From Actinomycetota bacterium (GTDB lineage Bacteria > Actinomycetota > Actinomycetes > Mycobacteriales > Micromonosporaceae), in the NCBI GenBank assembly GCA_005885555.1, contig VAWN01000032.1, positions 1-64,000 on the forward strand: a DNA stretch of 64,000 nt, written 5' to 3'. The translations under genes were made by a program, and so were the position numbers. Shown here one piece after another: positions 1-64,000 of the stretch; positions within the stretch are counted from its first letter, which is position 1; each line of letters begins with the position of its first letter. The notes beneath the pieces were generated by a model that had not been told where the DNA came from, made no database searches, and saw only the letters and a list, made by a program, of their open reading frames with translations.

Positions 1-1255
1 CGGTGATCCGCGGTGGTTCGGGCATCCGGGGCGGTTCGGTGATCCGGGGTGGTTCGGTGATCCGGGGCGGCGGCGGAGTGGCGCGGGGCGATTCCGCGGC
101 GCGGCGCGGTTCCGCTGCCGGGCGGGGCGTCGCGATCGCCGCCGCCCGCGCGCTGGACAGGGCCGCCGCGGCGGCGGGAGCGGTCGGGTAGCTGAAGCCG
201 GGCCGGGGCGGGGGCGGCAACGGGGTCGACGGCGCGGCGGCCGGCGCCGAGGGTACCGGCTCGCGGTGGGCCGGCTCCCGGTGCGCGGGCTCGGGTGCCT
301 CTTCCCGGACTGCGCGCAGCGGTGCGGCCGGCGGCGGGGCCGGACGGGCCGGGGGTACCGGAGGCCGGGCGGCTGCGGGTACCGGCGTGGCTTTTTCGGC
401 GAGCAGCCCGACGAGCGAGGTGATGCCGCTGTCGCAGGCGCGTACCGCGGTGACCGCGTGCCGGACGGTCTCCGCGACCGCGGTCGTGATCGAGGTGCCG
501 ATACCGGTGCGGCGCGGCGTCTCCCCGATGGCGATGCGCAGCGAGGCGATGGCCTCGGTGACCGTGGCGAGGTCGGCGACCCCGGCCTCGGCCAGCTGGG
601 CGGCCACGGCCTGCTCGCGCCCGCGGGTACCCGGACCGATGAGCAGCCCCGGTTCGGGCAGCGCGTCGATGATGGCCAGCGGTACCGGCTCGGCCGGGTC
701 GGGGTAGGCGCGCAGAGCGGCCGGGTACAGCTCGCGGAGCACCTCGCGCAGCGCCATGGCGGCGCCCTGCCGGCCGGTGGCCAGCGCCTCGTGCGCGGCC
801 AGTACCGGTCGCAGCGTGATGAGTTCGCGCGGCGCGCCGTGCGTGGTGGCGGCCAGCGTGCCGGCCTGTAACGCCCGGGCGAGGCCGACCGCGCGGCGTT
901 CCCCCTGCGGCGCCTGTACCTCTTCGAAGGACTCGTCGTCGCCGAACTGCTCGGCGTAGGTGTCCAGCATCTCCTCTTCGGCGATGGCGAGCAGCCGGCC
1001 GGCCGCGGCGAGCAGGAGGGTGACCTGGTGGTCGGCGCTGTCCGCGGCGACGGCGATGCCGGTGGTGCCTCCGGAGCGCTCGGCCAGCAGCGCGCCCAGC
1101 TCGGCGTACCCCACGGGATCGTCGCTGATGTCGCAGACGTCGATCAGCCGGCCCGCGTCGTCGACCACCGCTGCTGTCAACCAGGCAGTGGCTGAGCTGC
1201 GCGTTGCCGCCGGCGGTGCCGACCCGAGACCGCAGTACACCCGTACGAGCGCCAC
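1..1255 (-). CDS. Conserved protein with proline-rich tail, C-terminus cut by window edge
   Basis: Function unknown. The frame opens at GTG 1255, a few bases after a strong GGAGG ribosome site, and runs 418 codons off the left edge without a stop. The first ~270 residues look folded (start MALVRVYCGLGS; later LLAERSGGTTGIAVAAD). From about residue 285 the chain is Pro/Ala-rich low complexity ending in tandem RITEPP units. I recall Micromonosporaceae relatives being labelled transposase (IS110-like RNase H fold); the N-terminus is compatible with that, but no terminal repeats or second transposase domain are visible and the long tail is not typical. It is followed 61 bases on by the acidic protein gene on the same strand, so the two may be co-expressed. 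Confidence 0.75.
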   Translation of the reverse strand, partial: MALVRVYCGLGSAPPAATRSSATAWLTAAVVDDAGRLIDVCDISDDPVGYAELGALLAERSGGTTGIAVAADSADHQVTLLLAAAGRLLAIAEEEMLDTYAEQFGDDESFEEVQAPQGERRAVGLARALQAGTLAATTHGAPRELITLRPVLAAHEALATGRQGAAMALREVLRELYPAALRAYPDPAEPVPLAIIDALPEPGLLIGPGTRGREQAVAAQLAEAGVADLATVTEAIASLRIAIGETPRRTGIGTSITTAVAETVRHAVTAVRACDSGITSLVGLLAEKATPVPAAARPPVPPARPAPPPAAPLRAVREEAPEPAHREPAHREPVPSAPAAAPSTPLPPPPRPGFSYPTAPAAAAALSSARAAAIATPRPAAEPRRAAESPRATPPPPRITEPPRITEPPRMPEPPRIT

Positions 1256-1316
1256 GGCGTCGTCCTCCTCCCCGGGCTGTGTCGCGTTGCCAGGACTGAT
1301 GCTCCCTGGTTGATGG

Positions 1317-2207
1317 TCAGTCGCGCCAGTCCACAGCGCTGGAGATCTTGCCGATAATCGTTCGCCAGCCGAGAGGCGCGGCTTCTGCCCCAATTTTCTT
1401 GAGCCTGCGCCGGGCCATGAACCCGCCGAGGCCGCCGCCCTCGGTGGCGCGCAAGGCTTCGTCGAGGTCGTCAAGCGGGGAACCGGGCGCGAGCGCGGCG
1501 ATGACCGGCTCGATCCGCAGCGCGTACCCGAGGTCGCGCGCCACCTCGCCGGCCTGGATGACCAGGTTCGCGTCCCAGGTCTCCCGGCTGCCGCGCAGGT
1601 TGTCCACGACGAGGTCCAGCTCGTACGTGTCCTCCGGAAGGGGTACCACGTCGTCGGCGCTGAGCTTCCCGGTCAGCTCGGACCAGGTGTCGAGCTGGCT
1701 CAGGTCGTGTACGGCGCCGGACTTGACGAAGTCCACCAGACCTTCGGGGCTGCGGAACAGGTACACCAGGCCGGCCCGGCCGAGGAAGACCGGTACCTCC
1801 TCCGGTTCGGCCGCGGCGGCCTCCTCTTCCTCGTCGAGTTCCGCTTCGTCGAGCTCGTCCTCGTCGTCTTCGTCTTCCTCGGCCTCGAAGCCGTCGTCCT
1901 CGTCGTAGTCCTCGTCCTCGTCGTCTTCCTCGTCGTACTCGTCCGCGTACCCGTTCCCGGGCTGGTCTTCCGAGGCCGGCCGGGCGCGCTCGGGGAAGGC
2001 GTCCTCCTCGCGCTCGGAGATGTCGGTCGGGGTCACCTCGGTCACCGGACGGTACGCCCGCAGCGTGTACCCGACGCCCTTGGGCAGGGCGATCTCCACC
2101 GGATCGATCCGGACCGCGCTCCACAGTTCGTCGACGCCGGCCGGGCGCTCGGACTCCTCGGCCGCGGACTCCGCCGCGTCGCGCTGTCCGGTGGTCTGAC
2201 GGGCCAC
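1317..2207 (-). CDS. Acidic conserved protein of unknown function
   Basis: A 296-residue protein with an N-terminal ~75-residue segment, a very acidic Asp/Glu stretch (roughly residues 95-145) and a C-terminal ordered domain of ~150 residues (VFLGRAGLVYLFRSPEGL onward). I recall similar actinobacterial proteins labelled primosomal protein or DNA primase, but no primase motif is visible. The frame could open at GTG 2243, but GTG 2207 is preferred: it sits 5 bases after GGAGG, and a TAGGGT -10 box at 2246-2251 would put the transcript start near 2239, after the upstream GTG. The acidic region gives a long Ser-rich antisense frame that is a shadow. Transcribed toward the Pro-rich gene. Confidence 0.8.
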   Translation of the reverse strand: MARQTTGQRDAAESAAEESERPAGVDELWSAVRIDPVEIALPKGVGYTLRAYRPVTEVTPTDISEREEDAFPERARPASEDQPGNGYADEYDEEDDEDEDYDEDDGFEAEEDEDDEDELDEAELDEEEEAAAAEPEEVPVFLGRAGLVYLFRSPEGLVDFVKSGAVHDLSQLDTWSELTGKLSADDVVPLPEDTYELDLVVDNLRGSRETWDANLVIQAGEVARDLGYALRIEPVIAALAPGSPLDDLDEALRATEGGGLGGFMARRRLKKIGAEAAPLGWRTIIGKISSAVDWRD

Positions 2208-2267
2208 GAGGACCTCCGAAAGGTTTACGGGAACGTGCGACACACACCCTAGCCGGGTGCGCGGGCG

Positions 2268-3110
2268 TCAGACGCCCTTGGGGTGCCACACGGTCTTGGT
2301 TTCCAGATATGCCACCATCCGGTCGATACCGGGCTCGGCGTACCAGTCGACCGGCTCGGCGGGCGGCCGCAGCACCCGCTTGAGGTTCTCCGCGGCGTCC
2401 CGCTCCAGGGTGGCGGCCAGTTCCGGGTCGGCGACGCCGGTCAGGTCCAGCGCGTTGACGTCCAGGTGGCCGGCCAGCCACGGCGCGGTCTCCGCCACCC
2501 GGCCGGTGAGCACGTTGACCACGCCGCCGGGCAGGTCGGCGGTCGCGAGTACCTCGGCCAGGCTGATCGCCGGCAGCGGGCGCTCCTCCGCCGCCAGTAC
2601 CACTGCGGTGTTGCCCGACACGATCACCGGTGCGAGCACGCTGACCAGGCCCAGCAACGGCGAGTCGGGTGGCGCCACGATGCCGACCACGCCGGTCGGT
2701 TCCGGGGCGGACAGGTTGAAGTACGGGCCGGCGACCGGGTTGGCGTTGCCGTACACCTGGGCGAGCTTGTCGGCCCAGCCGGCGTACCAGACCCAGCGGT
2801 CGATCGCGGCGTCGACCTGCGCCCGGTCGCGGGCTTCGGTGCTGAACTGGTCGCGCCGGCCTTCGAGCAGCTCGGCGATGCGGTACAGGATCTGGCCGCG
2901 GTTGTAAGCCGTCGCGCCGGACCAGCCCGGGAACGCCTTGCGCGCGGCCACCACCGCGTCCCGGACGTCCTTGCGGGAGGCGAGCGCCGCGTTGGCGAGG
3001 AAGTCGCCGTCCACCGACGTCACGACGTAGGACCTCCCGGACTCGCTGCGCGGAAAGGCGCCACCGATGAACAGCTTGTAGGTCTTCCGGACTGCCAACC
3101 GTTCAGGCAA
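2268..3110 (-). CDS. Aldehyde dehydrogenase-like protein lacking the catalytic domain
   Basis: A 280-residue homologue of the N-terminal, coenzyme-binding half of aldehyde dehydrogenases (about 480 residues in the family). It matches the start (YKLFIGGAFPRSESG), the region after it (GVVGIVAPPDSPLLGL) and the Rossmann segment (LADLPGGVVNVLTG-like), then ends with a short tail. There is no cysteine in the whole protein and no Glu-Leu-Gly-Gly motif, so it cannot carry the normal thioacyl chemistry. Start is TTG 3110, overlapping the end of the full-length dehydrogenase by 8 bases, so the two are translationally coupled. It may be a regulatory or structural partner, or a decayed duplicate that is still translated. 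Confidence 0.85.
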   Translation of the reverse strand: MPERLAVRKTYKLFIGGAFPRSESGRSYVVTSVDGDFLANAALASRKDVRDAVVAARKAFPGWSGATAYNRGQILYRIAELLEGRRDQFSTEARDRAQVDAAIDRWVWYAGWADKLAQVYGNANPVAGPYFNLSAPEPTGVVGIVAPPDSPLLGLVSVLAPVIVSGNTAVVLAAEERPLPAISLAEVLATADLPGGVVNVLTGRVAETAPWLAGHLDVNALDLTGVADPELAATLERDAAENLKRVLRPPAEPVDWYAEPGIDRMVAYLETKTVWHPKGV

Positions 3111-4533
3111 GGTACGCCTCCAGCCCCTGGCGGCCGCCCTCCCGGCCGTACCCCGATTCCTTGTACCCGCCGAACGGCGCGGTCGGGTCGAACTTGTTGA
3201 ACGTGTTCGCCCAGACCACCCCGGCGCGCAGTTGGTCGGCGATCGCGAGGATCCGCGAGCCCTTCTCCGTCCAGACCCCGGCGGACAGCCCGTACGGCGT
3301 GTTGTTCGCCTTCTCCACCGCCTCGGCCGGGGTGCGGAACGTCAGCACCGACAGGACCGGGCCGAAGATCTCCTCACGGGCGATCCGGTGCGCCTGGGAC
3401 ACTCCGGTGAAAATCGTTGGTACGAACCAGAATCCGCGCTCGGGAAGCTCGCACGGTGCGGACCAGCGCTGCGCGCCTTCGGCGGTACCCACGTCGGACA
3501 GCTCGCGAATGCGGGCGAGCTGGGCCGCGGAGTTGATGGCGCCCACGTCGGTGTTCTTGTCCAGCGGGTCGCCGACGCGCAGCGTCGCCATCCGCCGCTT
3601 CAACGCGTCGAGCACCTCGTCGGCCACCGACTCCTGCACCAGCAACCGGGAACCGGCGCAGCACACGTGTCCCTGGTTGAAGAAGATGCCGTTGACGATG
3701 CCCTCGACGGCCTGGTCGACCGGTGCGTCGTCGAACACGATGTTCGCCGCCTTGCCGCCCAGTTCCAGGGTCAACCGTTTCCGCGTGCCCGCCACCGCGC
3801 GGGCGATCGCCCGGCCGACCTCGGTCGAGCCGGTGAACGCCACCTTGTCCACGCCGGGATGCTCGACGAGCAGCCGGCCGGTCTCGCCGGCCCCGGTCAC
3901 GATGTTCACCACGCCGGGCGGCAGGTCGGCCTGCTGGCAGAGCTGCGCGAAGTGCAGCGCGGTCAGCGGGGTCGTCTCGGCCGGCTTGAGCACCACGGTG
4001 TTGCCGGCCGCCAGTGCCGGCGCGATCTTCCAGGCGAGCATCAGCAGCGGGAAGTTCCACGGGATCACCTGCGCGGCCACGCCGATCGGCCGGGGCTGCC
4101 GCCCGGGTACCGCGTAACGCAGCTTGTCCGCCCAGCCCGCGTAGTAGAAGAAGTGCGCGGCCACCAGCGGCAGGTCGACGTCGCGCGACTCCCGGATCGG
4201 CTTACCGTTGTCGATGCTCTCCAGTACCGCCAGCTCGCGGGAGCGCTCCTGGATGAGCCGGGCCAGGCGGAACAGGTACTTGGCCCGTTCGGCGCCGGGC
4301 AGGTCCCGCCAGCGGTTGTCGTAGGCGTCGCGCGCGGCGGCCACCGCACTGTCCACATCGGACGGTCCGGCCGACACCACTTCGGCGAGGACGTCCTCCG
4401 ACGCCGGGTTGATCGTCTTGAACAGCTCGCCGTCCTTGGCGTCGGTGAACTCGCCGCCCACGAACAGCCCGTAGGACGAGCGGATGTCCACAATGGACGC
4501 CGACTCCGGAGCCGGTGCGTACTCGAATCGCAT
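3103..4533 (-). CDS. NAD(P)-dependent aldehyde dehydrogenase
   Basis: A full-length 476-residue aldehyde dehydrogenase, oxidising an aldehyde to the acid. Visible motifs in order: VIPWNFPLLM in the coenzyme site, FTGSTEVG Rossmann turn, LTLELGGKAAN with the general-base Glu, and FFNQGHVCCAGSRLL with the catalytic Cys. It lies 6 bases downstream of deoC and overlaps the truncated homologue, so the three form one operon. Acetaldehyde from the DeoC reaction is the likeliest substrate by context, but the sequence alone does not fix substrate. Confidence 0.93.
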   Translation of the reverse strand: MRFEYAPAPESASIVDIRSSYGLFVGGEFTDAKDGELFKTINPASEDVLAEVVSAGPSDVDSAVAAARDAYDNRWRDLPGAERAKYLFRLARLIQERSRELAVLESIDNGKPIRESRDVDLPLVAAHFFYYAGWADKLRYAVPGRQPRPIGVAAQVIPWNFPLLMLAWKIAPALAAGNTVVLKPAETTPLTALHFAQLCQQADLPPGVVNIVTGAGETGRLLVEHPGVDKVAFTGSTEVGRAIARAVAGTRKRLTLELGGKAANIVFDDAPVDQAVEGIVNGIFFNQGHVCCAGSRLLVQESVADEVLDALKRRMATLRVGDPLDKNTDVGAINSAAQLARIRELSDVGTAEGAQRWSAPCELPERGFWFVPTIFTGVSQAHRIAREEIFGPVLSVLTFRTPAEAVEKANNTPYGLSAGVWTEKGSRILAIADQLRAGVVWANTFNKFDPTAPFGGYKESGYGREGGRQGLEAYLA

Positions 4534-4539
4534 GGCCGA

Positions 4540-5487
4540 TCAGTCCAAGGTGACGTAGTCGGGGCCGGAGTACCGGCCGGTGGCCAGCTTGTCGCGTTGC
4601 AGCAACAGGTCGTTGAGCAGGCTGGAGGCGCCGAACCGGAACCGGTCCGGGTCCAGCCAGTCCTCGCCGGCCGTCTCGTTGACCAGTACCAGGTACCGCA
4701 GCGCGTCCTTGGTGGTGCGGATGCCGCCGGCCGGCTTGACCCCGACGGTGCGGCCGGTCGCGGACCGGAAGTCGCGGACCGCCTCCAGCATCACCAGGGT
4801 GACCGGCAGCGTGGCGGCCGGGGAGACCTTGCCGGTCGAGGTCTTGATGAAGTCGGCGCCGGCCAGCATCGCCAGCCACGAGGCGCGCCGGACGTTGTCG
4901 TAGGTGGCCAGCTCGCCGGTCTCCAGGATCACCTTGAGGTGCGCCTCGCCGCACGCCTCCCGTACCGCGACGATCTCCTCGTAGACGTCGAGGTACCGGC
5001 CGGACAGGAAGGCGCCGCGGTTGATGACCATGTCGATCTCGTCGGCGCCGTCGGACACCGCGGCCCGGGTGTCGGCCAGCTTCACCGCGAGCGGCGCCTG
5101 CCCGGACGGGAATGCGGTCGCCACGCTCGCGACGTGGATCGCCGACCCGGCCACGGCGTCGACCGCGGTCGCAACCATCGACGGATAGACGCACACCGCC
5201 GCGACGGAGGGGCAGGACGGGTCGGTCGGGTCGGGGCGGCGGGCCTTGGCGCACAACGCCCGTACCTTGCCCGGCGTGTCCGCCCCCTCCAGCGTCGTCA
5301 GGTCCACCATCCGGATCGCCAGGTCGATGCCGCGCGCCTTGGCGGTCGTCTTGATGGAGCGGGTGGCCAGGGCCGCGGCCCGTGCCTCCGCGCCGACCTG
5401 GTCGACGCCGGGCAGCCCGTGCAGGAACCCGCGCAGCGTCGCCGCCGACCGGGCCACGTCGGACAGGTCAGCCACGGAGCTTGTCAT
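4540..5487 (-). CDS. deoC: Deoxyribose-phosphate aldolase
   Basis: Class I aldolase splitting 2-deoxyribose 5-phosphate into acetaldehyde and glyceraldehyde 3-phosphate, the last step of deoxynucleoside catabolism. In 315 residues it shows ADFIKTSTGK with the Schiff-base Lys and VGVKPAGGIRTTKDAL with the second active-site Lys and phosphate site. The length, with ~60 extra N-terminal residues, fits the long actinobacterial form. ATG 5487 lies 6 bases after TAAGCT (minus strand, 5494-5499), implying a leaderless mRNA. First gene of a deoC-dehydrogenase-dehydrogenase-like operon and divergent from upp. Confidence 0.95.
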   Translation of the reverse strand: MTSSVADLSDVARSAATLRGFLHGLPGVDQVGAEARAAALATRSIKTTAKARGIDLAIRMVDLTTLEGADTPGKVRALCAKARRPDPTDPSCPSVAAVCVYPSMVATAVDAVAGSAIHVASVATAFPSGQAPLAVKLADTRAAVSDGADEIDMVINRGAFLSGRYLDVYEEIVAVREACGEAHLKVILETGELATYDNVRRASWLAMLAGADFIKTSTGKVSPAATLPVTLVMLEAVRDFRSATGRTVGVKPAGGIRTTKDALRYLVLVNETAGEDWLDPDRFRFGASSLLNDLLLQRDKLATGRYSGPDYVTLD

Positions 5488-5493
5488 AGGGCC

Positions 5494-5503
5494 AGCTTAC
5501 GAT
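5494..5503. promoter_or_regulatory. Shared, symmetrical -10 element for deoC and upp
   Basis: The ten bases AGCTTACGAT hold TACGAT on the plus strand (5498-5503), 7 bases before GTG of upp, and TAAGCT on the minus strand (5494-5499), 6 bases before ATG of deoC. The two boxes share the central TA. Only 23 bases separate the two start codons, so there is no room for separate promoters or for ribosome binding sites. Confidence 0.7.
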
Positions 5504-5510
5504 GGTCGCC

Positions 5511-6143
5511 GTGGACGTACTGGTAGTTGATCATCCATTGGCGCGGTCCCGGCTGACCGTGCTGCGCGACGAGCGGACCGACTCCGGCACGTTCCGGTTC
5601 GCGTTGCACGAACTGACCATCATGCTGGTCTACGAGGCGACCCGCGCGATCGCCGTCGAGCGGTACCCGGTGCAGACCCCGGTCGACGTCGCCGAGGGCG
5701 TCCGGGTGGCCAACCCGCCGCTGCTCGTCCCGGTGCTGCGCGCCGGTCTCGGCATGAGCGACGCCGCCCTGGCCCTGTTGCCCGATTCGTCGATGGGTTT
5801 CGTGGGGCTGGCGCGCGACGAGGAGACCTTCGCGCCCCGGGCCTACCTGGAGTCCCTGCCGGTCGACCTGGCCGGGCGGCCGGTGCTGGTCCTCGACCCG
5901 ATGCTCGCCACCGGCGGCTCGCTGGAGCACTGCTGCCGGCTGCTCGCCGAGCGGGGCGCGACCGACATCACCGTCCTGTGCGTGCTGGCCGCGCCCGAGG
6001 GCATCGCCCGGCTGGACCAGTCCGGGCTGCCGCTGCGGCTGGTCACGGCCGCGGTCGACGAGCGGCTCAACGAGAAGATGTTCATCGTGCCGGGGCTCGG
6101 CGACGCGGGCGACCGCCAGTTCGGCGGCATGCCGAGATTCTAG
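5511..6143 (+). CDS. upp: Uracil phosphoribosyltransferase
   Basis: Makes UMP from uracil and PRPP in pyrimidine salvage. The 210-residue protein starts [20 protein letters not shown] as in the family and carries the PRPP loop [11 protein letters not shown] and the C-terminal uracil site [14 protein letters not shown] 5511 is chosen over ATG 5502 because it matches the family N-terminus and lies 7 bases after the TACGAT box; ATG 5502 overlaps that box. Divergent from deoC and convergent with the Nudix gene. Functionally it pairs with deoC in nucleoside salvage. Confidence 0.95.
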
Positions 6144-6166
6144 GTCGCTCCGCGGGGTGCTCTGGT

Positions 6167-6210
6167 GCGTCGTCTTCCCTCCTCGCTGCGCTCGTCAGTC
6201 CAGACGACGC
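6167..6210. terminator. Long hairpin between convergent upp and Nudix genes
   Basis: Perfect 9-bp arms (GCGTCGTCT at 6167-6175, AGACGACGC at 6202-6210) with a 26-base loop. No T-run follows. The position, 23 bases after the upp stop and facing the Nudix stop, suggests a two-way terminator. Confidence 0.5.
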
Positions 6211-6248
6211 CGCGCCCCGCTGCGCTCCGGGATTCTGACGGCGCCTCG

Positions 6249-6737
6249 TCACAGCTCCGTGTAGGTCCAGCTCACCGGGCGGCCGGCGGACCACGGCATG
6301 ACGCCGTGGAACTGCCGCGGCCGGTCGGCGAACACCAGCGGCAGGAAGTGCCGGTCGCCGGCCCACATGGGTACCTTGCCGTCGAGCACGTCCGCGACCG
6401 GCGTCCAGACCAGGGTGCCCTCGTCGGTGCGTTCCAGCGGGGTACCGGTCCACTGCGGTACCCGGAACACGAAGCCGAACCAGGCCTCGTCGTCGCGACC
6501 GAAGCCGGGCCAGGAGATCGTGCCGGCCAGTTCGAGTCGGGTGCACTCCAGCCCCGACTCCTCGCGGATCTCGCGGCGCATACCGGTGCAGACGTCCTCG
6601 TCGGGTTCCAGCTTGCCGCCGAGGCCGTTGTACTTGCCGAGGTGGAAGTCGTCCGGCCGGCCCTCGCGCCGGATCATCAGCACGTTCCGCCGGTCCGGCG
6701 ACAGCACGTAGCCGAGCGTGGCCAGGACGGCAATCAC
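6249..6737 (-). CDS. Nudix hydrolase, 8-oxo-dGTP diphosphatase type
   Basis: A 162-residue Nudix protein, hydrolysing a nucleoside diphosphate linked to another group; the closest pattern is the MutT/8-oxo-dGTP class. The Nudix box is complete, from GGKLEPDEDV through MRREIREESGLE (about residues 39-62), with the metal-binding REIREE. GTG 6737 starts 13 bases after the phosphomannomutase stop on the same strand, so it is probably co-transcribed with it. No good ribosome site is visible before the start, which suggests translational coupling. Confidence 0.88.
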   Translation of the reverse strand: MIAVLATLGYVLSPDRRNVLMIRREGRPDDFHLGKYNGLGGKLEPDEDVCTGMRREIREESGLECTRLELAGTISWPGFGRDDEAWFGFVFRVPQWTGTPLERTDEGTLVWTPVADVLDGKVPMWAGDRHFLPLVFADRPRQFHGVMPWSAGRPVSWTYTEL

Positions 6738-6750
6738 TGGACGCCCAGCA

Positions 6751-8394
6751 CTAGACGCCCAGCGCGGCGGCGACCTCGGTGCGCAACGCGACGAGGCAGG
6801 CGGCGGCGCGCTCCCGGGCGGCCGGAAGGTCCTCGGCCGGCGGCTCGACGACTTCGAGGTACGCCTTGAGCTTCGGCTCGGTGCCGGACGGGCGTACCAC
6901 GACCCGGGCGGCCGGGGTACGCAGGATCACCACGTCGGCGTCGGGCAGCAGGTCCTCGACCGAGGTCACCGGCTCGTCGAGCAGGCTGTCCGGCGGCCGG
7001 GCACGCAGCCACGCCATCATGGCGGCGATGTCGCGCAGATCCTCGACCCGGATCGCGAGCTGGTCGGTCGCGTGCACGCCGAACTCGGCGGCGATCTCGT
7101 CGAGCCGGTCGGTGAGGGTACGCAGCTCGGCCCGCAGGCCGGCGGCCAGCTCGCACATCAGCAGGGCCGCGCTGATGCCGTCCTTGTCCCGGACCAGCTG
7201 CGGTGCGGCGCAGTACCCGAGCGCCTCCTCGTACCCGAACACCAGGTCGGCACCGGCCCGCACGATCCACTTGAACCCGGTCAGCGTCTCGCCGTACGGC
7301 AGCCCGCGGGCCGCACACAGCTTGCCGAGCAGCGAGGACGACACGATCGTCGCGGCGTACCGGCCGGTGACGCCGCGCCGCATCAGGTGGTCGGCCAGCA
7401 GTACCCCGACCTCGTCGCCGTGCAGCATCCGCCAGCCGCCCCGGTCCGGTACCGCGATGGCGCACCGGTCGCCGTCCGGGTCGTTGGCCAGTACCAGGTC
7501 GGCGCCGACGGTGCCGGCCAGCGCGATGGCCTGGTCGATCGCGCCGGGCTCCTCCGGGTTGGGGAACGCGACGGTCGGGAAGTCCGGATCGGGTGCCGCC
7601 TGGCTGTCCACAATGGACGGAGCCGGGAACCCGGCCGCCACCATGGCGGCGCGCAGCACCGGCCCGGCGACCCCGTGCAGCGGCGTGTACGCGATCGCCA
7701 GCTCCCGGAACGAGTCCCGGTCCACCACCCGGGCGACACTGTCCACATAGGACCTCACGAGGTCGACGGGCAGCACCGAACCCGGCGCCCCGAGGGGTAC
7801 CGACGACAACGGCCCCACGGCACGGATCGCCGCTTCGATCTGCGCGTCGGCCGGCGGTACGATCTGCGCCCCGGCGCCGACCGCGCCACCGAGGGCTTCG
7901 CCCAGGTACACCTTGTACCCGTTGTCCTGCGGCGGGTTGTGGCTGGCGGTCACCATCACCCCGGCCACCGCGGCGAGGCGCCGTACCGCGAACGCCAGCA
8001 CCGGCGTCGGCAGCGGTCCGGGCAGCAGCAGCGCCTCGCGCCCCGCGCCGGTCACCACCCGCGCGGTCTCCTGCGCGAACTCGTGCGACCGGTGCCGCGC
8101 GTCGTACCCGATCACCACCGGCCCGGCCGCGCCCGCCGCGGCCAGCCAGCGCACCAGCCCGGCGGCGGCGGCGCGGACCACCGCGCGGTTCATCCCGTTG
8201 GGACCGGCCCGCAGCGGCCCGCGCAGCCCGGCCGTCCCGAAGGTCAGCGGTCCGGCGAACCGGTCGGCCAGGTCGGCGGCCGTGTCCGGCAGGCCGTCGA
8301 GCACCTTGCGCAGTTCCGCACGGTCACCGTCATCCGGGTCGTCGGCGAGCCACGCCGCCGCCTCCGCCCGTACCGCGCCGAGGTCCATGCCCAC
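6751..8394 (-). CDS. Phosphomannomutase/phosphoglucomutase (alpha-D-phosphohexomutase)
   Basis: Interconverts hexose 1- and 6-phosphates, feeding mannose and glucose nucleotide sugars. The 547 residues contain the phosphoserine loop TASHNPPQDNGYKVYLG, the Mg site DPDGDRCAIAVP, the sugar loop GETLTGFKWIV and the C-terminal phosphate site RPSGTEPKLKAYLE. The start may be GTG 8394 or ATG 8388. The upp-pmm-amidohydrolase-lpdA neighbourhood resembles the mycobacterial pmmB region. The Nudix gene follows in the same direction. Confidence 0.93.
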   Translation of the reverse strand: MGMDLGAVRAEAAAWLADDPDDGDRAELRKVLDGLPDTAADLADRFAGPLTFGTAGLRGPLRAGPNGMNRAVVRAAAAGLVRWLAAAGAAGPVVIGYDARHRSHEFAQETARVVTGAGREALLLPGPLPTPVLAFAVRRLAAVAGVMVTASHNPPQDNGYKVYLGEALGGAVGAGAQIVPPADAQIEAAIRAVGPLSSVPLGAPGSVLPVDLVRSYVDSVARVVDRDSFRELAIAYTPLHGVAGPVLRAAMVAAGFPAPSIVDSQAAPDPDFPTVAFPNPEEPGAIDQAIALAGTVGADLVLANDPDGDRCAIAVPDRGGWRMLHGDEVGVLLADHLMRRGVTGRYAATIVSSSLLGKLCAARGLPYGETLTGFKWIVRAGADLVFGYEEALGYCAAPQLVRDKDGISAALLMCELAAGLRAELRTLTDRLDEIAAEFGVHATDQLAIRVEDLRDIAAMMAWLRARPPDSLLDEPVTSVEDLLPDADVVILRTPAARVVVRPSGTEPKLKAYLEVVEPPAEDLPAARERAAACLVALRTEVAAALGV

Positions 8395-8415
8395 GTTGAT
8401 AGCACGCCGGATAGA

Positions 8416-10104
<1,689 letters not shown>

Positions 10105-10276
10105 TGGCTTCTAACCGTCGCTAGGGGAACCATCGCCCCCTATCTTGCTTGCTGGTTCCCGGGAGGGAAAGCCGAGGGTCACATAACGGGCGTGCCACCA
10201 CACTTTGTAGCCACGTTGTTGACCTAGAGTCCCGTGAGCCCGGTCCCACCGGGCGGTCCCTGAGCAGCCGTTCACC

Positions 10277-10282
10277 TAGGAT
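10277..10282 (+). promoter_or_regulatory. -10 box of the mutase gene
   Basis: TAGGAT lies 6 bases before the ATG at 10289 with no ribosome site between, so the mRNA is probably leaderless. A second possible box, TAGAGT, lies about 50 bases further upstream. The 184-base gap to the kinase gene holds nothing else I can name. Confidence 0.6.
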
Positions 10283-10288
10283 CTCGCT

Positions 10289-11869
10289 ATGACAGAGCGG
10301 CGCGCCGAGTCGGGCTTTCCACTCCAACCGGTCTACCGGACCGAGGACCTGCCGAAGGACCTCGCCGACCGGCTGGGCGAACCGGGGGAGTTCCCGTACA
10401 CCCGCGGCGTGTACCCGACGATGTACACCCGGCGACCGTGGACGATGCGCCAGTACGCCGGCTTCGGCACCGCCGCGGAGTCCAACGAGCGCTACCACCA
10501 GCTGCTCGCCGCAGGTACCCATGGGCTGTCCGTGGCGTTCGACCTGCCCACGCAGATGGGGTACGACTCGGACGACCCGGTCGCGCACGGCGAGGTCGGC
10601 AAGGTCGGCGTGGCCATCGACTCGATCGATGACATGCGGCGGCTGTTCGACGGCATCCCGCTGGCCGAGGTCACCACCAGCATGACGATCAACGCGCCGG
10701 CCGCGATCCTGCTCCTGCTGTACCAGCTGGTCGCCGAGGAGCAGGGGGTACCCGGGGACAAGCTCGGCGGGACGATCCAGAACGACGTGCTCAAGGAGTA
10801 CATCGCCCGGGGCACCTACATCTTCCCGCCCAAGCCGTCGTTGCGGCTGGTGGCCGACACGTTCGCCTACTGCCGGGCCGAGATACCGCGGTGGAACACG
10901 ATCTCCATCTCCGGGTACCACATGGCCGAGGCCGGCGCGACGCCCGTGCAGGAGATCGCGTTCACTCTGGCCAACGGCGTCGACTACGTGCGGGCGGCGC
11001 TGGCCGCGGGCCTGGCGGTCGACGACTTCGCGCCCCGCCTGTCGTTCTTCTTCGTGGCGCGCACCACACTGCTGGAGGAGGTCGGGAAGTTCCGCGCGGC
11101 GCGGCGGATGTGGGCCCGGCTGATGCGCGAGGAGTTCGGCGCGAAGGACCCGAAGTCCTGGATGCTGCGGTTCCACACACAGACGGCCGGGGTGCAGCTG
11201 ACCGCACAGCAACCGGAGGCGAACCTGATCCGGGTGGCGGTGCAGGCGCTGGGCGCGGTACTCGGCGGTACCCAGTCGTTGCACACGAACGCGTACGATG
11301 AAGCGATCGCTCTCCCGAGCGAGAAGGCCGCCCGGCTGGCCCTGCGCACCCAGCAGGTGCTCGCCCACGAGACCGACCTGACCGCGATCGTCGACCCGTT
11401 CGCCGGTTCCTATGCGGTCGAGACGCTGACCGACCGGATCGAACACGAGGCCACCGAGCTGATGGCCCGGGTGTTCGAACACGGTTCGTCGGTCGACGCC
11501 ATCGAGGCGGGCTTCCAGAAGCGGGAGATCGAGGCCAGCGCCTACCGGGTGGCCCAGGAGATCGACGCGGGGGACCGGGTCGTGGTCGGGGTGAACCGGT
11601 ACCGGCTGGCCGAGGAGGAGCCGTACCAGCCGCTGCGCGTCGACCCGGCGATCGAGGCGGCGCAGGTGCAGCGCCTGGCGAAACTGCGCGCCGAGCGGGA
11701 CGCTCCCGCGGTCGAGCAGGCACTGTCTCGTTTGCGCCAAGCTGCGGCGGGTACCCCCAACGTGCTGTACCCCTTGAGGGAGGCGCTGCGGCTGCGGGCC
11801 AGCGTCGGCGAGGTCTGCCACTCGCTGCGCGAGGTCTGGGGGCGCTACCAGCCGGTCGAGCGGTTCTGA
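10289..11869 (+). CDS. Methylmalonyl-CoA mutase large (catalytic barrel) subunit, lacking B12 domain
   Basis: A 526-residue acyl-CoA mutase alpha chain. It matches the TIM-barrel domain ([52 protein letters not shown]) but ends before a cobalamin-binding domain, so a separate small subunit with the DxHxxG motif must be supplied from elsewhere; none is in this window. The Tyr of RQYAGF and the Arg of FAPRLSFF, which in the family mark methylmalonyl-CoA over isobutyryl-CoA, are both kept, so succinyl-/methylmalonyl-CoA interconversion is favoured. It complements the carboxylase subunits elsewhere in the window. Confidence 0.9.
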
Positions 11870-12178
11870 CCGAACGGCGCACGGGCTGTGCGGCACCCGA
11901 CACCGGGTTCGGGTAAAGCTGGCCGCCGGTCTGCCGATCGGCGGTGGAAAGTTTGCTGTACGTGACCATGCGGGTCGTTACCCGTTGTAGGAGGTGTGAG
12001 ATCGGTGCCGGGGATGAATGCGGATTCACGCCCCGCATTGCCGGTCTCTGACCGCCCCTACCAGGCAATTCGTAACGCTCCGCAGTCTGCTAGGCACAGG
12101 AATGAGATTGCGCAGCGTCACCACCCTGGGTCTAGGCTGTCCCAGTTGTTACCCGCTGACCGAGATCAAGTAGAGACC
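11870..12178 (+). other. 309-base intergenic region after the mutase gene
   Basis: Holds a hairpin at 11923-11944 (CCGCCGGTC, loop TGCC, GATCGGCGG, one G-T pair) fit to terminate the mutase transcript, a GGAGG at about 11989 followed by several GTG codons in the amidohydrolase frame, and TAGGCT at 12133-12138, 7 bases before an in-frame TTG at 12146. So the amidohydrolase start is uncertain: TTG 12146 (leaderless) and GTG 12179 are the main options. I see no other gene. Confidence 0.5.
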
Positions 12179-13519
12179 GTGACTGGTGCACTGAGCGTTT
12201 CCGCGAAAAACCCGAGGCCCACGGCGGTCTCGGGCCGCTCGGTGGCCTTCGACGACGATCCGGCGTCCGCGACACTGGACGCCGCCGGCCGGATCGACGT
12301 CGCCTGGCCGGAGCCCCCGCCGGGGGCCGACCCGCTACCGGGGCAGCTCGACCGGTGGCTCGCCGCCCGGGGGGCCGAGCTCGTCGCGGTACGCCGGCAC
12401 ATCCACGCCCACCCCGAGCTGTCCGGCCAGGAGTTCGAGACCGCCGCCATGGTCGCGCGGGAGCTGGCCGTGGCCGGCCTGTCGCCGCGGTTCCTGCCCA
12501 AGGGCAACGGGGTCATCTGCGACATCGGCGTCGGCGACCGGGTCGTCGCGCTGCGTGCCGACCTCGACGCGCTGCCGTTACCGGACACCAAGGACGTGCC
12601 GTACCGGTCGGTGATCGACGGCGCCTGCCACGCCTGCGGGCACGACGTGCACACCACGATCCTGCTCGGCACCGGCCTGGCACTGGCCCAGCTGGCCGAG
12701 CGCGGCGAGCTGCCGGGACGGGTACGGCTGCTGTTCCAGCCGTCAGAGGAGCGCTTCCCGTCCGGTTCGCCCGAGGTCATCGCGGCCGGCGGGCTCAAGG
12801 ACGTCAGCTCGGTCTTCGGGCTGCACTGCGCGCCGCAGCTGCCGACCGGGCTGGTCGGGGTACGCGCCGGTGCGCTGACCGCCGCGGCCGACGTGGTGGA
12901 GATCCGGGTCAGCGGCCCCGGCGGGCACACCGCCCGGCCACACATGACCGCCGACCTGGTGTACGCGCTGAGCCGGGCGGTCGTCGAGGTACCGTCGCTG
13001 CTCGCCCGCCGGGTCGACCCGCGCGCCGGTGTCTCGCTGATGTTCGGCGCGCTCAACGCCGGCACCGCCGCCAACGCGATCCCGATCGAGGGCATCGCCA
13101 AGGGCACCGTCCGGGTACTCAGCAAGGACGCCTGGCAGGAGCTGCCCGACCTGGTACCCACGCTGATCCGCGACGTCATCTCGGGCAGCGGCGCCGACGT
13201 CGACATCACCTACACCCGCGGGGTACCGCCGGTCATCAACGACCGGATGGCCACCGCCGTCGTCGCGGGTGCCGCGGCCGCGGCGCTGGGTTCCGACCGG
13301 GTCGTCGAGGCCGATGTGAGCATGGGCGGCGAGGACTTCGCCTTCTACCTGGAGCAGGTACCCGGTGCGATGATCCGCCTGGGCACCGGCATCCAGGGTT
13401 CGGTGGAGAACTTCGACATCCATCAGTCCCGCTTCGACGTGGACGAGCGGGCGATCGGATACGGCATCCGGGTGATGGTGCACACCGCGCTGGCCGCCCT
13501 GGGCACCGTTTCGCTCTAG
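12179..13519 (+). CDS. M20 family amidohydrolase (N-acyl amino acid or peptide hydrolase)
   Basis: A zinc-type amidohydrolase of the M20D/AmiA-AmiB class, 446 residues from GTG 12179. Motifs: HIHAHPELSGQEFETA, ALRADLDALPLPD with metal Asp, GACHACGHDVHTTILLG with metal His, LLFQPSEERFP with the catalytic Glu pair, and the dimerisation segment VSGPGGHTARPH. Substrate cannot be read from sequence; relatives cleave N-acyl, indole-acetyl or p-aminobenzoyl-glutamate amides. The frame is open back to 11996 and the start could be earlier. Its place near lpdA and the phosphohexomutase matches a mycobacterial neighbourhood. Confidence 0.88.
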   Translation: MTGALSVSAKNPRPTAVSGRSVAFDDDPASATLDAAGRIDVAWPEPPPGADPLPGQLDRWLAARGAELVAVRRHIHAHPELSGQEFETAAMVARELAVAGLSPRFLPKGNGVICDIGVGDRVVALRADLDALPLPDTKDVPYRSVIDGACHACGHDVHTTILLGTGLALAQLAERGELPGRVRLLFQPSEERFPSGSPEVIAAGGLKDVSSVFGLHCAPQLPTGLVGVRAGALTAAADVVEIRVSGPGGHTARPHMTADLVYALSRAVVEVPSLLARRVDPRAGVSLMFGALNAGTAANAIPIEGIAKGTVRVLSKDAWQELPDLVPTLIRDVISGSGADVDITYTRGVPPVINDRMATAVVAGAAAAALGSDRVVEADVSMGGEDFAFYLEQVPGAMIRLGTGIQGSVENFDIHQSRFDVDERAIGYGIRVMVHTALAALGTVSL

Positions 13520-13553
13520 TTTCCCGAGCGGCCGGCACCCGTACCGTGTGCGC

Positions 13554-15677
13554 ATGGCGACCGAGTTGCGCGTGCACGGGGTCAGTGGATCACCGGTCGA
13601 GAGCCTGCTCGACCGGCCGTTGCTCGGACAGGTGGCCGGCGATGCGGACGCCGGGTTCTTCCGGCCGCTGCCGGCGTACGGCAACACCACCGGCCCCGGC
13701 GGCGCCACGCTGGAGGGGTACCGCTGGGGCAACCTGACCGCCGGCGCCGCCGCGCGCGCCCTGTGGCTGCTGCTGTTGCCGTTCATGCTCGCCAACGTGG
13801 CGCTCTGGCTGCGCCCGCCCGGCCCCGGACGGGCCCTGTACCGCACGCTGTGCCGGCTGTTCGCGGCCTCGGTCACCGTCACCTTCGTGCTCGCCGCGAT
13901 CGGCGTCTCCGTCGACCTGGTCGCCTGGCAGTGCGCCACACCGGGCAACCCGTGCGGCAGTACCCGCACGTACCTCGCGTTCCTCACGCACGGCTTCTTC
14001 GCGCCGACCGGCCGCCGGCTCGCGGTGCTGTCCCTGGTGCCGATCGCCGCGCTGGCCGTGCTGTGGTACCTCGGCCGGCGCACCTGGTCCCGGTACGAGA
14101 AGTACGAGCGCAAGTCCGATGTGGACGGTGACGGGCTGGCCGATCCCGGCTTCTGGCGCGGGCAGCCGCTCGTCGGCCGGTTGCGCGCGCTGCACGTCGC
14201 GCTCGGCTTCGGCGCGCTCGACGCGGTGCTGCTCGGGGTGCTCGCGCCGCACGACGGCTGGGTCGCCGGCTGGCTGCTGCTCGCGCTCGCCGTGCTGGCC
14301 GTGCTGCTCCCGCTGGTCGCGCTCACGCTGCCGGCGATGGTCGTCCGGCAGGACGCGCCGTCGTGGACCGAGCGCACCGCGGCGGCCCTGCGGACCGCCG
14401 CGCTCGGGCTGACCGCGGTGGTCTGGATCTACGCGATGTGGCCGCGGCCGGCCTGGCCCACCAGCGGGGGGCTGCCGGGGTACGGCATGACGATCACCGT
14501 GCTGTTCGCGGCGCAACTGCTGCTGTTGCTGGTACTGGCGGCGGTCGCGCTCCGGCAGCACACGCCCGGCCAGTACCTCGCCGGACTCGCCGGTCCGGTG
14601 TGCGGCTCGCTCGGGCTGGCCGTGGCTGCCGCGTTCACCGCCGGCACCTCGTTCCAGGTGGCCGACTTCCTCGACCGGTCGGCGAGCCCCGTCGGCCGTA
14701 CCGACTCCGCCCGGCTGCAACCGCCCGCCGCGCTGCAGTGGTCGGCGCTGGGCATGACCGTCGCGGTGCTCGTGGTACTGGTGGTCGGGCTCGTCGCGTG
14801 GCGGTACCTGCTGCCCCGGCTGCACGCCGCCGCCCGCACGGTGACGGATGAGGACTTCACAGGCGGCCGGGCCGGTGACCCGGATCGCGCGACGGCCATC
14901 GACAACGCCGTCGCCGACGCGCGCCTGACCGACCACAGTGGACAGTTGCTGCTGTGGGGGTACCTGCCGCTCGCGGTGGCCGCGCTCGTGGTGACGGTAC
15001 TGGCGCTGCTCGGCAAGGGACCCGTCGACCTCGCGCCGCGGGGAAGCTGGGTCGCTTCGGTGGTCGCGTTCGCGACCGGCCTCGGTACCTATCTGATCGG
15101 CCTCGCCGCCGTCGGGTTGATGACGCTCGGCTACCGGGCGTACCGCGACCAGTCGGTGCGCCGCTCGGTCGGGGTGCTGTGGGACCTGGGCACCTTCTGG
15201 CCGCGCGCCGCGCATCCGCTGGCCCCGCCGTGCTACGCCGAGCGCGCGGTGCCGGAACTGGCGACCCGGACGAGGTACCTGGCCCAGCAGGGCCGGGTCA
15301 TCCTGTCCGGGCACAGCCAGGGCTCGGTGCTCGTGGCGGCGACGGTACTCCAGCTACCACCGTCCACAGTGGACAACGTGGCGCTGCTCACCTTCGGCAG
15401 CCCGATCCGCCGGCTGTACGCCCGGCTGTTCCCGGCCTACGTCAACCAGGACGTCCTCACCGCCGTCGCCACCGGTGTCGGCGGCCGGTGGACGAACCTG
15501 TGGCGGGACACCGACCCGATCGGCGGTCCGGTCGGGGAGCCGGCCCACGACTGGCGCTTCCGCGACCCGGCCGGCTTCCCGATCCCCCCGTCGGACACCG
15601 CGTACCCCTTGGTACGCGGGCACTCCGGCTACCCTTCCGATCCCGCCTTCGGCGCCGCGGTGACGGAACTGAGCTGA
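13554..15677 (+). CDS. Multi-pass membrane protein with C-terminal alpha/beta-hydrolase domain
   Basis: A 707-residue protein starting MATELRVHGVSGSPVESLLD. The middle has about nine hydrophobic segments (between roughly 60 and 520) and the C-terminal ~170 residues hold a lipase-like nucleophile elbow, VILSGHSQGSVLVAATVLQL, so a Ser hydrolase acting at the membrane is likely. The substrate is unknown. ATG 13554 is chosen because TACCGT at 13542-13547 ends 6 bases before it, implying a leaderless mRNA. Its last 49 bases overlap the end of the DUF4349 gene on the other strand. Confidence 0.85.
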   Translation: MATELRVHGVSGSPVESLLDRPLLGQVAGDADAGFFRPLPAYGNTTGPGGATLEGYRWGNLTAGAAARALWLLLLPFMLANVALWLRPPGPGRALYRTLCRLFAASVTVTFVLAAIGVSVDLVAWQCATPGNPCGSTRTYLAFLTHGFFAPTGRRLAVLSLVPIAALAVLWYLGRRTWSRYEKYERKSDVDGDGLADPGFWRGQPLVGRLRALHVALGFGALDAVLLGVLAPHDGWVAGWLLLALAVLAVLLPLVALTLPAMVVRQDAPSWTERTAAALRTAALGLTAVVWIYAMWPRPAWPTSGGLPGYGMTITVLFAAQLLLLLVLAAVALRQHTPGQYLAGLAGPVCGSLGLAVAAAFTAGTSFQVADFLDRSASPVGRTDSARLQPPAALQWSALGMTVAVLVVLVVGLVAWRYLLPRLHAAARTVTDEDFTGGRAGDPDRATAIDNAVADARLTDHSGQLLLWGYLPLAVAALVVTVLALLGKGPVDLAPRGSWVASVVAFATGLGTYLIGLAAVGLMTLGYRAYRDQSVRRSVGVLWDLGTFWPRAAHPLAPPCYAERAVPELATRTRYLAQQGRVILSGHSQGSVLVAATVLQLPPSTVDNVALLTFGSPIRRLYARLFPAYVNQDVLTAVATGVGGRWTNLWRDTDPIGGPVGEPAHDWRFRDPAGFPIPPSDTAYPLVRGHSGYPSDPAFGAAVTELS

Positions 15678-16624
15678 GCCGCCCCACCGGTCGTGGTGCG
15701 GCGGCGGCGCAGCCACCAGAGCACCAGCCAGACCGGTACCCCGAGGACGACCGCGAACGGCAGCAGCGCGCCGAGCACGGTGAGGATCACCTTGATCGAG
15801 GCGGTGAACGCCTTCCAGCCGCTCTTCAGCCCGGCGAGGAACCCGCCCTGCGCCGCCTGCGGCGGTGCCGGCTTCGCCGCCGCCTTACCGAGCAGCGTCA
15901 CCGCGATCGTGGACAGCGCGGTCAGGTCGTCGAGGCTGCGCTTCTGGCCCTGCAACGACTCCAGGTCCGCCTCCCGCCGGGACAGCTCGCTCTCCACGCT
16001 GGTCACCTCGCCGATCGTCTGCGCCTTGGCCAGCAGCGCCCGTACCCGGTCGACGCTGGCCTGCTGCGCCTGGATCCGGGCGGCGAGGTCCACCACATTG
16101 CCGGTCACGTCCTGGGTGGACACCTGGCGCGACTCCTCGGTACCGACGTGGCTGATGTCCTCCAGCGTCTTGCTGAACCGGTCCGCCGGGATCCGCAGGG
16201 TGACGGTCGCGGTGGACTGGTCGGCGTTGATGGTGCGCTGGTCGCCGCCGACGAAGCCACCGGCACCCGCGGCGAGACCGACGAGCCGGTCCGCGGCCGC
16301 GTTCACGTTGTCCACCCGTACCGTGATGCTGCCGTTGTAGACGATGCTGCGCTGGATGGCCGGCAGCTGTGGGGGTACCTGCGCGGTGCCGCCGGCCCCG
16401 GCGATCTGGGTCGGCGCGGGGACCGCGTCGGCCGCGCCCGGCGGCGCCGCGGCCTGGTTCTGGTTCTCCGGCTGCAGCGGCTTCTCCGGCTGCTGCGGCG
16501 CCACCGCGGCCCGGCCGCCGCCCGACGACGCGCTTCCCGTGGAGCGGCTGCAGCCGGTGAGCACCAGGCCGGTGCAGACAAGTAACGCGGCGACCCGCCG
16601 CGAACGCGAGATCGAGGGTGTCAT
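15629..16624 (-). CDS. DUF4349 lipoprotein
   Basis: A 331-residue secreted lipoprotein. The N-terminus has a basic stretch, a hydrophobic core and a lipobox ending LVLTGC (residues ~16-21), then a Gln/Pro-rich linker. The DUF4349 domain starts at QRSIVYNGSITVRVDN and includes a coiled coil (ESELSRREADLESLQGQK); a membrane helix pair and an Arg-rich tail (WWLRRRR) close it. ATG 16624 is preferred over upstream starts because it places the signal peptide at the N-terminus. The gene ends inside the end of the hydrolase gene. Role unknown; family members sit in the cell envelope. Confidence 0.87.
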   Translation of the reverse strand: MTPSISRSRRVAALLVCTGLVLTGCSRSTGSASSGGGRAAVAPQQPEKPLQPENQNQAAAPPGAADAVPAPTQIAGAGGTAQVPPQLPAIQRSIVYNGSITVRVDNVNAAADRLVGLAAGAGGFVGGDQRTINADQSTATVTLRIPADRFSKTLEDISHVGTEESRQVSTQDVTGNVVDLAARIQAQQASVDRVRALLAKAQTIGEVTSVESELSRREADLESLQGQKRSLDDLTALSTIAVTLLGKAAAKPAPPQAAQGGFLAGLKSGWKAFTASIKVILTVLGALLPFAVVLGVPVWLVLWWLRRRRTTTGGAAQLSSVTAAPKAGSEG

Positions 16625-16631
16625 GCGGGTG

Positions 16632-16683
16632 GGACGGTGCGCCACCGTCCCCGGTTCCGGCAGACTGGCGACAGTGACGTCAC
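16632..16683. promoter_or_regulatory. Two palindromes between DUF4349 and MBL-fold genes
   Basis: Within the 92-base divergent gap there is a perfect inverted repeat, GGACGGTG-CGC-CACCGTCC (16632-16650), starting 7 bases upstream of the lipoprotein start, and a perfect 10-bp palindrome GTGACGTCAC (16674-16683). Either could be a repressor site; the first could also be a leader hairpin of the lipoprotein mRNA. No regulator gene is adjacent. Confidence 0.45.
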
Positions 16684-16716
16684 GACTTCGCGGCGGATGG
16701 GACACGGGAGGCGACG

Positions 16717-17346
16717 ATGCGGTTGACCAAGTTTTCCCACGCGTGTGTGCGGGCCGAAGGCGACGGGGTCCTGGTCATCGACCCTGGTACCTACTCTGAA
16801 CGGGCGGCGCTGGACGGGGTCGACGCCGTCCTGATCACCCACGAGCACGCCGACCACATGGACGTCGACGCGCTGACCGACGCGCTCGCGAAGCGGCCGG
16901 CGGTGCGTATCTTCGCGCCGGCCGACGTGGTACCGAAGCTGGGCGATCTGGGCTCGGCCACGACGGCCGTCGCCGCGGGCGACGAGTTCACCGCCGCGGG
17001 CTTCGCGGTCCGCGCGTGCGGCGGGCAGCACGCGCTCATCCACCCGGACATCCCGCGGATCGCGAACCTCGGGTACCTGCTCGACGGCCGCGTGTACCAC
17101 CCCGGCGACTCGTTCGACACGCCCGGGGACGCCGAGATCGACACGCTGTTCGTACCCGTCGTCGCGCCCTGGCTCAAGGCCTCCGAGGCGATCGACTTCA
17201 TCCGCGCGGTCCGGCCCCGCAACGCCTACGCGCTGCACGACGCGCTGCTCAACGACGCCTACGCCAACCTGCTCAACGGGCTGCTGACCGGAATGGCCGG
17301 CACCGGGTACCGCCGGCTGGGCGCCGGCGAGTCCCTGTCCGTATGA
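16717..17346 (+). CDS. Metallo-beta-lactamase-fold hydrolase, UlaG-like
   Basis: A 209-residue metal-dependent hydrolase. The metal motif THEHADHMD (HxHxDH) is near residues 45-53, and further metal ligands are seen in the GGQHALIHPD and YHPGDSFDTP segments. This small single-domain form is the UlaG-like/YtnP-like class; the substrate is not known. ATG 16717 follows a GGGAGG ribosome site by 6 bases. The stop TGA is inside the first copy of a 14-base direct repeat that also forms the start of the next gene. Confidence 0.88.
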   Translation: MRLTKFSHACVRAEGDGVLVIDPGTYSERAALDGVDAVLITHEHADHMDVDALTDALAKRPAVRIFAPADVVPKLGDLGSATTAVAAGDEFTAAGFAVRACGGQHALIHPDIPRIANLGYLLDGRVYHPGDSFDTPGDAEIDTLFVPVVAPWLKASEAIDFIRAVRPRNAYALHDALLNDAYANLLNGLLTGMAGTGYRRLGAGESLSV

Positions 17347-17358
17347 CCGAGCCAGCTG

Positions 17359-17413
17359 GCACTCGCTCCGCGAGTGCGGGTCATGCGCCCGGTCGGCCGC
17401 CCTGTAGCCGACC
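17359..17413 (+). terminator. Two tandem hairpins after the MBL-fold gene
   Basis: GCACTCGC-TCC-GCGAGTGC (17359-17377, perfect 8-bp arms) and GGTCGGC-N9-GCCGACC (17391-17413, perfect 7-bp arms). They follow the stop codon by 12 bases. No T-run, as usual in this genome. Confidence 0.5.
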
Positions 17414-17467
17414 GTCCGACTCCGGCGCTGCGCGCCTTCGCTCCCGGCCGGCTGCGGGCGGCGGCGC

Positions 17468-18268
17468 ATGACCGAGCCAGCCGACGTCGTCGCGCGGCTG
17501 TACGAGCTGCCGCCGGAGCAGTTCATCGCGGCCCGCGACGAGGCCGTCGCGCAGGCGCGGCAGGCCGACGACCGCGCGGCCGCGACCGCGATCGGCAGGC
17601 TGCGCCGCCCGACGGTCGCCGCCTGGCTGGTGAACCTGCTCGCGCGCCGCCGCCCGGAGCTGGTCGCCGAACTGCTCGACCTCGGCCGGGCGCTCCGGTC
17701 GGCGCAGCACGACCTGCGCGGTGATGAGCTGCGGGAGCTGTCGGTACAGCGGCGGGCGGCGGTCGGGCAGCTCGTGGCGCAGGCACGCAAGCTGGCCCGG
17801 GAGGCGGGCCGGTCCGGTCGGGAGAACCTGCCGCTGGCCGAGGTCGAGGCCACGCTGACCGCTGCGCTGGCCGAACCGGAGGTGGCGGAGGCGGTACGGA
17901 CGGGAACGCTGACCAAGGCCGTCGACTACGCCGGGTTCGGCGAGGCGCCCAAGCCCCGGCTGCGGGTCATCGACGGCGGCAAGCCGCCGGCACCGACACC
18001 GGCACCGGCACCGGCGGCCGCCCGCTCCGCGGCCGCTGACGCCGCCGTTGAAAGGGCCGCGGAAGCTGCCCGTACCCGTGCCAAGGAAGCCCAGGCGGAG
18101 CTGGACCGCGCCACGGTGGCCGAGCAGGAGGCGGCGCGCGTCTTCAGCGAGCTGACCGCGCAGCTGGAAGACGTGCGCGAGCGGCACGCGCAGGCCCAGA
18201 TGGCGTTGCGGCAGGCGCGGCTGCGGCTCAAGGCCGCGCAGCGGGCGGCTGCCCGAACGGGCGGGTGA
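17468..18268 (+). CDS. Helical, coiled-coil protein of unknown function
   Basis: A 266-residue conserved actinobacterial protein. The first ~160 residues are helical (LPPEQFIAARDEAVAQARQ; AAWLVNLLARRRPELVAELL), then an Ala/Pro linker and a ~75-residue coiled coil (AAEAARTRAKEAQAELDRA to the C-terminus). There is no signal peptide or membrane helix, so it should be cytoplasmic. Same direction as the next gene, 33 bases away, so they may be an operon. Function unknown. Confidence 0.78.
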   Translation: MTEPADVVARLYELPPEQFIAARDEAVAQARQADDRAAATAIGRLRRPTVAAWLVNLLARRRPELVAELLDLGRALRSAQHDLRGDELRELSVQRRAAVGQLVAQARKLAREAGRSGRENLPLAEVEATLTAALAEPEVAEAVRTGTLTKAVDYAGFGEAPKPRLRVIDGGKPPAPTPAPAPAAARSAAADAAVERAAEAARTRAKEAQAELDRATVAEQEAARVFSELTAQLEDVRERHAQAQMALRQARLRLKAAQRAAARTGG

Positions 18269-18301
18269 CGCGACAGGCAGTGACCGGCAGAATGCATTGG
18301 C

Positions 18302-19048
18302 GTGACCCCCGACCTGACCGCCGCCGCGACCCGTGCCGCCGTCCACGAACTCGGCGGCGCGTTCGCCGAGGACCCGAAGACCCTGCGCCAGGCCCGCCAG
18401 CTCGGCCTGACCGGCTGGTCGTTCTACGTCGCCGGCCGCGGCGGCGCGCTGGGTGACGTGCGGCCGGACACGGTCGCCGCGGCGCTGGGCTTCATCGCGC
18501 CGGACGCGGTCCGCGACGGCTGGGAGACCGCCCGGCGGATCATCCCGCCCAGCGAGGTCGCCGAGCACCACCTCGCCGAGTGCTGCCGGTGGGGCCGCGA
18601 GCGGCTGGACGTGTTCCACGGGGTCGACCGCCTCGTCGACCTGGCCGAGCGGGTGGTGCTGGCCGCGGATCCCGCCGGGCTGACGCTGTTCGCGGCCTGG
18701 CGCACGATGCCGATGCCCGAGGATGGGCCGGGCGCGCGGGCCGCCGTCGTGGCCAAGCTCCTCCGGGAGTACCGGTCCGGCGCGCACCTGCTGGCCATCC
18801 GCGCGGGTGGCCTGACGCCGCTGGAGGCGCTGATCGCGTCGACGGAGGGCGAGGCGGCCGCGGTCGCCTACGGCTGGCAGCCGCCGTTCCCGCCGTTCGA
18901 ACCGTTGCTGCGCCGGCGGATCCGGGCCGATCTGGTGACCGACCGGATCGTCGGCGAGGCGTACCAGACGCTGGACGTGACCGAGCGCGTCGAGTTGGCG
19001 CGGCTTCTCGACGAGGCGGTCGACCACCTGCAGGTGCCGGTGCCGTGA
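18302..19048 (+). CDS. SCO6745-like helical protein of unknown function
   Basis: A 248-residue all-helical protein matching, from memory, the actinobacterial SCO6745/SalK-like family: an N-terminal segment (LGLTGWSFYVAGRGGALGDVRPDTVAAALGF is the diagnostic region, near residues 35-65), VAEHHLAECCRWGRERL, and the C-terminal LVTDRIVGEAYQTLD. Role unknown. GTG 18302 has no clear ribosome site; a CAGAAT box ends 8 bases before it. Convergent with the cyclotransferase-like gene. Confidence 0.75.
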   Translation: MTPDLTAAATRAAVHELGGAFAEDPKTLRQARQLGLTGWSFYVAGRGGALGDVRPDTVAAALGFIAPDAVRDGWETARRIIPPSEVAEHHLAECCRWGRERLDVFHGVDRLVDLAERVVLAADPAGLTLFAAWRTMPMPEDGPGARAAVVAKLLREYRSGAHLLAIRAGGLTPLEALIASTEGEAAAVAYGWQPPFPPFEPLLRRRIRADLVTDRIVGEAYQTLDVTERVELARLLDEAVDHLQVPVP

Positions 19049-19061
19049 GCTTTTGGTCCTG

Positions 19062-19101
19062 CTGGCTCCGCGCCTCACAGCCTGGCTCCGCGCCTCACAG
19101 C
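19062..19101. repeat. Tandem 20-bp duplication
   Basis: CTGGCTCCGCGCCTCACAGC occurs twice, end to end and without mismatch (19062-19081, 19082-19101), in the convergent gap after the SCO6745-like gene. Confidence 0.85.
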
Positions 19102-19113
19102 CTCGCTCGCGAG

Positions 19114-19159
19114 ATCTTGGACGCGAGCGCCCCCTGCAGGGGGTGATGGCGTCCAAGAT
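19114..19159. terminator. ATCTTGGA-type hairpin, copy 1
   Basis: Perfect 11-bp arms, ATCTTGGACGC (19114-19124) and GCGTCCAAGAT (19149-19159), enclose a perfect 14-bp palindrome CCCCCTGCAGGGGG (19130-19143). The right arm abuts the stop codon of the minus-strand gene at 19160. It lies between convergent genes and may stop both transcripts. Related copies: 27593-27662 and 60727-60778. Confidence 0.7.
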
Positions 19160-19615
19160 TCAGGCGCTGGCGGTCCGGGTTGGCCGGTTGCGCAACGCCT
19201 TGACGTAGTCAGCCGGCGCGCCGGCCTTCTCCGCGGCCGCGGCGATCTCGGCGAGGTACCACGCCGTCGGCAGCCCACCCTCGTACCCGGTGAACACGTA
19301 CACCCACGCCGTCACGTCGCCGTCCAGCGTCGCCACCCGCAGGTGCAGCTTCCGGTAGGTGCCCGCGGCGACGCCCTCGACCTCGTCGAGCTGCTCCGCG
19401 TCGCGCGGGTGGACGTCGTAGAGCGCGACGAACACCCGGTCGCCGGGCGACTCGACGATCGTGCAGACCGCGCCTTCCCAGCCGAGCTCGACCTCGCCGG
19501 CGAAGGTCAGCCGCCAGCCCTCCAGCCACCCCGTGCCGTACATCGGCGAGTACGGGCAGTAGGCGTGCATGCGGCCCGGATCGAGGTTGGAGCCGTATGC
19601 GGCGTAAAGATGCAC
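19160..19615 (-). CDS. Gamma-glutamylcyclotransferase-like protein
   Basis: A 151-residue GGCT/AIG2-fold protein. The substrate loop YAAYGSNLDPGRM is at residues 4-16, and the conserved Glu lies in the LDEVEGVAAGTYRK region. Family members release 5-oxoproline from gamma-glutamyl amines or dipeptides; the substrate here is unknown. GTG 19615 lies 7 bases after TATCGT (minus strand, 19623-19628), implying a leaderless mRNA. Divergent from lpdA. Confidence 0.83.
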   Translation of the reverse strand: MHLYAAYGSNLDPGRMHAYCPYSPMYGTGWLEGWRLTFAGEVELGWEGAVCTIVESPGDRVFVALYDVHPRDAEQLDEVEGVAAGTYRKLHLRVATLDGDVTAWVYVFTGYEGGLPTAWYLAEIAAAAEKAGAPADYVKALRNRPTRTASA

Positions 19616-19686
19616 GGCGATGACGATAGTCCCCTGTCGCGGTGAGAGAGAATACTACAGAGCGTGTCGGACATTTGGGGGCGTAC

Positions 19687-21078
19687 GTGGGCCACGTGGT
19701 GATCATCGGCGGCGGACCGGCGGGGTACGAGGCGGCTCTGGTGGCCGCGCAACTCGACGCCGAGGTGACGGTCATCGAGGAGGCGGGTGCCGGCGGCGCC
19801 TGCGTGCTGTCCGACTGCGTGCCGTCCAAGGCGTTCATCGCGGCGTCCGACGTGGTCACCGGATACCGCGACACCGAGGAGTTCGGGGTGCACGCCGGCG
19901 CCGTCAGCCTCGACGCCCCGGCCGTGCACGGCCGGGTGAAGAGACTCGCGCGGGCCCAGTCCGCCGACATCCACACCAAGCTGGTCAAGGCCGGGGTCAC
20001 CTGGGTACCGGGCCGGGCCGCCCTCGGCGCCGACACTCCCGGCCACACACATCGGGTCCAGGTCATCCCCGCCGACGGGTCGCCGTACCCGATCGACGCC
20101 TCCACCGTCCTGATCGCCACGGGCGGCACGCCGCGGGTTCTTCCCGACGCGGTACCCGACGGCGAGCGCATCCTCGACTGGCGCCAGGTGTACGACCTTC
20201 CCGAGCTTCCCTCGCACCTCATCGTCATCGGGTCGGGCGTGACCGGCGCCGAGTTCGCCTCGGCCTACCTCGCGATGGGTATCGCGGTCACCCTCGTGTC
20301 CAGCCGCGACCGGGTCATGCCACACGAGGACCAGGACGCGGCGACGGCCATCGAGCGGGTGTTCCGCGGCCGCGGCATGACCATCCTCAACAACTCGCGG
20401 GCCGCGTCGGTACGCCGCACCGCCGACGGCGTCGTGGTGACTCTCTCCGACGGCCGCACCGTGGCGGGCTCGCACGCGCTGATGGCGGTCGGATCGGTAC
20501 CCAACACGGCCGGCCTCGGACTCGGCGAGTACGGCGTCACGATCGCCCGCGGCGGGTACCTCACCGTCGACCGGGTCTCCCGTACCAACGTGCCCGGCAT
20601 CTACGGCGCCGGTGACTGCACCGGGGTACTGCCGCTGGCCAGCGTCGCCGCCATGCAGGGCCGGATCGCGATGTGGCACGCGCTCGGCGAGGCGGTCGCG
20701 CCGCTGCGCCTGAAGTCCGTCGCGGCCAACGTGTTCACCGACCCGGAACTGGCCGCCGTCGGGGTCACCCAGTCCGAAGTGGACAGTGGTACCGTCACCG
20801 CCCGCACCGTCATGCTCTCGCTCGACGGCAACGCCCGCGCGAAGATGGCCGGCATCCGCGACGGCTTCGTGAAACTGTTCTGCAGCCCCGCGTCCGGACG
20901 GGTACTGGGTGGTGTCGTGGTGGCACCGAAGGCGAGCGAGCTGATCCTGCCGATCTCGATGGCGATAGACAACAACCTGTCGGTGGACCGGCTGGCCCAG
21001 ACGATCACGATCTACCCGTCGCTGTCGGGTTCCATCGCCGAGGCGGCCCGCCAGCTGATGCACCACGAACCTGCCTAG
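19687..21078 (+). CDS. FAD-dependent NAD(P)H-quinone dehydrogenase, LpdA type
   Basis: A 463-residue flavoprotein disulfide reductase. FAD motif VVIIGGGPAGYEAAL at the N-terminus, redox-type cysteine pair ACVLSDCVPSK (C-x4-C), NAD motif VIGSGVTGAEFAS, and second FAD motif YGAGDCTG. Close to mycobacterial LpdA (Rv3303c), a quinone reductase, rather than true lipoamide dehydrogenase: the C-terminal catalytic His-x4-Glu is replaced (IYPSLSGSIAEAARQ). GTG 19687 is chosen to match the family start; the frame is open back to 19642. Neighbouring genes also match the Rv3303-Rv3309 region. Confidence 0.85.
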   Translation: MGHVVIIGGGPAGYEAALVAAQLDAEVTVIEEAGAGGACVLSDCVPSKAFIAASDVVTGYRDTEEFGVHAGAVSLDAPAVHGRVKRLARAQSADIHTKLVKAGVTWVPGRAALGADTPGHTHRVQVIPADGSPYPIDASTVLIATGGTPRVLPDAVPDGERILDWRQVYDLPELPSHLIVIGSGVTGAEFASAYLAMGIAVTLVSSRDRVMPHEDQDAATAIERVFRGRGMTILNNSRAASVRRTADGVVVTLSDGRTVAGSHALMAVGSVPNTAGLGLGEYGVTIARGGYLTVDRVSRTNVPGIYGAGDCTGVLPLASVAAMQGRIAMWHALGEAVAPLRLKSVAANVFTDPELAAVGVTQSEVDSGTVTARTVMLSLDGNARAKMAGIRDGFVKLFCSPASGRVLGGVVVAPKASELILPISMAIDNNLSVDRLAQTITIYPSLSGSIAEAARQLMHHEPA

Positions 21079-21165
21079 CGGGTACCCGCAAAGCGGCGCA
21101 CACTCCTTGAGAACTGTGCATGATCACCGGCACACTCGACATCACCCTCGACGAAGGAGGTCGTG

Positions 21166-21381
21166 ATGGCACTGGTGTTCCTGGGGAAGGACCCCAACAG
21201 CAAGCAGGGCGGCTCACCGACGCTGTGGTACGACGAGGACCGCGACACCTATCTGTTCCAGTCCTGGAAGGTCACCGATTCTGAACGGCTGACTCAACTC
21301 GATATCCCCGATCATGAATCAGTGATTGAGTTCCCGAGCCGGATGCTCAGGTTCCTGCCGGGGATGAAGAGTGATGGCTGA
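21166..21381 (+). CDS. Small protein preceding DUF6879 gene
   Basis: A 71-residue soluble protein (MALVFLGKDPNSKQGG start) with a GGAGG ribosome site about 6 bases before ATG 21166. It overlaps the DUF6879 gene by 8 bases, a coupled arrangement common in actinomycetes beside XRE/DUF5753 regulators. Codon usage here is less G+C-biased than in flanking housekeeping genes. Function unknown. Confidence 0.78.
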   Translation: MALVFLGKDPNSKQGGSPTLWYDEDRDTYLFQSWKVTDSERLTQLDIPDHESVIEFPSRMLRFLPGMKSDG

Positions 21382-21913
21382 GCTGGCGCTGACGGAGTGG
21401 GTGGATCAGTCGATCGAGGACATGCTGCGCGCCTGCGAGCGGTCGGCGGTGCATCTGGAGATGCGTGATGGCTACATGCGCAGCGACCCGGATTTCGCCG
21501 CATGGCGCGACGGGCAGCGTTGGGATCCGGCGGACCGGGAGTCCTGGTGGCACCCCTGGTATCAGGCGACATCCGACGTGACGAGCCGGGGTGTCGAGAT
21601 CCGGCGCGCACGAATCGTGTCCGAGCCGCTCAGTGAGTACGTTCGATATGAATACGACTGCACCTTCATGAACATCATCGGTGGCGAGAAGGTGCGTTGG
21701 CTGCCACGCCGCCGAGCCACGGACCTGGCCCTTCCGGGCAACGACTTCTGGCTTTTCGATGGAAGGATCGTGCTGGTCAACCACTTCACCGGCGAGGGCG
21801 AATCGGCCGCACATGAGACTACGACCGATCTGGCCGTGGTGAAGCTTTGCGCCACGGCGTTCGAGGCGGTGTGGGAGCGGGCCATCCCGCACGAAGACTA
21901 CCGTCCGACGTGA
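21374..21913 (+). CDS. DUF6879 family protein
   Basis: A 179-residue protein with the family pattern of an N-terminal helical part (MLRACERSAVHLEMRDGYM) and a core containing VEIRRARIVSEPLSEYVRYEY and DFWLFDGRIVLVNHFTGEGE. Relatives usually lie next to XRE/DUF5753 regulators, as here. ATG 21374 overlaps the upstream small gene. Its role is not known. Confidence 0.83.
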   Translation: MAELALTEWVDQSIEDMLRACERSAVHLEMRDGYMRSDPDFAAWRDGQRWDPADRESWWHPWYQATSDVTSRGVEIRRARIVSEPLSEYVRYEYDCTFMNIIGGEKVRWLPRRRATDLALPGNDFWLFDGRIVLVNHFTGEGESAAHETTTDLAVVKLCATAFEAVWERAIPHEDYRPT

Positions 21914-21920
21914 TCTGCTG

Positions 21921-22779
21921 GTGTCCTCTCCGTCGTCCAGCGTCCGGTCGGGCCGCCAGAACCTGGCAACCCGCCTCCGCGAACTACGGATCGACGCCGG
22001 ACTGACGGCTCGCGAACTCGGTCGGCTGATGGGTCGGCACGGCTCCAAGGTATCCCGGATCGAGCACGGCCGTTCCGTCCCGTCAGCCGCCGATATCCAG
22101 GCCTGGTGTAGGCACTGCGGCGTGCCAGGCCAAACCGCCGATCTGATCGCCGCGCTCCGGGCCGTCGAGGGGACGTACGTCGAATGGCGTCGCATCGAAC
22201 GGTCCGGACTGCGGGTGTCGAATGAGGCTGAGGCGCCGCTCTGGGATCGGACTCGGCGATTCCGCATCTATCTACTCGAACTTCATGATCCCCGGGCCGG
22301 TGCAGACGGAAGGTTACGTGCGTGCGATTCTGCGGCTGGTGACGGCGCAGCGGCACATTCCCGATGACATCGAGGCGGCGGTACGGGTCCGGATCTGCCG
22401 GCAACACGTCATCTGCGAGGGGGACCACCGGTTCTCCATAGTGCTGGAGGAGAGTGTGCTACGCAGCCCGATCGGTGGTGCCGACATCATGGCCGGCCAG
22501 CTCGGCTACCTTTTGGAGGCAAGTGCGCTGCCCTCGGTGTCACTGGGCATCATCCCGCTCGGGACCGATCGGTCGAAGTCTATGTGGCCGGTCGAAGCCT
22601 TCTGGATGTTCGACGAGGCACAGGTAGCCGTTGAACTGGTGTCTGCCTACCTGACGATCACCCAGCCGCATGAGATTGCCATGTATATGGACGTCTTTGC
22701 GGGGCTTGCGGCGCAGGCGGTCTACGGGCCACCGGCACGGAAGCTGATCGCCGATGCCATCGCGGCTCTCGACGAGTAG
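21921..22779 (+). pseudogene. XRE-family regulator with DUF5753 domain, frameshifted
   Basis: The first frame (21921 to about 22266) encodes an N-terminal helix-turn-helix (LRELRIDAGLTARELGRLMG, RIEHGRSVPSAADI) and the linker YVEWRRIERSGL...RTRRFRIY. The DUF5753 part continues in another frame (SNFMIPGPVQTEGYVRAILR to the stop at 22779). The break is a tandem TCTATCTA at 22267-22274; removing one TCTA restores a single 284-codon frame of normal family length. So a 4-bp duplication inactivated it, unless slippage or sequencing error is involved. Follows the DUF6879 gene by 7 bases. Confidence 0.85.
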
Positions 22780-22826
22780 TGGCGCATAGTGACGCACACC
22801 CGTTGAGCCGCTTGACTTTCCGACAC

Positions 22827-22962
22827 TAGCGTCGCGGTCATGTCCCGAGCGGCGTTCTGGTACAGGCGTCGTCAGGTGACCGGGGCGCGCTGGCGCCGCG
22901 CGCCCTTCCACGTCGACGGAGGTGTTCCGCATGCAGCATCCCGCCTGGTGCGACCGAGCTGA
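22827..22962 (+). other. Promoter and leaderless small ORF overlapping the next gene
   Basis: TAGCGT at 22827-22832 lies 7 bases before ATG 22840, with TTGAGC 18 bases upstream. The ORF encodes 40 residues, starts MSRAAFWYRRRQVTG, is very Arg-rich, and ends at 22962, 31 bases past the start of the next gene (22931). It could be a leader ORF coupling translation, or a true small protein. Confidence 0.45.
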
Positions 22963-23221
22963 ATGCACCGCGTCGGAAGGCACCGGGTACCACTGGAGCC
23001 GGCGGGTGGCGCTCGACCCGGAGCTGGGTACGGACGTCAGCGCCACTCTGCAGATCTGCCAGGGTGCGCGCAGCGCCGCGGTACTGGTCGACCTCACCGC
23101 GCACCTGCCGGGTCTGGATCCTGCCGACGACGGCGAGGAGTGCACGCTGTTGATGGGTGGCGAGCGGGCGGTCGCGCTCGGGCGGATGCTTCTCGCGGTC
23201 GGCCACGCGGCGACCGGGTAA
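22931..23221 (+). CDS. Small cysteine-containing actinobacterial protein
   Basis: A 96-residue protein starting MQHPAWCDRAECTASEGTGYHWSR, with three cysteines in the first half (two in CDRAEC, one in ICQGARS). ATG 22931 follows a GGAGG ribosome site by 8 bases. The C-terminal half (GLDPADDGEECTLLMGGERAV) resembles small proteins found widely in actinomycetes. No function known. It lies just upstream of the ThrRS-like leader. Confidence 0.7.
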   Translation: MQHPAWCDRAECTASEGTGYHWSRRVALDPELGTDVSATLQICQGARSAAVLVDLTAHLPGLDPADDGEECTLLMGGERAVALGRMLLAVGHAATG

Positions 23222-23253
23222 TGGCGACCGGATAATTCGGTCGCGCCGCGCGC

Positions 23254-23357
23254 TAGCCTGGTGGGCATGAGGCATGACGCGCGGACGACGCCGCCGGGAG
23301 ACCCCGGCGACGTTTCGCGCTGACGCAAACGAGTCCCGGGCGATCCGCCCGGGACTC
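23254..23357 (+). promoter_or_regulatory. Putative threonine attenuator
   Basis: TAGCCT (23254-23259) lies 7 bases before ATG 23267, which opens an 18-codon leader ORF containing adjacent Thr codons ACG ACG (codons 7-8). An inner hairpin CGCCGGG-AGAC-CCCGGCG (23292-23309) overlaps the end of the leader, and a perfect 12-bp hairpin (GAGTCCCGGGCG-ATC-CGCCCGGGACTC, 23331-23357) follows the leader stop by 7 bases. It lies 41 bases before the ThrRS-like start. This is the layout of ribosome-controlled transcription attenuation. Confidence 0.6.
23267..23323 (+). CDS. Leader peptide of the ThrRS-like gene
   Basis: Encodes MRHDARTTPPGDPGDVSR then TGA at 23321-23323. Its two adjacent Thr codons would stall a ribosome short of charged threonyl-tRNA, and the leaderless start would begin translation at once. 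Too short to judge by composition; it is supported by the promoter spacing and the hairpins after it. Confidence 0.55.
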   Translation: MRHDARTTPPGDPGDVSR

Positions 23358-23398
23358 AACGGTTTCCGGCGGTCGCCCCTGTCCGTCAGGAGACCATC

Positions 23399-24571
23399 AT
23401 GATTGACCATCGCCAGCTCGGCCGGGAGTTGGACCTCTTCGACTCCGATCCCCTTGTCGGTGCGGGACTTCCGCTCTGGCTGCCGTACGGCGCCGCCGCC
23501 CGGCATGCGGTCGAGGAACACCTGCGCGGGGCGGAGCGCCGGGCGGGGTACCGGCACGTCTACTCGCCGCCGTTGGGTAGGCGGGAACTGTACGAGCGCT
23601 CCGGACACTGGGCGCACTTCGCCGACGACATGTTCGCGCCGATCCGTGACGGCGGCGAGGAACTGGTACTGCGACCGAGCCTGTGCCCGCACCACGCCCT
23701 CGTGTACCGGTCGCGCGGCCGCTCCTACCGCGAGCTGCCGCTGCGGATCGCCGAACTCGGTGGCATGTACCGTGCCGAGCGCTCCGGTGTGCTCGGCGGC
23801 CTGCACCGGGTACGGGCGATCTCGCTGAACGACGCGCACATCTTCTGCGCACCCGACCAGTTGGGCGGCGAGATCAAGGCGGTGCTGGACCTGATGTGGT
23901 CGGCGCACGCCGCCCTCGGCGTCCAGGTGGCCGGGATCCGGTTGTCGTTGCGTGGCCCGGGGAAGGAGTATGCAGGCGTTCCGGGCGACTGGGAGCGGGC
24001 GGAGGCGGTACTGCGGGACGCGCTCGGCGATCTGTCCTATGTGGAGGGACGCGGCGAGGCGGCCTTCTACGGGCCGAAGGTCGACGTGCAGATCGTCGAC
24101 CCGGCCGGGCGGGAGTCGACCCTCGCCACCGTGCAGGTCGACTTCCACCAGCCGGCCCGGTTCGAACTGTCCTATGTGGACTCAGACGGGCAGCGGCGGC
24201 GGCCGGTCATGGTGCACCGCAGTCTCGTGGGCAGTATGGAGCGGCTGTTCGGGCACCTGATCGAGGTGCACGCCGGTGCGTTTCCGGCGTGGTATGCCCC
24301 GGTGCAGGTCGCCGTCCTCCCGGTCGGGGCCGACGATGTGGCGGCCCGGTTCGCGGCGGCGGTCGAGGCGGCCGGGCTGCGGGTCGAGCTGCACGCGGAA
24401 GGCTCGCTCGGGGCACGGGTACGCGACGCGCGGAAGGTACCGTTCGTTGCCGTCATCGGTGCGCGTGAGGCGGCGGCCGATGCGGTGTCGGTCCGGCCGC
24501 GCGGCGGCGAACCCGAGGAGTTGCCGTTCGCGGCGGCGGTCGAGCGCATCCGCAGCGCCGCGCAGCCGTAG
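23399..24571 (+). CDS. Truncated threonyl-tRNA synthetase-like protein
   Basis: A 390-residue class II synthetase core with anticodon-binding domain, lacking the TGS and editing domains of normal ThrRS (about 640-690 residues). Motif 2 region MYRAERSGVLGGLHRVRAI, and all three zinc ligands are kept: Cys in RPSLCPHH, His in NDAHIFC, His in PVMVHRSL; motif 3 GSMERLFGHLIE, then the C-terminal domain from AGAFPAWYAPVQVAVLPVG. ATG 23399 follows AGGAG by 7 bases. It should charge tRNA-Thr but without proofreading; it may be a second, stress- or inhibitor-resistant copy, or serve a biosynthetic role. Confidence 0.88.
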   Translation: MIDHRQLGRELDLFDSDPLVGAGLPLWLPYGAAARHAVEEHLRGAERRAGYRHVYSPPLGRRELYERSGHWAHFADDMFAPIRDGGEELVLRPSLCPHHALVYRSRGRSYRELPLRIAELGGMYRAERSGVLGGLHRVRAISLNDAHIFCAPDQLGGEIKAVLDLMWSAHAALGVQVAGIRLSLRGPGKEYAGVPGDWERAEAVLRDALGDLSYVEGRGEAAFYGPKVDVQIVDPAGRESTLATVQVDFHQPARFELSYVDSDGQRRRPVMVHRSLVGSMERLFGHLIEVHAGAFPAWYAPVQVAVLPVGADDVAARFAAAVEAAGLRVELHAEGSLGARVRDARKVPFVAVIGAREAAADAVSVRPRGGEPEELPFAAAVERIRSAAQP

Positions 24572-24578
24572 GTACCGC

Positions 24579-24615
24579 GGCGGGGCGGGCACCCCCGTAA
24601 CACGCCCGCCCCGCC
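24579..24615. terminator. Strong hairpin between convergent genes
   Basis: Perfect 12-bp arms GGCGGGGCGGGC (24579-24590) and GCCCGCCCCGCC (24604-24615), loop 13 bases. It starts 7 bases after the ThrRS-like stop and faces the ABC permease stop at 24631; a likely two-way terminator. Confidence 0.65.
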
Positions 24616-24630
24616 TGTCCCGGTGATGAC

Positions 24631-25437
24631 TCAGCGGTACGCGCGGCGCCGGAAGGTCAGCATGCCGGTGACCGAGAACACCGCCGAGGAGGCGACCAGT
24701 ACCACGACGCAGATCCACGGTGCGATGTGCGGGACGTCCGGCACCATGGCCGCCCGTACGCCTTCGGCACAGTACGTCAGCGGATTGAGCGCCGTGATGA
24801 CTTTGAACCAGGGCAGCGAGTCCAGCGTCGGCCACGGGTACTGGGTGGCGCCGGTGAACATGAGCGGAGTCAGGATGAGCCCGAACATGATGCTGATTTT
24901 CGCGGGGGTGATGAGTGTGCCCAGCGTGATCCCGATACCGGCACCGACCCAGGCACCGAGCAGAAGCACCACAATCAGCAGGGGGATCCCTTCCGGCCGC
25001 CAGGGTGCGGTACCCAGCACGAGCCAGCCGATCGGGTACATGATGGCGGCGGCGAACAGGCCACGCATGGTCGCGATGACGAGCTTCTCGACCGTGACCC
25101 AGGTGGTCGGCAGCGGAGCCAGCAGCCGGTCCTCGATCTCCTTGGTCCAGCCGAACTCCATCACCAGCGGGAAGGCGACACTCTGCAGCGCGGTCAGGAA
25201 CGCGGCCAGGGCGATGATGCCGGGCAGCAGCAGATGCCCGTAGGACGCGCTCACGAAACCCTGCCGCGCCAACACCTTGGCGAAGATGAACAGCATGAAC
25301 AGCGGCGTCAGCGCGACCTGGATGAGCAGTACCCACAGCTCCTTGCCGGTGACGAAGACGTCCCGCCAGAGGATCGCGAGGAACGCCTTGCGCGCGCTCG
25401 ATCCGGTGCTGCGCAAGGGAAGGATGAGGTCCGTCAT
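24631..25437 (-). CDS. ABC-2 type exporter permease
   Basis: A 268-residue integral membrane protein with six hydrophobic segments (e.g. LFMLFIFAKVLA, LLLPGIIALAAFLTALQSVAF, ISIMFGLILTPLMF, WICVVVLVASSAVFSV), the ABC-2 permease pattern used for drug or lipid export. ATG 25437 overlaps the ATPase stop (ATGA), so it is coupled. Third gene of a marR-ATPase-permease operon. Confidence 0.9.
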   Translation of the reverse strand: MTDLILPLRSTGSSARKAFLAILWRDVFVTGKELWVLLIQVALTPLFMLFIFAKVLARQGFVSASYGHLLLPGIIALAAFLTALQSVAFPLVMEFGWTKEIEDRLLAPLPTTWVTVEKLVIATMRGLFAAAIMYPIGWLVLGTAPWRPEGIPLLIVVLLLGAWVGAGIGITLGTLITPAKISIMFGLILTPLMFTGATQYPWPTLDSLPWFKVITALNPLTYCAEGVRAAMVPDVPHIAPWICVVVLVASSAVFSVTGMLTFRRRAYR

Positions 25438-26537
25438 CGCAGGCCCCTTCCGGTCAGCTCGATGAAGACATCTTCGAGGCTCGGCTGTCCAATGTGGACG
25501 TCGGTGAGTTCGGCCGAGCGCGTGGCGAGCAAAGACACCACCGGAGCGAGCATCGTCGCGGGCTCCACGGTGAGGTAGAGCCGCAGGCGGACCGGGCCGG
25601 CGGCTCCCGGTACCATCGTCGCGACCGCGGAAGGACGGGCCGCACCGGCCCCCGGGCCGCCCCCGCCGAAGCCCGGAAACCCACCCGGAAAGCCGTTGCC
25701 GGGGCCGAAGGCCGGCATCGCCGCGGCCACCCGTTCGGCCTTGTCCACGCCGTCGGCCGCAACCAGAGCGGCGATCAGCGCATCCGCGCCGTCGCCCGGC
25801 GCGGGCGTGACGGTGAGTTCGAGCACCGACTGTCCGGACAGTCGCTTGATGAGGTTGGCCGGGCTGTCCAACGCGAGCAGCTTGCCGTGGTCGATGATGC
25901 CGACCCGGTCGGTGAGTGCGGCGGCCTCGTCCATGTCGTGTGTGGTGAGCAGAATCGTCACGCCGCGCTCGCGCATCTCCCGGATGCGGTCCCAGACGAA
26001 CAGCCGGGCCTGCGGGTCGAGGCCGGTGGTGGGTTCGTCGAGAAACAACACCTGTGGTTCGTGGATGAGTGCGCGGGCGATCATCAGGCGTTGCGCCATG
26101 CCACCGGAGTACCAGTCCACCTTGACGTCGGCCTGGTCCTCCAGGCCGAACTGCTTGAGCAGGGTGGCCGCGCGCTCGTTGCGCTCGCCGCGGCCGACGC
26201 CGTGGTATGCCGCGTGGAACGTGAGGTTCTGCCGCGGGGTGAGGGAGCGGTCGAGGTTGCTTCGCTGTGGTACCACGGCCAGCCGCGCCCGAGCCGCGAC
26301 CGGATTGCGCAGCACGTCGACGCCCGCCAGCATCGCGCGCCCGCTGGTGGCTTCGATGCGGGTGGTGAGTATGCCGACGGTGGTGGTCTTTCCGGCACCG
26401 TTGGGACCGAGCAACCCGAATACTTCACCCTCGCGGATCGCGAAGGTCAGTCCGTCGACGGCGTTGACATCCCGTTTCGGGTAACGCTTGACCAGTTCGA
26501 TGACCTCGACGGCGGTCCTGCCGTCTGCGTCAGCCAT
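25434..26537 (-). CDS. ABC-2 type exporter ATP-binding protein
   Basis: A 367-residue DrrA/NatA-like ATPase: Walker A GPNGAGKTTT, signature YSGGMAQRL, Walker B QVLFLDEPTTGLD, and H-loop TTHDMDEA. After the ATPase domain (to ~235) is a C-terminal extension holding an odd Gly/Phe/Pro-rich stretch (FGPGNGFPGGFPGFGGGG, about residues 280-300) before the final LTDVHIGQPSLEDVFIELTG. Starts 4 bases after the MarR stop. Export of a drug-like compound is suggested by MarR control. Confidence 0.92.
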   Translation of the reverse strand: MADADGRTAVEVIELVKRYPKRDVNAVDGLTFAIREGEVFGLLGPNGAGKTTTVGILTTRIEATSGRAMLAGVDVLRNPVAARARLAVVPQRSNLDRSLTPRQNLTFHAAYHGVGRGERNERAATLLKQFGLEDQADVKVDWYSGGMAQRLMIARALIHEPQVLFLDEPTTGLDPQARLFVWDRIREMRERGVTILLTTHDMDEAAALTDRVGIIDHGKLLALDSPANLIKRLSGQSVLELTVTPAPGDGADALIAALVAADGVDKAERVAAAMPAFGPGNGFPGGFPGFGGGGPGAGAARPSAVATMVPGAAGPVRLRLYLTVEPATMLAPVVSLLATRSAELTDVHIGQPSLEDVFIELTGRGLR

Positions 26538-26541
26538 CTGC

Positions 26542-27030
26542 TCACTCCTTCTCGTAGTTGTTGACGATCAGGTCGATGAGGAACTCGCGGACGATCTTCT
26601 CCTGGGCCGGGTCGCATTCGGCCGTGGTGGGCCGGAAGACTTCCCGGGCGTCGCGGCCGATCGCGTGGATGCGCTCCTCGCCGGCCTCGGTGACGACGAG
26701 CCAGACCACCCGGCGGTCGGACTCGTCGCGCTCGCGGCGCACGTATCCGGCCTTCTCCAGCGTGTCGACGATGCCGGTGAGGGTGGCCGGCGCCAGCCAC
26801 ACGCGGCGGGCGAGCTCCGCGTGCGTGGCCCGGCCGGGTGTGCCCTTGTCGATGCCGCGTCCCTGGCCCCAGCCGAGAACGGTGAGGACCGCGGCACCAC
26901 TGGAGGAGAGCCCGTGCTGGCGACCCATGACCCGACCGAAGCGCTGGCTCGTCACATGGCCGGCAAGCGCGACCAGCCGCATGAGCGGGCTTTCCGCCAG
27001 GCTCGCGCGTAATCCTGCTTCATCGTCCAC
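26542..27030 (-). CDS. MarR family repressor
   Basis: A 162-residue MarR-type winged-helix regulator (LARRVWLAPATLTGIVDTLEKAG recognition region, VRRERDESDRRVVWLVVTEAG wing). GTG 27030 is chosen because TAACGT (minus strand, 27038-27043) ends 7 bases before it; the frame is open further to 27066 but that would overlap the promoter. It heads the exporter operon and likely represses it and itself by binding the palindrome at 27059-27080. A ligand is not predictable. Confidence 0.9.
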   Translation of the reverse strand: MDDEAGLRASLAESPLMRLVALAGHVTSQRFGRVMGRQHGLSSSGAAVLTVLGWGQGRGIDKGTPGRATHAELARRVWLAPATLTGIVDTLEKAGYVRRERDESDRRVVWLVVTEAGEERIHAIGRDAREVFRPTTAECDPAQEKIVREFLIDLIVNNYEKE

Positions 27031-27058
27031 GGCGGGGACGTTAGCATCCTGATAGTTA

Positions 27059-27080
27059 GGTACCAAATGAATTTTGTACC
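27059..27080. promoter_or_regulatory. Probable MarR operator
   Basis: Inverted repeat GGTACCAAA-TGAA-TTTTGTACC, 9-bp arms with one mismatch, A/T-rich in a 72% G+C genome. It covers the -35 positions of both divergent promoters (minus -10 at 27038-27043, plus -10 TACGCT at 27083-27088), so one bound dimer could block both genes. Confidence 0.65.
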
Positions 27081-27095
27081 GCTACGCTGTCCGGC

Positions 27096-27524
27096 ATGCT
27101 CGTGGTCACCAGCAACGACATTTCCGGGTACCAGATCCGGGCCGTGTTCGGCGAGGTTTTCGGGGTAACCGTCCGGGCGCGCAACGTCGGGGCCGGGTTC
27201 ACGGCCGGGCTGCGCTCCATCGGCGGCGGTGAGATCCCCGAGATGACGCAACTGCTCCTGCAGAGCCGCAACGAGGCGATGGGCCGGATGATCTACCAGG
27301 CCCAGCAGCGCGGCGCCAACGCCGTCATCTCGTTCCGCTTCGACAACGGCGAGATCGCCGGGCGGTGGACGGAGATCTGCGCCTACGGCACCGCGGTGTG
27401 GGTCGACCCGGTCACGCCGGACGCGAAGTCGCAGTACGACGCGATGGTGCGGGCCGGCCGGATGCCGCACCAGCAGCAGTACGCGACCAACGTCAGCGAG
27501 TTCGGCCCGCGCGCCGCACACTGA
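27096..27524 (+). CDS. YbjQ/UPF0145 family protein
   Basis: A 142-residue member of the YbjQ/UPF0145 family (also called heavy-metal-binding): start MLVVTSNDISGYQIRAVFGEV with the TSND and GYQI signature, QSRNEAMGRMIYQAQQRGANAVI in the core, and EICAYGTAVWV near the end. Small homo-oligomeric beta proteins of unknown role. ATG 27096 lies 7 bases after TACGCT, so the mRNA should be leaderless, and the MarR operator overlaps its -35. Confidence 0.88.
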   Translation: MLVVTSNDISGYQIRAVFGEVFGVTVRARNVGAGFTAGLRSIGGGEIPEMTQLLLQSRNEAMGRMIYQAQQRGANAVISFRFDNGEIAGRWTEICAYGTAVWVDPVTPDAKSQYDAMVRAGRMPHQQQYATNVSEFGPRAAH

Positions 27525-27592
27525 GCGCCACGCCGCGGGCCGCCACGCGGCGGCCGCGCGCACCGCGCCGCGGCCGCCCCGGCGGCTCTCGT

Positions 27593-27662
27593 CGATCTTG
27601 GAGTTGTGTCGGCGACAAAAGCCGTGCCGCTCCGCGATTCGGGCACCACAAGTCCAAGATCG
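27593..27662. terminator. ATCTTGGA-type hairpin, copy 2
   Basis: Arms CGATCTTGGA (27593-27602) and TCCAAGATCG (27653-27662) are perfect; after one G-G mismatch the stem continues TTGTG/CACAA. The loop is ~38 bases. It sits between the convergent YbjQ-like and accA genes. Related to 19114-19159 and 60727-60778. Confidence 0.65.
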
Positions 27663-27674
27663 GCGGGGAGGGGG

Positions 27675-29435
27675 TCAGCGGATCTCGCAGATCGTGGCGC
27701 CGGCGGACAGGACGTCGCCGACCGCCGCGGTCAGGCCGGTGACCACGCCGGCCTTGTGCGCGTTGAGCGGCTGCTCCATCTTCATCGCTTCCAGGACCAC
27801 GACCAGGTCGCCCTCGGCCACCGTGTCGCCCTCGTTGACCGCGATCTTCACGATCGTGCCCTGCATCGGCGCGGTCAGCGCGTCGCCGCTGGCCGTCGCG
27901 GTCGCCCGCTTGCCACCGCCGCGCCGGGGCCGGGTCGCGGTCGCGCCGCCGGTGGCCGCCCCGCCCGCGCCGGCCGCCGCGCCGAGGCCGGCGGGCAGCG
28001 ACACCTCCAGCCGCTTGCCGCCCACCTCCACGACGATGCTGGTCCGCTCCTCGGCGTCCGGGTCCGCGGCCGCGCCGCTGAACGGGGGTACCCCGCCCGC
28101 CCACTCGGTCTCGATCCACCGCGTGTGCACCGTGAAGGGTTCGCCCGTGAAGGCCGGGTCACGCACCACGAGCCGGTGGAACGGCAGTACCGTCGCCATC
28201 CCCTCGACCACGGTCTCGTCCAGCGCGCGGCGGGCCCGTTCCAGCGCCTCGGTACGGGTCTCGCCGTACACGATCACCTTGGCCAGCAACGAGTCGAAGT
28301 TGCCGCCGATGACGCTGCCCGCCTCGACACCGGCGTCCACCCGCACGCCCGGGCCGCTGGGCCAGCGCAACTCCGACACGGTACCCGGAGCGGGCAGGAA
28401 GCCCCGCCCGGCGTCCTCGCCGTTGATCCGGAACTCGATCGCGTGCCCCCGCGGCGCCGGATCCGCGGTGAACCGCAACTGTTCCCCGGCCGCGATCCGG
28501 AACTGTTCGCGCACCAGGTCGACGCCGGCGGTCTCCTCGGTGACCGGGTGCTCGACCTGTAGCCGCGTGTTGACCTCCAGGAAGCTGACGGTGCCGTCGG
28601 CGCCGACGAGGTACTCGACGGTACCGGCGCCGTGGTACCCGGCTTCCCGGCAGATCGCCTTGGCGCTGTCGTGGATCCGGGCGCGCTGCTCGTCGGTGAG
28701 GAACGGCGCGGGCGCCTCCTCGACGAGCTTCTGGTGCCGGCGCTGCAGGGAGCAGTCGCGGGTACCCATGACGACCACGTTGCCGTGCTGGTCGGCGAGC
28801 ACCTGCGCCTCGACGTGGCGGGGCCGGTCGAGGTACCGCTCGACGAAGCACTCGCCACGCCCGAACGCGGCCACCGCCTCCCGGGTGGCCGACTCGAACA
28901 GGTGCGGGATCTCCTCCAGCGTCCGGGCCACCTTCAGCCCCCGGCCACCGCCGCCGAACGCCGCCTTGATGGCCACCGGCAGCCCGTACTCGCGCGCGAA
29001 GGCCACGATCTCGGCCGCGTCGGCGACGGGCTCGGCAGTGCCGGGTACCAGCGGCGCACCGGCCCGCTGGGCGATGTGCCGCGCGGTCACCTTGTCGCCG
29101 AGGTCGCGGATCGCCTGCGGGGTCGGCCCGATCCAGACCAGTCCGGCCTTGCCGACCGCCTCGGCGAAGTCGGCGTTCTCGGCCAGGAACCCGTACCCCG
29201 GGTGTACCGCGTCGGCGCCGGCCCGGTGCGCGACGTCGATGAGCTTGTCGATGCGCAGGTAGGTCTCGGCGGACGTGTCGCCCCCCAGCGCGTACGCCTC
29301 GTCGGCGAGCCGGGCGTGCGGCGCGTTCCGGTCGGAGTCGGCATACACGGCGACGGAGCCCAGGCCGGCGTCCCGGCACGCCCGGATCACCCGCACCGCG
29401 ATTTCGCCGCGGTTCGCGACCAGTACCTTGCGCAT
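27675..29435 (-). CDS. Acyl-CoA carboxylase alpha chain (biotin carboxylase + biotin carrier)
   Basis: A 586-residue fused AccA3-type subunit. It carboxylates its own biotin with ATP and bicarbonate. Biotin carboxylase domain from [23 protein letters not shown]-grasp lid [11 protein letters not shown], active site [15 protein letters not shown]; the carrier domain is C-terminal with the biotinyl-Lys in [10 protein letters not shown]. The frame is open upstream to 30110, but ATG 29435 matches the family and lies 7 bases after TAGACT (minus strand, 29443-29448). Divergent from padR. Partners: beta chain at 37000, epsilon at 33813, BirA at 38608. Confidence 0.95.
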
Positions 29436-29507
29436 GCCGGGGAGTCTAAACGGATCGGTAACAACGCACCGGGTACCGGTGTCGGAGGTCACGCCTACGC
29501 TTGGCGC

Positions 29508-30080
29508 GTGTCCTCGACTCGCCTGCTCATCCTCGGCGTGGTCCGGTGGTTCCAGCCGGTACACGGCTATGACGTGCGCCGGGAAGTGCTCAGCTGGCAC
29601 GCCGACGAGTGGGCCAACGTGGCGCCCGGCTCGATCTACCACGCGTTGAAGAAGCTCGCCGAGGAAGGGCTGCTGCGCGAGGTCAGCACCGAGCAGGTCG
29701 GCGCCCGGCCGGCGCGGACCCGGTACGAGATCACGGCCAAGGGTGAGGAGGAGTTCCAGGACCTGCTCAACCGCACCTGGTGGGACTACAAGCCGCCGGT
29801 CAAACCCTTCTGGACCGCGTTCTCGTTCCTGCCGGCGATGCCCCGCGAGCTGAGCACCGCCGCGCTGCGGCACCGCGCGCAGCGGCTGCGGTTGCTGGCC
29901 GAGAGCATGCAGCTGCGCAAGGTCGCCGAACTGGATACGGAGTATACGGAGCACGTGGCCGAGCTGATGGAGCTGGAGATCGCGCAGACCACCGCGGAGG
30001 CGGACTGGTGTGACCGGGTGGCCGACCGGCTCGCCAAGGGGGAGCTGCGGGCGGCCGACGATCCATTGTCGGGTCAGTGA
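29508..30080 (+). CDS. PadR family transcriptional regulator
   Basis: A 190-residue PadR protein: N-terminal winged helix ([50 protein letters not shown]) and a helical C-terminal dimerisation domain. GTG 29508 lies 6 bases after TACGCT (29496-29501), so the mRNA should be leaderless; the frame is open far upstream but that part is antisense to accA. It precedes an ABC exporter operon by 97 bases and likely controls it through the boxes at 30094-30142. Confidence 0.92.
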
Positions 30081-30093
30081 CGGGCGGCGCGTT

Positions 30094-30149
30094 CGCGATA
30101 CATCGCGCAATATTCAAGCTTGACCCCACGCGACATATCGCGTTACCGT
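30094..30149 (+). promoter_or_regulatory. Promoter with two PadR-type boxes before the ABC operon
   Basis: TTGACC (30120-30125), 18-base spacer, TACCGT (30144-30149). One palindrome, CGCGAT-AC-ATCGCG, lies at 30094-30107, upstream of the -35; a related one, CGCGA-CATA-TCGCG, lies at 30129-30142, inside the spacer. Both carry the ACAT/ATGT element typical of PadR sites. Confidence 0.6.
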
Positions 30150-30177
30150 CCTCCCTGTCACACGAGGGGAGAAGACG

Positions 30178-31119
30178 ATGATCGAAACACGTGGGCTGCG
30201 GAAGTCCTTCCGTGCCCGGAAGGGCACCGTCGAAGCGGTCCGCGGCGTCGACCTGACGGTGCAGGCGGGGGAGATCTTCGGGTTCCTCGGACCCAACGGC
30301 GCCGGCAAGACCACGACCTTGCGGATGCTCGCGACGCTGATCGTGCCGGACGGCGGAGACGCCACCATCGCCGGTGCCGACCTGCGCCGCAGCCCGGGTG
30401 AGGTGCGCCGCCGGATCGGCTACGTGGCGCAGGGCGGCAGCACCTGGGACACCGTGACCGCGCGCGAGGAACTGGTACTGCAGGCGCGGCTGTACGGGAT
30501 CGGCAAAGCGCAGGCCCGCCAGCGCGCGGTGAAGGCCATCGAGGGCTTCCAGCTCGGCGAGTTCGCCGACCGCAAATGCCAGACGTACTCCGGTGGCCAG
30601 CGCCGCCGCGTCGACATCGCGCTCGGGATCATCCACTCGCCGCAGGTCGTCTTCCTCGACGAGCCCACCACCGGGCTCGACCCGCAGAGCCGTGCGCACC
30701 TGTGGGACGAGGTACGCCGGCTGCGCGCCGAAGGCATGACCGTCTTCCTCACCACGCACTACCTGGAGGAGGCCGACGCGCTCTGCGACCGGGTGGCGAT
30801 CATCGACTACGGGCAGCTCGTCGCCGAGGGTACCCCCGACGCGCTCAAGCGGGAGGTGGCCGGCGACGTGGTCACGGTCGGCCTCAACGGGGCCGCCCCG
30901 CGGGCCGCGCAACTGCTCGACGGCCAGCCGTACGTGCGCCAGCTGGAGCCGATCGACCAGGGCCTGCGGCTGTACGTGGACGCCGGCGCCACCGCTATCC
31001 CGCACATCCTGCGCACGCTCGACGGCGCGGGCCTGAGCCTCGGCTCGATCGAGCTGCACCGGCCGAGCCTCGACGACGTGTTCCTGACCAAGACCGGCCG
31101 CTCGCTGCGCGAGGAATGA
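30178..31119 (+). CDS. ABC-2 type exporter ATPase, daunorubicin-resistance type
   Basis: A 313-residue DrrA-like ATPase: Walker A LGPNGAGKTTTLRML, signature TYSGGQRRRVDIALG, Walker B VVFLDEPTTGLDPQS, H-loop TTHYLEEAD and the C-terminal domain of the DrrA class (SLDDVFLTKTGRSL). ATG 30178 follows GGGGAGAAG. With the permease 10 bases downstream it makes a drug- or metabolite-efflux pump, probably induced through PadR. Confidence 0.93.
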   Translation: MIETRGLRKSFRARKGTVEAVRGVDLTVQAGEIFGFLGPNGAGKTTTLRMLATLIVPDGGDATIAGADLRRSPGEVRRRIGYVAQGGSTWDTVTAREELVLQARLYGIGKAQARQRAVKAIEGFQLGEFADRKCQTYSGGQRRRVDIALGIIHSPQVVFLDEPTTGLDPQSRAHLWDEVRRLRAEGMTVFLTTHYLEEADALCDRVAIIDYGQLVAEGTPDALKREVAGDVVTVGLNGAAPRAAQLLDGQPYVRQLEPIDQGLRLYVDAGATAIPHILRTLDGAGLSLGSIELHRPSLDDVFLTKTGRSLREE

Positions 31120-31129
31120 GGGGATCCAC

Positions 31130-31894
31130 GTGAAGCTGCTCCGCGACATCTGGCTCATCTTCCAGCGGCAGATGACGCTGGTCCTGCGCAACCCGGTCTG
31201 GGTGATCGTCGGGATCATCCAGCCGCTGTACTACCTGCTGCTGTTCGCCCCGCTGCTGAAGAAGGCGCTGACCCAGGCGGGGGCGCACACCGACGCCGAC
31301 GTGTACCGCCTGTTCGTGCCCGGCATCCTGGTGATGCTGGCCATCTTCGGCACCTTCTTCGTCGGCTTCGCGCTCATCGCCGAACTGCGTGCCGGCGTCA
31401 TCGAACGCAGCCGGGTCACCCCGGTCAGCCGGCTCGCCCTGCTGCTCGGCCGGTCGCTGCGCGACGTCGTCTCGCTGCTCGTGCAGTGCCTGATCATCAC
31501 CTTGCTGTCGATCCCCTTCGGGCTCAAGGCACGGCTGGGCGACATGCTGCTGGCGTACCTGCTGCTCGGCCTCATCGCGCTGATGCTCTCCGCGCTCTCG
31601 TACGGCATCGCGCTGAAGCTGCGCAGCGAGGACGCGCTCGCCCCGCTGCTGAACACGGTCGGCCAGCCGATCCTGCTGCTGTCGGGCATCCTGCTGCCGC
31701 TGGCGCTCGCGCCCGGCTGGCTGCAGGGGATCGCCAGGTGGAACCCGTTCTCGTGGGCGGTCGACGCGGCGCGGGCGCTGTTCGACGGGCATCCCGGCGA
31801 CGCGAGCGTGTGGAAGGCGCTGATCATCCTGGGGGTACTGACGATCGCGTCGGTCACCTGGACGGCCCGCAGCTTCGCCCGCAGCATCCGGTGA
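31130..31894 (+). CDS. ABC-2 type exporter permease, DrrB type
   Basis: A 254-residue permease with six hydrophobic segments (VWVIVGIIQPLYYLLLFAPL, LFVPGILVMLAIFGTFFVGF, LLLSGILLPLALAPGW, and a last helix LIILGVLTIASVTW). The PxxxLLFAP and WNPFSWAVDAAR segments are typical of DrrB-like drug exporters. GTG 31130 follows GAGGGG. Partner of the ATPase just upstream. Confidence 0.92.
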   Translation: MKLLRDIWLIFQRQMTLVLRNPVWVIVGIIQPLYYLLLFAPLLKKALTQAGAHTDADVYRLFVPGILVMLAIFGTFFVGFALIAELRAGVIERSRVTPVSRLALLLGRSLRDVVSLLVQCLIITLLSIPFGLKARLGDMLLAYLLLGLIALMLSALSYGIALKLRSEDALAPLLNTVGQPILLLSGILLPLALAPGWLQGIARWNPFSWAVDAARALFDGHPGDASVWKALIILGVLTIASVTWTARSFARSIR

Positions 31895-31920
31895 CCGGGG
31901 CGACCTGATCAAGAGCACGG

Positions 31921-31949
31921 CGCCGGCCGGGCCCGTAGCCCGGCCGGCG
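31921..31949. terminator. Strong hairpin between convergent genes
   Basis: Perfect 12-bp arms CGCCGGCCGGGC (31921-31932) and GCCCGGCCGGCG (31938-31949), loop CCGTA. It lies midway between the permease stop and the methyltransferase stop. Confidence 0.7.
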
Positions 31950-31972
31950 GCGCCCGCGGCCCGGGCCGCCCC

Positions 31973-32626
31973 TCACTTCCGGCGTGCCATCGTCATGCCG
32001 TCCGCGAGCGGGAGGATGACCGACTCGACCCGCTCATCATTGAGTACCTCGTCGTTGAATGCCGCGATCGTCTTCTCGACCTCGTCGACGGGGGCGACGA
32101 CCCGCCCGCTCCACAGCGTGTTGTCCACCAGCAGCACGCCGCCGGGCCGCATCCGGGGTACCAGTTCCGCCCAGTACGCCGAGTACTCCGCCTTGTCGGC
32201 GTCGACGAACACCAGGTCGATGTGCGGTTCGCGGGGCAGCCCGCGCAGCGTCTCCAGGGCGGGAGCGATGCGCAGCTCGATCCGGTCGGTGAGGCCGGCC
32301 CGTTCCCAGTACCGCCGGGCGATCCCGGTGAACTCCTCCGACACGTCGCAGCACAGCAACCGCCCGGCGGTACCCATACCGCGCGCGATGGCGATCGAGG
32401 ACAGCCCGGTGAAGGTACCCACCTCGACCGCGTACCGTACCCCGACCAGCCGGGTGAACAGCTCCAGGAACCCGGCCTGGTCCGGGGCGACCTGCATGCC
32501 CGCACGCCGCGGCAGCACCTTGTGGGTCTCGGCGATGAGGTCGGCCACGATCGGATCGGACAGCGAGCTGTGCGCGACGATGTAGGCGTTCAGCTCGTCG
32601 GTCATGCCGACGGTCTTGTTCGTCAT
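31973..32626 (-). CDS. SAM-dependent O-methyltransferase (family 3)
   Basis: A 217-residue catechol/caffeoyl-CoA-type O-methyltransferase: SAM motif YAVEVGTFTGLSSIAIARGM, acidic CCDVSEEF, metal-binding VFVDADKAEYSAYW and LLVDNTLWSGRVV. The substrate is unknown; homologues in actinomycetes are widespread and not tied to a pathway. TAGTTT ends 8 bases before ATG 32626. It follows maf on the same strand by 11 bases. Confidence 0.9.
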   Translation of the reverse strand: MTNKTVGMTDELNAYIVAHSSLSDPIVADLIAETHKVLPRRAGMQVAPDQAGFLELFTRLVGVRYAVEVGTFTGLSSIAIARGMGTAGRLLCCDVSEEFTGIARRYWERAGLTDRIELRIAPALETLRGLPREPHIDLVFVDADKAEYSAYWAELVPRMRPGGVLLVDNTLWSGRVVAPVDEVEKTIAAFNDEVLNDERVESVILPLADGMTMARRK

Positions 32627-32637
32627 AGCTCTAGAAA

Positions 32638-33237
32638 CTAGACGCTTGCCCAGAAGTCGGTGACCCGGTGGCCGAGCTCGCCGACGAGGCGGCGCAGCAA
32701 CGGCAGCGACAGGCCCACCACGTTGCTGTGGTCGCCTTCGATGTACTCGATGAAGGGGCCGCCCAACCCGTCGATGGTGAACGCGCCGGCCACGCGCAGC
32801 GGCTCACCGGTGCTCACGTAGGCGGCCACCTCGTCGTCGGTGACCTCGGCGAAGTGCACCGTGGTGCTCGCCACCGCCTCGGCGCGCTTGCCGGTGCCGA
32901 GCTGGATGACGCAGTGACCGGTGTGCAGCACGCCACTGCGGCCGCGCATCTCGTACCACCGCCGGGTGGCCTCGGCAGCGTCGGCCGGCTTGCCCAGCGC
33001 CTGCCCGTCGAACTCCAGTACCGAGTCGCAGCCGAGCACCAGCGCGTCGGCGTCGCCGAGCCGCTCCGCCACCGCGGACGCCTTGGCGCGGGCCAGTTCC
33101 AGGCCGAGCGCGGCCGGATCCGGACTGTCCACAGTGGACTCATCGAACCCGCTGACCATCACCTCGGCGGCGATTCCTGCGGCGGCGAGCAACTGGCGGC
33201 GGGCGGGGCTGGCGGATGCGAGTACCAGGACGGTCAC
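32638..33237 (-). CDS. Maf-like nucleoside triphosphate pyrophosphatase
   Basis: A 199-residue Maf/septum-formation family protein hydrolysing non-canonical or excess nucleoside triphosphates. Motifs: LVLASASPARRQLL at the N-terminus, GFDESTVDSPDP, LGCDSVLEFDGQALGKP and the C-terminal GLGGPFIEYIEGDHSNVVGL. GTG 33237 lies 7 bases after TAGGCT (minus strand, 33245-33250), so the mRNA should be leaderless; the upstream frame to 33285 has no ribosome site. In many actinomycetes maf is near acyl-CoA carboxylase genes, as here. Confidence 0.93.
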   Translation of the reverse strand: MTVLVLASASPARRQLLAAAGIAAEVMVSGFDESTVDSPDPAALGLELARAKASAVAERLGDADALVLGCDSVLEFDGQALGKPADAAEATRRWYEMRGRSGVLHTGHCVIQLGTGKRAEAVASTTVHFAEVTDDEVAAYVSTGEPLRVAGAFTIDGLGGPFIEYIEGDHSNVVGLSLPLLRRLVGELGHRVTDFWASV

Positions 33238-33299
33238 GCCGGTCAGCCTACCGGGGGAACGGATCACCACCGGTGGCCGGCGCATGACACCATGCCCGC

Positions 33300-33785
33300 A
33301 TGGGGAAGGTGTGGCGCGAGTTCCGGTCGTTCGCGATGGGTGCCAATGTCATCGAACTGGCGCTCGGGTTCATCATCGGTGCCGCGTTCTCCAAACTGGT
33401 CGAGGCGTTCGCGCAGAACATCGTGATGGACTCGGTCGCGGTACTGTTCGGGCAGCCCGACTTCGCCTCGCTCAACATCCGGATCGGCCGGTCGAAGATC
33501 GAGGTCGGTGCGTTCCTCAGCCAGCTGCTCAGCTTCCTCCTGCTGGCCTGGGCGCTGTTCGCGCTGGTCAAGCTGATCTCCGCGCTGGGCCTGGGCGAGC
33601 GGCGCAGCTTCGAGCAGCGGGAGTGCCCGTACTGCCTGGAGTTCGTGCCCACCCGGGCGCTCATCTGCAAGTACTGCCGGCAGCAGCTGGTCGACGAACT
33701 GCCGTCGCTGGAGGAGGCGCAGCGCCGCCACGAGGAACTGCACGGGCGCCGGATGATGTCGATCCGCCAGCGCGAGAAGACCTGA
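33300..33785 (+). CDS. mscL: Large-conductance mechanosensitive channel with C-terminal zinc ribbon
   Basis: A 161-residue MscL. The N-terminal pattern WREFRSFAMGANVIELALGFIIGAAF is diagnostic; the second membrane helix is FLSQLLSFLLLAWALFALVKLI. After it comes ECPYCLEFVP...CKYCRQQL (about 108-126), a four-Cys zinc ribbon, and a charged helix, not found in the common ~135-residue MscL. It releases solutes under osmotic downshock; the ribbon may add a cytoplasmic sensor. CACCAT ends 6 bases before ATG 33300, a weaker version of the leaderless pattern. Confidence 0.92.
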   Translation: MGKVWREFRSFAMGANVIELALGFIIGAAFSKLVEAFAQNIVMDSVAVLFGQPDFASLNIRIGRSKIEVGAFLSQLLSFLLLAWALFALVKLISALGLGERRSFEQRECPYCLEFVPTRALICKYCRQQLVDELPSLEEAQRRHEELHGRRMMSIRQREKT

Positions 33786-33812
33786 GTATCGGCGCCCGCT
33801 CCGCACGCGCGG

Positions 33813-34013
33813 TCAGGGCTGCGCGCTCGCGCGCCAGGCACCCGGGCCGGGCCGCAGGCCGGCGGACGGGCGGGCGGACCGGGCCCAGCGGGACAGCGGC
33901 GCGACCGGCGCCGCCGGGGCGGGGCCGGCCAGCAACAACGCCCCGACCAGTGCGGCCACTTCTTCGGCCGTCGGGATACCACGAACCACCCGTAACAGCG
34001 GCGCATCGGACAT
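33813..34013 (-). CDS. Acyl-CoA carboxylase epsilon subunit
   Basis: A 66-residue AccE: starts with LLRVVRGIPTAEEVAALVGAL and ends PGPGAWRASAQP, both typical. Epsilon subunits stabilise actinobacterial alpha-beta carboxylase complexes. It is separated from the beta-chain gene (37000) by three genes and is on the same strand, a less common arrangement. ATG 34013 lies 6 bases after TATGCT (minus strand, 34020-34025). Confidence 0.85.
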   Translation of the reverse strand: MSDAPLLRVVRGIPTAEEVAALVGALLLAGPAPAAPVAPLSRWARSARPSAGLRPGPGAWRASAQP

Positions 34014-34071
34014 CCTCTCAGCATACGGTGCCGGGCGTTACACACGTCCGCCGGTTGGGTACGGTCGAATG

Positions 34072-35715
34072 GTGTCGCCTTCCCCCAGTTCGCCGGTCGC
34101 GGAGCGGTACCGTCTGGTCAGTCCGCTCGGGTCCGGTGGCATGGGTCGGGTCTGGCTGGGCTACGACGAGGTGCTGCACCGCGACGTCGCGGTGAAGGAA
34201 GTCGTCCCGCCACCCGGGCTCAGCGCGGCCGAACAGGACATGTCCAACGAGCGCAGCCTGCGCGAGGCGCGCGCCATCGCCCGCCTCAACCACCCCAACG
34301 TCGTGCGCATCTACGACGTGGTGAACAAGCAGCCGCATCCGTGGATCGTCATGGAGTACGTGCCGTCCCGGTCGCTGCACCAGGTCATCGTGGAGGACGG
34401 TCCGCTGCCGCCGCCCGAGGTCGCCCGGATCGGGCTCGCGGTGCTGGCCGCGCTGTGCGCCGCGCACCGGGCCGGCATCGTGCACCGCGACGTGAAGCCG
34501 AGCAACGTGCTGCTGTCCGACCAGCGCGTGGTACTCACCGACTGGGGCCTGGCCACGATGGAGGGCGACGTCACGGTCACCCGGACTGGGATGATCATCG
34601 GCTCGCCCGCGTACATCTCGCCCGAGCGGGCCCGCGACGGCGAATACTCACCCGCCTCGGACCTCTGGTCGCTGGGCGCCACGCTCTACGCGGCCGTCGA
34701 GGGCCGCGCGCCGTACGAGCGCTCGTCGGCCATCGCCACGCTAACGGCGCTGGCCACCGAGGAACCGGACCCACCGGTACACGCCGGGCCGTTGCGGTCC
34801 GTGCTCGACAGCCTGCTGGTCAAGGACCCCGCCCGGCGGATGGGCCCGTTCGACACCGAGCAGGCGCTGCGCCGGGCGCTGGGCCTCGCCCCGCCGCGGC
34901 AGCGCCCGGCGCCGTGGCGCGCGCTGCGGCCGCGCCCGGCCGAGCCCGAGCCGTCGGCCGACGCGCCACTCTCGCCCGCCGCCGAAACCGTGGTGGTACC
35001 CGCACCGGAAGCCCAACCGGCGCCGCCCGGTGGCCGGAGCAGCCTGCGCCGCCGCATCCTCCTCGTCGCCATCGCGCTGGAGCTGCTGCTGATCCTTGGC
35101 GTGGCCGGCGCGTTCGCGCTGCGGGTACGGCATCAACCGGCCGCGCCGCACGCCACCCCCGGCGCCACCGCGACACCCGGCGCCACCGCGGGAGCTGCGA
35201 CGTCCGCGGCCGCGACGTCCGCCGCGGCCGCCCCGCCTCCTTCGGCGGCGCCGCCGCTGGCCCCGGGCGCCGCCCTCCCGGCCGGGTGGCACTACGTCCA
35301 CGACGGGACCGGGTTCACCGTCGCCGTACCGGACGGCTGGATGCGGTTCGACCGCGACGGCATCGTCTACTTCCGCGACCCGAACAGCGGCCGCCTGCTC
35401 GGCGTCGACCAGAGCAACCAGCCCAAGTCCGACCCGGTCGCCGACTGGCAGCAGCAGTCGAGCGTGCGGGTGGCGCACGGCGACTTCCCCGGGTACCAGC
35501 TGATCGGCATCAAACCGGTGGCCTACCACGTGCGAGCGGCCGACTGGGAGTTCACCTACAACGGCCGCAACGGGCGCCTGCACGTCATCAACCGCGGCGC
35601 CATCTTCAACGACCACCAGGCCTACGGCTTCTACTGGGAGACGCCGGATGCGGTGTGGCAGGCCAACCTGGCGAACTTCGCCGTGATCACCGCGACGTTC
35701 CAGGGCAAGCAGTGA
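34072..35715 (+). CDS. Membrane Ser/Thr protein kinase with DWG motif
   Basis: A 547-residue receptor kinase: LGSGGMGRVW, VAVKEVV, HRDVKPSNVLL, then LTDWGLATM, where DFG reads DWG. A Pro-rich linker, a membrane helix (ILLVAIALELLLILGVAGAF, ~325-347), an Ala/Thr linker and an outer domain (GTGFTVAVPDGWMRFDRDG onward) follow. No PASTA repeats. GTG 34072 is chosen over ATG 34069 because TACGGT (34060-34065) ends 6 bases before it. Resembles the kinase at 8416. Confidence 0.93.
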   Translation: MSPSPSSPVAERYRLVSPLGSGGMGRVWLGYDEVLHRDVAVKEVVPPPGLSAAEQDMSNERSLREARAIARLNHPNVVRIYDVVNKQPHPWIVMEYVPSRSLHQVIVEDGPLPPPEVARIGLAVLAALCAAHRAGIVHRDVKPSNVLLSDQRVVLTDWGLATMEGDVTVTRTGMIIGSPAYISPERARDGEYSPASDLWSLGATLYAAVEGRAPYERSSAIATLTALATEEPDPPVHAGPLRSVLDSLLVKDPARRMGPFDTEQALRRALGLAPPRQRPAPWRALRPRPAEPEPSADAPLSPAAETVVVPAPEAQPAPPGGRSSLRRRILLVAIALELLLILGVAGAFALRVRHQPAAPHATPGATATPGATAGAATSAAATSAAAAPPPSAAPPLAPGAALPAGWHYVHDGTGFTVAVPDGWMRFDRDGIVYFRDPNSGRLLGVDQSNQPKSDPVADWQQQSSVRVAHGDFPGYQLIGIKPVAYHVRAADWEFTYNGRNGRLHVINRGAIFNDHQAYGFYWETPDAVWQANLANFAVITATFQGKQ

Positions 35716-35734
35716 CCGCCTATCCTGGTCGGTC

Positions 35735-36445
35735 GTGACGGATCTCTGGCACCACGTCTGGACCACCCAACCCGACCCGCCGCACGTGCTGGTACTCGTG
35801 ACCGCCGTCCTTGCGCTGCTCGCCGTGGCGCCGCGGCCGGCGTGGGTACTGGCCCGCAACGCCATCACCATCGCCCACGAGGGCGGCCACGCGCTGGTCG
35901 CGGTGCTGGCCGGGCGGCGGCTGCGCGGGATCCGGCTGCACTCCGACACGTCCGGGCTCACCCTGACCCGGGGCCGGCCGACCGGACCGGGCATGGTGCT
36001 CTCGCTGCTCGCCGGCTACCTCACCCCGTCGCTGCTGGGCGTCGCCGGTGCCGTGCTGCTCGCCGCCGGCCGGATCACCCTGCTGCTGTGGCTGGCACTG
36101 GCGCTGCTGCTCGCGGTACTCGTGATGATCCGCAACGTGTACGGCGCGCTCGCCGTCCTCGCGGTCGGCGTGGTCGTGTTCGCGATGTCGTGGTACGCCT
36201 CGCCGGCGGTACAGGCCGCGTTCGCCTACGCGGGCGTGTGGTTCCTGCTCGTCGGCGGGGTGCGGCCGGTGGGCGAGCTGCAACGCCTGCGGTACCGGGG
36301 CTACGCGCCCGACTCCGACGCCGACCAGTTGGCCCGGCTGACCCACGTGCCCGGCCTGCTCTGGGTCGCGGTCTTCGGCGCGGTCAACCTCGCGGCCCTG
36401 CTCGCCGGCGGGTACCTGCTCGTGCAGCCGGTGCTAGCCCAGTGA
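35735..36445 (+). CDS. M50-like membrane metalloprotease
   Basis: A 236-residue membrane protein with the zinc motif AHEGGHALVAV (HExxH) in the first third and about six hydrophobic segments. It matches the short M50B-like family of actinomycetes, putative intramembrane or membrane-bound metallopeptidases. TATCCT ends 8 bases before GTG 35735. It starts 19 bases after the kinase stop; the two may be co-transcribed. Its last 12 bases overlap the Uma2 gene end. Confidence 0.85.
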   Translation: MTDLWHHVWTTQPDPPHVLVLVTAVLALLAVAPRPAWVLARNAITIAHEGGHALVAVLAGRRLRGIRLHSDTSGLTLTRGRPTGPGMVLSLLAGYLTPSLLGVAGAVLLAAGRITLLLWLALALLLAVLVMIRNVYGALAVLAVGVVVFAMSWYASPAVQAAFAYAGVWFLLVGGVRPVGELQRLRYRGYAPDSDADQLARLTHVPGLLWVAVFGAVNLAALLAGGYLLVQPVLAQ

Positions 36446-36979
36446 CGCCGGATCGAGCTCCGTGACGATCGGAGCGGTGAACAACAGCCGCTCCCCGGGC
36501 ACCGCACGCGCTTCCTCGACGTACTTGTCGCCATCGAGCCGGTGCAGCTGCAGGGTCAGCGGCTTCGGCTCAACGAGCAGGTACCGGGGGATCCCGGCCA
36601 CGGCATAGTGGTGCATCTTGAGGATCCGGTCGTGCCCGGCGTTGCTCGGCGAGGTGATCTCGCAGACCAGCGCAACAACCCGCGCGTCGACAACCAGGGT
36701 GTCCTGTTCAATCGGCCGGGTGATGACAAGGTCGGGGATCGGGATTCGACCGGGCCGGAGCCGAAGGTTGACCGCGAGGTAAATGTCGAGGCCGGCAGCG
36801 ACAGCGGCCGGGTGCAGCGCGTTCCGAAGCGCAACGGACAGAACCTGATGCCGAATTGTCGGGGCAGGGCTCACCACGAGGCTCCCGTCGAAGAGCTCGA
36901 CGCGGTCGTTGGTTTGGCCGAGCGCAAGGTAGTCCTCCTCCGTCCAGGGGAAGACATGCGCGAACGCCTCGGTTGTCAT
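36434..36979 (-). CDS. Uma2 family nuclease-like protein
   Basis: A 181-residue Uma2 (DUF820) protein, restriction-endonuclease-like fold: RVELFDGSLVVSPAPTIRHQVLS, IPIPDLVITRP, VVALVCEITSPSNAGHDRILK, and YAVAGIPRYLLVEP. The PD...(E)xT residues fit a nuclease active site, though function is unproven for the family. Codon usage is less G+C-biased than neighbours, a sign of transfer. It follows the carboxylase beta gene by 20 bases on the same strand. Confidence 0.87.
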   Translation of the reverse strand: MTTEAFAHVFPWTEEDYLALGQTNDRVELFDGSLVVSPAPTIRHQVLSVALRNALHPAAVAAGLDIYLAVNLRLRPGRIPIPDLVITRPIEQDTLVVDARVVALVCEITSPSNAGHDRILKMHHYAVAGIPRYLLVEPKPLTLQLHRLDGDKYVEEARAVPGERLLFTAPIVTELDPASLG

Positions 36980-36999
36980 GACGTCAGTCTCCCACGCGA

Positions 37000-38568
37000 T
37001 CACAGCGGTATGTTGCCATGCTTGCGGGGCGGCACGCTGTCCCGTTTGGTGCGCAGCGTCCGGAGCGCCCGCACCACCTGCACCCGGGTCGCCGACGGCT
37101 CGATGACCGAATCCACGTACCCGCGCTCCGCCGCGACATACGGGTTGGCGAGCGTGTCCTCGTACTCCTCGACGAGCTGGGTCCGCAGGGAGGCCGGGTC
37201 GGCGGCCGACGCGAGCTCGGAGCGGTACAGGACGTTGACCGCACCCTGCGCGCCCATCACCGCGATCTGTGCGGTCGGCCACGCGAAGTTCAGGTCGGCG
37301 CCGAGGTGCTTGGAGCCCATGACGTCGTACGCTCCGCCGTACGCCTTGCGGGTGATCACGGTGACCTTCGGTACCGTCGCCTCCGCGTAGGCGTAGATGA
37401 GCTTCGCGCCGCGCCGGATGATGCCGTCCCACTCCTGTCCGGTACCGGGAAGGAAACCGGGCACGTCGACGAACGTCAGTACCGGAAGGTTGAACGCGTC
37501 GCAGGTGCGCACGAACCGGGCCGCCTTCTCCGACGCGGCGATGTCCAGGCAGCCGGCGAAGTGCATCGGCTGGTTGGCCACCACACCGACCGGCCGCCCC
37601 TCCACCCGGCCGAAGCCGACCACGATGTTCTGCGCGTACAGCGCCTGTACCTCCAGGAAGTCCTCGACCACCGTCTCGATCACCCGGTGCATGTCGTACG
37701 GCTGGTTGGCCGAGTCCGGAATCAGCGTGTCCAGTTCCAGGTCGGCCTCGGTCGGCGCGGCCGGGAACGGGTACGCCGGCACCTCGTCGAGGTTGTTCGA
37801 CGGCAGGAAGGACAGCAGCGCCTGGACGTACTCGATCGCGTCCTCCTCCGACGACGCCAGGTAGTGCGCGTTGCCGGAGGTCGCGTTGTGGGTACGGGCG
37901 CCGCCCAGCTCCTCGAACCCGACGTCCTCGCCGGTGACCGTCTTGATCACGTCCGGGCCGGTGATGAACATGTGTGACGTCTGGTCGACCATGACGGTGA
38001 AGTCGGTCAGCGCGGGGGAGTACACGGCGCCGCCCGCGCACGGTCCCATCACCAGCGAGATCTGCGGGATGACGCCGGACGCGCGGACGTTGCGCATGAA
38101 GATCTCGCCGTACAGCCCGAGCGAGACCACGCCCTCCTGGATCCGCGCGCCGCCGGAGTCGTTGATGCCGATGACCGGGCAGCCGATCTTCAACGCGAGG
38201 TCCATGACCTTGACGATCTTCTCGCCGAACACCTCGCCGAGCGACCCGCCGAAGACCGTGAAGTCCTGCGCGAACACGCACACCTGCCGGCCGTCCACGG
38301 TGCCGTACCCGGTCACCACGCCGTCGCCGTACGGCCGGGTCGCGTCCAGCCCGAACGCGGTGCTGCGGTGCCGGGCCAGCTCGTCCAGCTCCACGAACGA
38401 GCCGGGGTCGAGCAGCAGCTCGATCCGCTCCCGGGCGGTCTTCTTGCCGCGTGCGTGCTGCTTCTCCACGGCCCGCGCGGAACCGGCGTGCACCGCCTCG
38501 TCCATCCGGTGCCGCAGGTCGGCGATCTTCGCCGCGGTGGTGTGCGGGTCAATCTGCGTGTCCGTCAC
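37000..38568 (-). CDS. Acyl-CoA carboxylase beta chain (carboxyltransferase)
   Basis: A 522-residue PccB/AccD-type carboxyltransferase that moves carboxyl from biotin to acetyl- or propionyl-CoA. Motifs: [21 protein letters not shown]-like start (within the first 60 residues), [13 protein letters not shown] and [13 protein letters not shown] oxyanion loops, and the C-terminal [16 protein letters not shown]. Substrate (acetyl vs propionyl) is not certain. GTG 38568 lies 6 bases after TACGAT (minus strand, 38575-38580). Divergent from birA, which loads its alpha partner. Confidence 0.95.
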
Positions 38569-38574
38569 GTCGCG

Positions 38575-38601
38575 ATCGTAACGGTCGTTAAGGAATAGGG
38601 T
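38575..38601. promoter_or_regulatory. Back-to-back leaderless promoters of carboxylase beta and birA
   Basis: Minus-strand TACGAT (38575-38580) ends 6 bases before the beta-chain GTG; plus-strand TAGGGT (38596-38601) ends 6 bases before the birA GTG. The 39-base gap makes each -35 overlap the other promoter, so the two may compete or be co-regulated. Confidence 0.6.
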
Positions 38602-38607
38602 GTCGGG

Positions 38608-39405
38608 GTGCGAGCTTCGCCATATTCCAACCTGGACCGGCCGCCGCTATCCGAGCACGCGTTGCGCCGGGCGCTGGTCGTCCCGGGCGGTCTGTGGACG
38701 GACCTGCGCGTCACGGCCGAGACCGGCTCAACCAACGCGGACGTCGCCGCGGCCGCCCGGTCCGGCGCCGCCGAGGGGCTCGTCGTGGTCGCCGAGCGGC
38801 AGACCGCGGGCCGGGGCCGGTTCGACCGGCGCTGGGAGTCGCCGCCGCGGGCCGGGCTCACGCTCAGCGTGCTGCTGCGGCCGGTCCGGCTCAGCGGCTG
38901 GCTGCCGCTGCTCGCGGGGGTCGCGCTGGCCGAGACGGTACAGCGGCTGGGCGAGCTGGACGCGGCCCTGAAGTGGCCCAACGACCTGCTGGTCGGCGGG
39001 CGCAAGTGCGCCGGCATCCTGGCCGAGTCGGTCGGCGACGCGGTCGTCGTCGGCATCGGCCTGAACGTCACGCTGCGCGAGGCGGAGTTACCGGTACCGG
39101 AGGCGACCTCGCTGCAGCTGGCCGGCTCCGCATGCACCGACCGCGACCCGTTGCTGCGTGCCCTGCTGCGCGCGCTCGCCGACCGGTACCGCCGCTGGAG
39201 CGCGACCGGTGGCGACCCGGAAGCCAGCGGCCTGCGCCCGGCCTACCGCGACCTGTGCGCGACCCTCGGCCGGGACGTCCGGGTGGCCCTGCCCGACGGC
39301 CGGGAGGTGACCGGTACCGCGTCCGACATCGACAGCGCCGGCCAGCTGCTCCTCGCCGGGGTACCCACCCCAATAGCCGCCGGCGACGTCTTCCACATCC
39401 GGTAA
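38608..39405 (+). CDS. birA: Biotin-[acetyl-CoA-carboxylase] ligase
   Basis: A 265-residue biotin protein ligase that attaches biotin to the carrier Lys of AccA-type subunits. Catalytic motif [40 protein letters not shown], and VGIGLNVT; the C-terminal SH3-like cap ends GDVFHIR. It lacks an N-terminal DNA-binding domain, so it is enzyme only and not a repressor. GTG 38608 is leaderless by the TAGGGT spacing. Confidence 0.93.
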
Positions 39406-39480
39406 CCGGTCAGCCGACCCCTAAACTGGCCGCCGACCGCTACCGTCACACCGGCATGTTTTGAATGACAGGAGGTCGGT

Positions 39481-40035
39481 GTGGGGTTCCCGGAGAGTGT
39501 GCTCACCAAGGACGAGCACGTGGTCTTGCACCTGCACCCGCACTGGAAGGCATTGGTCTGGCCGGTCATCGTGGCGATCGTCATGATCGCGGCGGTGGTG
39601 ACGGCCTGGGTGTTCCTGCCGAAGGCCGGTTGGTCGCCGATCGCGCTGGCGGTCATCGGCGCGATCGCGCTGGTACTGGTCGCCTGGTTCAGCGTCTGGC
39701 CGTGGCTGAAGTGGCGCACCACCCACTACGTGTTCACCAACGAACGGGTGATCATGCGGCACGGCGTGTTCTCCCGCGAGGGTCGCGACATCCCGCTCAA
39801 CCGGGTCAACGACGTGTCGTTCCAGCACAGCTTCTTCGAGCGGCTGCTGGGTACCGGCACGCTGACGATCGAGTCGGCCGGGGAGCGCGGCCAGGTCGTG
39901 CTGACCGAGATCCCGCGCGTGGAGAGGGTACAGAGCCAGCTGTACGAGCTGGTCGAGGCCGACCACGAGGCGCACACCTTCGACGACGGCGACGCCGAGA
40001 CGATCGCCCGCAGCATCAAGGAACGGGAACACTAG
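39481..40035 (+). CDS. PH domain membrane protein (bPH2/YdbS-like)
   Basis: A 184-residue protein: two membrane helices near residues 25-70 (VWPVIVAIVMIAAVVTAWVF; IALAVIGAIALVLVAWFSVW), then a bacterial PH domain (THYVFTNERVIMRHGVFSREG, IPLNRVNDVSFQHSFFERLLGTGTL). GTG 39481 follows GGAGG by 5 bases. Function unknown. Its last 20 bases overlap the MaoC gene end. Confidence 0.88.
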   Translation: MGFPESVLTKDEHVVLHLHPHWKALVWPVIVAIVMIAAVVTAWVFLPKAGWSPIALAVIGAIALVLVAWFSVWPWLKWRTTHYVFTNERVIMRHGVFSREGRDIPLNRVNDVSFQHSFFERLLGTGTLTIESAGERGQVVLTEIPRVERVQSQLYELVEADHEAHTFDDGDAETIARSIKEREH

Positions 40036-40522
40036 CCGGCGGCCGCACCGCGAACCAGCCGCGGAAGCGGGTGCGCAGGACGTCGCCCTCGGGTTCCCCG
40101 TCCGCGCCCAGCCGGGTCATCGTGCCGGACAGGGTGACCGTGCCGAAGCCGGGCTGGGCGCGTGACGGCGCCCGGTCCAGCACGGTCAGCCGGCTGCTCA
40201 GCCGGTCGCCGGCGTACACCGGCGCGGTCCAGCGCAGCTCCTCCAGGCCCGGCGAGGCGGCGGCCGCGGCGCGGGCGAGCACGTGGTCGACGTAGGCGCG
40301 CATGAACAGGCTGACCGTGAAGAAGCCGCTGGCGATCGGGGCACCGTAGGCGCTCTCCGCGGCCAGCGCCTCGTCGACGTGGTACCACTGCGGGTCGAAC
40401 CGGCGGGCGAAGTCGAGCATCTCGGTCTTGTCGACGACCGTCAGGCCCAGGTCGAAGACCAGGCCGGGGGTCAGGTCGTCGTAGAACAGCTCGGCGGTAC
40501 CGCCGGTGCCCGACAACGTCAC
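40016..40522 (-). CDS. MaoC-like dehydratase domain protein
   Basis: A 168-residue hot-dog fold enoyl-CoA hydratase/dehydratase: YDDLTPGLVFDLGLTVVDKTEM, FARRFDPQWYHVDEALAAES with the catalytic-type D-x4-H region, and IASGFFTVSLFMRAYVDH. GTG 40522 overlaps the GtrA stop by 4 bases (GTGA), so it is translationally coupled in a sigma-GtrA-MaoC operon. The acyl-CoA or thioester substrate is not known. Confidence 0.85.
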   Translation of the reverse strand: MTLSGTGGTAELFYDDLTPGLVFDLGLTVVDKTEMLDFARRFDPQWYHVDEALAAESAYGAPIASGFFTVSLFMRAYVDHVLARAAAAASPGLEELRWTAPVYAGDRLSSRLTVLDRAPSRAQPGFGTVTLSGTMTRLGADGEPEGDVLRTRFRGWFAVRPPASVPVP

Positions 40523-40995
40523 GACTGCGCCGCCAGTTCGGCCGCACCCTCTTCGGTGCTGGCCGCCATGAACACGAACCGCTTGTAGGACCAGAACCGG
40601 AACGTGGTACCCAGGACCAGGCCGAAGCCCTGCGCGGCGATGTTGTCGGCGAGCCGGGTGTGGAAGATGTCCGGCCGGAAGTGGCCCAGCCCGGAGTGGC
40701 TGATCCACAGGCAGGCCAGCGCGATGCCCAGGCCGACCGCGTTGAAGAAGAAGTACAGCAGGTACTCGCGGCGCAGGCCGGAACGTTCCCGGTCGCGCCA
40801 GGTCCAGAACCGGTTGCCGATGAACGCGCAGGTGGCCGCGATGACGGTTGAAGCGATCTTGGCGCCGATGCCGCCCAACGGCCCGAGGAACAGGTTGAAG
40901 AAGGTCAGGTCGATGACGTAGGACACGCCGCCGACCACGCCGAACTTGCCCAGCTCCCGAACCAGGCGGCCGAACCGCTCCCAGAGTGCGTTCAC
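40519..40995 (-). CDS. GtrA family membrane protein
   Basis: A 158-residue protein with four membrane helices (FGVVGGVSYVIDLTFFNLFL, IASTVIAATCAFIGNRFWTW, LLYFFFNAVGLGIALACLWI, IAAQGFGLVLGTTFRFWSYK), the GtrA family pattern of lipid-linked sugar flippase-like proteins. GTG 40995 overlaps the sigma-factor stop (GTGA). It may move polyprenyl-phosphate sugars for cell-wall or surface glycans. Confidence 0.9.
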   Translation of the reverse strand: MNALWERFGRLVRELGKFGVVGGVSYVIDLTFFNLFLGPLGGIGAKIASTVIAATCAFIGNRFWTWRDRERSGLRREYLLYFFFNAVGLGIALACLWISHSGLGHFRPDIFHTRLADNIAAQGFGLVLGTTFRFWSYKRFVFMAASTEEGAAELAAQS

Positions 40996-41564
40996 CGGGG
41001 CAGCGTACCCACCGCATGTTCCTGGTGGTACATCTGGCGTAGCCGGGCGCGGGCGCGGAACGCGAGCGCGGCGACCCCGCCGGGACTGAGCCCGAGGCGC
41101 GGTGCGAGCTGTGCCGGGGTCTCGCCCTCGACGGCGGTGTGCCACAGCACCATCCGCCACCGCTCGGGCAGCCGGGCGAAGGCGCGGGCGGCGGAGCGCC
41201 GTTCGAGTTCCAGGACGGCCGGGTCGGGTACCCCGGTGACGACCTCGTAGGCGCTGAGGTCGTCGGTGAACTCCAGCCGCCGGTCCCGCCGCCGGTCGGT
41301 GTAGAAGCCGTTGCGCAGGGCGGTGTTGAGGTACGCCCGGAAGGAGGCGGCCGGGCCGCCGCCGCGCTGCACCGCGGCGAGCACCCGGGCGAACGCCTCG
41401 CTCACCAGGTCTTCGGCCGCGCCGGTGTCGCCGGCGAGCCGGGCGGCCAGGCGCCGGGCCGCGTCGACGTGCCGCAGGTAGAGCACAGCGAACGCGTCGG
41501 CGTCGCCGGCGCGGGTCGCCGCGAGCAACGCGGCGTCGTCCAGTAATTCGGTACCGGTGTCCAT
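40992..41564 (-). CDS. ECF-like sigma-70 family factor
   Basis: A 190-residue sigma factor with region 2 (ATRAGDADAFAVLYLRHVD, AEDLVSEAFARVLA, FRAYLNTALRNGFYTDRRR) and region 4 (FARLPERWRMVLWHTAVEGETPAQLAPRLGLSPGGVAALAFRARARLR). No anti-sigma gene is next to it; the operon goes on with GtrA and MaoC instead. ATG 41564 is preferred over GTG 41573 for its GAGGCGG site. TAAGCT (minus strand, 41611-41616) is the probable -10. Confidence 0.88.
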   Translation of the reverse strand: MDTGTELLDDAALLAATRAGDADAFAVLYLRHVDAARRLAARLAGDTGAAEDLVSEAFARVLAAVQRGGGPAASFRAYLNTALRNGFYTDRRRDRRLEFTDDLSAYEVVTGVPDPAVLELERRSAARAFARLPERWRMVLWHTAVEGETPAQLAPRLGLSPGGVAALAFRARARLRQMYHQEHAVGTLPR

Positions 41565-41752
41565 CGGCCACACCGCCTCGGGGGAAGGAGAGGGATCAGA
41601 CCGCCCCCGAGCTTAGTCCACTTTGAGCCTAATGCGAAGAGCGTCCGAGTAGCCGGATTCCGTCGGACGGCGGGACAGTCTGTGCTCGCAGCTGCTCTGT
41701 ACCGGACGAATTCGCACGTCGGCGCGCACTTGGCCGAAGAATCTTGCGCGCT

Positions 41753-41807
41753 TGTGCACAGTTTCACAAGCTTCCCCCATGCTTACCCAGGCCGGCGGGC
41801 TTAGGCT
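41753..41807 (+). promoter_or_regulatory. Crp-type box and -10 of pckG
   Basis: TGTGC-ACAGTT-TCACA (41753-41768) differs from the TGTGA-N6-TCACA consensus of Crp/GlxR proteins at one base and lies inside a larger inverted repeat GCTTGTG...CACAAGC (41750-41771). TAGGCT (41802-41807) is the likely -10; the box is then ~50-60 bases upstream of the start, an activator position. The rest of the 304-base gap shows nothing else clear. Confidence 0.5.
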
Positions 41808-41868
41808 GTGCCAATCCCCATCCGTCCTTACGCACCGTGTCGTTGCCGTCGACCGCGAGGAGAGCAGC

Positions 41869-43701
41869 ATGTCCGCTCCAGCCGTGCTCGCGGGGCTTGA
41901 GCAGGCCCCGACGTCGCATCCCCGCCTGCTCGCCTGGGTACGCGAGGTCGCTGAGTTGACCACCCCGGAGCGGGTGGTCTGGTGCGACGGTTCGCAGGCG
42001 GAGTGGGACCGGCTGACCGGCGAACTGGTGGCCGCCGGTGCGCTGGTACCGCTGAACCCGGAAAAGAAGCCGAACTCCTTCTGGGCGCGCACCGACCCGT
42101 CGGACGTGGCCCGGGTCGAGGAGCGCACGTTCATCTGCTCGGTCGACGAGGCCGACGCGGGGCCGACGAACAACTGGATGGCCCCCGACGAGATGAAGCG
42201 CACCATGACCGAGCTGTACCGCGGCAGCATGCGCGGCCGGACCATGTACGTCATCCCGTTCTGCATGGGCCCGCTGACCGCGACCGACCCGATGTACGGC
42301 GTCGAGATCACCGACAGCCCGTACGTGGTCGTGTCGATGCGCATCATGACCCGGATGGGCCGCGAGGTGCTGGCGAAGATGGGGGAGGACGCCAACTTCG
42401 TCCAGTGCCTGCACTCCGTCGGCGCGCCGCTGGACCCCGGCCAGGCCGACGTGGCGTGGCCGTGCTCGGACACCAAGTTCATCTCGCACTTCCCGCAGAC
42501 CCGGGAGATCTGGTCCTACGGCTCGGGGTACGGCGGCAACTCGCTGCTCGGCAAGAAGTGCTACTCGCTGCGGATCGCCAGCGTGATCGGGCGCGACGAG
42601 GGCTGGCTCGCCGAGCACATGCTGATCCTCAAGCTGACCTCGCCGCAGGGGAAGGTGCGCTACATCGCCGCGGCGTTCCCGTCCGCGTGCGGCAAGACCA
42701 ACCTCGCCATGCTCGAACCCACCATCCCGGGCTGGAAGGTCGAGACCCTGGGCGACGACATCGCCTGGATGCGGTTCGGGGCGGACGGCCGGCTGTACGC
42801 GCTCAACCCGGAGTACGGGCTGTTCGGCGTCGCTCCCGGTACCGACTGGAAGACCAACCCCAACGCGATGCGTACCCTCGCCCGCGGCAACTCGGTGTTC
42901 ACCAACGTCGCGCTCACCGACGACGGGGACATCTGGTGGGAGGGCATGGGGGATCCGCCCGCGCACCTGACCGACTGGAAGGGCCGGGACTGGACGCCGG
43001 ACTCCGGCGAGCTGTCCTCGCACCCGAACTCCCGGTTCTGCACGCCGATCACCCAGTGTCCGATCCTGGCCCCCGAGTACGAGGACCCGCAGGGCGTACC
43101 CATCGACGCGATCCTCTTCGGCGGCCGGCGCAAGACGACCATTCCGCTGGTGACCCAGGCGCGCGACTGGGTGCACGGGGTGTACCTCGGCGCCACGCTC
43201 TCCTCGGAGACCACCGCCGCGGCGGTCGGCCAGGTCGGCGTCGTGCGCCGCGATCCGATGGCGATGCTGCCGTTCATCGGGTACCACGGCGGCGACTACT
43301 TCCGGCACTGGATCGAGATGGGCAAGGGCGCCGACGGCGACGCGAGCAAGCTGCCGACGGTGTTCTACGTGAACTGGTTCCGCCGCGACGCCGACGGCCG
43401 GTTCCTGTGGCCCGGCTTCGGGGAGAACGGCCGGGTGCTCAAGTGGGTCTTCGAGCGCCTGGACGGCACCGCGGAGGCGGTGGAGACACCGATCGGCTTC
43501 CAGCCCACGCCCGAGGCCCTCGACACGGCCGGACTGGACCTGTCCCGGGAAGACGTGGCGAAGGTACTCGCCGTCGACGTCGAGGAGTGGCGGGCGGAGA
43601 TCCCGCAGATCGTCGCCTGGTTCGAGAAGTTCGGCGACAAGCTGCCCGGGGTCCTCTGGGCCGAACTCGACGCGCTCAAGGCCCGCCTCGGTATCGACTA
43701 G
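41869..43701 (+). CDS. pckG: Phosphoenolpyruvate carboxykinase (GTP)
   Basis: Converts oxaloacetate and GTP to PEP, the entry step of gluconeogenesis. 610 residues, normal for the GTP family, with kinase loop [15 protein letters not shown] (active Cys present), [23 protein letters not shown] and [14 protein letters not shown] 41869 follows GAGGAG; the frame is open further upstream but without a site. It lies after a Crp-like box, fitting carbon control, and works with glpX (49568). Confidence 0.96.
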
Positions 43702-43740
43702 TAATCGGCAGCCGGCCCGGACGTGGCTAGGCTGCGAGAC

Positions 43741-44538
43741 GTGAAGCTGCCCAGGCTCGCATACTCGAAGCTGCGCGGGGTCGCCTATTCGGTGTACGAG
43801 TGGCGGGTGACCGGCCTGCTGAGGGGCCGGCCGCGGCCGCGGCACGTCGGCGTGATGTGCGACGGCAACCGCCGCTGGGCCAAGGAGATGGGCTACGTCG
43901 ACCCGAACGACGGGCACCGGGTCGGTGCCCGGCGGGTACTCGACCTGTTGCGCTGGTGCGACGAGGCCGGCGGGATCGAGTTGGTCACGCTGTACCTGCT
44001 CGCGACCGACAACCTGCGCCGGCCGGCCGGCGAGCTGGACCCGCTGCTGAAGATCATCGAAGACCTCGTCACCGAGCTGGCCGAGGACGGCAACCCGTGG
44101 CGGCTGCGCATCGTCGGCGCGCTGGACCTGCTGCCGTCCGGTACCGCGGCGGCGCTCAAGGCCGCCGAGGAGCGCACCGTCGACCGGACCGGCGGGATAC
44201 AGGTCAACGCCGCGGTCTGCTACGGCGGGCGGCAGGAGATCGCCAACGCGGTACGGTCGCTGCTGCACGAGCACGCCCGGGCCGGCGGCACGCTGGAGGA
44301 GCTGGCCGAGATCCTCGACGTCGAGCACATCGCCGAGCACCTGTACACCAAGGGCCAGCCCGACCCGGACCTGGTCATCCGTACCAGCGGCGAGCAGCGC
44401 CTGTCCGGGTTCCTGCTCTGGCAGTCGGCGCACTCGGAGTTCTACTTCTGCGACGTGAACTGGCCGGATTTCCGGCATGTCGACTTCCTCCGGGCACTGC
44501 GCTCGTACGCGAGCCGCCAGCGCCGGTTCGGCACGTAG
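43741..44538 (+). CDS. Z-isoprenyl diphosphate synthase (UppS family)
   Basis: A 265-residue cis-prenyltransferase: HVGVMCDGNRRWAKEMG with the catalytic Asp, VTLYLLATDNLRRP, AVCYGGRQEIANAV, and RTSGEQRLSGFLLWQSAHSEFYF. It could make decaprenyl/undecaprenyl or a short Z,E-farnesyl diphosphate; actinomycetes often have both. GTG 43741 fits the family start (MKLPRLAYSKLR) and lies 7 bases after TAGGCT (43728-43733). phoH follows, as in other actinobacteria. Confidence 0.92.
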   Translation: MKLPRLAYSKLRGVAYSVYEWRVTGLLRGRPRPRHVGVMCDGNRRWAKEMGYVDPNDGHRVGARRVLDLLRWCDEAGGIELVTLYLLATDNLRRPAGELDPLLKIIEDLVTELAEDGNPWRLRIVGALDLLPSGTAAALKAAEERTVDRTGGIQVNAAVCYGGRQEIANAVRSLLHEHARAGGTLEELAEILDVEHIAEHLYTKGQPDPDLVIRTSGEQRLSGFLLWQSAHSEFYFCDVNWPDFRHVDFLRALRSYASRQRRFGT

Positions 44539-44631
44539 CCGGCGCCGAACCCGGTTGCCGGACGGTTGCCGCGCGGGTGTATCGGATACCGCATGGGCGT
44601 GCCTATCTGGCGGGGAGGGGCTTGCTCCAGC

Positions 44632-44805
44632 TAGCGTTTAGCCATGCCCCGGGGGCTTCCCGGGGCGGCCGGCCGGCCCGGACTTCGACCAGCGATGCCA
44701 CGGGGCCAGCACCCGACCCCGTGCCACCCGGGCAGGGCGGATGGGGTCGACATCGGGCGCCGGGGTGCCGTCCGCCGGAGCAGCCTTGACCACTCGTCGC
44801 AGTAG
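44632..44805 (+). other. Leaderless ORF and hairpin in the phoH leader
   Basis: TAGCGT (44632-44637) ends 6 bases before ATG 44644, opening a 53-codon Pro/Arg/Gly-rich ORF that ends at 44805, 20 bases past the phoH start. A perfect hairpin GCCCCGGG-GGCTT-CCCGGGGC (44646-44666) lies at the very 5' end. Either a leader ORF coupled to phoH or a decoy ATG in a structured leader. Confidence 0.45.
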
Positions 44806-46129
44806 TCGCAAGACCCCCGTCCGCACCTTCGTCCTCGACACCTCCGTTCTCCTCGCCGACCCGGCCGCGTTCCTGCGTTTCGCCGAGCACGAGGTGATCC
44901 TCCCGCTGGTGGTGATCTCCGAGCTCGAAGGCAAGCGCAACCACCCGGAACTGGGCTACTTCGCCCGCCAGTGCCTGCGCCTGCTCGACGACCTGCGGAT
45001 CGCCAACGGCCGGCTGGACCAGCCGGTACCGGTCAACGACACGGGCGGTACCCTGCGGGTCGAGCTGAACCACGCCGATCCCACGGTGCTCCCGCCGGGG
45101 TTCCGCAACGACTCCGGGGACAGCCGGATCCTGTCCGTGGCCCGGGCGCTGGCCGCCGAGGGCAAGGACGTCACGCTGGTCAGCAAGGACATGCCGCTGC
45201 GCGTCAAGGCCGCGTCGGTGGGCCTGTCCGCCGACGAGTACCGGCACGGCCAGGCGACCGACCCGAGCTGGACCGGCATGGCCGAGCTGGAGCTGGGCGA
45301 GGCGGAGCTGAACGCGCTGTACGCCGGCGAGGCCATCGACGTCACCGAGCTGGCCGCTGGCGGCGCCGGCCAGGCCGCCGGGCTGCCCTGCCACACCGGA
45401 CTGGTGCTGCACTCGCCGCGCGGTTCGGCGCTGGGTCGGGTGCAGCAGGACAAGACCGTGCGGCTGGTACGCGGTGACCGGGAGGCGTTCGGGCTGCACG
45501 GCCGCTCGGCCGAGCAGCGGATCGCGCTGGACCTGCTGCTGGACGACTCGATCGGGATCGTCTCGCTGGGCGGGCGCGCGGGCACCGGTAAGTCGGCTCT
45601 CGCGCTGTGCGCCGGCCTGGAGCAGACCATGGAGCGGCGCCGGCACAAGAAGGTCATCGTCTTCCGGCCGTTGTACGCGGTCGGCGGCCAGGATCTGGGA
45701 TACCTGCCCGGGTCGGAGTCGGAGAAGATGTCGCCCTGGGCGCAGGCGGTGTTCGACACGCTCGGCGCGCTGGTGCACGACAACGTGCGCGAGGAGATCC
45801 TCGGCCGGGGCATGCTCGAAGTGCTGCCGCTGACCCACATCCGCGGCCGCAGCCTGCACGACGCATTCGTCATCGTCGACGAAGCGCAGTCCCTGGAGCG
45901 CGGCGTGCTGCTGACCGTGCTGTCCCGGATCGGCACCGGTTCCAGGGTGGTACTCACCCATGACGTGGCACAGCGGGACAACCTTCGCGTCGGGCGCCAC
46001 GACGGCGTTGCGGCGGTCATCGAGGCACTGAAGGGACATCCGCTGTTCGCCCATGTGACCCTCACCCGTTCGGAGCGGTCCCCCATCGCCGAAATGGTCA
46101 CTGATCTCCTGGAGGAGGTACCGATCTAG
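44786..46129 (+). CDS. PIN-PhoH family ATPase (PhoH2 type)
   Basis: A 447-residue fusion of an N-terminal PIN RNase domain ([40 protein letters not shown]) and a C-terminal PhoH ATPase (Walker [14 protein letters not shown]; Walker [16 protein letters not shown]). In mycobacteria PhoH2 is an RNA helicase/RNase. Start: TTG 44786, after GGAG by 6 bases, matches the family (MTTRR...); ATG 44741 in frame is possible. It overlaps the leader ORF. Confidence 0.93.
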
Positions 46130-46164
46130 AGGCTCGCGTCCCTTTTGTGCAGTGAGGAGTTTCA

Positions 46165-46345
46165 CTTCTTCCCCGGGATCGACTGGCGTTCATCGCCACC
46201 GTGCGTAAGGGTGGGTACCCGAGCGCCAACCGCCCGGTAGATCGACGGGGATGCACGGTCCGGCGGGGCGCTCCCGGTGCGGGTCGCGGTTCCCCAGTTA
46301 CGCGACCGGCGTGCCGGGCCTCAAGCCCCGGACGAAGGGACCTGC
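46165..46345 (+). promoter_or_regulatory. Structured leader before transglycosylase gene, possibly c-di-AMP (ydaO) riboswitch
   Basis: The 219-base gap is G+C-rich and folded: GGGTACCC palindrome near 46214, GGTCGCG-N12-CGCGACC around 46283-46310, and a GGGC-CTCAA-GCCC stem just before the ribosome site. The stretch CCCGAGCGCCAACCGCCCGG then TAGATCGACGGGG recalls part of the ydaO core, and the downstream gene (wall hydrolase) is a typical ydaO target in actinomycetes. I could not match the whole consensus. Confidence 0.4.
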
Positions 46346-46348
46346 TTC

Positions 46349-47026
46349 GTGAGTCGGCTGTGGAGCCGGTTCGGTATGCGGTCGCTGGCCATCGGCCTGC
46401 TCATCGTGAGCCTGGCGGGCGGCTACTGGCTGGGTACCGACCGCCAATCCCAGCGACAGAACGCTGTGCTGGAAAACGCGCAGCGTGACGATCGCAATGA
46501 TCTCTACCAACAGAAGCTCGACGTGGCCGCCCACTGGCGCTCCACCGCGGCGCAGAACGCTGCCCAGGCCGCGGCGGCGGCGCAGGCCGCCGCCGCGGCG
46601 CAGGCCGCCGCCGCGGCCGCCAAGGCCGCCGACGACGCGGCGCGCAAGCAGCAGGCGGCCAGCCGTGGCGGCTCCCGGCCGCCCGCGACGCCGGGGGTAC
46701 CCGTGCCGTCGTCCTGCGCGCAGTTCACCGGCAACCAGGGCATCGCGTGCGCGATCCTGCACGAGTTCGGTTTCGGCATCGATCAGATGAGCTGCCTGGT
46801 TCCCATGTGGAACAAGGAGAGCCACTGGAACGAACGGGACAAGAACCCGAGTTCCGGCGCGTACGGCATCCCGCAGGCGCTGCCCGCCACGAAGATGGCC
46901 AAGTACGGCGCGGACTACCTGACCAACCCGGTACCGCAGATCCGCTGGGGACTGTCGTACATCCAGGGGCGGTACGACACGCCGTGCAAGGCGTGGTCGT
47001 TCTGGCAGGCGCACGGCTGGTACTGA
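46349..47026 (+). CDS. Secreted lytic transglycosylase-like protein
   Basis: A 225-residue exported protein: signal anchor MRSLAIGLLIVSLAGGYWLG near the N-terminus, a coiled coil with a long Ala/Gln run (~65-110), then an SLT-like domain of ~85 residues (NKESHWNERDKNPSSGAYGIPQALP, NPVPQIRWGLSYIQGRYDTPCKAW). The catalytic Glu is in NKESHW. It cleaves or remodels peptidoglycan. GTG 46349 is preferred over 46277 because it places the hydrophobic segment properly. Confidence 0.88.
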   Translation: MSRLWSRFGMRSLAIGLLIVSLAGGYWLGTDRQSQRQNAVLENAQRDDRNDLYQQKLDVAAHWRSTAAQNAAQAAAAAQAAAAAQAAAAAAKAADDAARKQQAASRGGSRPPATPGVPVPSSCAQFTGNQGIACAILHEFGFGIDQMSCLVPMWNKESHWNERDKNPSSGAYGIPQALPATKMAKYGADYLTNPVPQIRWGLSYIQGRYDTPCKAWSFWQAHGWY

Positions 47027-47095
47027 GCTTCGACTGGTACTGAGCTTCGTCGAAACGCCTGAAATCCTTGTGCCGCACCGGCTAGCGTCGCAGTC

Positions 47096-47827
47096 ATGCG
47101 GGTACTGGGGGGTGTCCTGGCAGGGCTCGCGCTCGCGCTGGGTACCGCTGCTCCGGCGGTTGCCGTGGTCGGCGGGCAGCCGGCCGCGAACCAGCAGTTT
47201 CCCTGGGTCGTCCGGCTCTCCGTCGGGTGTGACGGCGCGCTGGTGGCGCCGCGGGTGGTACTGACGGCCGCGCACTGTGTCGACCACGGCCCGGCGGTGA
47301 CCGTGCGGGCCGGCTCCGCCGACCTGCGTGGTGCGGTGACCGCGCGGGCCACGGCGGGCCTCACCGCCCCCGGACACCGGCCCGGCTCGGTCCGCGCCGA
47401 CTGGGCGGTGCTCCGGCTCGACCGGCGGGTCAACCTGCCGGTGCTGCGGCTGGGCGCCTCGCCGGCGGAGGACCAGGGTCCGTTCACCGTGGTCGGCTGG
47501 GGTGCCACCCGGGAGCACGGGCGCCAGCAGCGGTACCTGCGGTTCGCCGCGGTACCGGCGGTGCCCGACCAGGCCTGCGCCGCGGTGTACGCCTCCTTCG
47601 CCGCGTCCGACATGCTGTGCGCCGGCAACCTGCGCGGCGGCGGGGTGGACACCTGCGACGGTGACTCGGGCGGACCGATGCTGCGCGCCGACGGTACCGG
47701 CGGCTGGGTCGAGGCGGGCATCGTCAGCTGGGGCGTCGGCTGCGCCCGGCCCGGGTACCCCGGCGTGTACACCCGGGTGTCCAGCTTTGTCGGGCAGATT
47801 ACCGCCGCCGTGACGGCACTGGACTGA
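47096..47827 (+). CDS. Secreted trypsin-like serine protease (S1)
   Basis: A 243-residue protease with signal peptide (VLGGVLAGLALALGTAAPAVA), mature start VVGGQPAANQQFPW, and the full triad: His in LTAAHCVD, Asp in ADWAVLRLD, Ser in CDGDSGGPML. Six cysteines could form three disulfides. The Asp a few residues before GDSGG fits trypsin-like Arg/Lys preference. ATG 47096 lies 7 bases after TAGCGT (47083-47088). Confidence 0.94.
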   Translation: MRVLGGVLAGLALALGTAAPAVAVVGGQPAANQQFPWVVRLSVGCDGALVAPRVVLTAAHCVDHGPAVTVRAGSADLRGAVTARATAGLTAPGHRPGSVRADWAVLRLDRRVNLPVLRLGASPAEDQGPFTVVGWGATREHGRQQRYLRFAAVPAVPDQACAAVYASFAASDMLCAGNLRGGGVDTCDGDSGGPMLRADGTGGWVEAGIVSWGVGCARPGYPGVYTRVSSFVGQITAAVTALD

Positions 47828-47846
47828 ACCTGCTACCAATCGGGGC

Positions 47847-48488
47847 ATGGACGGCGACGTCAACCGGTTCGGCACCGTGCCCTTCTACGCCGCGCTCGGC
47901 CGGGCCTTTGTGGCCATGTGCGCGGTCATCCCCGTACTGTTCGTGATCGAGCTGATCGACATCGCCACCGGGCACTGGCTCGACCAGGCCGGCGGCATCC
48001 GGCCGCGGGAACTCGGCGGGCTCGACGGTGTCGTGTTCGCACCGCTACTGCACGCCAACTTCACCCACCTGTACGGCAACAGCGTGCCGCTGCTGGTCAC
48101 CGGTACCTTCGTGCTGGCCACCGGGGTGAAGCGGTTCCTGCTGGTGACCGCGACGATCGTGCTGTTCAGCGGCCTGGGCGACTGGCTGGTCGGCCCGGCG
48201 AACACGGTCGCCATCGGGGCCAGCGGCGTGGTCTTCGGGTACCTTGGCTTCCTGCTCGTGCGCGGCATCGTCGAGCGCAACTGGTGGAGCATCGCGGTCA
48301 GCGTGCTGATCGGCATCCTGTTCGGCTGGACGCTGGGCGGCATCCTGCCCACCGACCAGCGGATCTCCTGGCAGGCGCACCTTTTCGGGCTGATCGGCGG
48401 GGTTGTCGCGGCGATCCTGTTCCGGCGCAAGCGCGAGGAGACGCCGATCGACCCGCTCGGAAGTACCGTAATCCTTCCGCCGCAGTGA
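47847..48488 (+). CDS. Rhomboid family intramembrane serine protease
   Basis: A 213-residue six-helix membrane protein with rhomboid motifs: HANFTHLYGNSVPLLVTG (loop 1/helix 2), the catalytic Ser in AIGASGVVFGYLGFLL and the catalytic His in SWQAHLFGLIGGVVAAI. It starts 19 bases after the trypsin-like gene; a shared operon is likely. The substrate is unknown. Confidence 0.92.
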   Translation: MDGDVNRFGTVPFYAALGRAFVAMCAVIPVLFVIELIDIATGHWLDQAGGIRPRELGGLDGVVFAPLLHANFTHLYGNSVPLLVTGTFVLATGVKRFLLVTATIVLFSGLGDWLVGPANTVAIGASGVVFGYLGFLLVRGIVERNWWSIAVSVLIGILFGWTLGGILPTDQRISWQAHLFGLIGGVVAAILFRRKREETPIDPLGSTVILPPQ

Positions 48489-48508
48489 CCGTACGTATAA
48501 GTGGGACG

Positions 48509-48540
48509 CGGTTGCCGGCCCGCAACCGGCGCCGTACTGT
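48509..48540 (+). promoter_or_regulatory. Promoter of the reductase gene with overlapping inverted repeat
   Basis: TACTGT (48535-48540) is the likely -10, with a leader and GGGAGG site before ATG 48573. A perfect inverted repeat CGGTTGC-N6-GCAACCG (48509-48528) covers the -35 position; it may be an operator or the end of the rhomboid transcript. Confidence 0.45.
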
Positions 48541-48572
48541 TCGGACAGTCTCCAGCGGGAGGTGACCGCTTC

Positions 48573-49541
48573 ATGGACCAGGTCGATGTCGCGATAGTTG
48601 GGGCCGGACCGACCGGCCTTTTCGCTGCGTACTACGCCGGGTTCCGGGGACTGTCCACCGTGGTGATCGACGCGCTGCCGGAGCCCGGCGGCCAGGTCTC
48701 CGCCATGTACCCGGAGAAGCTCATCTACGACGTCGCCGGCTTCCCGGTGATCCGTGGCCGCGACCTCGTGGCCAACCTGGTCGAGCAGGCGTCCACGTAC
48801 CACCCGCGGTACCTGCTCGGCGTGCAGGCCGGCCCACTGTCCTATGTGGACGGTAAGCCGGCGGTGGCGCTGTCCGACGGTACGAGTGTCCACTGTGGAG
48901 CGGTCATCGTCACCGGCGGCCTGGGCAGCTTCACCGCCCGCCGGCTACCGGCCGCCGACAGCTTCCCCGGTGCCGGCGTCGTCTACTTCGTCCCACGCCT
49001 GGACGACCTCGCGGGACACAACGTCATCGTGGTCGGCGGCGGTGACTCCGCCTTCGACTGGGCGCTGTCCCTGCAGCCGGTGGCGAAGTCGGTGACGCTG
49101 GTGCACCGGCGCGACAAGTTCCGCGCGCACGCGGGTACCATCGCGCGGGTCCGCGAGCTGCCGGTGGACATCCTGGTCAACACGGAGGTCAACCGGATCC
49201 TCGGCGACGAGGTGGTGACCGGGGTCGAGGTCCAGGAGCGCGGCGAGGAGCCGCGCGAGCTGCCGGCCGACACCGTGGTCGCCGCGCTCGGGTTCACCGC
49301 CGACCTCGGGCCGCTCGCCGAATGGGGCCTGGGGCTGGAGCGCCGGCACATCCTCGTGGACACCCACATGGCGACCAACCGGTCGCGGGTGTTCGCGGCC
49401 GGCGACATCACCGAGTACCCGGGCAAGGTACGGCTGATCGCGGTCGGCTTCGGCGAGGCGGCCACCGCGGTCAACAACGCGGCCATCGTCATCGACCCGT
49501 CGGCGCACCTGTTCCCGGGGCACTCCTCGGACGGAACCTGA
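48573..49541 (+). CDS. Ferredoxin--NADP+ reductase, thioredoxin-reductase-like type
   Basis: A 322-residue FAD/NAD(P)H protein: VDVAIVGAGPTGLFAAYYAG, GGQVSAMYPEKLIYDVAGFPV, second dinucleotide motif VVGGGDSAFDWALSL and VFAAGDITEYPGKVRLIAVGFGEAA. It lacks the CxxC of thioredoxin reductase, which marks the YumC-type ferredoxin (flavodoxin)-NADP reductases. ATG 48573 follows GGGAGG by 10 bases. Confidence 0.9.
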   Translation: MDQVDVAIVGAGPTGLFAAYYAGFRGLSTVVIDALPEPGGQVSAMYPEKLIYDVAGFPVIRGRDLVANLVEQASTYHPRYLLGVQAGPLSYVDGKPAVALSDGTSVHCGAVIVTGGLGSFTARRLPAADSFPGAGVVYFVPRLDDLAGHNVIVVGGGDSAFDWALSLQPVAKSVTLVHRRDKFRAHAGTIARVRELPVDILVNTEVNRILGDEVVTGVEVQERGEEPRELPADTVVAALGFTADLGPLAEWGLGLERRHILVDTHMATNRSRVFAAGDITEYPGKVRLIAVGFGEAATAVNNAAIVIDPSAHLFPGHSSDGT

Positions 49542-49567
49542 CCGGGCGCAGCCGCACGGCGGCGGCC

Positions 49568-50587
49568 CTACTCGCCGATCGGGCGGCCGTCGAAGTCGAC
49601 GACGGAGTACCGGGACAGCTTCTCCAGCCGGTGGTACGAGTCGATGATGCGGATCGTGCCGCTCTTCGACCGCATGACGATCGACTGCGTGTACGCCCCG
49701 CCGGACCGGTACCGCACGCCGCGCAGCAGGTCACCCGAGGTGATCCCGGTCGCCACGAAGAAGCAGTTGGCGCCGGAGACGAGCTCGTCGGTGTGCAGTA
49801 CCCGGTCGAGGTCGTGCCCGGCCGCCAGCGCCTTCTCCCGCTCGGCGGCGTCACGCGGCCACAGCTTCGCCTGGATGGCGCCGCCCAGGCACTTGAGCGC
49901 GGTGGCGGTCACGATGCCCTCCGGGGTGCCGCCGATGCCCATCAGCACATCGGTGCCGGTGCCCTCCCGGGCGGCCGTGATCGCCCCGGCGATGTCGCCG
50001 TCGGAGATGAACCGGATCCGCGCGCCCGCGTCGCGTACCTCGCGGATCAGCTCCTCGTGCCGCGGCCGGTCGAGGATGCAGACCGTGACGTCGGAGATGC
50101 TGGAATGCTTGACCTTCGCGATGCGCCGCAGGTTCTCGGTGACCCCCGCGTCGATCTCGATGACGTCGGCGCACTCCGGGCCGACGGCCAGCTTCTGCAT
50201 GTAGAACACCGCGCTCGGGTCGAACATCGCGCCCCGCTCGGCGACCGCGAGCACCGCCAGCGCATCCGGCATGCCCTTGCTCATCAACGTCGTGCCGTCG
50301 ATCGGGTCGACCGCCACGTCGACCTCGGCGCCGGTGCCGTCGCCGACGTGCTCGCCGTTGTACAGCATCGGGGCGTTGTCCTTCTCGCCCTCGCCGATCA
50401 CCACGACACCACGCATCGAGATCGAGTTGATCAGCTTGCGCATCGCGTCGACGGCCGCGCCGTCGCCGCCTTCCTTGTCGCCGCGGCCGACCCAACGCCC
50501 AGCCGCCAGCGCCGCCGCCTCGGTCACCCGGACAAGCTCCAGGGCGAGGTTGCGGTCCAGATCTTCCCGCATGCGTTCGGTCTGCAT
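49568..50587 (-). CDS. glpX: Fructose-1,6-bisphosphatase class II
   Basis: Dephosphorylates fructose 1,6-bisphosphate in gluconeogenesis. The 339 residues show [15 protein letters not shown], the metal site [15 protein letters not shown], and [10 protein letters not shown] and [23 protein letters not shown] 50587 is chosen over the open frame to 50653: CAGGAT (minus strand, 50594-50599) ends 6 bases before it, close to the leaderless pattern. Supports gluconeogenesis with pckG. Convergent with the reductase gene. Confidence 0.95.
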
Positions 50588-50676
50588 GGGCTGATCCTGG
50601 CATGAACTCGGGGCGGGCGCCCGAAGATGATCAGGCTTGTTCACCGGTTGCACGCGGCGTGCGGGAGGATGGTGGC

Positions 50677-51204
50677 GTGTCTGACGCCACGCCCACCCAG
50701 GCCCGCTCCGGTCGCTCGCCGCGCGACATCGCGCTGTCGTTGCTGGTTCTGTTGGTACCCGTCGTGCTGCTGCTGGGCATCTACCGGCTGGTGTTCTCCG
50801 GAGACGCCCCGATCGCGGCCGCGAACGAGGCGGACACCTGGGCCACCGCCCGGCACGACGCGCCGTACCCGGTCCTCGAACCGGTCGGGTTGCCGGCGAC
50901 GTGGACGGCGCTCAGCGCCAGCTACGGCGCCGGTACCCTGCGGGTGGGGTACGTCACCGCGGCCGGGTCGGGCATCCAGCTCGTGGAGAGTGCCACCGCG
51001 GCGAACCAGCTGCTGCCGGCCGAACTGGGTACCGACGCCCGGCCGGGTGACCTGGTGACGATCGGCACCCGGCAGTGGCGCGCGTACCCGGTGGCCCGCA
51101 CCGACAACCGGGCACTGGTCCTGGTCGACAGTGGACGGACGACGATCGTCGTCGGCAGCGCACCGCAGGCCGATCTGCGTGGCTTCGCCGCGACGCTACG
51201 TTGA
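50677..51204 (+). CDS. DUF4245 membrane-anchored protein
   Basis: A 175-residue protein with an N-terminal membrane helix ([24 protein letters not shown]) and an outer DUF4245 domain ([39 protein letters not shown]). Common beside glpX in actinomycetes. GTG 50677 follows GGGAGG by 8 bases. The function is unknown. Confidence 0.88.
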
Positions 51205-51310
51205 CGGGGCAATAATCACGTACCCGCCTCGGTACCCTCTCCACCCGGAAGCCGGTGATCCGCGTGCACGGGGTGCGCGGATCCGGCCCCCGGACAGGAG
51301 GACCCCCCTC

Positions 51311-52096
51311 GTGAAAATCCGTCGCGCCGGCCTGGCAGGCCTGGCGCTGCTCGCCTGCGCATCGCTCGCCGTCGCCGGCTGTGGCACGAACAGCACCGGT
51401 ACCGGCGCCCGGGCCGCGGACGCCTCGCCCACCCTGGCCGCGCCGCGGGACGCGGTGCTGGCGTCGGCCCAGGTGCTCACGCAGACGACCTACAAGTACA
51501 CGCTGTCCTCGGACGGCCTTTCCGGCACCGGCGCCGCCGACCCGGCCGCGAAGAAGACCTCGATGTCGGTCAGCGGCGACCAGGGCAGCGCGCACATCAA
51601 GATGGACATCATCCTCATCGGCACCAACCTGTGGCTGAAGATGGACCTCGGCGCGGCGAACAAGGCCGCCGGTATCCCGACCAGGTTCATGCACATCGAC
51701 CAGGCCAAGCTGAAGGACAAGTCGAAGTTCGGGTTCAGCACCGACGACTCCGACCCGGCGGAGAGCCTGAAGCTGCTCAAGGGCCTCGTCGAGGTACAGC
51801 GGGTGGACGCGACGCACTACACGGCCACCGTCGACCTGACCCAGGTGACCGCGTCGTCGGTGGACGCGAGCATGCTGGACAAGCTCGGCGACAAGGCCAA
51901 GGCGGTACCGGCGACGATCACGCTGGACGACAAGGGCCGGCTGGCCGCGCTCACCATCGACCTGTCGGCCGTTGATCCGACGGCCACCATCAAGGTCACG
52001 TACAGCGACTTCGGCGCCCCGGTCACCATCGACCCGCCGGCGAAGTCCGACGTCGTCGAGGCGCCCAAGAACGTCTACGACATGTTCAACAACTGA
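51311..52096 (+). CDS. LppX/LprG-family lipoprotein
   Basis: A 261-residue lipoprotein with a signal peptide ending LAVAGC (lipobox) and the LppX_LprAFG fold pattern: AQVLTQTTYKYTLSSDGLSG, IILIGTNLWLKMDLG, VQRVDATHYTATVDLTQV. Family members bind or carry (glyco)lipids to the outer envelope. GTG 51311 follows GGAGG. The 106-base gap upstream holds a probable promoter I could not place. Confidence 0.87.
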   Translation: MKIRRAGLAGLALLACASLAVAGCGTNSTGTGARAADASPTLAAPRDAVLASAQVLTQTTYKYTLSSDGLSGTGAADPAAKKTSMSVSGDQGSAHIKMDIILIGTNLWLKMDLGAANKAAGIPTRFMHIDQAKLKDKSKFGFSTDDSDPAESLKLLKGLVEVQRVDATHYTATVDLTQVTASSVDASMLDKLGDKAKAVPATITLDDKGRLAALTIDLSAVDPTATIKVTYSDFGAPVTIDPPAKSDVVEAPKNVYDMFNN

Positions 52097-52109
52097 TCGG
52101 TACCGCCGC

Positions 52110-52319
52110 TCAGCCCGGCTCGGCGGCCCGCTCCCGGCGGGCGGCGTCGAGCCGGGCCCGGGCGCCGTCCAGCCAGCGTTGGCAGATCGCGGCCAGCTCC
52201 TCGCCGCGCTCCCACAGCGCCAGCGACTCCTCCAGGGTGGTACCCCCGGCTTCGAGCTTCTCCACCACGGCGGCCAGCTCGCCGCGGGCGGCCTCGTAGC
52301 TGATGTCCTGATCGGTCAT
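52110..52319 (-). CDS. xseB: Exodeoxyribonuclease VII small subunit
   Basis: A 69-residue Xse[36 protein letters not shown] is the family core (described by its ends; residues 6-40). It forms the helical arm of exonuclease VII that degrades single-stranded DNA. ATG 52319 overlaps the xseA stop by 4 bases, so they are coupled. Confidence 0.93.
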
Positions 52320-53539
52320 GATGCCGTCACAGTAGCCGGCACCTCGCCGCCGGCGAGCCGCAGCCGCAGCGCGTCGCCGGGTGCGACCTGAGCCGGTTCG
52401 CGGACCACGGTGCCGTCCGGCCGCTGCACGATCGCATAGCCCCGCTGCAGCGTCGCGGCCGGCGACAGCGCCCGCAGCCGGGCCAGGGTATGACCCAGTT
52501 CGTCGGTACCGGCACTGAGCCGGTGCGCGAGGCAGCGCCCGGCCCGGTCACGCAGCGCGGTCAGGTCGGCCAGCCGCCCGTCGACCATCAGCTCGGGCCG
52601 CGCCAGTACCGGCCGGCTGCGCAACAGGTCGAGCCGGTGCTGCTCACGGTCGAGCAGGCCGGTCATGGCCCGGTTCAGCCGGGCGCGCGCCTGGCCGATC
52701 CGCTGCCACTCCTCGGCGAGATCCGGTACCACGCGCTTGGCGGCGTCGGTCGGGGTGGAGGCGCGCAGGTCGGCGACGAAATCGACCAGCGGAGTGTCGG
52801 TCTCGTGGCCGATCGCGCTGATGATCGGGGTGCGGCAGGCGGACACCGCCCGGCACAGCGCCTCGTCGGAGAACGGCAGCAGGTCCTCGACGCTGCCACC
52901 ACCCCGGGCCAGGATGATCACGTCGACGTCGGGATCCTTGTCCAGCACCGCGAGCGCGTCGATCATCTGCGGTACCGCGGCCGGTCCCTGTACCGCGACG
53001 TTGACCACCCGGAACTCCACCGCCGGCCAGCGGCGCCGCGCATTGGTAAGCACGTCCCGCTCGGCCGCGCTGGCCCGGCCGGTGACCAGGCCGATGCGGT
53101 GCGGCAGGAACGGCGGGCGGCGCTTGAGGCGCGGGTCGAACAGCCCTTCGGCGGCGAGCAGCCGCTTCAGCCGTTCGATGCGGGCGAGCAGCTCACCGAG
53201 GCCGACCTGGCGGATCTCGTCCGCGCGCAGCGACAAGGTACCCCGGGCCGGGTAGAACTCCGGCTTGGCGTGTAGCACCACGCGGGCGCCCTCGGCGAGG
53301 TTGGGCGCTCCGGCGTCGAGCACGTCGCGGTGCGCGGTGACGGTCAGGCTCAGATCCGCCGACGGGTCGCGCAGTGTGAGAAAGACCACCTGGGTACCCG
53401 GACGCCGGCTGATCTGCGCCAGCTGCCCGTCGATCCAGACCCAGCCGAGCTTGCCGACCCAGGCGCCGATCTTCTGGCTGACCACGCGTACCGGCCACGG
53501 CCGCTCCGGAGTCGATTTGTCCTTCTCAGGCTCACTCAC
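52316..53539 (-). CDS. xseA: Exodeoxyribonuclease VII large subunit
   Basis: A 407-residue XseA: an N-terminal OB-fold ([20 protein letters not shown]) followed by the catalytic region [39 protein letters not shown] and [20 protein letters not shown] 53539 is chosen because TACGCT (minus strand, 53546-53551) ends 6 bases before it; the frame is open to 53587 but that part overlaps ispH. Leaderless and divergent from ispH. Confidence 0.94.
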
Positions 53540-53545
53540 GCGCAC

Positions 53546-53555
53546 AGCGTAGTGT
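53546..53555. promoter_or_regulatory. Shared, symmetrical -10 element for xseA and ispH
   Basis: AGCGTAGTGT holds TAGTGT on the plus strand (53550-53555, 6 bases before the ispH GTG) and TACGCT on the minus strand (53546-53551, 6 bases before the xseA GTG), sharing the central TA. Only 22 bases separate the two start codons. Same architecture as 5494-5503. Confidence 0.72.
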
Positions 53556-53561
53556 TGGCTG

Positions 53562-54524
53562 GTGACCAAGCGCGTATTGCTCGCCAAGCCACGCGGCTAC
53601 TGTGCCGGCGTCGACCGGGCGGTGCAGACCGTCGAGGAGGCGCTCAAGCTGTACGGGCGGCCGATCTACGTGCGCAAGCAGATCGTGCACAACAAGCACG
53701 TGGTGGCCACGCTGGAGGCCAAGGGCGCGATCTTCGTCGAGGAGAACGAGGAGGTGCCCGAGGGCGCGACGGTCATCTTCTCCGCCCACGGGGTCGCCCC
53801 GGAGGTCTACGAGCAGGCGCGCACCCGCAACCTGAAGGCGATCGACGCCACCTGCCCGCTGGTGACCAAGGTGCACCAGGAGGCGCGCCGGTACGCGGCG
53901 GAGGACTACGACATCCTGCTCATCGGACACGAGGGTCACGAAGAGGTCATCGGTACCGCCGGTGAGGCGCCCGCCCACGTGCAGCTCGTCGACGGGCCGG
54001 ACGGGGCGGACGCGGTGACGGTTCGGGACCCGGCCAAGGTCGTCTGGCTGTCCCAGACGACGCTGTCGGTCGACGAGACCATGGAGACGGTGAACCGGCT
54101 CCGGCAGCGGCTGCCGCTGCTGCAGTCGCCGCCCAGCGACGACATCTGCTATGCGACGCAGAACCGGCAGCACGTGGTGAAGTCGATCGCGCCGTCCTGT
54201 GACGTGGTGCTTGTCGTGGGGTCGGTGAACTCGTCGAATTCGGTGCGGTTGCGGGAGGTTGCGCTCGATGCCGGGGCTCGGGCGGCGTACCTGGTCGACT
54301 ACGCGGCGGAGATCGATCCCTCGTGGCTGTCCGGCGCTGAGACCGTGGGTCTAACCTCGGGGGCCAGCGTGCCGGAGGATCTCGTGTCGGAGGTCCTCTC
54401 CGTGCTCTCCGGACTCGGCTTCACCTCCGTGGAAGAGGTTGTCACCGCGGATGAGCGGTTGACGTTTTCGTTGCCGCAGGAGTTGAAGAAGGACATGCGT
54501 GAGGCCGCGTCTCGTCGTCGGTGA
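53562..54524 (+). CDS. ispH: 4-hydroxy-3-methylbut-2-enyl diphosphate reductase
   Basis: Last enzyme of the MEP isoprenoid pathway; an iron-sulfur protein. 320 residues with the three cluster cysteines: [24 protein letters not shown], and [12 protein letters not shown]; plus SANSSNS-like [12 protein letters not shown]. It feeds precursors to the uppS-like enzyme. From ~54220 on, codon usage becomes less biased (more GTT, TCG, GCT), as in the neighbouring rmuC 3' part. Its end overlaps the broken rmuC by 83 bases. Confidence 0.95.
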
Positions 54525-55613
54525 GCTCCGGGGACTGGAGCTGTCGCGGGGTGAGCTCGATCTGGTCCGGGGCTTCCAGTTGTTCGTCGGAGATGCCTAG
54601 TTCGGCGAATTTCCTGGCGCTCACCAGTACGCGTGCCTCCAGCGAGCCGACCAGCTTGTTGTATGTGCTTACCGCGGTGCCCAGCGATGCACCGAGCTTT
54701 GTCAGGTGGGCTGCCATCGTCGAGAGCCTCGTGTACAGCTCTCGGCCCAACCGATGAACCTGAACGGCGTTGGCTGTCAATGCTTCCTGGCGCCAGGTGT
54801 AGGCGACTGTGCGGAGTAGCACTATCAGGGTGGCGGGGGTGGCTAGGACGATGTTTCGGGTGAAGGCGTGTTCGAGGAGGGTGGGGTCGCGTTGGAGGGC
54901 GGCGTCGAGGAAAGGGTCGGCGGGGACGAACAGGACGACGAATTCCGGGGTGCAGTCGAAGGCCGACCAGTAGGACCTGGCGGACAGCTGGTCGACGTGG
55001 GCGCGCAGGTGTTTGGCGTGTTGGTCGAGGTGGATGTCGCGGTGAGGTATGCCTCCAGCGGTGCCTTCGCGTCGACGACCACCTGGCGGCCGCCGGCCAG
55101 CCGGACGACGAGGTCGGGCCGACGGGTACCGTCGTCGGCCGCGACGGTGACCTGCTCGTCGAAGTCGCAATGGGCGAGCATGCCGGCCGCCTCGACGATG
55201 CGGCGTAGCTGCTGCTCGCCCCACCGTCCCCGTACCGTCGGCGCGCGCAGCGCCGCCACCAGCTGCGCGGTCGACGCGGACACCGCCGCGGACAGCGTCT
55301 GCATCTGCCGCACCTCGGTGCGCAGTTCGGCGTATGCGTCGACCCGGTCGTTCTCCACCTCCACCACCCGGCGCTCGTACCGGTGGATCGCCTCCCGTAG
55401 CGGCGTGAGCAGCTGGGTCAGGCTGCTCTGCTGGTCGCGTACCGCCTCGTGGGACAGCGCCCGCAACGCCTGCTCCAGGCGCACCTCGCCGTCGCGGGTC
55501 GCGCGCAGGGTGGCGTCGAGGCGGGCGACCTCGGCCGCCGAGCGGGCGCGGGCGGCGAGCCAGCCGAGCGCGGCACCGACGATCAGTCCGACGATTACGA
55601 GAAGCAGAGGCAC
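54442..55613 (-). pseudogene. rmuC: DNA recombination protein RmuC, frameshifted
   Basis: The N-terminal part (55613 to ~55050) encodes a membrane anchor (LLLVIVGLIVGAALGWLA), coiled coil, and the start of the RmuC nuclease domain (VVVDAKAPLEAYLTA). The rest (~55040 to 54442) is in another frame (HLDQHAKHLRAHVDQLSARSYW, FVVLFVPADPFLDAALQRDP, LGISDEQLEAP). The break is near 55030-55050 and some residues are missing between the parts, so it is an indel, maybe with a small deletion. GTG 55613 follows CATGCT by 6 bases. Pseudogene or assembly error. Confidence 0.8.
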
Positions 55614-55668
55614 CGCACCAGCATGGTCGACGGGTACGACAAGAACCCGTGCAGGTACCGTTATTCGC

Positions 55669-56370
55669 ATGTGGTGGCGGCGACGCAGAGAACAGGAAAT
55701 GGCCGACGCGCGCGAGGAGGCGCTGCGCTGGTATGAGCGGCTCGGCGGCCAGATCATGAACCTGCCGGCCGGCGACGATCCCGCGACGAAGCAGGCGCTG
55801 GTGGACGCGGGGGAGCGGTACAACGCGGCGGGTTCGCAGCTGGAGCGGGCGACCAGTGCCAAGCAGTACGACCTGGCGCGGGAGACGGCCCTGGAAGGGC
55901 TGTACTTCGTGCGCGCCGCGCGGACCGCGCAGGGCCTCGATCCCGGTCCGGAGCTGCCGGCCCTGGCGGCGGCCCGTCAGGCCGGCGCGATCCGGGAGGA
56001 CCGGGCGGTCGAGGTGGACGGCCACGAGTACCGTGCCTCGCCCCGGTACGGCCAGGGCACGCCGTACTACTACCCGGGCGGAATCCTGCGCGGCCGGCGG
56101 GTACCGGGCGGGTACTACTCCGAGCCGGTCTGGAAGACCGCCCTCGCCGCCGGCGCCGGTACCGTCGGCGGCCTGCTGCTGTTCGACGCGCTGTTCTCGC
56201 CCGGGTTCGGCTTCGGCGGCGGCGGCTTCGAAGGCGGGTACGACCAGGGGTTCGAGGCCGGGTACGACGACGCCATGGACGACCACGGCGACTTCGACGG
56301 TGGTGACTTCGACGGCGGCGGCGGCGACTTCGGTGGTGACTTTGGTGGTGACTTCGGCGGCGACTGGTAG
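55669..56370 (+). CDS. Unknown protein with Gly/Asp-rich tail
   Basis: A 233-residue protein: helical N-terminal half (ADAREEALRWYERLGGQIMNL, RATSAKQYDLARETALEGLYFV), a middle YYPGGILRGRRVPGGYYSE segment, a hydrophobic TALAAGAGTVGGLLLFDALF, and a tail of GGDFGGDFGG repeats. ATG 55669 lies 7 bases after TACCGT (55656-55661), so it is leaderless. Its last codons form the left arm of the terminator. No function known. Confidence 0.8.
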   Translation: MWWRRRREQEMADAREEALRWYERLGGQIMNLPAGDDPATKQALVDAGERYNAAGSQLERATSAKQYDLARETALEGLYFVRAARTAQGLDPGPELPALAAARQAGAIREDRAVEVDGHEYRASPRYGQGTPYYYPGGILRGRRVPGGYYSEPVWKTALAAGAGTVGGLLLFDALFSPGFGFGGGGFEGGYDQGFEAGYDDAMDDHGDFDGGDFDGGGGDFGGDFGGDFGGDW

Positions 56371-56387
56371 CCGCCGAAGTCACCACC
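56344..56387. terminator. 18-bp hairpin spanning a stop codon between convergent genes
   Basis: Perfect 18-bp arms at 56344-56361 and 56370-56387 with loop GACTGGTA. The left arm is the Gly-Asp-Phe coding repeat, and the TAG stop at 56368-56370 is at the loop. The convergent gap is only 21 bases, so coding sequence doubles as terminator for both genes. Confidence 0.8.
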
Positions 56388-56391
56388 GCGC

Positions 56392-58851
56392 TCAGAAGCG
56401 GCAGACCACGGTCAGCTCGCGGTCGGGCTCGCCCACCTCGTCGAGCGTGCCGATGTGGGTGGCCGCGAGGAAGTCGCCGCGGGCCCGGGCCAGCCGGGCC
56501 AGTTCCTCGACGGTGCCGTGCACCGACGCCGCCGGGATGGCCGACTTCATCGACAGGCGGCGCTGCGACTTGGCCCGCCGCGCCTGCGCCAGCGCCGCGC
56601 CGACGGTGTCGAACACCGCGGCGTCACCGCCGGCCGGCAGGTCCGCGGTCGCCGGCCAGGCAGCCCGGTGTACCGAGGCCTCCCGCCACCATGACCACAC
56701 CTCCTCGGTCACGAACGGCAGGAACGGCGCGAACAGCCGCAGCAGTACCGACAGCGCCGTGCGCAGCGCCGCCCGGGCCGAGTCGGCATCCGGCCCGTCC
56801 CGGTAGGCTCGCTCCTTGACCAGTTCGATGTAGTCGTCGCAGTACCGCCAGAAGAAGGCTTCCGTCGCGTTCAGCGCACCGGTGTGGTCGTAGGCCTCGA
56901 AGGCTTCCGTCGCGGTACCGACCACAGTGGACAGTCCCGCCAGCATCGCCAGATCGAGCGGTTCGGTGACGCCACCGGACGGGGCACCGAACCCGAGCAC
57001 GAACCGCGACGCGTTGAGCACCTTGGTCGCCAGCCGCCGGCCCACCTTGAACTGGTTCTCGTTGAACGCGAGGTCGACGCCGGGCCGGCCGGACGCCGCC
57101 CAGTACCGCACCGCATCCGTGCCGTACCGGTCGAGCAGGTCCATCGGCGTCACCGCGGCACCGCGTGACTTGGACACCTTCTTGTGGTCGGGATCCAGCA
57201 CCCAGCCGGAGATGATGGCGTCCCGCCACGGCAGCGCGCCGAACTCCAGATGCGCGCGCAGCACCGAGGAGAACAGCCAGGTGCGGATGATCTCCGGCCC
57301 CTGCGGCCGCAGGTCCATCGGGTACACCCGGGCGAACAGGTCCGGGTCGCGTTCCCAGCCGGACACCAGTTGCGGGCTGAGTGACGAGGTGGCCCAGGTG
57401 TCGAAGATGTCGGCCTCGCCGATGAAGCCACCGGGTCTGCCGCGCTGCTCCTCGGCGTACCCGTCCGGCACGTCCGACGCGGGATCGACCGGCAGGCGCG
57501 ACTCGTCGGGCACCAGCGGGTGGTCGTGGTCGGCGACGCCGTCGGCGGACAGGCGGTACCACACCGGAATCGGTACCCCGAAGAACCGCTGCCGTGACAC
57601 GAGCCAGTCTCCGTTGAGCCCGTTGACCCAGTGCTCGTACCGGTGCCGCATGTGCTCCGGCGTCCAGTGCAGCGCGCGCCCTTCCCGGATCAGCTGCTCC
57701 CGCAGGGCGGCGGACCGCCCGCCGTTGCGGATATACCACTGGCGGCTGGACACGACCTCCAGTGGCACGTCGCCCTTCTCGTAGTACTTCACCGCATGGG
57801 TGATCGGGCGCGGTTCCCCGATCAGCTCACCGGATTCGGTGAGCAGCTCGACGATCCGGCGCCGCGCCTGGTTCACCGTCAGGCCGGCCAGTTCGCCGGC
57901 CGAAGGCAGCAGCCGGCCGTCGCGCCCGATCACCACGCGGGTCGGCAGGTCCAGCTCCCGCCACCAGGTGACGTCGGTGAGGTCGCCGAAGGTGCAGACC
58001 ATGGCGATGCCGGTACCCTTGTCCGGGTCGGCGAGGTGATGAGCGCGGACCGGAACGTCCCTTGTGGACAGTGGAGTGTGGACGGTCGTGCCCACCAGGT
58101 GTGCGTAGCGCCCGTCCGCGGGATGGCAGACCAGCGCGACGCACGCGGGCAGCAGTTCCGGCCGGGTCGTGTCGACCTCGACCGGCCCGAACCGTAGGCG
58201 GTAGAAGGCGCCCGGCCGTTCCCGGTCCTCCAGTTCGGCCTGGGCCACCGCGGTCTGGAACGTGATGTCCCACAGCGTCGGCGCCTCGGCGGTGTACGCC
58301 TCACCGCGCGCCAGGTTGCGCAGGAACGCGCGCTGGCTGGTGACCCGGGCGTCGTACCCGATCGTGGCGTACGTGTACGACCAGTCCACGGACAGCCCGA
58401 GCCGGCGCCACAGCTCCTCGAACGCCACCTCGTCGACGGCGGTCAGGTGCGCGCACAGTTCGATGAAGTTGCGCCGGGAGATCGGCCGCGGCGGGTCGAA
58501 AGGCTTGTCCGGCACGGAGAACGACGGGTCGTACGGCTGTGCCGGATCGCACCGCACGCCGTACACGTTCTGCACCCGGCGTTCGGTGGGCAGCCCGTTG
58601 TCGTCCCAGCCCATCGGGTAGTACACGGCCCTGCCGCGCATCCGCATGAAGCGCGCGACGAGATCGGTGTGGGTGTACGAGTACACGTTGCCCATGTGCA
58701 GGGTGCCCGATACGGTCGGCGGAGGCGTGTCGATCGCGTATACGTCCGCCCGCTCCTTCAACCGGTCGAACGCGTACGTGCCCTCCTCCTGCCATCTGCG
58801 CATCCACACGGCCTCCAGGCCGTCGAGGGAGCGCCGCTCCGTATCAGTCAT
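56392..58851 (-). CDS. valS: Valyl-tRNA synthetase, archaeal-like type
   Basis: An 819-residue class I synthetase charging tRNA-Val. HIGH-type motif PPPTVSGTLHMGNVYSYT, then YPMGWDDNGLPTERRVQN, editing region, and KMSKS-type DHKKVSKSRGAAVTP. The PPPTVSG signature marks the archaeal/rickettsial class; the common bacterial form has PPPNVTG and ~880 residues with a C-terminal coiled coil that is absent here. It may be the only or a second ValRS. ATG 58851 lies 6 bases after TAGCAT (minus strand, 58858-58863). Confidence 0.92.
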   Translation of the reverse strand: MTDTERRSLDGLEAVWMRRWQEEGTYAFDRLKERADVYAIDTPPPTVSGTLHMGNVYSYTHTDLVARFMRMRGRAVYYPMGWDDNGLPTERRVQNVYGVRCDPAQPYDPSFSVPDKPFDPPRPISRRNFIELCAHLTAVDEVAFEELWRRLGLSVDWSYTYATIGYDARVTSQRAFLRNLARGEAYTAEAPTLWDITFQTAVAQAELEDRERPGAFYRLRFGPVEVDTTRPELLPACVALVCHPADGRYAHLVGTTVHTPLSTRDVPVRAHHLADPDKGTGIAMVCTFGDLTDVTWWRELDLPTRVVIGRDGRLLPSAGELAGLTVNQARRRIVELLTESGELIGEPRPITHAVKYYEKGDVPLEVVSSRQWYIRNGGRSAALREQLIREGRALHWTPEHMRHRYEHWVNGLNGDWLVSRQRFFGVPIPVWYRLSADGVADHDHPLVPDESRLPVDPASDVPDGYAEEQRGRPGGFIGEADIFDTWATSSLSPQLVSGWERDPDLFARVYPMDLRPQGPEIIRTWLFSSVLRAHLEFGALPWRDAIISGWVLDPDHKKVSKSRGAAVTPMDLLDRYGTDAVRYWAASGRPGVDLAFNENQFKVGRRLATKVLNASRFVLGFGAPSGGVTEPLDLAMLAGLSTVVGTATEAFEAYDHTGALNATEAFFWRYCDDYIELVKERAYRDGPDADSARAALRTALSVLLRLFAPFLPFVTEEVWSWWREASVHRAAWPATADLPAGGDAAVFDTVGAALAQARRAKSQRRLSMKSAIPAASVHGTVEELARLARARGDFLAATHIGTLDEVGEPDRELTVVCRF

Positions 58852-58893
58852 GGACCGATGCTAGGCGGGGGGCTGCCGCCCGGCGAGCGAGAA

Positions 58894-60825
58894 TCACACG
58901 AGGCTGTCTTCCCATTGCTGGTGCAGCGTCGCGTACCGGCCGCCACCCGAGATCAGCTCCGCCGGCGGCCCGTCCTCGACGATCCGCCCCCCGTCCAGCA
59001 CCAGTACCCGGTCGGCGATCTCCACTGTGGACAGCCGGTGCGCGATGACGATCGCGGTGCGCTCGGCGAGGATCGTGCGCAGTGCCCGCTGTACCAACCG
59101 TTCCGACGGGATGTCCAGGGACGAGGTCGCTTCGTCGAGGATCAGCACCGCGGGATCGGCGAGGAACGCCCGCGCGAACGCGACGAGCTGGCGCTGCCCC
59201 GCGGACAGCCGGCCGCCACGCTTGCGCACATCGGTGTCGTACCCCTCGGGAAGCGACCGGATGAACTCGTCGGCGCCGATCGCCTGCGCGGCCGCGACCA
59301 CCTCGTCGCCGGTCGCGCTCGGCCGGCCGAACCGGATGTTGTCGGCGACGGTGCCGGAGAACAGGTAGTTCTCCTGGGTCACCATCACCACCGCGCGGCG
59401 CAGTGCCTCGTCGGACAGGTCGCGCACGTCGACGCCGTCGAGCCGGACGGTGCCCTCGGTCGGGTCGTAGAACCGGGACACCAGCTTGGCGATCGTGGTC
59501 TTCCCGGCACCGGTCGCGCCGACGAGGGCGAGCGTCTGCCCGGCCGGGATGTGCAGGTCGAGCTCGGGCAGTACCGGCCGGTCGGCGCGGTAGGCGAAGG
59601 TGACGCCGGTGAAGTCGATGGCGCCGCGCGCGTCGGGCAGCGGCGTGGGCCGGGCCGGCTCGGGTACCGCCGGGGGTTCGTCGATGACCCCGGACAGCTT
59701 CTCCAGCGCGGCGGTCGCCGACTGCAGCGAGTTGTAGAACTGCGACAGGTCCTGCATGGGATCGAAGAACTTGCGCAGGTACAGCAGGAACGCCGCGAGT
59801 ACCCCGACCTGGGTCTCGCCGTGCATGACGCGGTATCCGCCGTAGGTGAGCACGATCGCGATCGTCACGTTGCCGATCAGCTTGATGCCCGGCGAGAAGA
59901 CGGCGATCAGCCGCCAGGCGGCCACGTTGGCGTTGCGGTAGTTGCGGTTGACCGCCTCGAAGATCTCCTCGTTGCGCGGCTCGCGGCGGAACGCCTGTAC
60001 CGCGCGGATGCCGCCCATCGACTCGACGAAGTGCACGATGACCAGCGCCACCGCCTCGCGGGTGTGGCGGTAGGCGATCGCCGAGGACCGCTGGAACCAG
60101 CGGGTCAGCCCGGCCAGGACCGGGAACAGCACCAGCGACACCAGCGCCAGCGGAACGTCGAGCCACAGCAGGACGACCGCGACGCTGAACACCGACAGCA
60201 GCGAGAGCACCAGGTCTTCGACGCCGCCGTCGAGCAGTTCGGAGATGGAGTCCATGTCGCTGGTCAGGCGGGAGATCATCCGGCCGGACGTGTACCGCTC
60301 GTGGAAGCCGACCGACAGCCGCTGGAAGTGCCGGTACACCCGGTTGCGCAGGTCGAAGAGGATGGCCTGGCCGACCCGACCGGACAGCGTGACGAAGCCG
60401 CGCTTGCCCAGGTATGCGGCCACGGTCGCGACGCCGAAGGCGATGCCGACCGCGATCAGCACGTCGTAGTTGCGCGGCTGGTGCAGCAGCGGCGGGATGC
60501 CGTTGTCGATGCCCAGCTTCACCAGGTAGGGGCCGGCCATCTCGGCGCCGCTCTGCAGCAGCAGGAGCACCACGATCCAGAGCAGCGCGCGGCGGTGCGG
60601 CCGGACCAGCGAGCCGAGCAGCGCCCTGGAGCCCTCCCGCAAGCGGACCGGCGAGCCGCGCTCGGCGGCGGTCCGCTCGGCGTCCTCCTCGGCCGCCCGC
60701 CCGCGCCAGGTGTCCACGTCGATGGCGAGATCTTGGACGTTCGTCCCCCCGGCAGGGGGTGCAGCCGTCCAAGATCTCCCCAGCCGGGAGCCGCGGCGGC
60801 GCCGGCTGCGGTCTGGCCGCTTCAT
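58894..60825 (-). CDS. ABC exporter half with intact catalytic site
   Basis: A 643-residue fused membrane-ATPase half-transporter. Six membrane helices (from LLWIVVLLLLQSGAEM), Walker A GATGAGKTT, signature GRLSAGQRQL, Walker B VLILDEATSSLD with catalytic Glu, and H-loop IAHRLS. The first ~40 residues contain an inserted GRSWTAAPPAGGTNVQDLA encoded by the hairpin element at 60727-60778. ATG 60825 overlaps the stop of the partner gene (ATGA). Pairs with the upstream half as a heterodimer for a drug or lipid. Confidence 0.92.
   Translation of the reverse strand: MKRPDRSRRRRGSRLGRSWTAAPPAGGTNVQDLAIDVDTWRGRAAEEDAERTAAERGSPVRLREGSRALLGSLVRPHRRALLWIVVLLLLQSGAEMAGPYLVKLGIDNGIPPLLHQPRNYDVLIAVGIAFGVATVAAYLGKRGFVTLSGRVGQAILFDLRNRVYRHFQRLSVGFHERYTSGRMISRLTSDMDSISELLDGGVEDLVLSLLSVFSVAVVLLWLDVPLALVSLVLFPVLAGLTRWFQRSSAIAYRHTREAVALVIVHFVESMGGIRAVQAFRREPRNEEIFEAVNRNYRNANVAAWRLIAVFSPGIKLIGNVTIAIVLTYGGYRVMHGETQVGVLAAFLLYLRKFFDPMQDLSQFYNSLQSATAALEKLSGVIDEPPAVPEPARPTPLPDARGAIDFTGVTFAYRADRPVLPELDLHIPAGQTLALVGATGAGKTTIAKLVSRFYDPTEGTVRLDGVDVRDLSDEALRRAVVMVTQENYLFSGTVADNIRFGRPSATGDEVVAAAQAIGADEFIRSLPEGYDTDVRKRGGRLSAGQRQLVAFARAFLADPAVLILDEATSSLDIPSERLVQRALRTILAERTAIVIAHRLSTVEIADRVLVLDGGRIVEDGPPAELISGGGRYATLHQQWEDSLV
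60727..60778. repeat. ATCTTGGA-type hairpin, copy 3, inside the exporter gene
   Basis: Perfect 13-bp arms GAGATCTTGGACG (60727-60739) and CGTCCAAGATCTC (60766-60778); the loop holds CCCCCC and GGGGG runs as in copy 1. It lies in the 5' coding part of the exporter gene and keeps the frame. Confidence 0.75.
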
Positions 60826-62588
60826 CGCGCCGCCTCGGACAGGTCGGCCGACGCGGACAGGACCGCGCGGTACTCCGGTACCGTCGCCAGCAGTTCCGAG
60901 TGCGTGCCCACCGCGGCGATCTCCCCGTCGGCGAGCAGCGCCACCCGGTCGGCCAGCGCCACGGTCGACGGCCGGTGTACCACGATCAGCGCGGTGGTCC
61001 CGCGCAGCACCCGCGCCAGCGCCTCCTCCACGAGCGCCTCGGTGTAGACGTCGAGCGCCGACAGCGGATCGTCGAGTACCAGTACCCGCGGCTTGCCCAG
61101 CACCGCCCGCGCGAGCGCGAGCCGCTGGCGCTGCCCGCCGGACAGCGACAGCCCCTGCTCGCCGACCCGGGTCTCCAGGCCCCACGGCAGGTCGTGGACG
61201 AACTCGGCCTGCGCGATGGCCAGCGCCTCGGCGATCTCCTCGTCGGTCGCGTCGGCCCGGCCCAGGGTCAGGTTCTCCCGGACCGACATGGAGAACAGCG
61301 TCGCCTCCTCGAACGCCATGCCGACCGCGTCGCGCAGGCTGTGCAGCGTCAGGTCGCGGATGTCCCGGCCGTCGAGCGTGATCCGGCCGGCGGTGACGTC
61401 GTAGAGCCGCGGTACCAGCGACACCAGCGAGGTCTTCCCCGACCCGGTGACGCCGACGATCGCCATCGTCTCGCCCGGCTCGACGGTGAGGTCGATGCGG
61501 TGCAGTACCGGCTGCGCGGCGCCCGGGTACCGGAAACCGACCCCCTCGAACCGCAGCCGCCCGGCGATCTCCTTGCGTGGTACCGCGACGGCACCCGGCC
61601 TGTCCACAATGGACGGTCGCTGGTCGAAGACCTCGTAGACCCGGTCGGCCGCGGTCATCGCCTCCTGCCCGTTGGCGATGATCCAGCCGAGCGAGTCGAT
61701 CGGCCACACCAGCATCAGTTGCAGGGACACGAACGCGACGAGCCCGCCGACGGTCAGCGCGCCGGTGGCCACCGCATACGCCCCGCCGACCAGGACGATG
61801 GCCAGCGTGACGTTGGGTACCGTGTCGAACTCCGCCCACGTGCGCGCGAGCAGCCGGGCCTTGGCCACGCCGGTGTCGTGCAACTGCCCGGCCGCGTGCT
61901 CGAAGCGGCGGCCCATGTGCCGGCGCCGGCCGAACGACTTGATGACGCGGATACCCTGCGCGGACTCCTCGACCAGGGTCGCCACGTCGCCCTGCTGGTC
62001 CTGCTGCAGCCGTGAGGTCTTCAGGTAGTGGTGGGTGAACCGCTTGGAGAACAGGAACAGCGGGATCGCGCTGACCGCCACGACGAGGCCGAGCGGCCAG
62101 TACAGGTGCAGCAGCAGGGCGGTCACCGTGACATACGTCGCACTGTTCACCACGAGGAAGATCAGCCCGAACGACACGAACCGGCGGATCACCCCCAGAT
62201 CAGTGGTCAACCGGGACAGCAGCTGCCCCGACTGCCACCGGTCGTGGAAGGCGATCGGCAGCCGCTGCAGGTGCGTGTAGAGATCGCGCCGGATCTCGTA
62301 CTCCGTGTCGAGGGCCACCGCCGACTGCGTCCACCGCCGGATGAACGCGAGCCCGGCCTCGATCGCGCCGAGCAGCAGCGCCAGGCCGCCCAGCAGAAGC
62401 AGGCCGGCGAGCTGGTGATGGCGCACCGGCCCGTCCACGACATGCTGCACGACCAGCGGTACCGCGATGCCCGCGGCGGTGCCGACGGCGGCGGTCAGCA
62501 GCATCCAGAACATCGTCCAGAGACGTGGCCGGATGTATGACCGCATCCGCCACAGGTTGCTCATCGGGCGGGTGGGGGAGGCGGTCAC
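60822..62588 (-). CDS. ABC exporter half with degenerate catalytic Glu
   Basis: A 588-residue half-transporter: helices from MFWMLLTAAVGTAAGIAVPL, NBD with Walker A GVTGSGKTS, signature LSLSGGQRQRL, Walker B VLVLDDPLSALD with Asp in place of the catalytic Glu, and H-loop VVHRPS. This is the degenerate half typical of heterodimeric exporters; the partner is the next gene. GTG 62588 is chosen over ATG 62591 because TACCGT (minus strand, 62595-62600) ends 6 bases before it. Confidence 0.92.
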   Translation of the reverse strand: MTASPTRPMSNLWRMRSYIRPRLWTMFWMLLTAAVGTAAGIAVPLVVQHVVDGPVRHHQLAGLLLLGGLALLLGAIEAGLAFIRRWTQSAVALDTEYEIRRDLYTHLQRLPIAFHDRWQSGQLLSRLTTDLGVIRRFVSFGLIFLVVNSATYVTVTALLLHLYWPLGLVVAVSAIPLFLFSKRFTHHYLKTSRLQQDQQGDVATLVEESAQGIRVIKSFGRRRHMGRRFEHAAGQLHDTGVAKARLLARTWAEFDTVPNVTLAIVLVGGAYAVATGALTVGGLVAFVSLQLMLVWPIDSLGWIIANGQEAMTAADRVYEVFDQRPSIVDRPGAVAVPRKEIAGRLRFEGVGFRYPGAAQPVLHRIDLTVEPGETMAIVGVTGSGKTSLVSLVPRLYDVTAGRITLDGRDIRDLTLHSLRDAVGMAFEEATLFSMSVRENLTLGRADATDEEIAEALAIAQAEFVHDLPWGLETRVGEQGLSLSGGQRQRLALARAVLGKPRVLVLDDPLSALDVYTEALVEEALARVLRGTTALIVVHRPSTVALADRVALLADGEIAAVGTHSELLATVPEYRAVLSASADLSEAAR

Positions 62589-62617
62589 CATCCGACGGTA
62601 ACCGGCCGGTCCGACAG

Positions 62618-63091
62618 TTACGAACCGGTTTCCCGCTCGTGCGCCAATAGCGAACGCTTGATTTCGATGCCCCAGCGGTAACCACCGAGCGTGCCGTCGG
62701 TCCGTACCACCCGGTGGCACGGCACGAACAGCGCCACCGCGTTGCGGGCGCACGCCTGCGCCGCCGCGCGGACCGCCGGCGGCCGCCCCGCGGCCGCCGC
62801 GAGCCCGGTGTAGGTCACCGGCGCGCCGGCCGGCACCGCGCGCAGCGCGGCCCACGCCGTCTCCAGGAACGGCCCGCCGCGCTGCTCGACCGCGATGCCG
62901 TCGATCGCGGTGAGGTCGCCGTCGAAGTACGCGCGCACGGCCTTCACCGGCCGGTCCAGGTCCGCATCAGCCGGGGGTACCGGCACCAGCAGCGCGTTCA
63001 CGTCGTCCGTGAAGCCGGCCGCGAGTACGGTCTCGTCGCGGGCCACGATCGTGAACGGCCCGACGGGTGTCTTGATGGTGATCGATGCCAT
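62618..63091 (-). CDS. ogt: Methylated-DNA--protein-cysteine methyltransferase
   Basis: A 157-residue Ogt-type suicide enzyme removing alkyl from O6-alkylguanine. Catalytic Cys in FVPCHRVVRTDGTLGGYRWG, plus the arginine finger helix (AVRAAAQACARNAVALF). The active site and helix-turn-helix are full length. ATG 63091 is separated by one base from the ada-alkA stop, so they are translationally coupled in an adaptive-response operon. Confidence 0.94.
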   Translation of the reverse strand: MASITIKTPVGPFTIVARDETVLAAGFTDDVNALLVPVPPADADLDRPVKAVRAYFDGDLTAIDGIAVEQRGGPFLETAWAALRAVPAGAPVTYTGLAAAAGRPPAVRAAAQACARNAVALFVPCHRVVRTDGTLGGYRWGIEIKRSLLAHERETGS

Positions 63092-63092
63092 G

Positions 63093-64000
63093 TCAGCTTC
63101 TCCACAGTCGCAGTACCGCGTACGAGCGCCAGGGGCGCCACCGTCGCGCGTGGTCGTCGAGGGCGGCCGGGGTGGTCGGCAGGCCGAGCCGGCCGGCCGC
63201 CCGCCGTACCGCCAGATCGGTCGGTAGGAACACATCCGGGTCACCGAGCGCCCGCATCGCGACGTAACCCGCCGTCCAGGCGCCGATGCCGGGAATCCGG
63301 GTCAGTGCCGCCTCGGTACCGGCCCGGTCGGCGCCCTCGTTGAGCACGAGGTCGCCCGCTGCAACGCTTGCCGCCAGCGCCCGGACCGTGTCCCGACGCG
63401 CGGCCGGCATCGCGAACGCCTCGTCCGGCAGCTCGGCAACCGTTGCGGCATCAGGGAACGGGCCACCCCCGGGGGGTACCAGCCGGCCCAGGACACGACG
63501 CGCACCGGCGACGGACACCTGCTGCCCGACCACCGCCCGTACGGCGACCTCGAACCCGTCCACCGCACGGGGTACCCGGATCCCCGGCTCGGCGTCGACC
63601 AGCGGCGCCAGTACCGGATCCGCGCGCAGCGTCTCGTTCACCGCCTCCGGATCGGCGTCCAGATCGAGCAGCCGCCGGCAGCGCGCCACCGCCGGGGCGA
63701 GGTCGCGCAGGTCGGCCAGTTGCAGCGTCGCCTCCACGTACCCGTCGCGCGGGATCAGCGTCGCCGCCGCGGTACCGTGCGGCAGCCGCAACATCCGCGT
63801 GTAGCCCGTCGCATCCGCGCTCTCCACGCCCGGGATCGCCCGTGACGCAAGGAACTCCAGCAACGCGGCGGCGTGCAGCGGCGGCCGGTACGCCAGGCGC
63901 AGGGTCAGCGTCCCGGGTTCGGCGGCCGGCCGTCTCGCGGTACGCAGTACCGACGGCGCGACCCCGTACACCTCGCGGAGCGTGTCGTTGAACTGCCGCA
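63093..64000 (-). CDS. Ada-AlkA fusion: AraC-type regulator and 3-methyladenine glycosylase (N-terminus cut)
   Basis: The frame enters from the right edge. The first residues seen, RQFNDTLREVYGVAPSVLR, are the end of an AraC-type helix-turn-helix, and they run into an AlkA glycosylase (LAYRPPLHAAALLEFLA, then VVGQQVSVAGARRVLGRL, helix-hairpin-helix IPGIGAWTAGYVAMRAL and catalytic Asp in LPTDLAVRR). So this is the Ada-AlkA fusion, which senses methylation and excises alkylated bases; its Ada zinc domain would lie outside the window. It precedes ogt. Confidence 0.9.
   Translation of the reverse strand, partial: RQFNDTLREVYGVAPSVLRTARRPAAEPGTLTLRLAYRPPLHAAALLEFLASRAIPGVESADATGYTRMLRLPHGTAAATLIPRDGYVEATLQLADLRDLAPAVARCRRLLDLDADPEAVNETLRADPVLAPLVDAEPGIRVPRAVDGFEVAVRAVVGQQVSVAGARRVLGRLVPPGGGPFPDAATVAELPDEAFAMPAARRDTVRALAASVAAGDLVLNEGADRAGTEAALTRIPGIGAWTAGYVAMRALGDPDVFLPTDLAVRRAAGRLGLPTTPAALDDHARRWRPWRSYAVLRLWRS

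Follow-up and report, generated by a model that had tools for sequence, protein, structure and literature searches.

How soil actinomycetes may pass a threonine signal from a short leader to the synthetase gene behind it is the question raised by this locus. Attenuators of high-GC actinomycetes often have no recognisable terminator, and their switching mode has stayed open. For this leader, comparative sequence offers a specific answer: an anti-Shine-Dalgarno strand that would pair either with the attenuator hairpin or with the ribosome-binding site of the controlled gene, an editing-less back-up threonyl-tRNA synthetase (ThrRS2). The preferred reading, to which we assign a probability of roughly two in three, is that the thrL leader of this auxiliary gene couples two devices: a leaderless ribosome-mediated attenuator that responds to threonine, and a gate on the Shine-Dalgarno sequence.

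Organization of the leader

The window, meaning the whole 64,000-nt stretch of DNA that was analysed, contains the following elements.

23254 to 23259, + strand: -10 box TAGCCT, with a 7-nt spacing from which transcription would begin at the leader ATG or beside it (sequence)
23267 to 23323, + strand: leader ORF (thrL) of 18 codons with its ATG at 23267, encoding MRHDARTTPPGDPGDVSR and a stop (sequence; kept in 80/80 ThrRS2 relatives, the best 80 of 430)
23285 to 23290, + strand: regulatory codons ACG ACG (Thr-Thr); three in relatives (sequence)
23293 to 23308, + strand: inner hairpin H1 (regions 1:2), GCCGGG AGAC CCCGGC, GCCGGGAGACCCCGGC (fold; alignment A1)
23321 to 23323, + strand: thrL stop codon, 7 nt before the stem of hairpin T (sequence)
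23331 to 23357, + strand: hairpin T (regions 3:4), a perfect 12-bp stem (23331-23342 with 23346-23357) and a 3-nt loop (fold, sequence)
23338 to 23345, + strand: segment A, GGGCGATC, the top of the T 5' arm plus the loop, complementary to B
23361 to 23395, + strand: hairpin B:C, GGTTTCCGGCGG (23361-23372) with CCGTCAGGAGACC (23383-23395), over the Shine-Dalgarno sequence (fold; pairing kept in relatives)
23371 to 23378, + strand: segment B, GGTCGCCC, which pairs with A (8 bp) or sits in the hairpin hiding the Shine-Dalgarno sequence
23388 to 23392, + strand: Shine-Dalgarno sequence AGGAG of thrS2 (sequence)
23399 to 24571, + strand: ThrRS2, 390 aa, catalytic core plus anticodon domain (TIGR00418, 406 bits; Pfam)

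The preliminary description had pointed to the box, the leader ORF with its tandem threonine codons, the inner hairpin and the 12-bp stem 7 nt past the stop, and a reading of the sequence, with folding for the inner hairpin, found each of them in place. It overlooked the hairpin that sequesters the Shine-Dalgarno sequence and the covarying pairing of that hairpin with the top of T. From the end of T to the ThrRS2 ATG there are 41 nt in the window. The 167-nt leader piece folds at -91.1 kcal/mol, against -68.2 +/- 4.3 kcal/mol for shuffled sequences (z -5.34, 0/200), and no Rfam family, T-box included, matched at the gathering threshold anywhere in the window. The third threonine codon of the relatives is replaced by CCG (Pro) here, giving a TTPP peptide that also contains Pro-Pro-Gly, and the window is a divergent member of the group.

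The synthetase gene and its surroundings

The adjoining gene, previously described as ThrRS-like, encodes a true threonyl-tRNA synthetase core with the Pfam domains tRNA-synt_2b and HGTP_anticodon only; the Pfam search found neither a TGS nor an editing domain in it. A second, full-length housekeeping ThrRS is present in the same genome and is 43% identical to ThrRS2 over the shared part, and the region upstream of this housekeeping thrS carries no comparable leader. Near the active site, the proteins of the window and its 80 relatives (L001-L080) have SGVLGGL for the housekeeping SGVVHGL (His to Gly in 80/81) and LND for QDD (81/81); the metal ligands Cys/His/His are retained at their positions. 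From these sequences, an altered inhibitor response is possible. Obafluorin-type resistance via Gly463 was considered and found unsupported, the glycine of FYGPK being retained.

Directly upstream lies a small ORF (22922-23221; 99 aa, MFRMQHPAWCDRAECT...) with no Pfam or NCBIfam match, which adjoins a DUF5753 regulator (22222-22779) and a DUF6879 gene (21371-21913). On the 3' side of ThrRS2, a convergent DrrAB-like ABC transporter pair (24631-26537, - strand) is followed by a MarR-type regulator (26542-27066).

Distribution and conservation in actinomycetes

ThrRS2 relatives were scanned with one genome per species, yielding 430, of which the best 80 were kept. The preliminary description had proposed conservation in related genomes as a check, and the element is strongly conserved: in all 80 loci, a TANNNT-like box lies 6-8 nt upstream of the start codon of a short ORF whose product includes TTTP. 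The host genera include Micromonospora, Actinoplanes, Streptomyces, Kitasatospora, Allokutzneria, Amycolatopsis, Nocardia, Streptosporangium, and others. TTTP is coded ACG ACG ACG CCG in 62 of the 80. With the window added, a -10-like box precedes the leader start in 81/81 loci, at a spacing of 6, 7 and 8 nt in 26, 54 and 1 of them (one box, at L066, is the weaker CACCAT), and the thrL of S. lividans has been mapped as leaderless. As expected of a ribosome-mediated attenuator, a leader ORF rich in codons for the regulated amino acid stands before the matching synthetase gene. This recurrence of the layout in 80 relatives is more decisive than the shuffle test.

Further relatives found by protein in whole genomes had the leader in 8/8 cases. 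An RNA model of the leader detected the element in 55 of 297 genomes of the class, one per genome and nearly always before ThrRS2. One match (L085, genome G214) lies at a contig end, and weak matches in G234, G151 and G133, where no ThrRS was seen nearby, were taken as chance. L105 gave no leader in the scripted search, the protein match there beginning deep within a long N-terminal extension. In genome G221 (contig C55, L141/L147, leader 36789-36895), the element precedes the only ThrRS of the genome, a full-length, TGS-containing enzyme.

A WblC/WhiB7-like box, GAAAWY, counted when at least 5 of 6 positions agreed at the expected distance, was observed in 74/119 ThrRS2 promoters, roughly 31-34 nt on the 5' side of the -10 box, compared with a background rate of 13/714 places; the window promoter has no match to it. 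S. coelicolor thrS2 is listed among the WblC-activated genes of the antibiotic-response regulon (PMC7157823).

Predicted pairings of hairpin T, the anti-Shine-Dalgarno strand and the ribosome-binding site

In most relatives the thrS2 Shine-Dalgarno sequence sits in hairpin B:C (typically GGTCACTCGC / GCGAGGAGACC), and the B strand is also complementary to the top of hairpin T, segment A (typically GGCGAGTG / CACTCGCC). In the window, A:B overlaps the Shine-Dalgarno hairpin just in part. When A-B partners were exchanged among 38 dereplicated loci, the swapped pairings were worse than the native ones in 5000/5000 permutations. In a structure-free alignment of 123 distinct sequences, A:B was 88.4% paired, versus 37-50% for slid versions; in a second alignment of 88 sequences, from which the least regular loci were left out, the values were 95.3% and 38-54%. 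In these 88 sequences, changes on both sides occur in 7 of 8 A:B pairs (40 cells), and none of 500 shuffles reached any of five measures.

A tree-aware null was made by re-dealing substitutions along the tree. Against it, the covariation of the A:B helix was 155.5 versus 0.1 +/- 26.6 (0/400; 1 of 432,400 null helices), and A:B is the best covarying helix of the alignment; the signal belongs to the whole helix, no single pair being individually significant under this null (best E 0.59). B:C reached 85.4% pairing, and 7 of its 9 pairs show changes on both sides; against the tree null its signal was weaker, with 82/400 on the covariation score and 16/400 on the pairing excess. Particular lineages illustrate the same pattern. 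The S. anulatus group has altered all three segments in concert (A, B and C being GCAAGTG / CACTTGC / GCAAGGAG); L114 has a quite different loop (GCAC) with a matching B, and so does L141 (GGGAGCG / CGCTCCC), which is in neither alignment. By comparative sequence only, then, the Shine-Dalgarno sequence is sequestered by a pairing that the alternative would exclude, because B:C and A:B share B. The sequestering hairpin and the covarying A:B point to translational control, additionally to or instead of control of termination.

Proposed mechanism and alternative readings

Because B lies past T and is transcribed after it, A:B cannot affect termination at T. Its effect must fall on RNA that has read through T, and the simplest target there is the accessibility of the Shine-Dalgarno sequence. 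A:B thus fits control of ThrRS2 translation. With B shared and A:B drawing on bases of the T stem, the natural states would be {T, B:C}, with the Shine-Dalgarno sequence hidden, and {2:3, A:B}, with it free. When Thr-tRNA is ample, the ribosome would complete thrL, T (3:4) would form and hold A, and B would pair with the Shine-Dalgarno segment C; transcripts would end at T, or read-through RNA would be poorly translated. Under a shortage of Thr-tRNA, the ribosome would stall on the threonine codons and cover region 1, and region 2 (CCCGGCGC), freed by the stall, would pair with GCCCCGGG of the T 5' arm, adjoining A. With 2:3 formed and T incomplete, A would be free for B, the Shine-Dalgarno sequence would be released and ThrRS2 would be made. 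The layout, its conservation and the covarying A:B and B:C complementarity are observed in the sequences, whereas we infer the stalling, the identity of the ON state and the relative weight of termination and translational control.

Hairpin T may relay such a codon-specific stall, its top (A) imitating the Shine-Dalgarno segment and thereby capturing strand B, the anti-Shine-Dalgarno strand. That the leader is a relay riboregulator of this kind, with a single stall in a leaderless ORF governing whether the transcript is completed and also whether translation of the back-up synthetase starts, is a proposal on which we see the odds as even. Mutually exclusive pairings 1:2, 2:3 and 3:4 are predicted, 1:2 and 3:4 in folds, and a pairing of the region-2/T-5'-arm type appears in the fold when the T 3' arm is blocked. 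Nearest-neighbour folding did not select A:B even with this arm blocked; folds containing it were a median 7 kcal/mol worse than the best alternative lacking it, since 2:3 is a further competitor of A:B. Energy models thus give the proposed ON state no support so far, and this state must be kinetic or a pseudoknot unless the assignment is wrong. Two features of the window also weigh against the preferred reading, its two rather than three threonine codons and the partial overlap of A:B with the Shine-Dalgarno hairpin.

Purely classical transcription attenuation would account for the 1:2/2:3/3:4 geometry, with T serving as an intrinsic terminator poor in U, 2:3 as antiterminator and the segments after T only shaping the ribosome-binding site. 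It would also agree with the U-poor structured 3' ends reported in Streptomyces (PMC8269248) and with the U-rich tails after T at a few loci (L001, L020, L120). However, no U-tract follows T in the window, where AACGGTTT comes after the stem, or in most relatives; termination at the S. lividans thrL has been called unclear (PMC8079986); and the A:B covariation is given no role, B being made after the termination decision. We consider this reading unlikely. The interpretation in the preliminary description is supported in part: a leaderless threonine-sensing leader before a ThrRS gene is well supported by conservation and by the mapped S. lividans thrL, and a plain-terminator role of the stem is not supported.

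A pseudoknot of A:B with the lower part of T is possible. The short T-to-B spacing in most loci would suit an H-type pseudoknot on the lower half of T, whose stem could remain paired during A:B. That this is simply a stable, threonine-independent fold, such as an RNA stability or pausing element, is nevertheless quite improbable, as the conserved B:C also uses B, suggesting competition, and the conserved threonine codons link the element to threonine.

As for the leader ORF, the block CGCCGG...CCCGG (H1) is invariant in alignment A1. Judged from the alignments, the conserved entity is RNA rather than peptide, because loci differ in the codon frame of CCCGGC, all three frames being represented (98, 32 and 6 loci), and the C-terminal half of the peptide varies by family (PESVPAR versus PGIPGAPH). 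Arrest of the ribosome by the leader peptide itself, with threonine supply incidental, could draw on the near invariance of TTTPESVPAR in Streptomyces and on the Pro-Pro-Gly of the window, but is disfavoured to the point of being very improbable by the family-specific tail and by invariant nucleotides that occur in three frames.

Comparison with known systems

The preferred reading, the threonine attenuator joined to a Shine-Dalgarno gate, shares its first part with systems already on record. A leaderless thrL upstream of thrS was listed in S. lividans in 2021 (SLIV_19412/19410; PMC8079986). It has a leaderless threonine leader peptide (MKRVRPFLETTPGFVPAR) before a ThrRS gene, as is predicted for the window, and, as there, a single following hairpin without a U-tract; the window peptide differs from it in having TTPP, and PMC8079986 gives peptide and hairpin only, with no distribution and no A:B/B:C switch. 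Mycobacterial leaderless polycysteine attenuators (Canestrari et al. 2020, as cited in PMC9031893) are similar in that, as that source relates, downstream genes are governed by a short leaderless ORF in which one codon is repeated in a row. They differ in responding to cysteine, and no conserved terminator-like hairpin was found for the cys leaders (PMC1262725). The novelty of a leaderless leader ORF is not supported, such ORFs being already known for thrL and for these cysteine attenuators, and a leaderless threonine attenuator in itself is known.

A 2005 survey of actinobacterial RNA regulation described attenuators before trpS and leuS, and threonine operons without conserved RNA structures (PMC1262725). 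The Streptomyces trpS, leuS and trp attenuators resemble thrL as classical attenuators upstream of aminoacyl-tRNA synthetases, whereas the predicted ones carry poly-U tracts (PMC1262725). The link of the attenuator hairpin to the anti-Shine-Dalgarno strand through A:B and B:C is new, no description of it having been found in the literature searched. In ermC-type translation attenuators, ribosome stalling on a leader likewise exposes a hidden Shine-Dalgarno sequence; these are triggered by antibiotics and have no pairing between a terminator loop and an anti-Shine-Dalgarno strand. The auxiliary TrpRS1, cited in PMC9437257, also has a classical attenuator upstream of an auxiliary synthetase gene, as thrL stands before ThrRS2.
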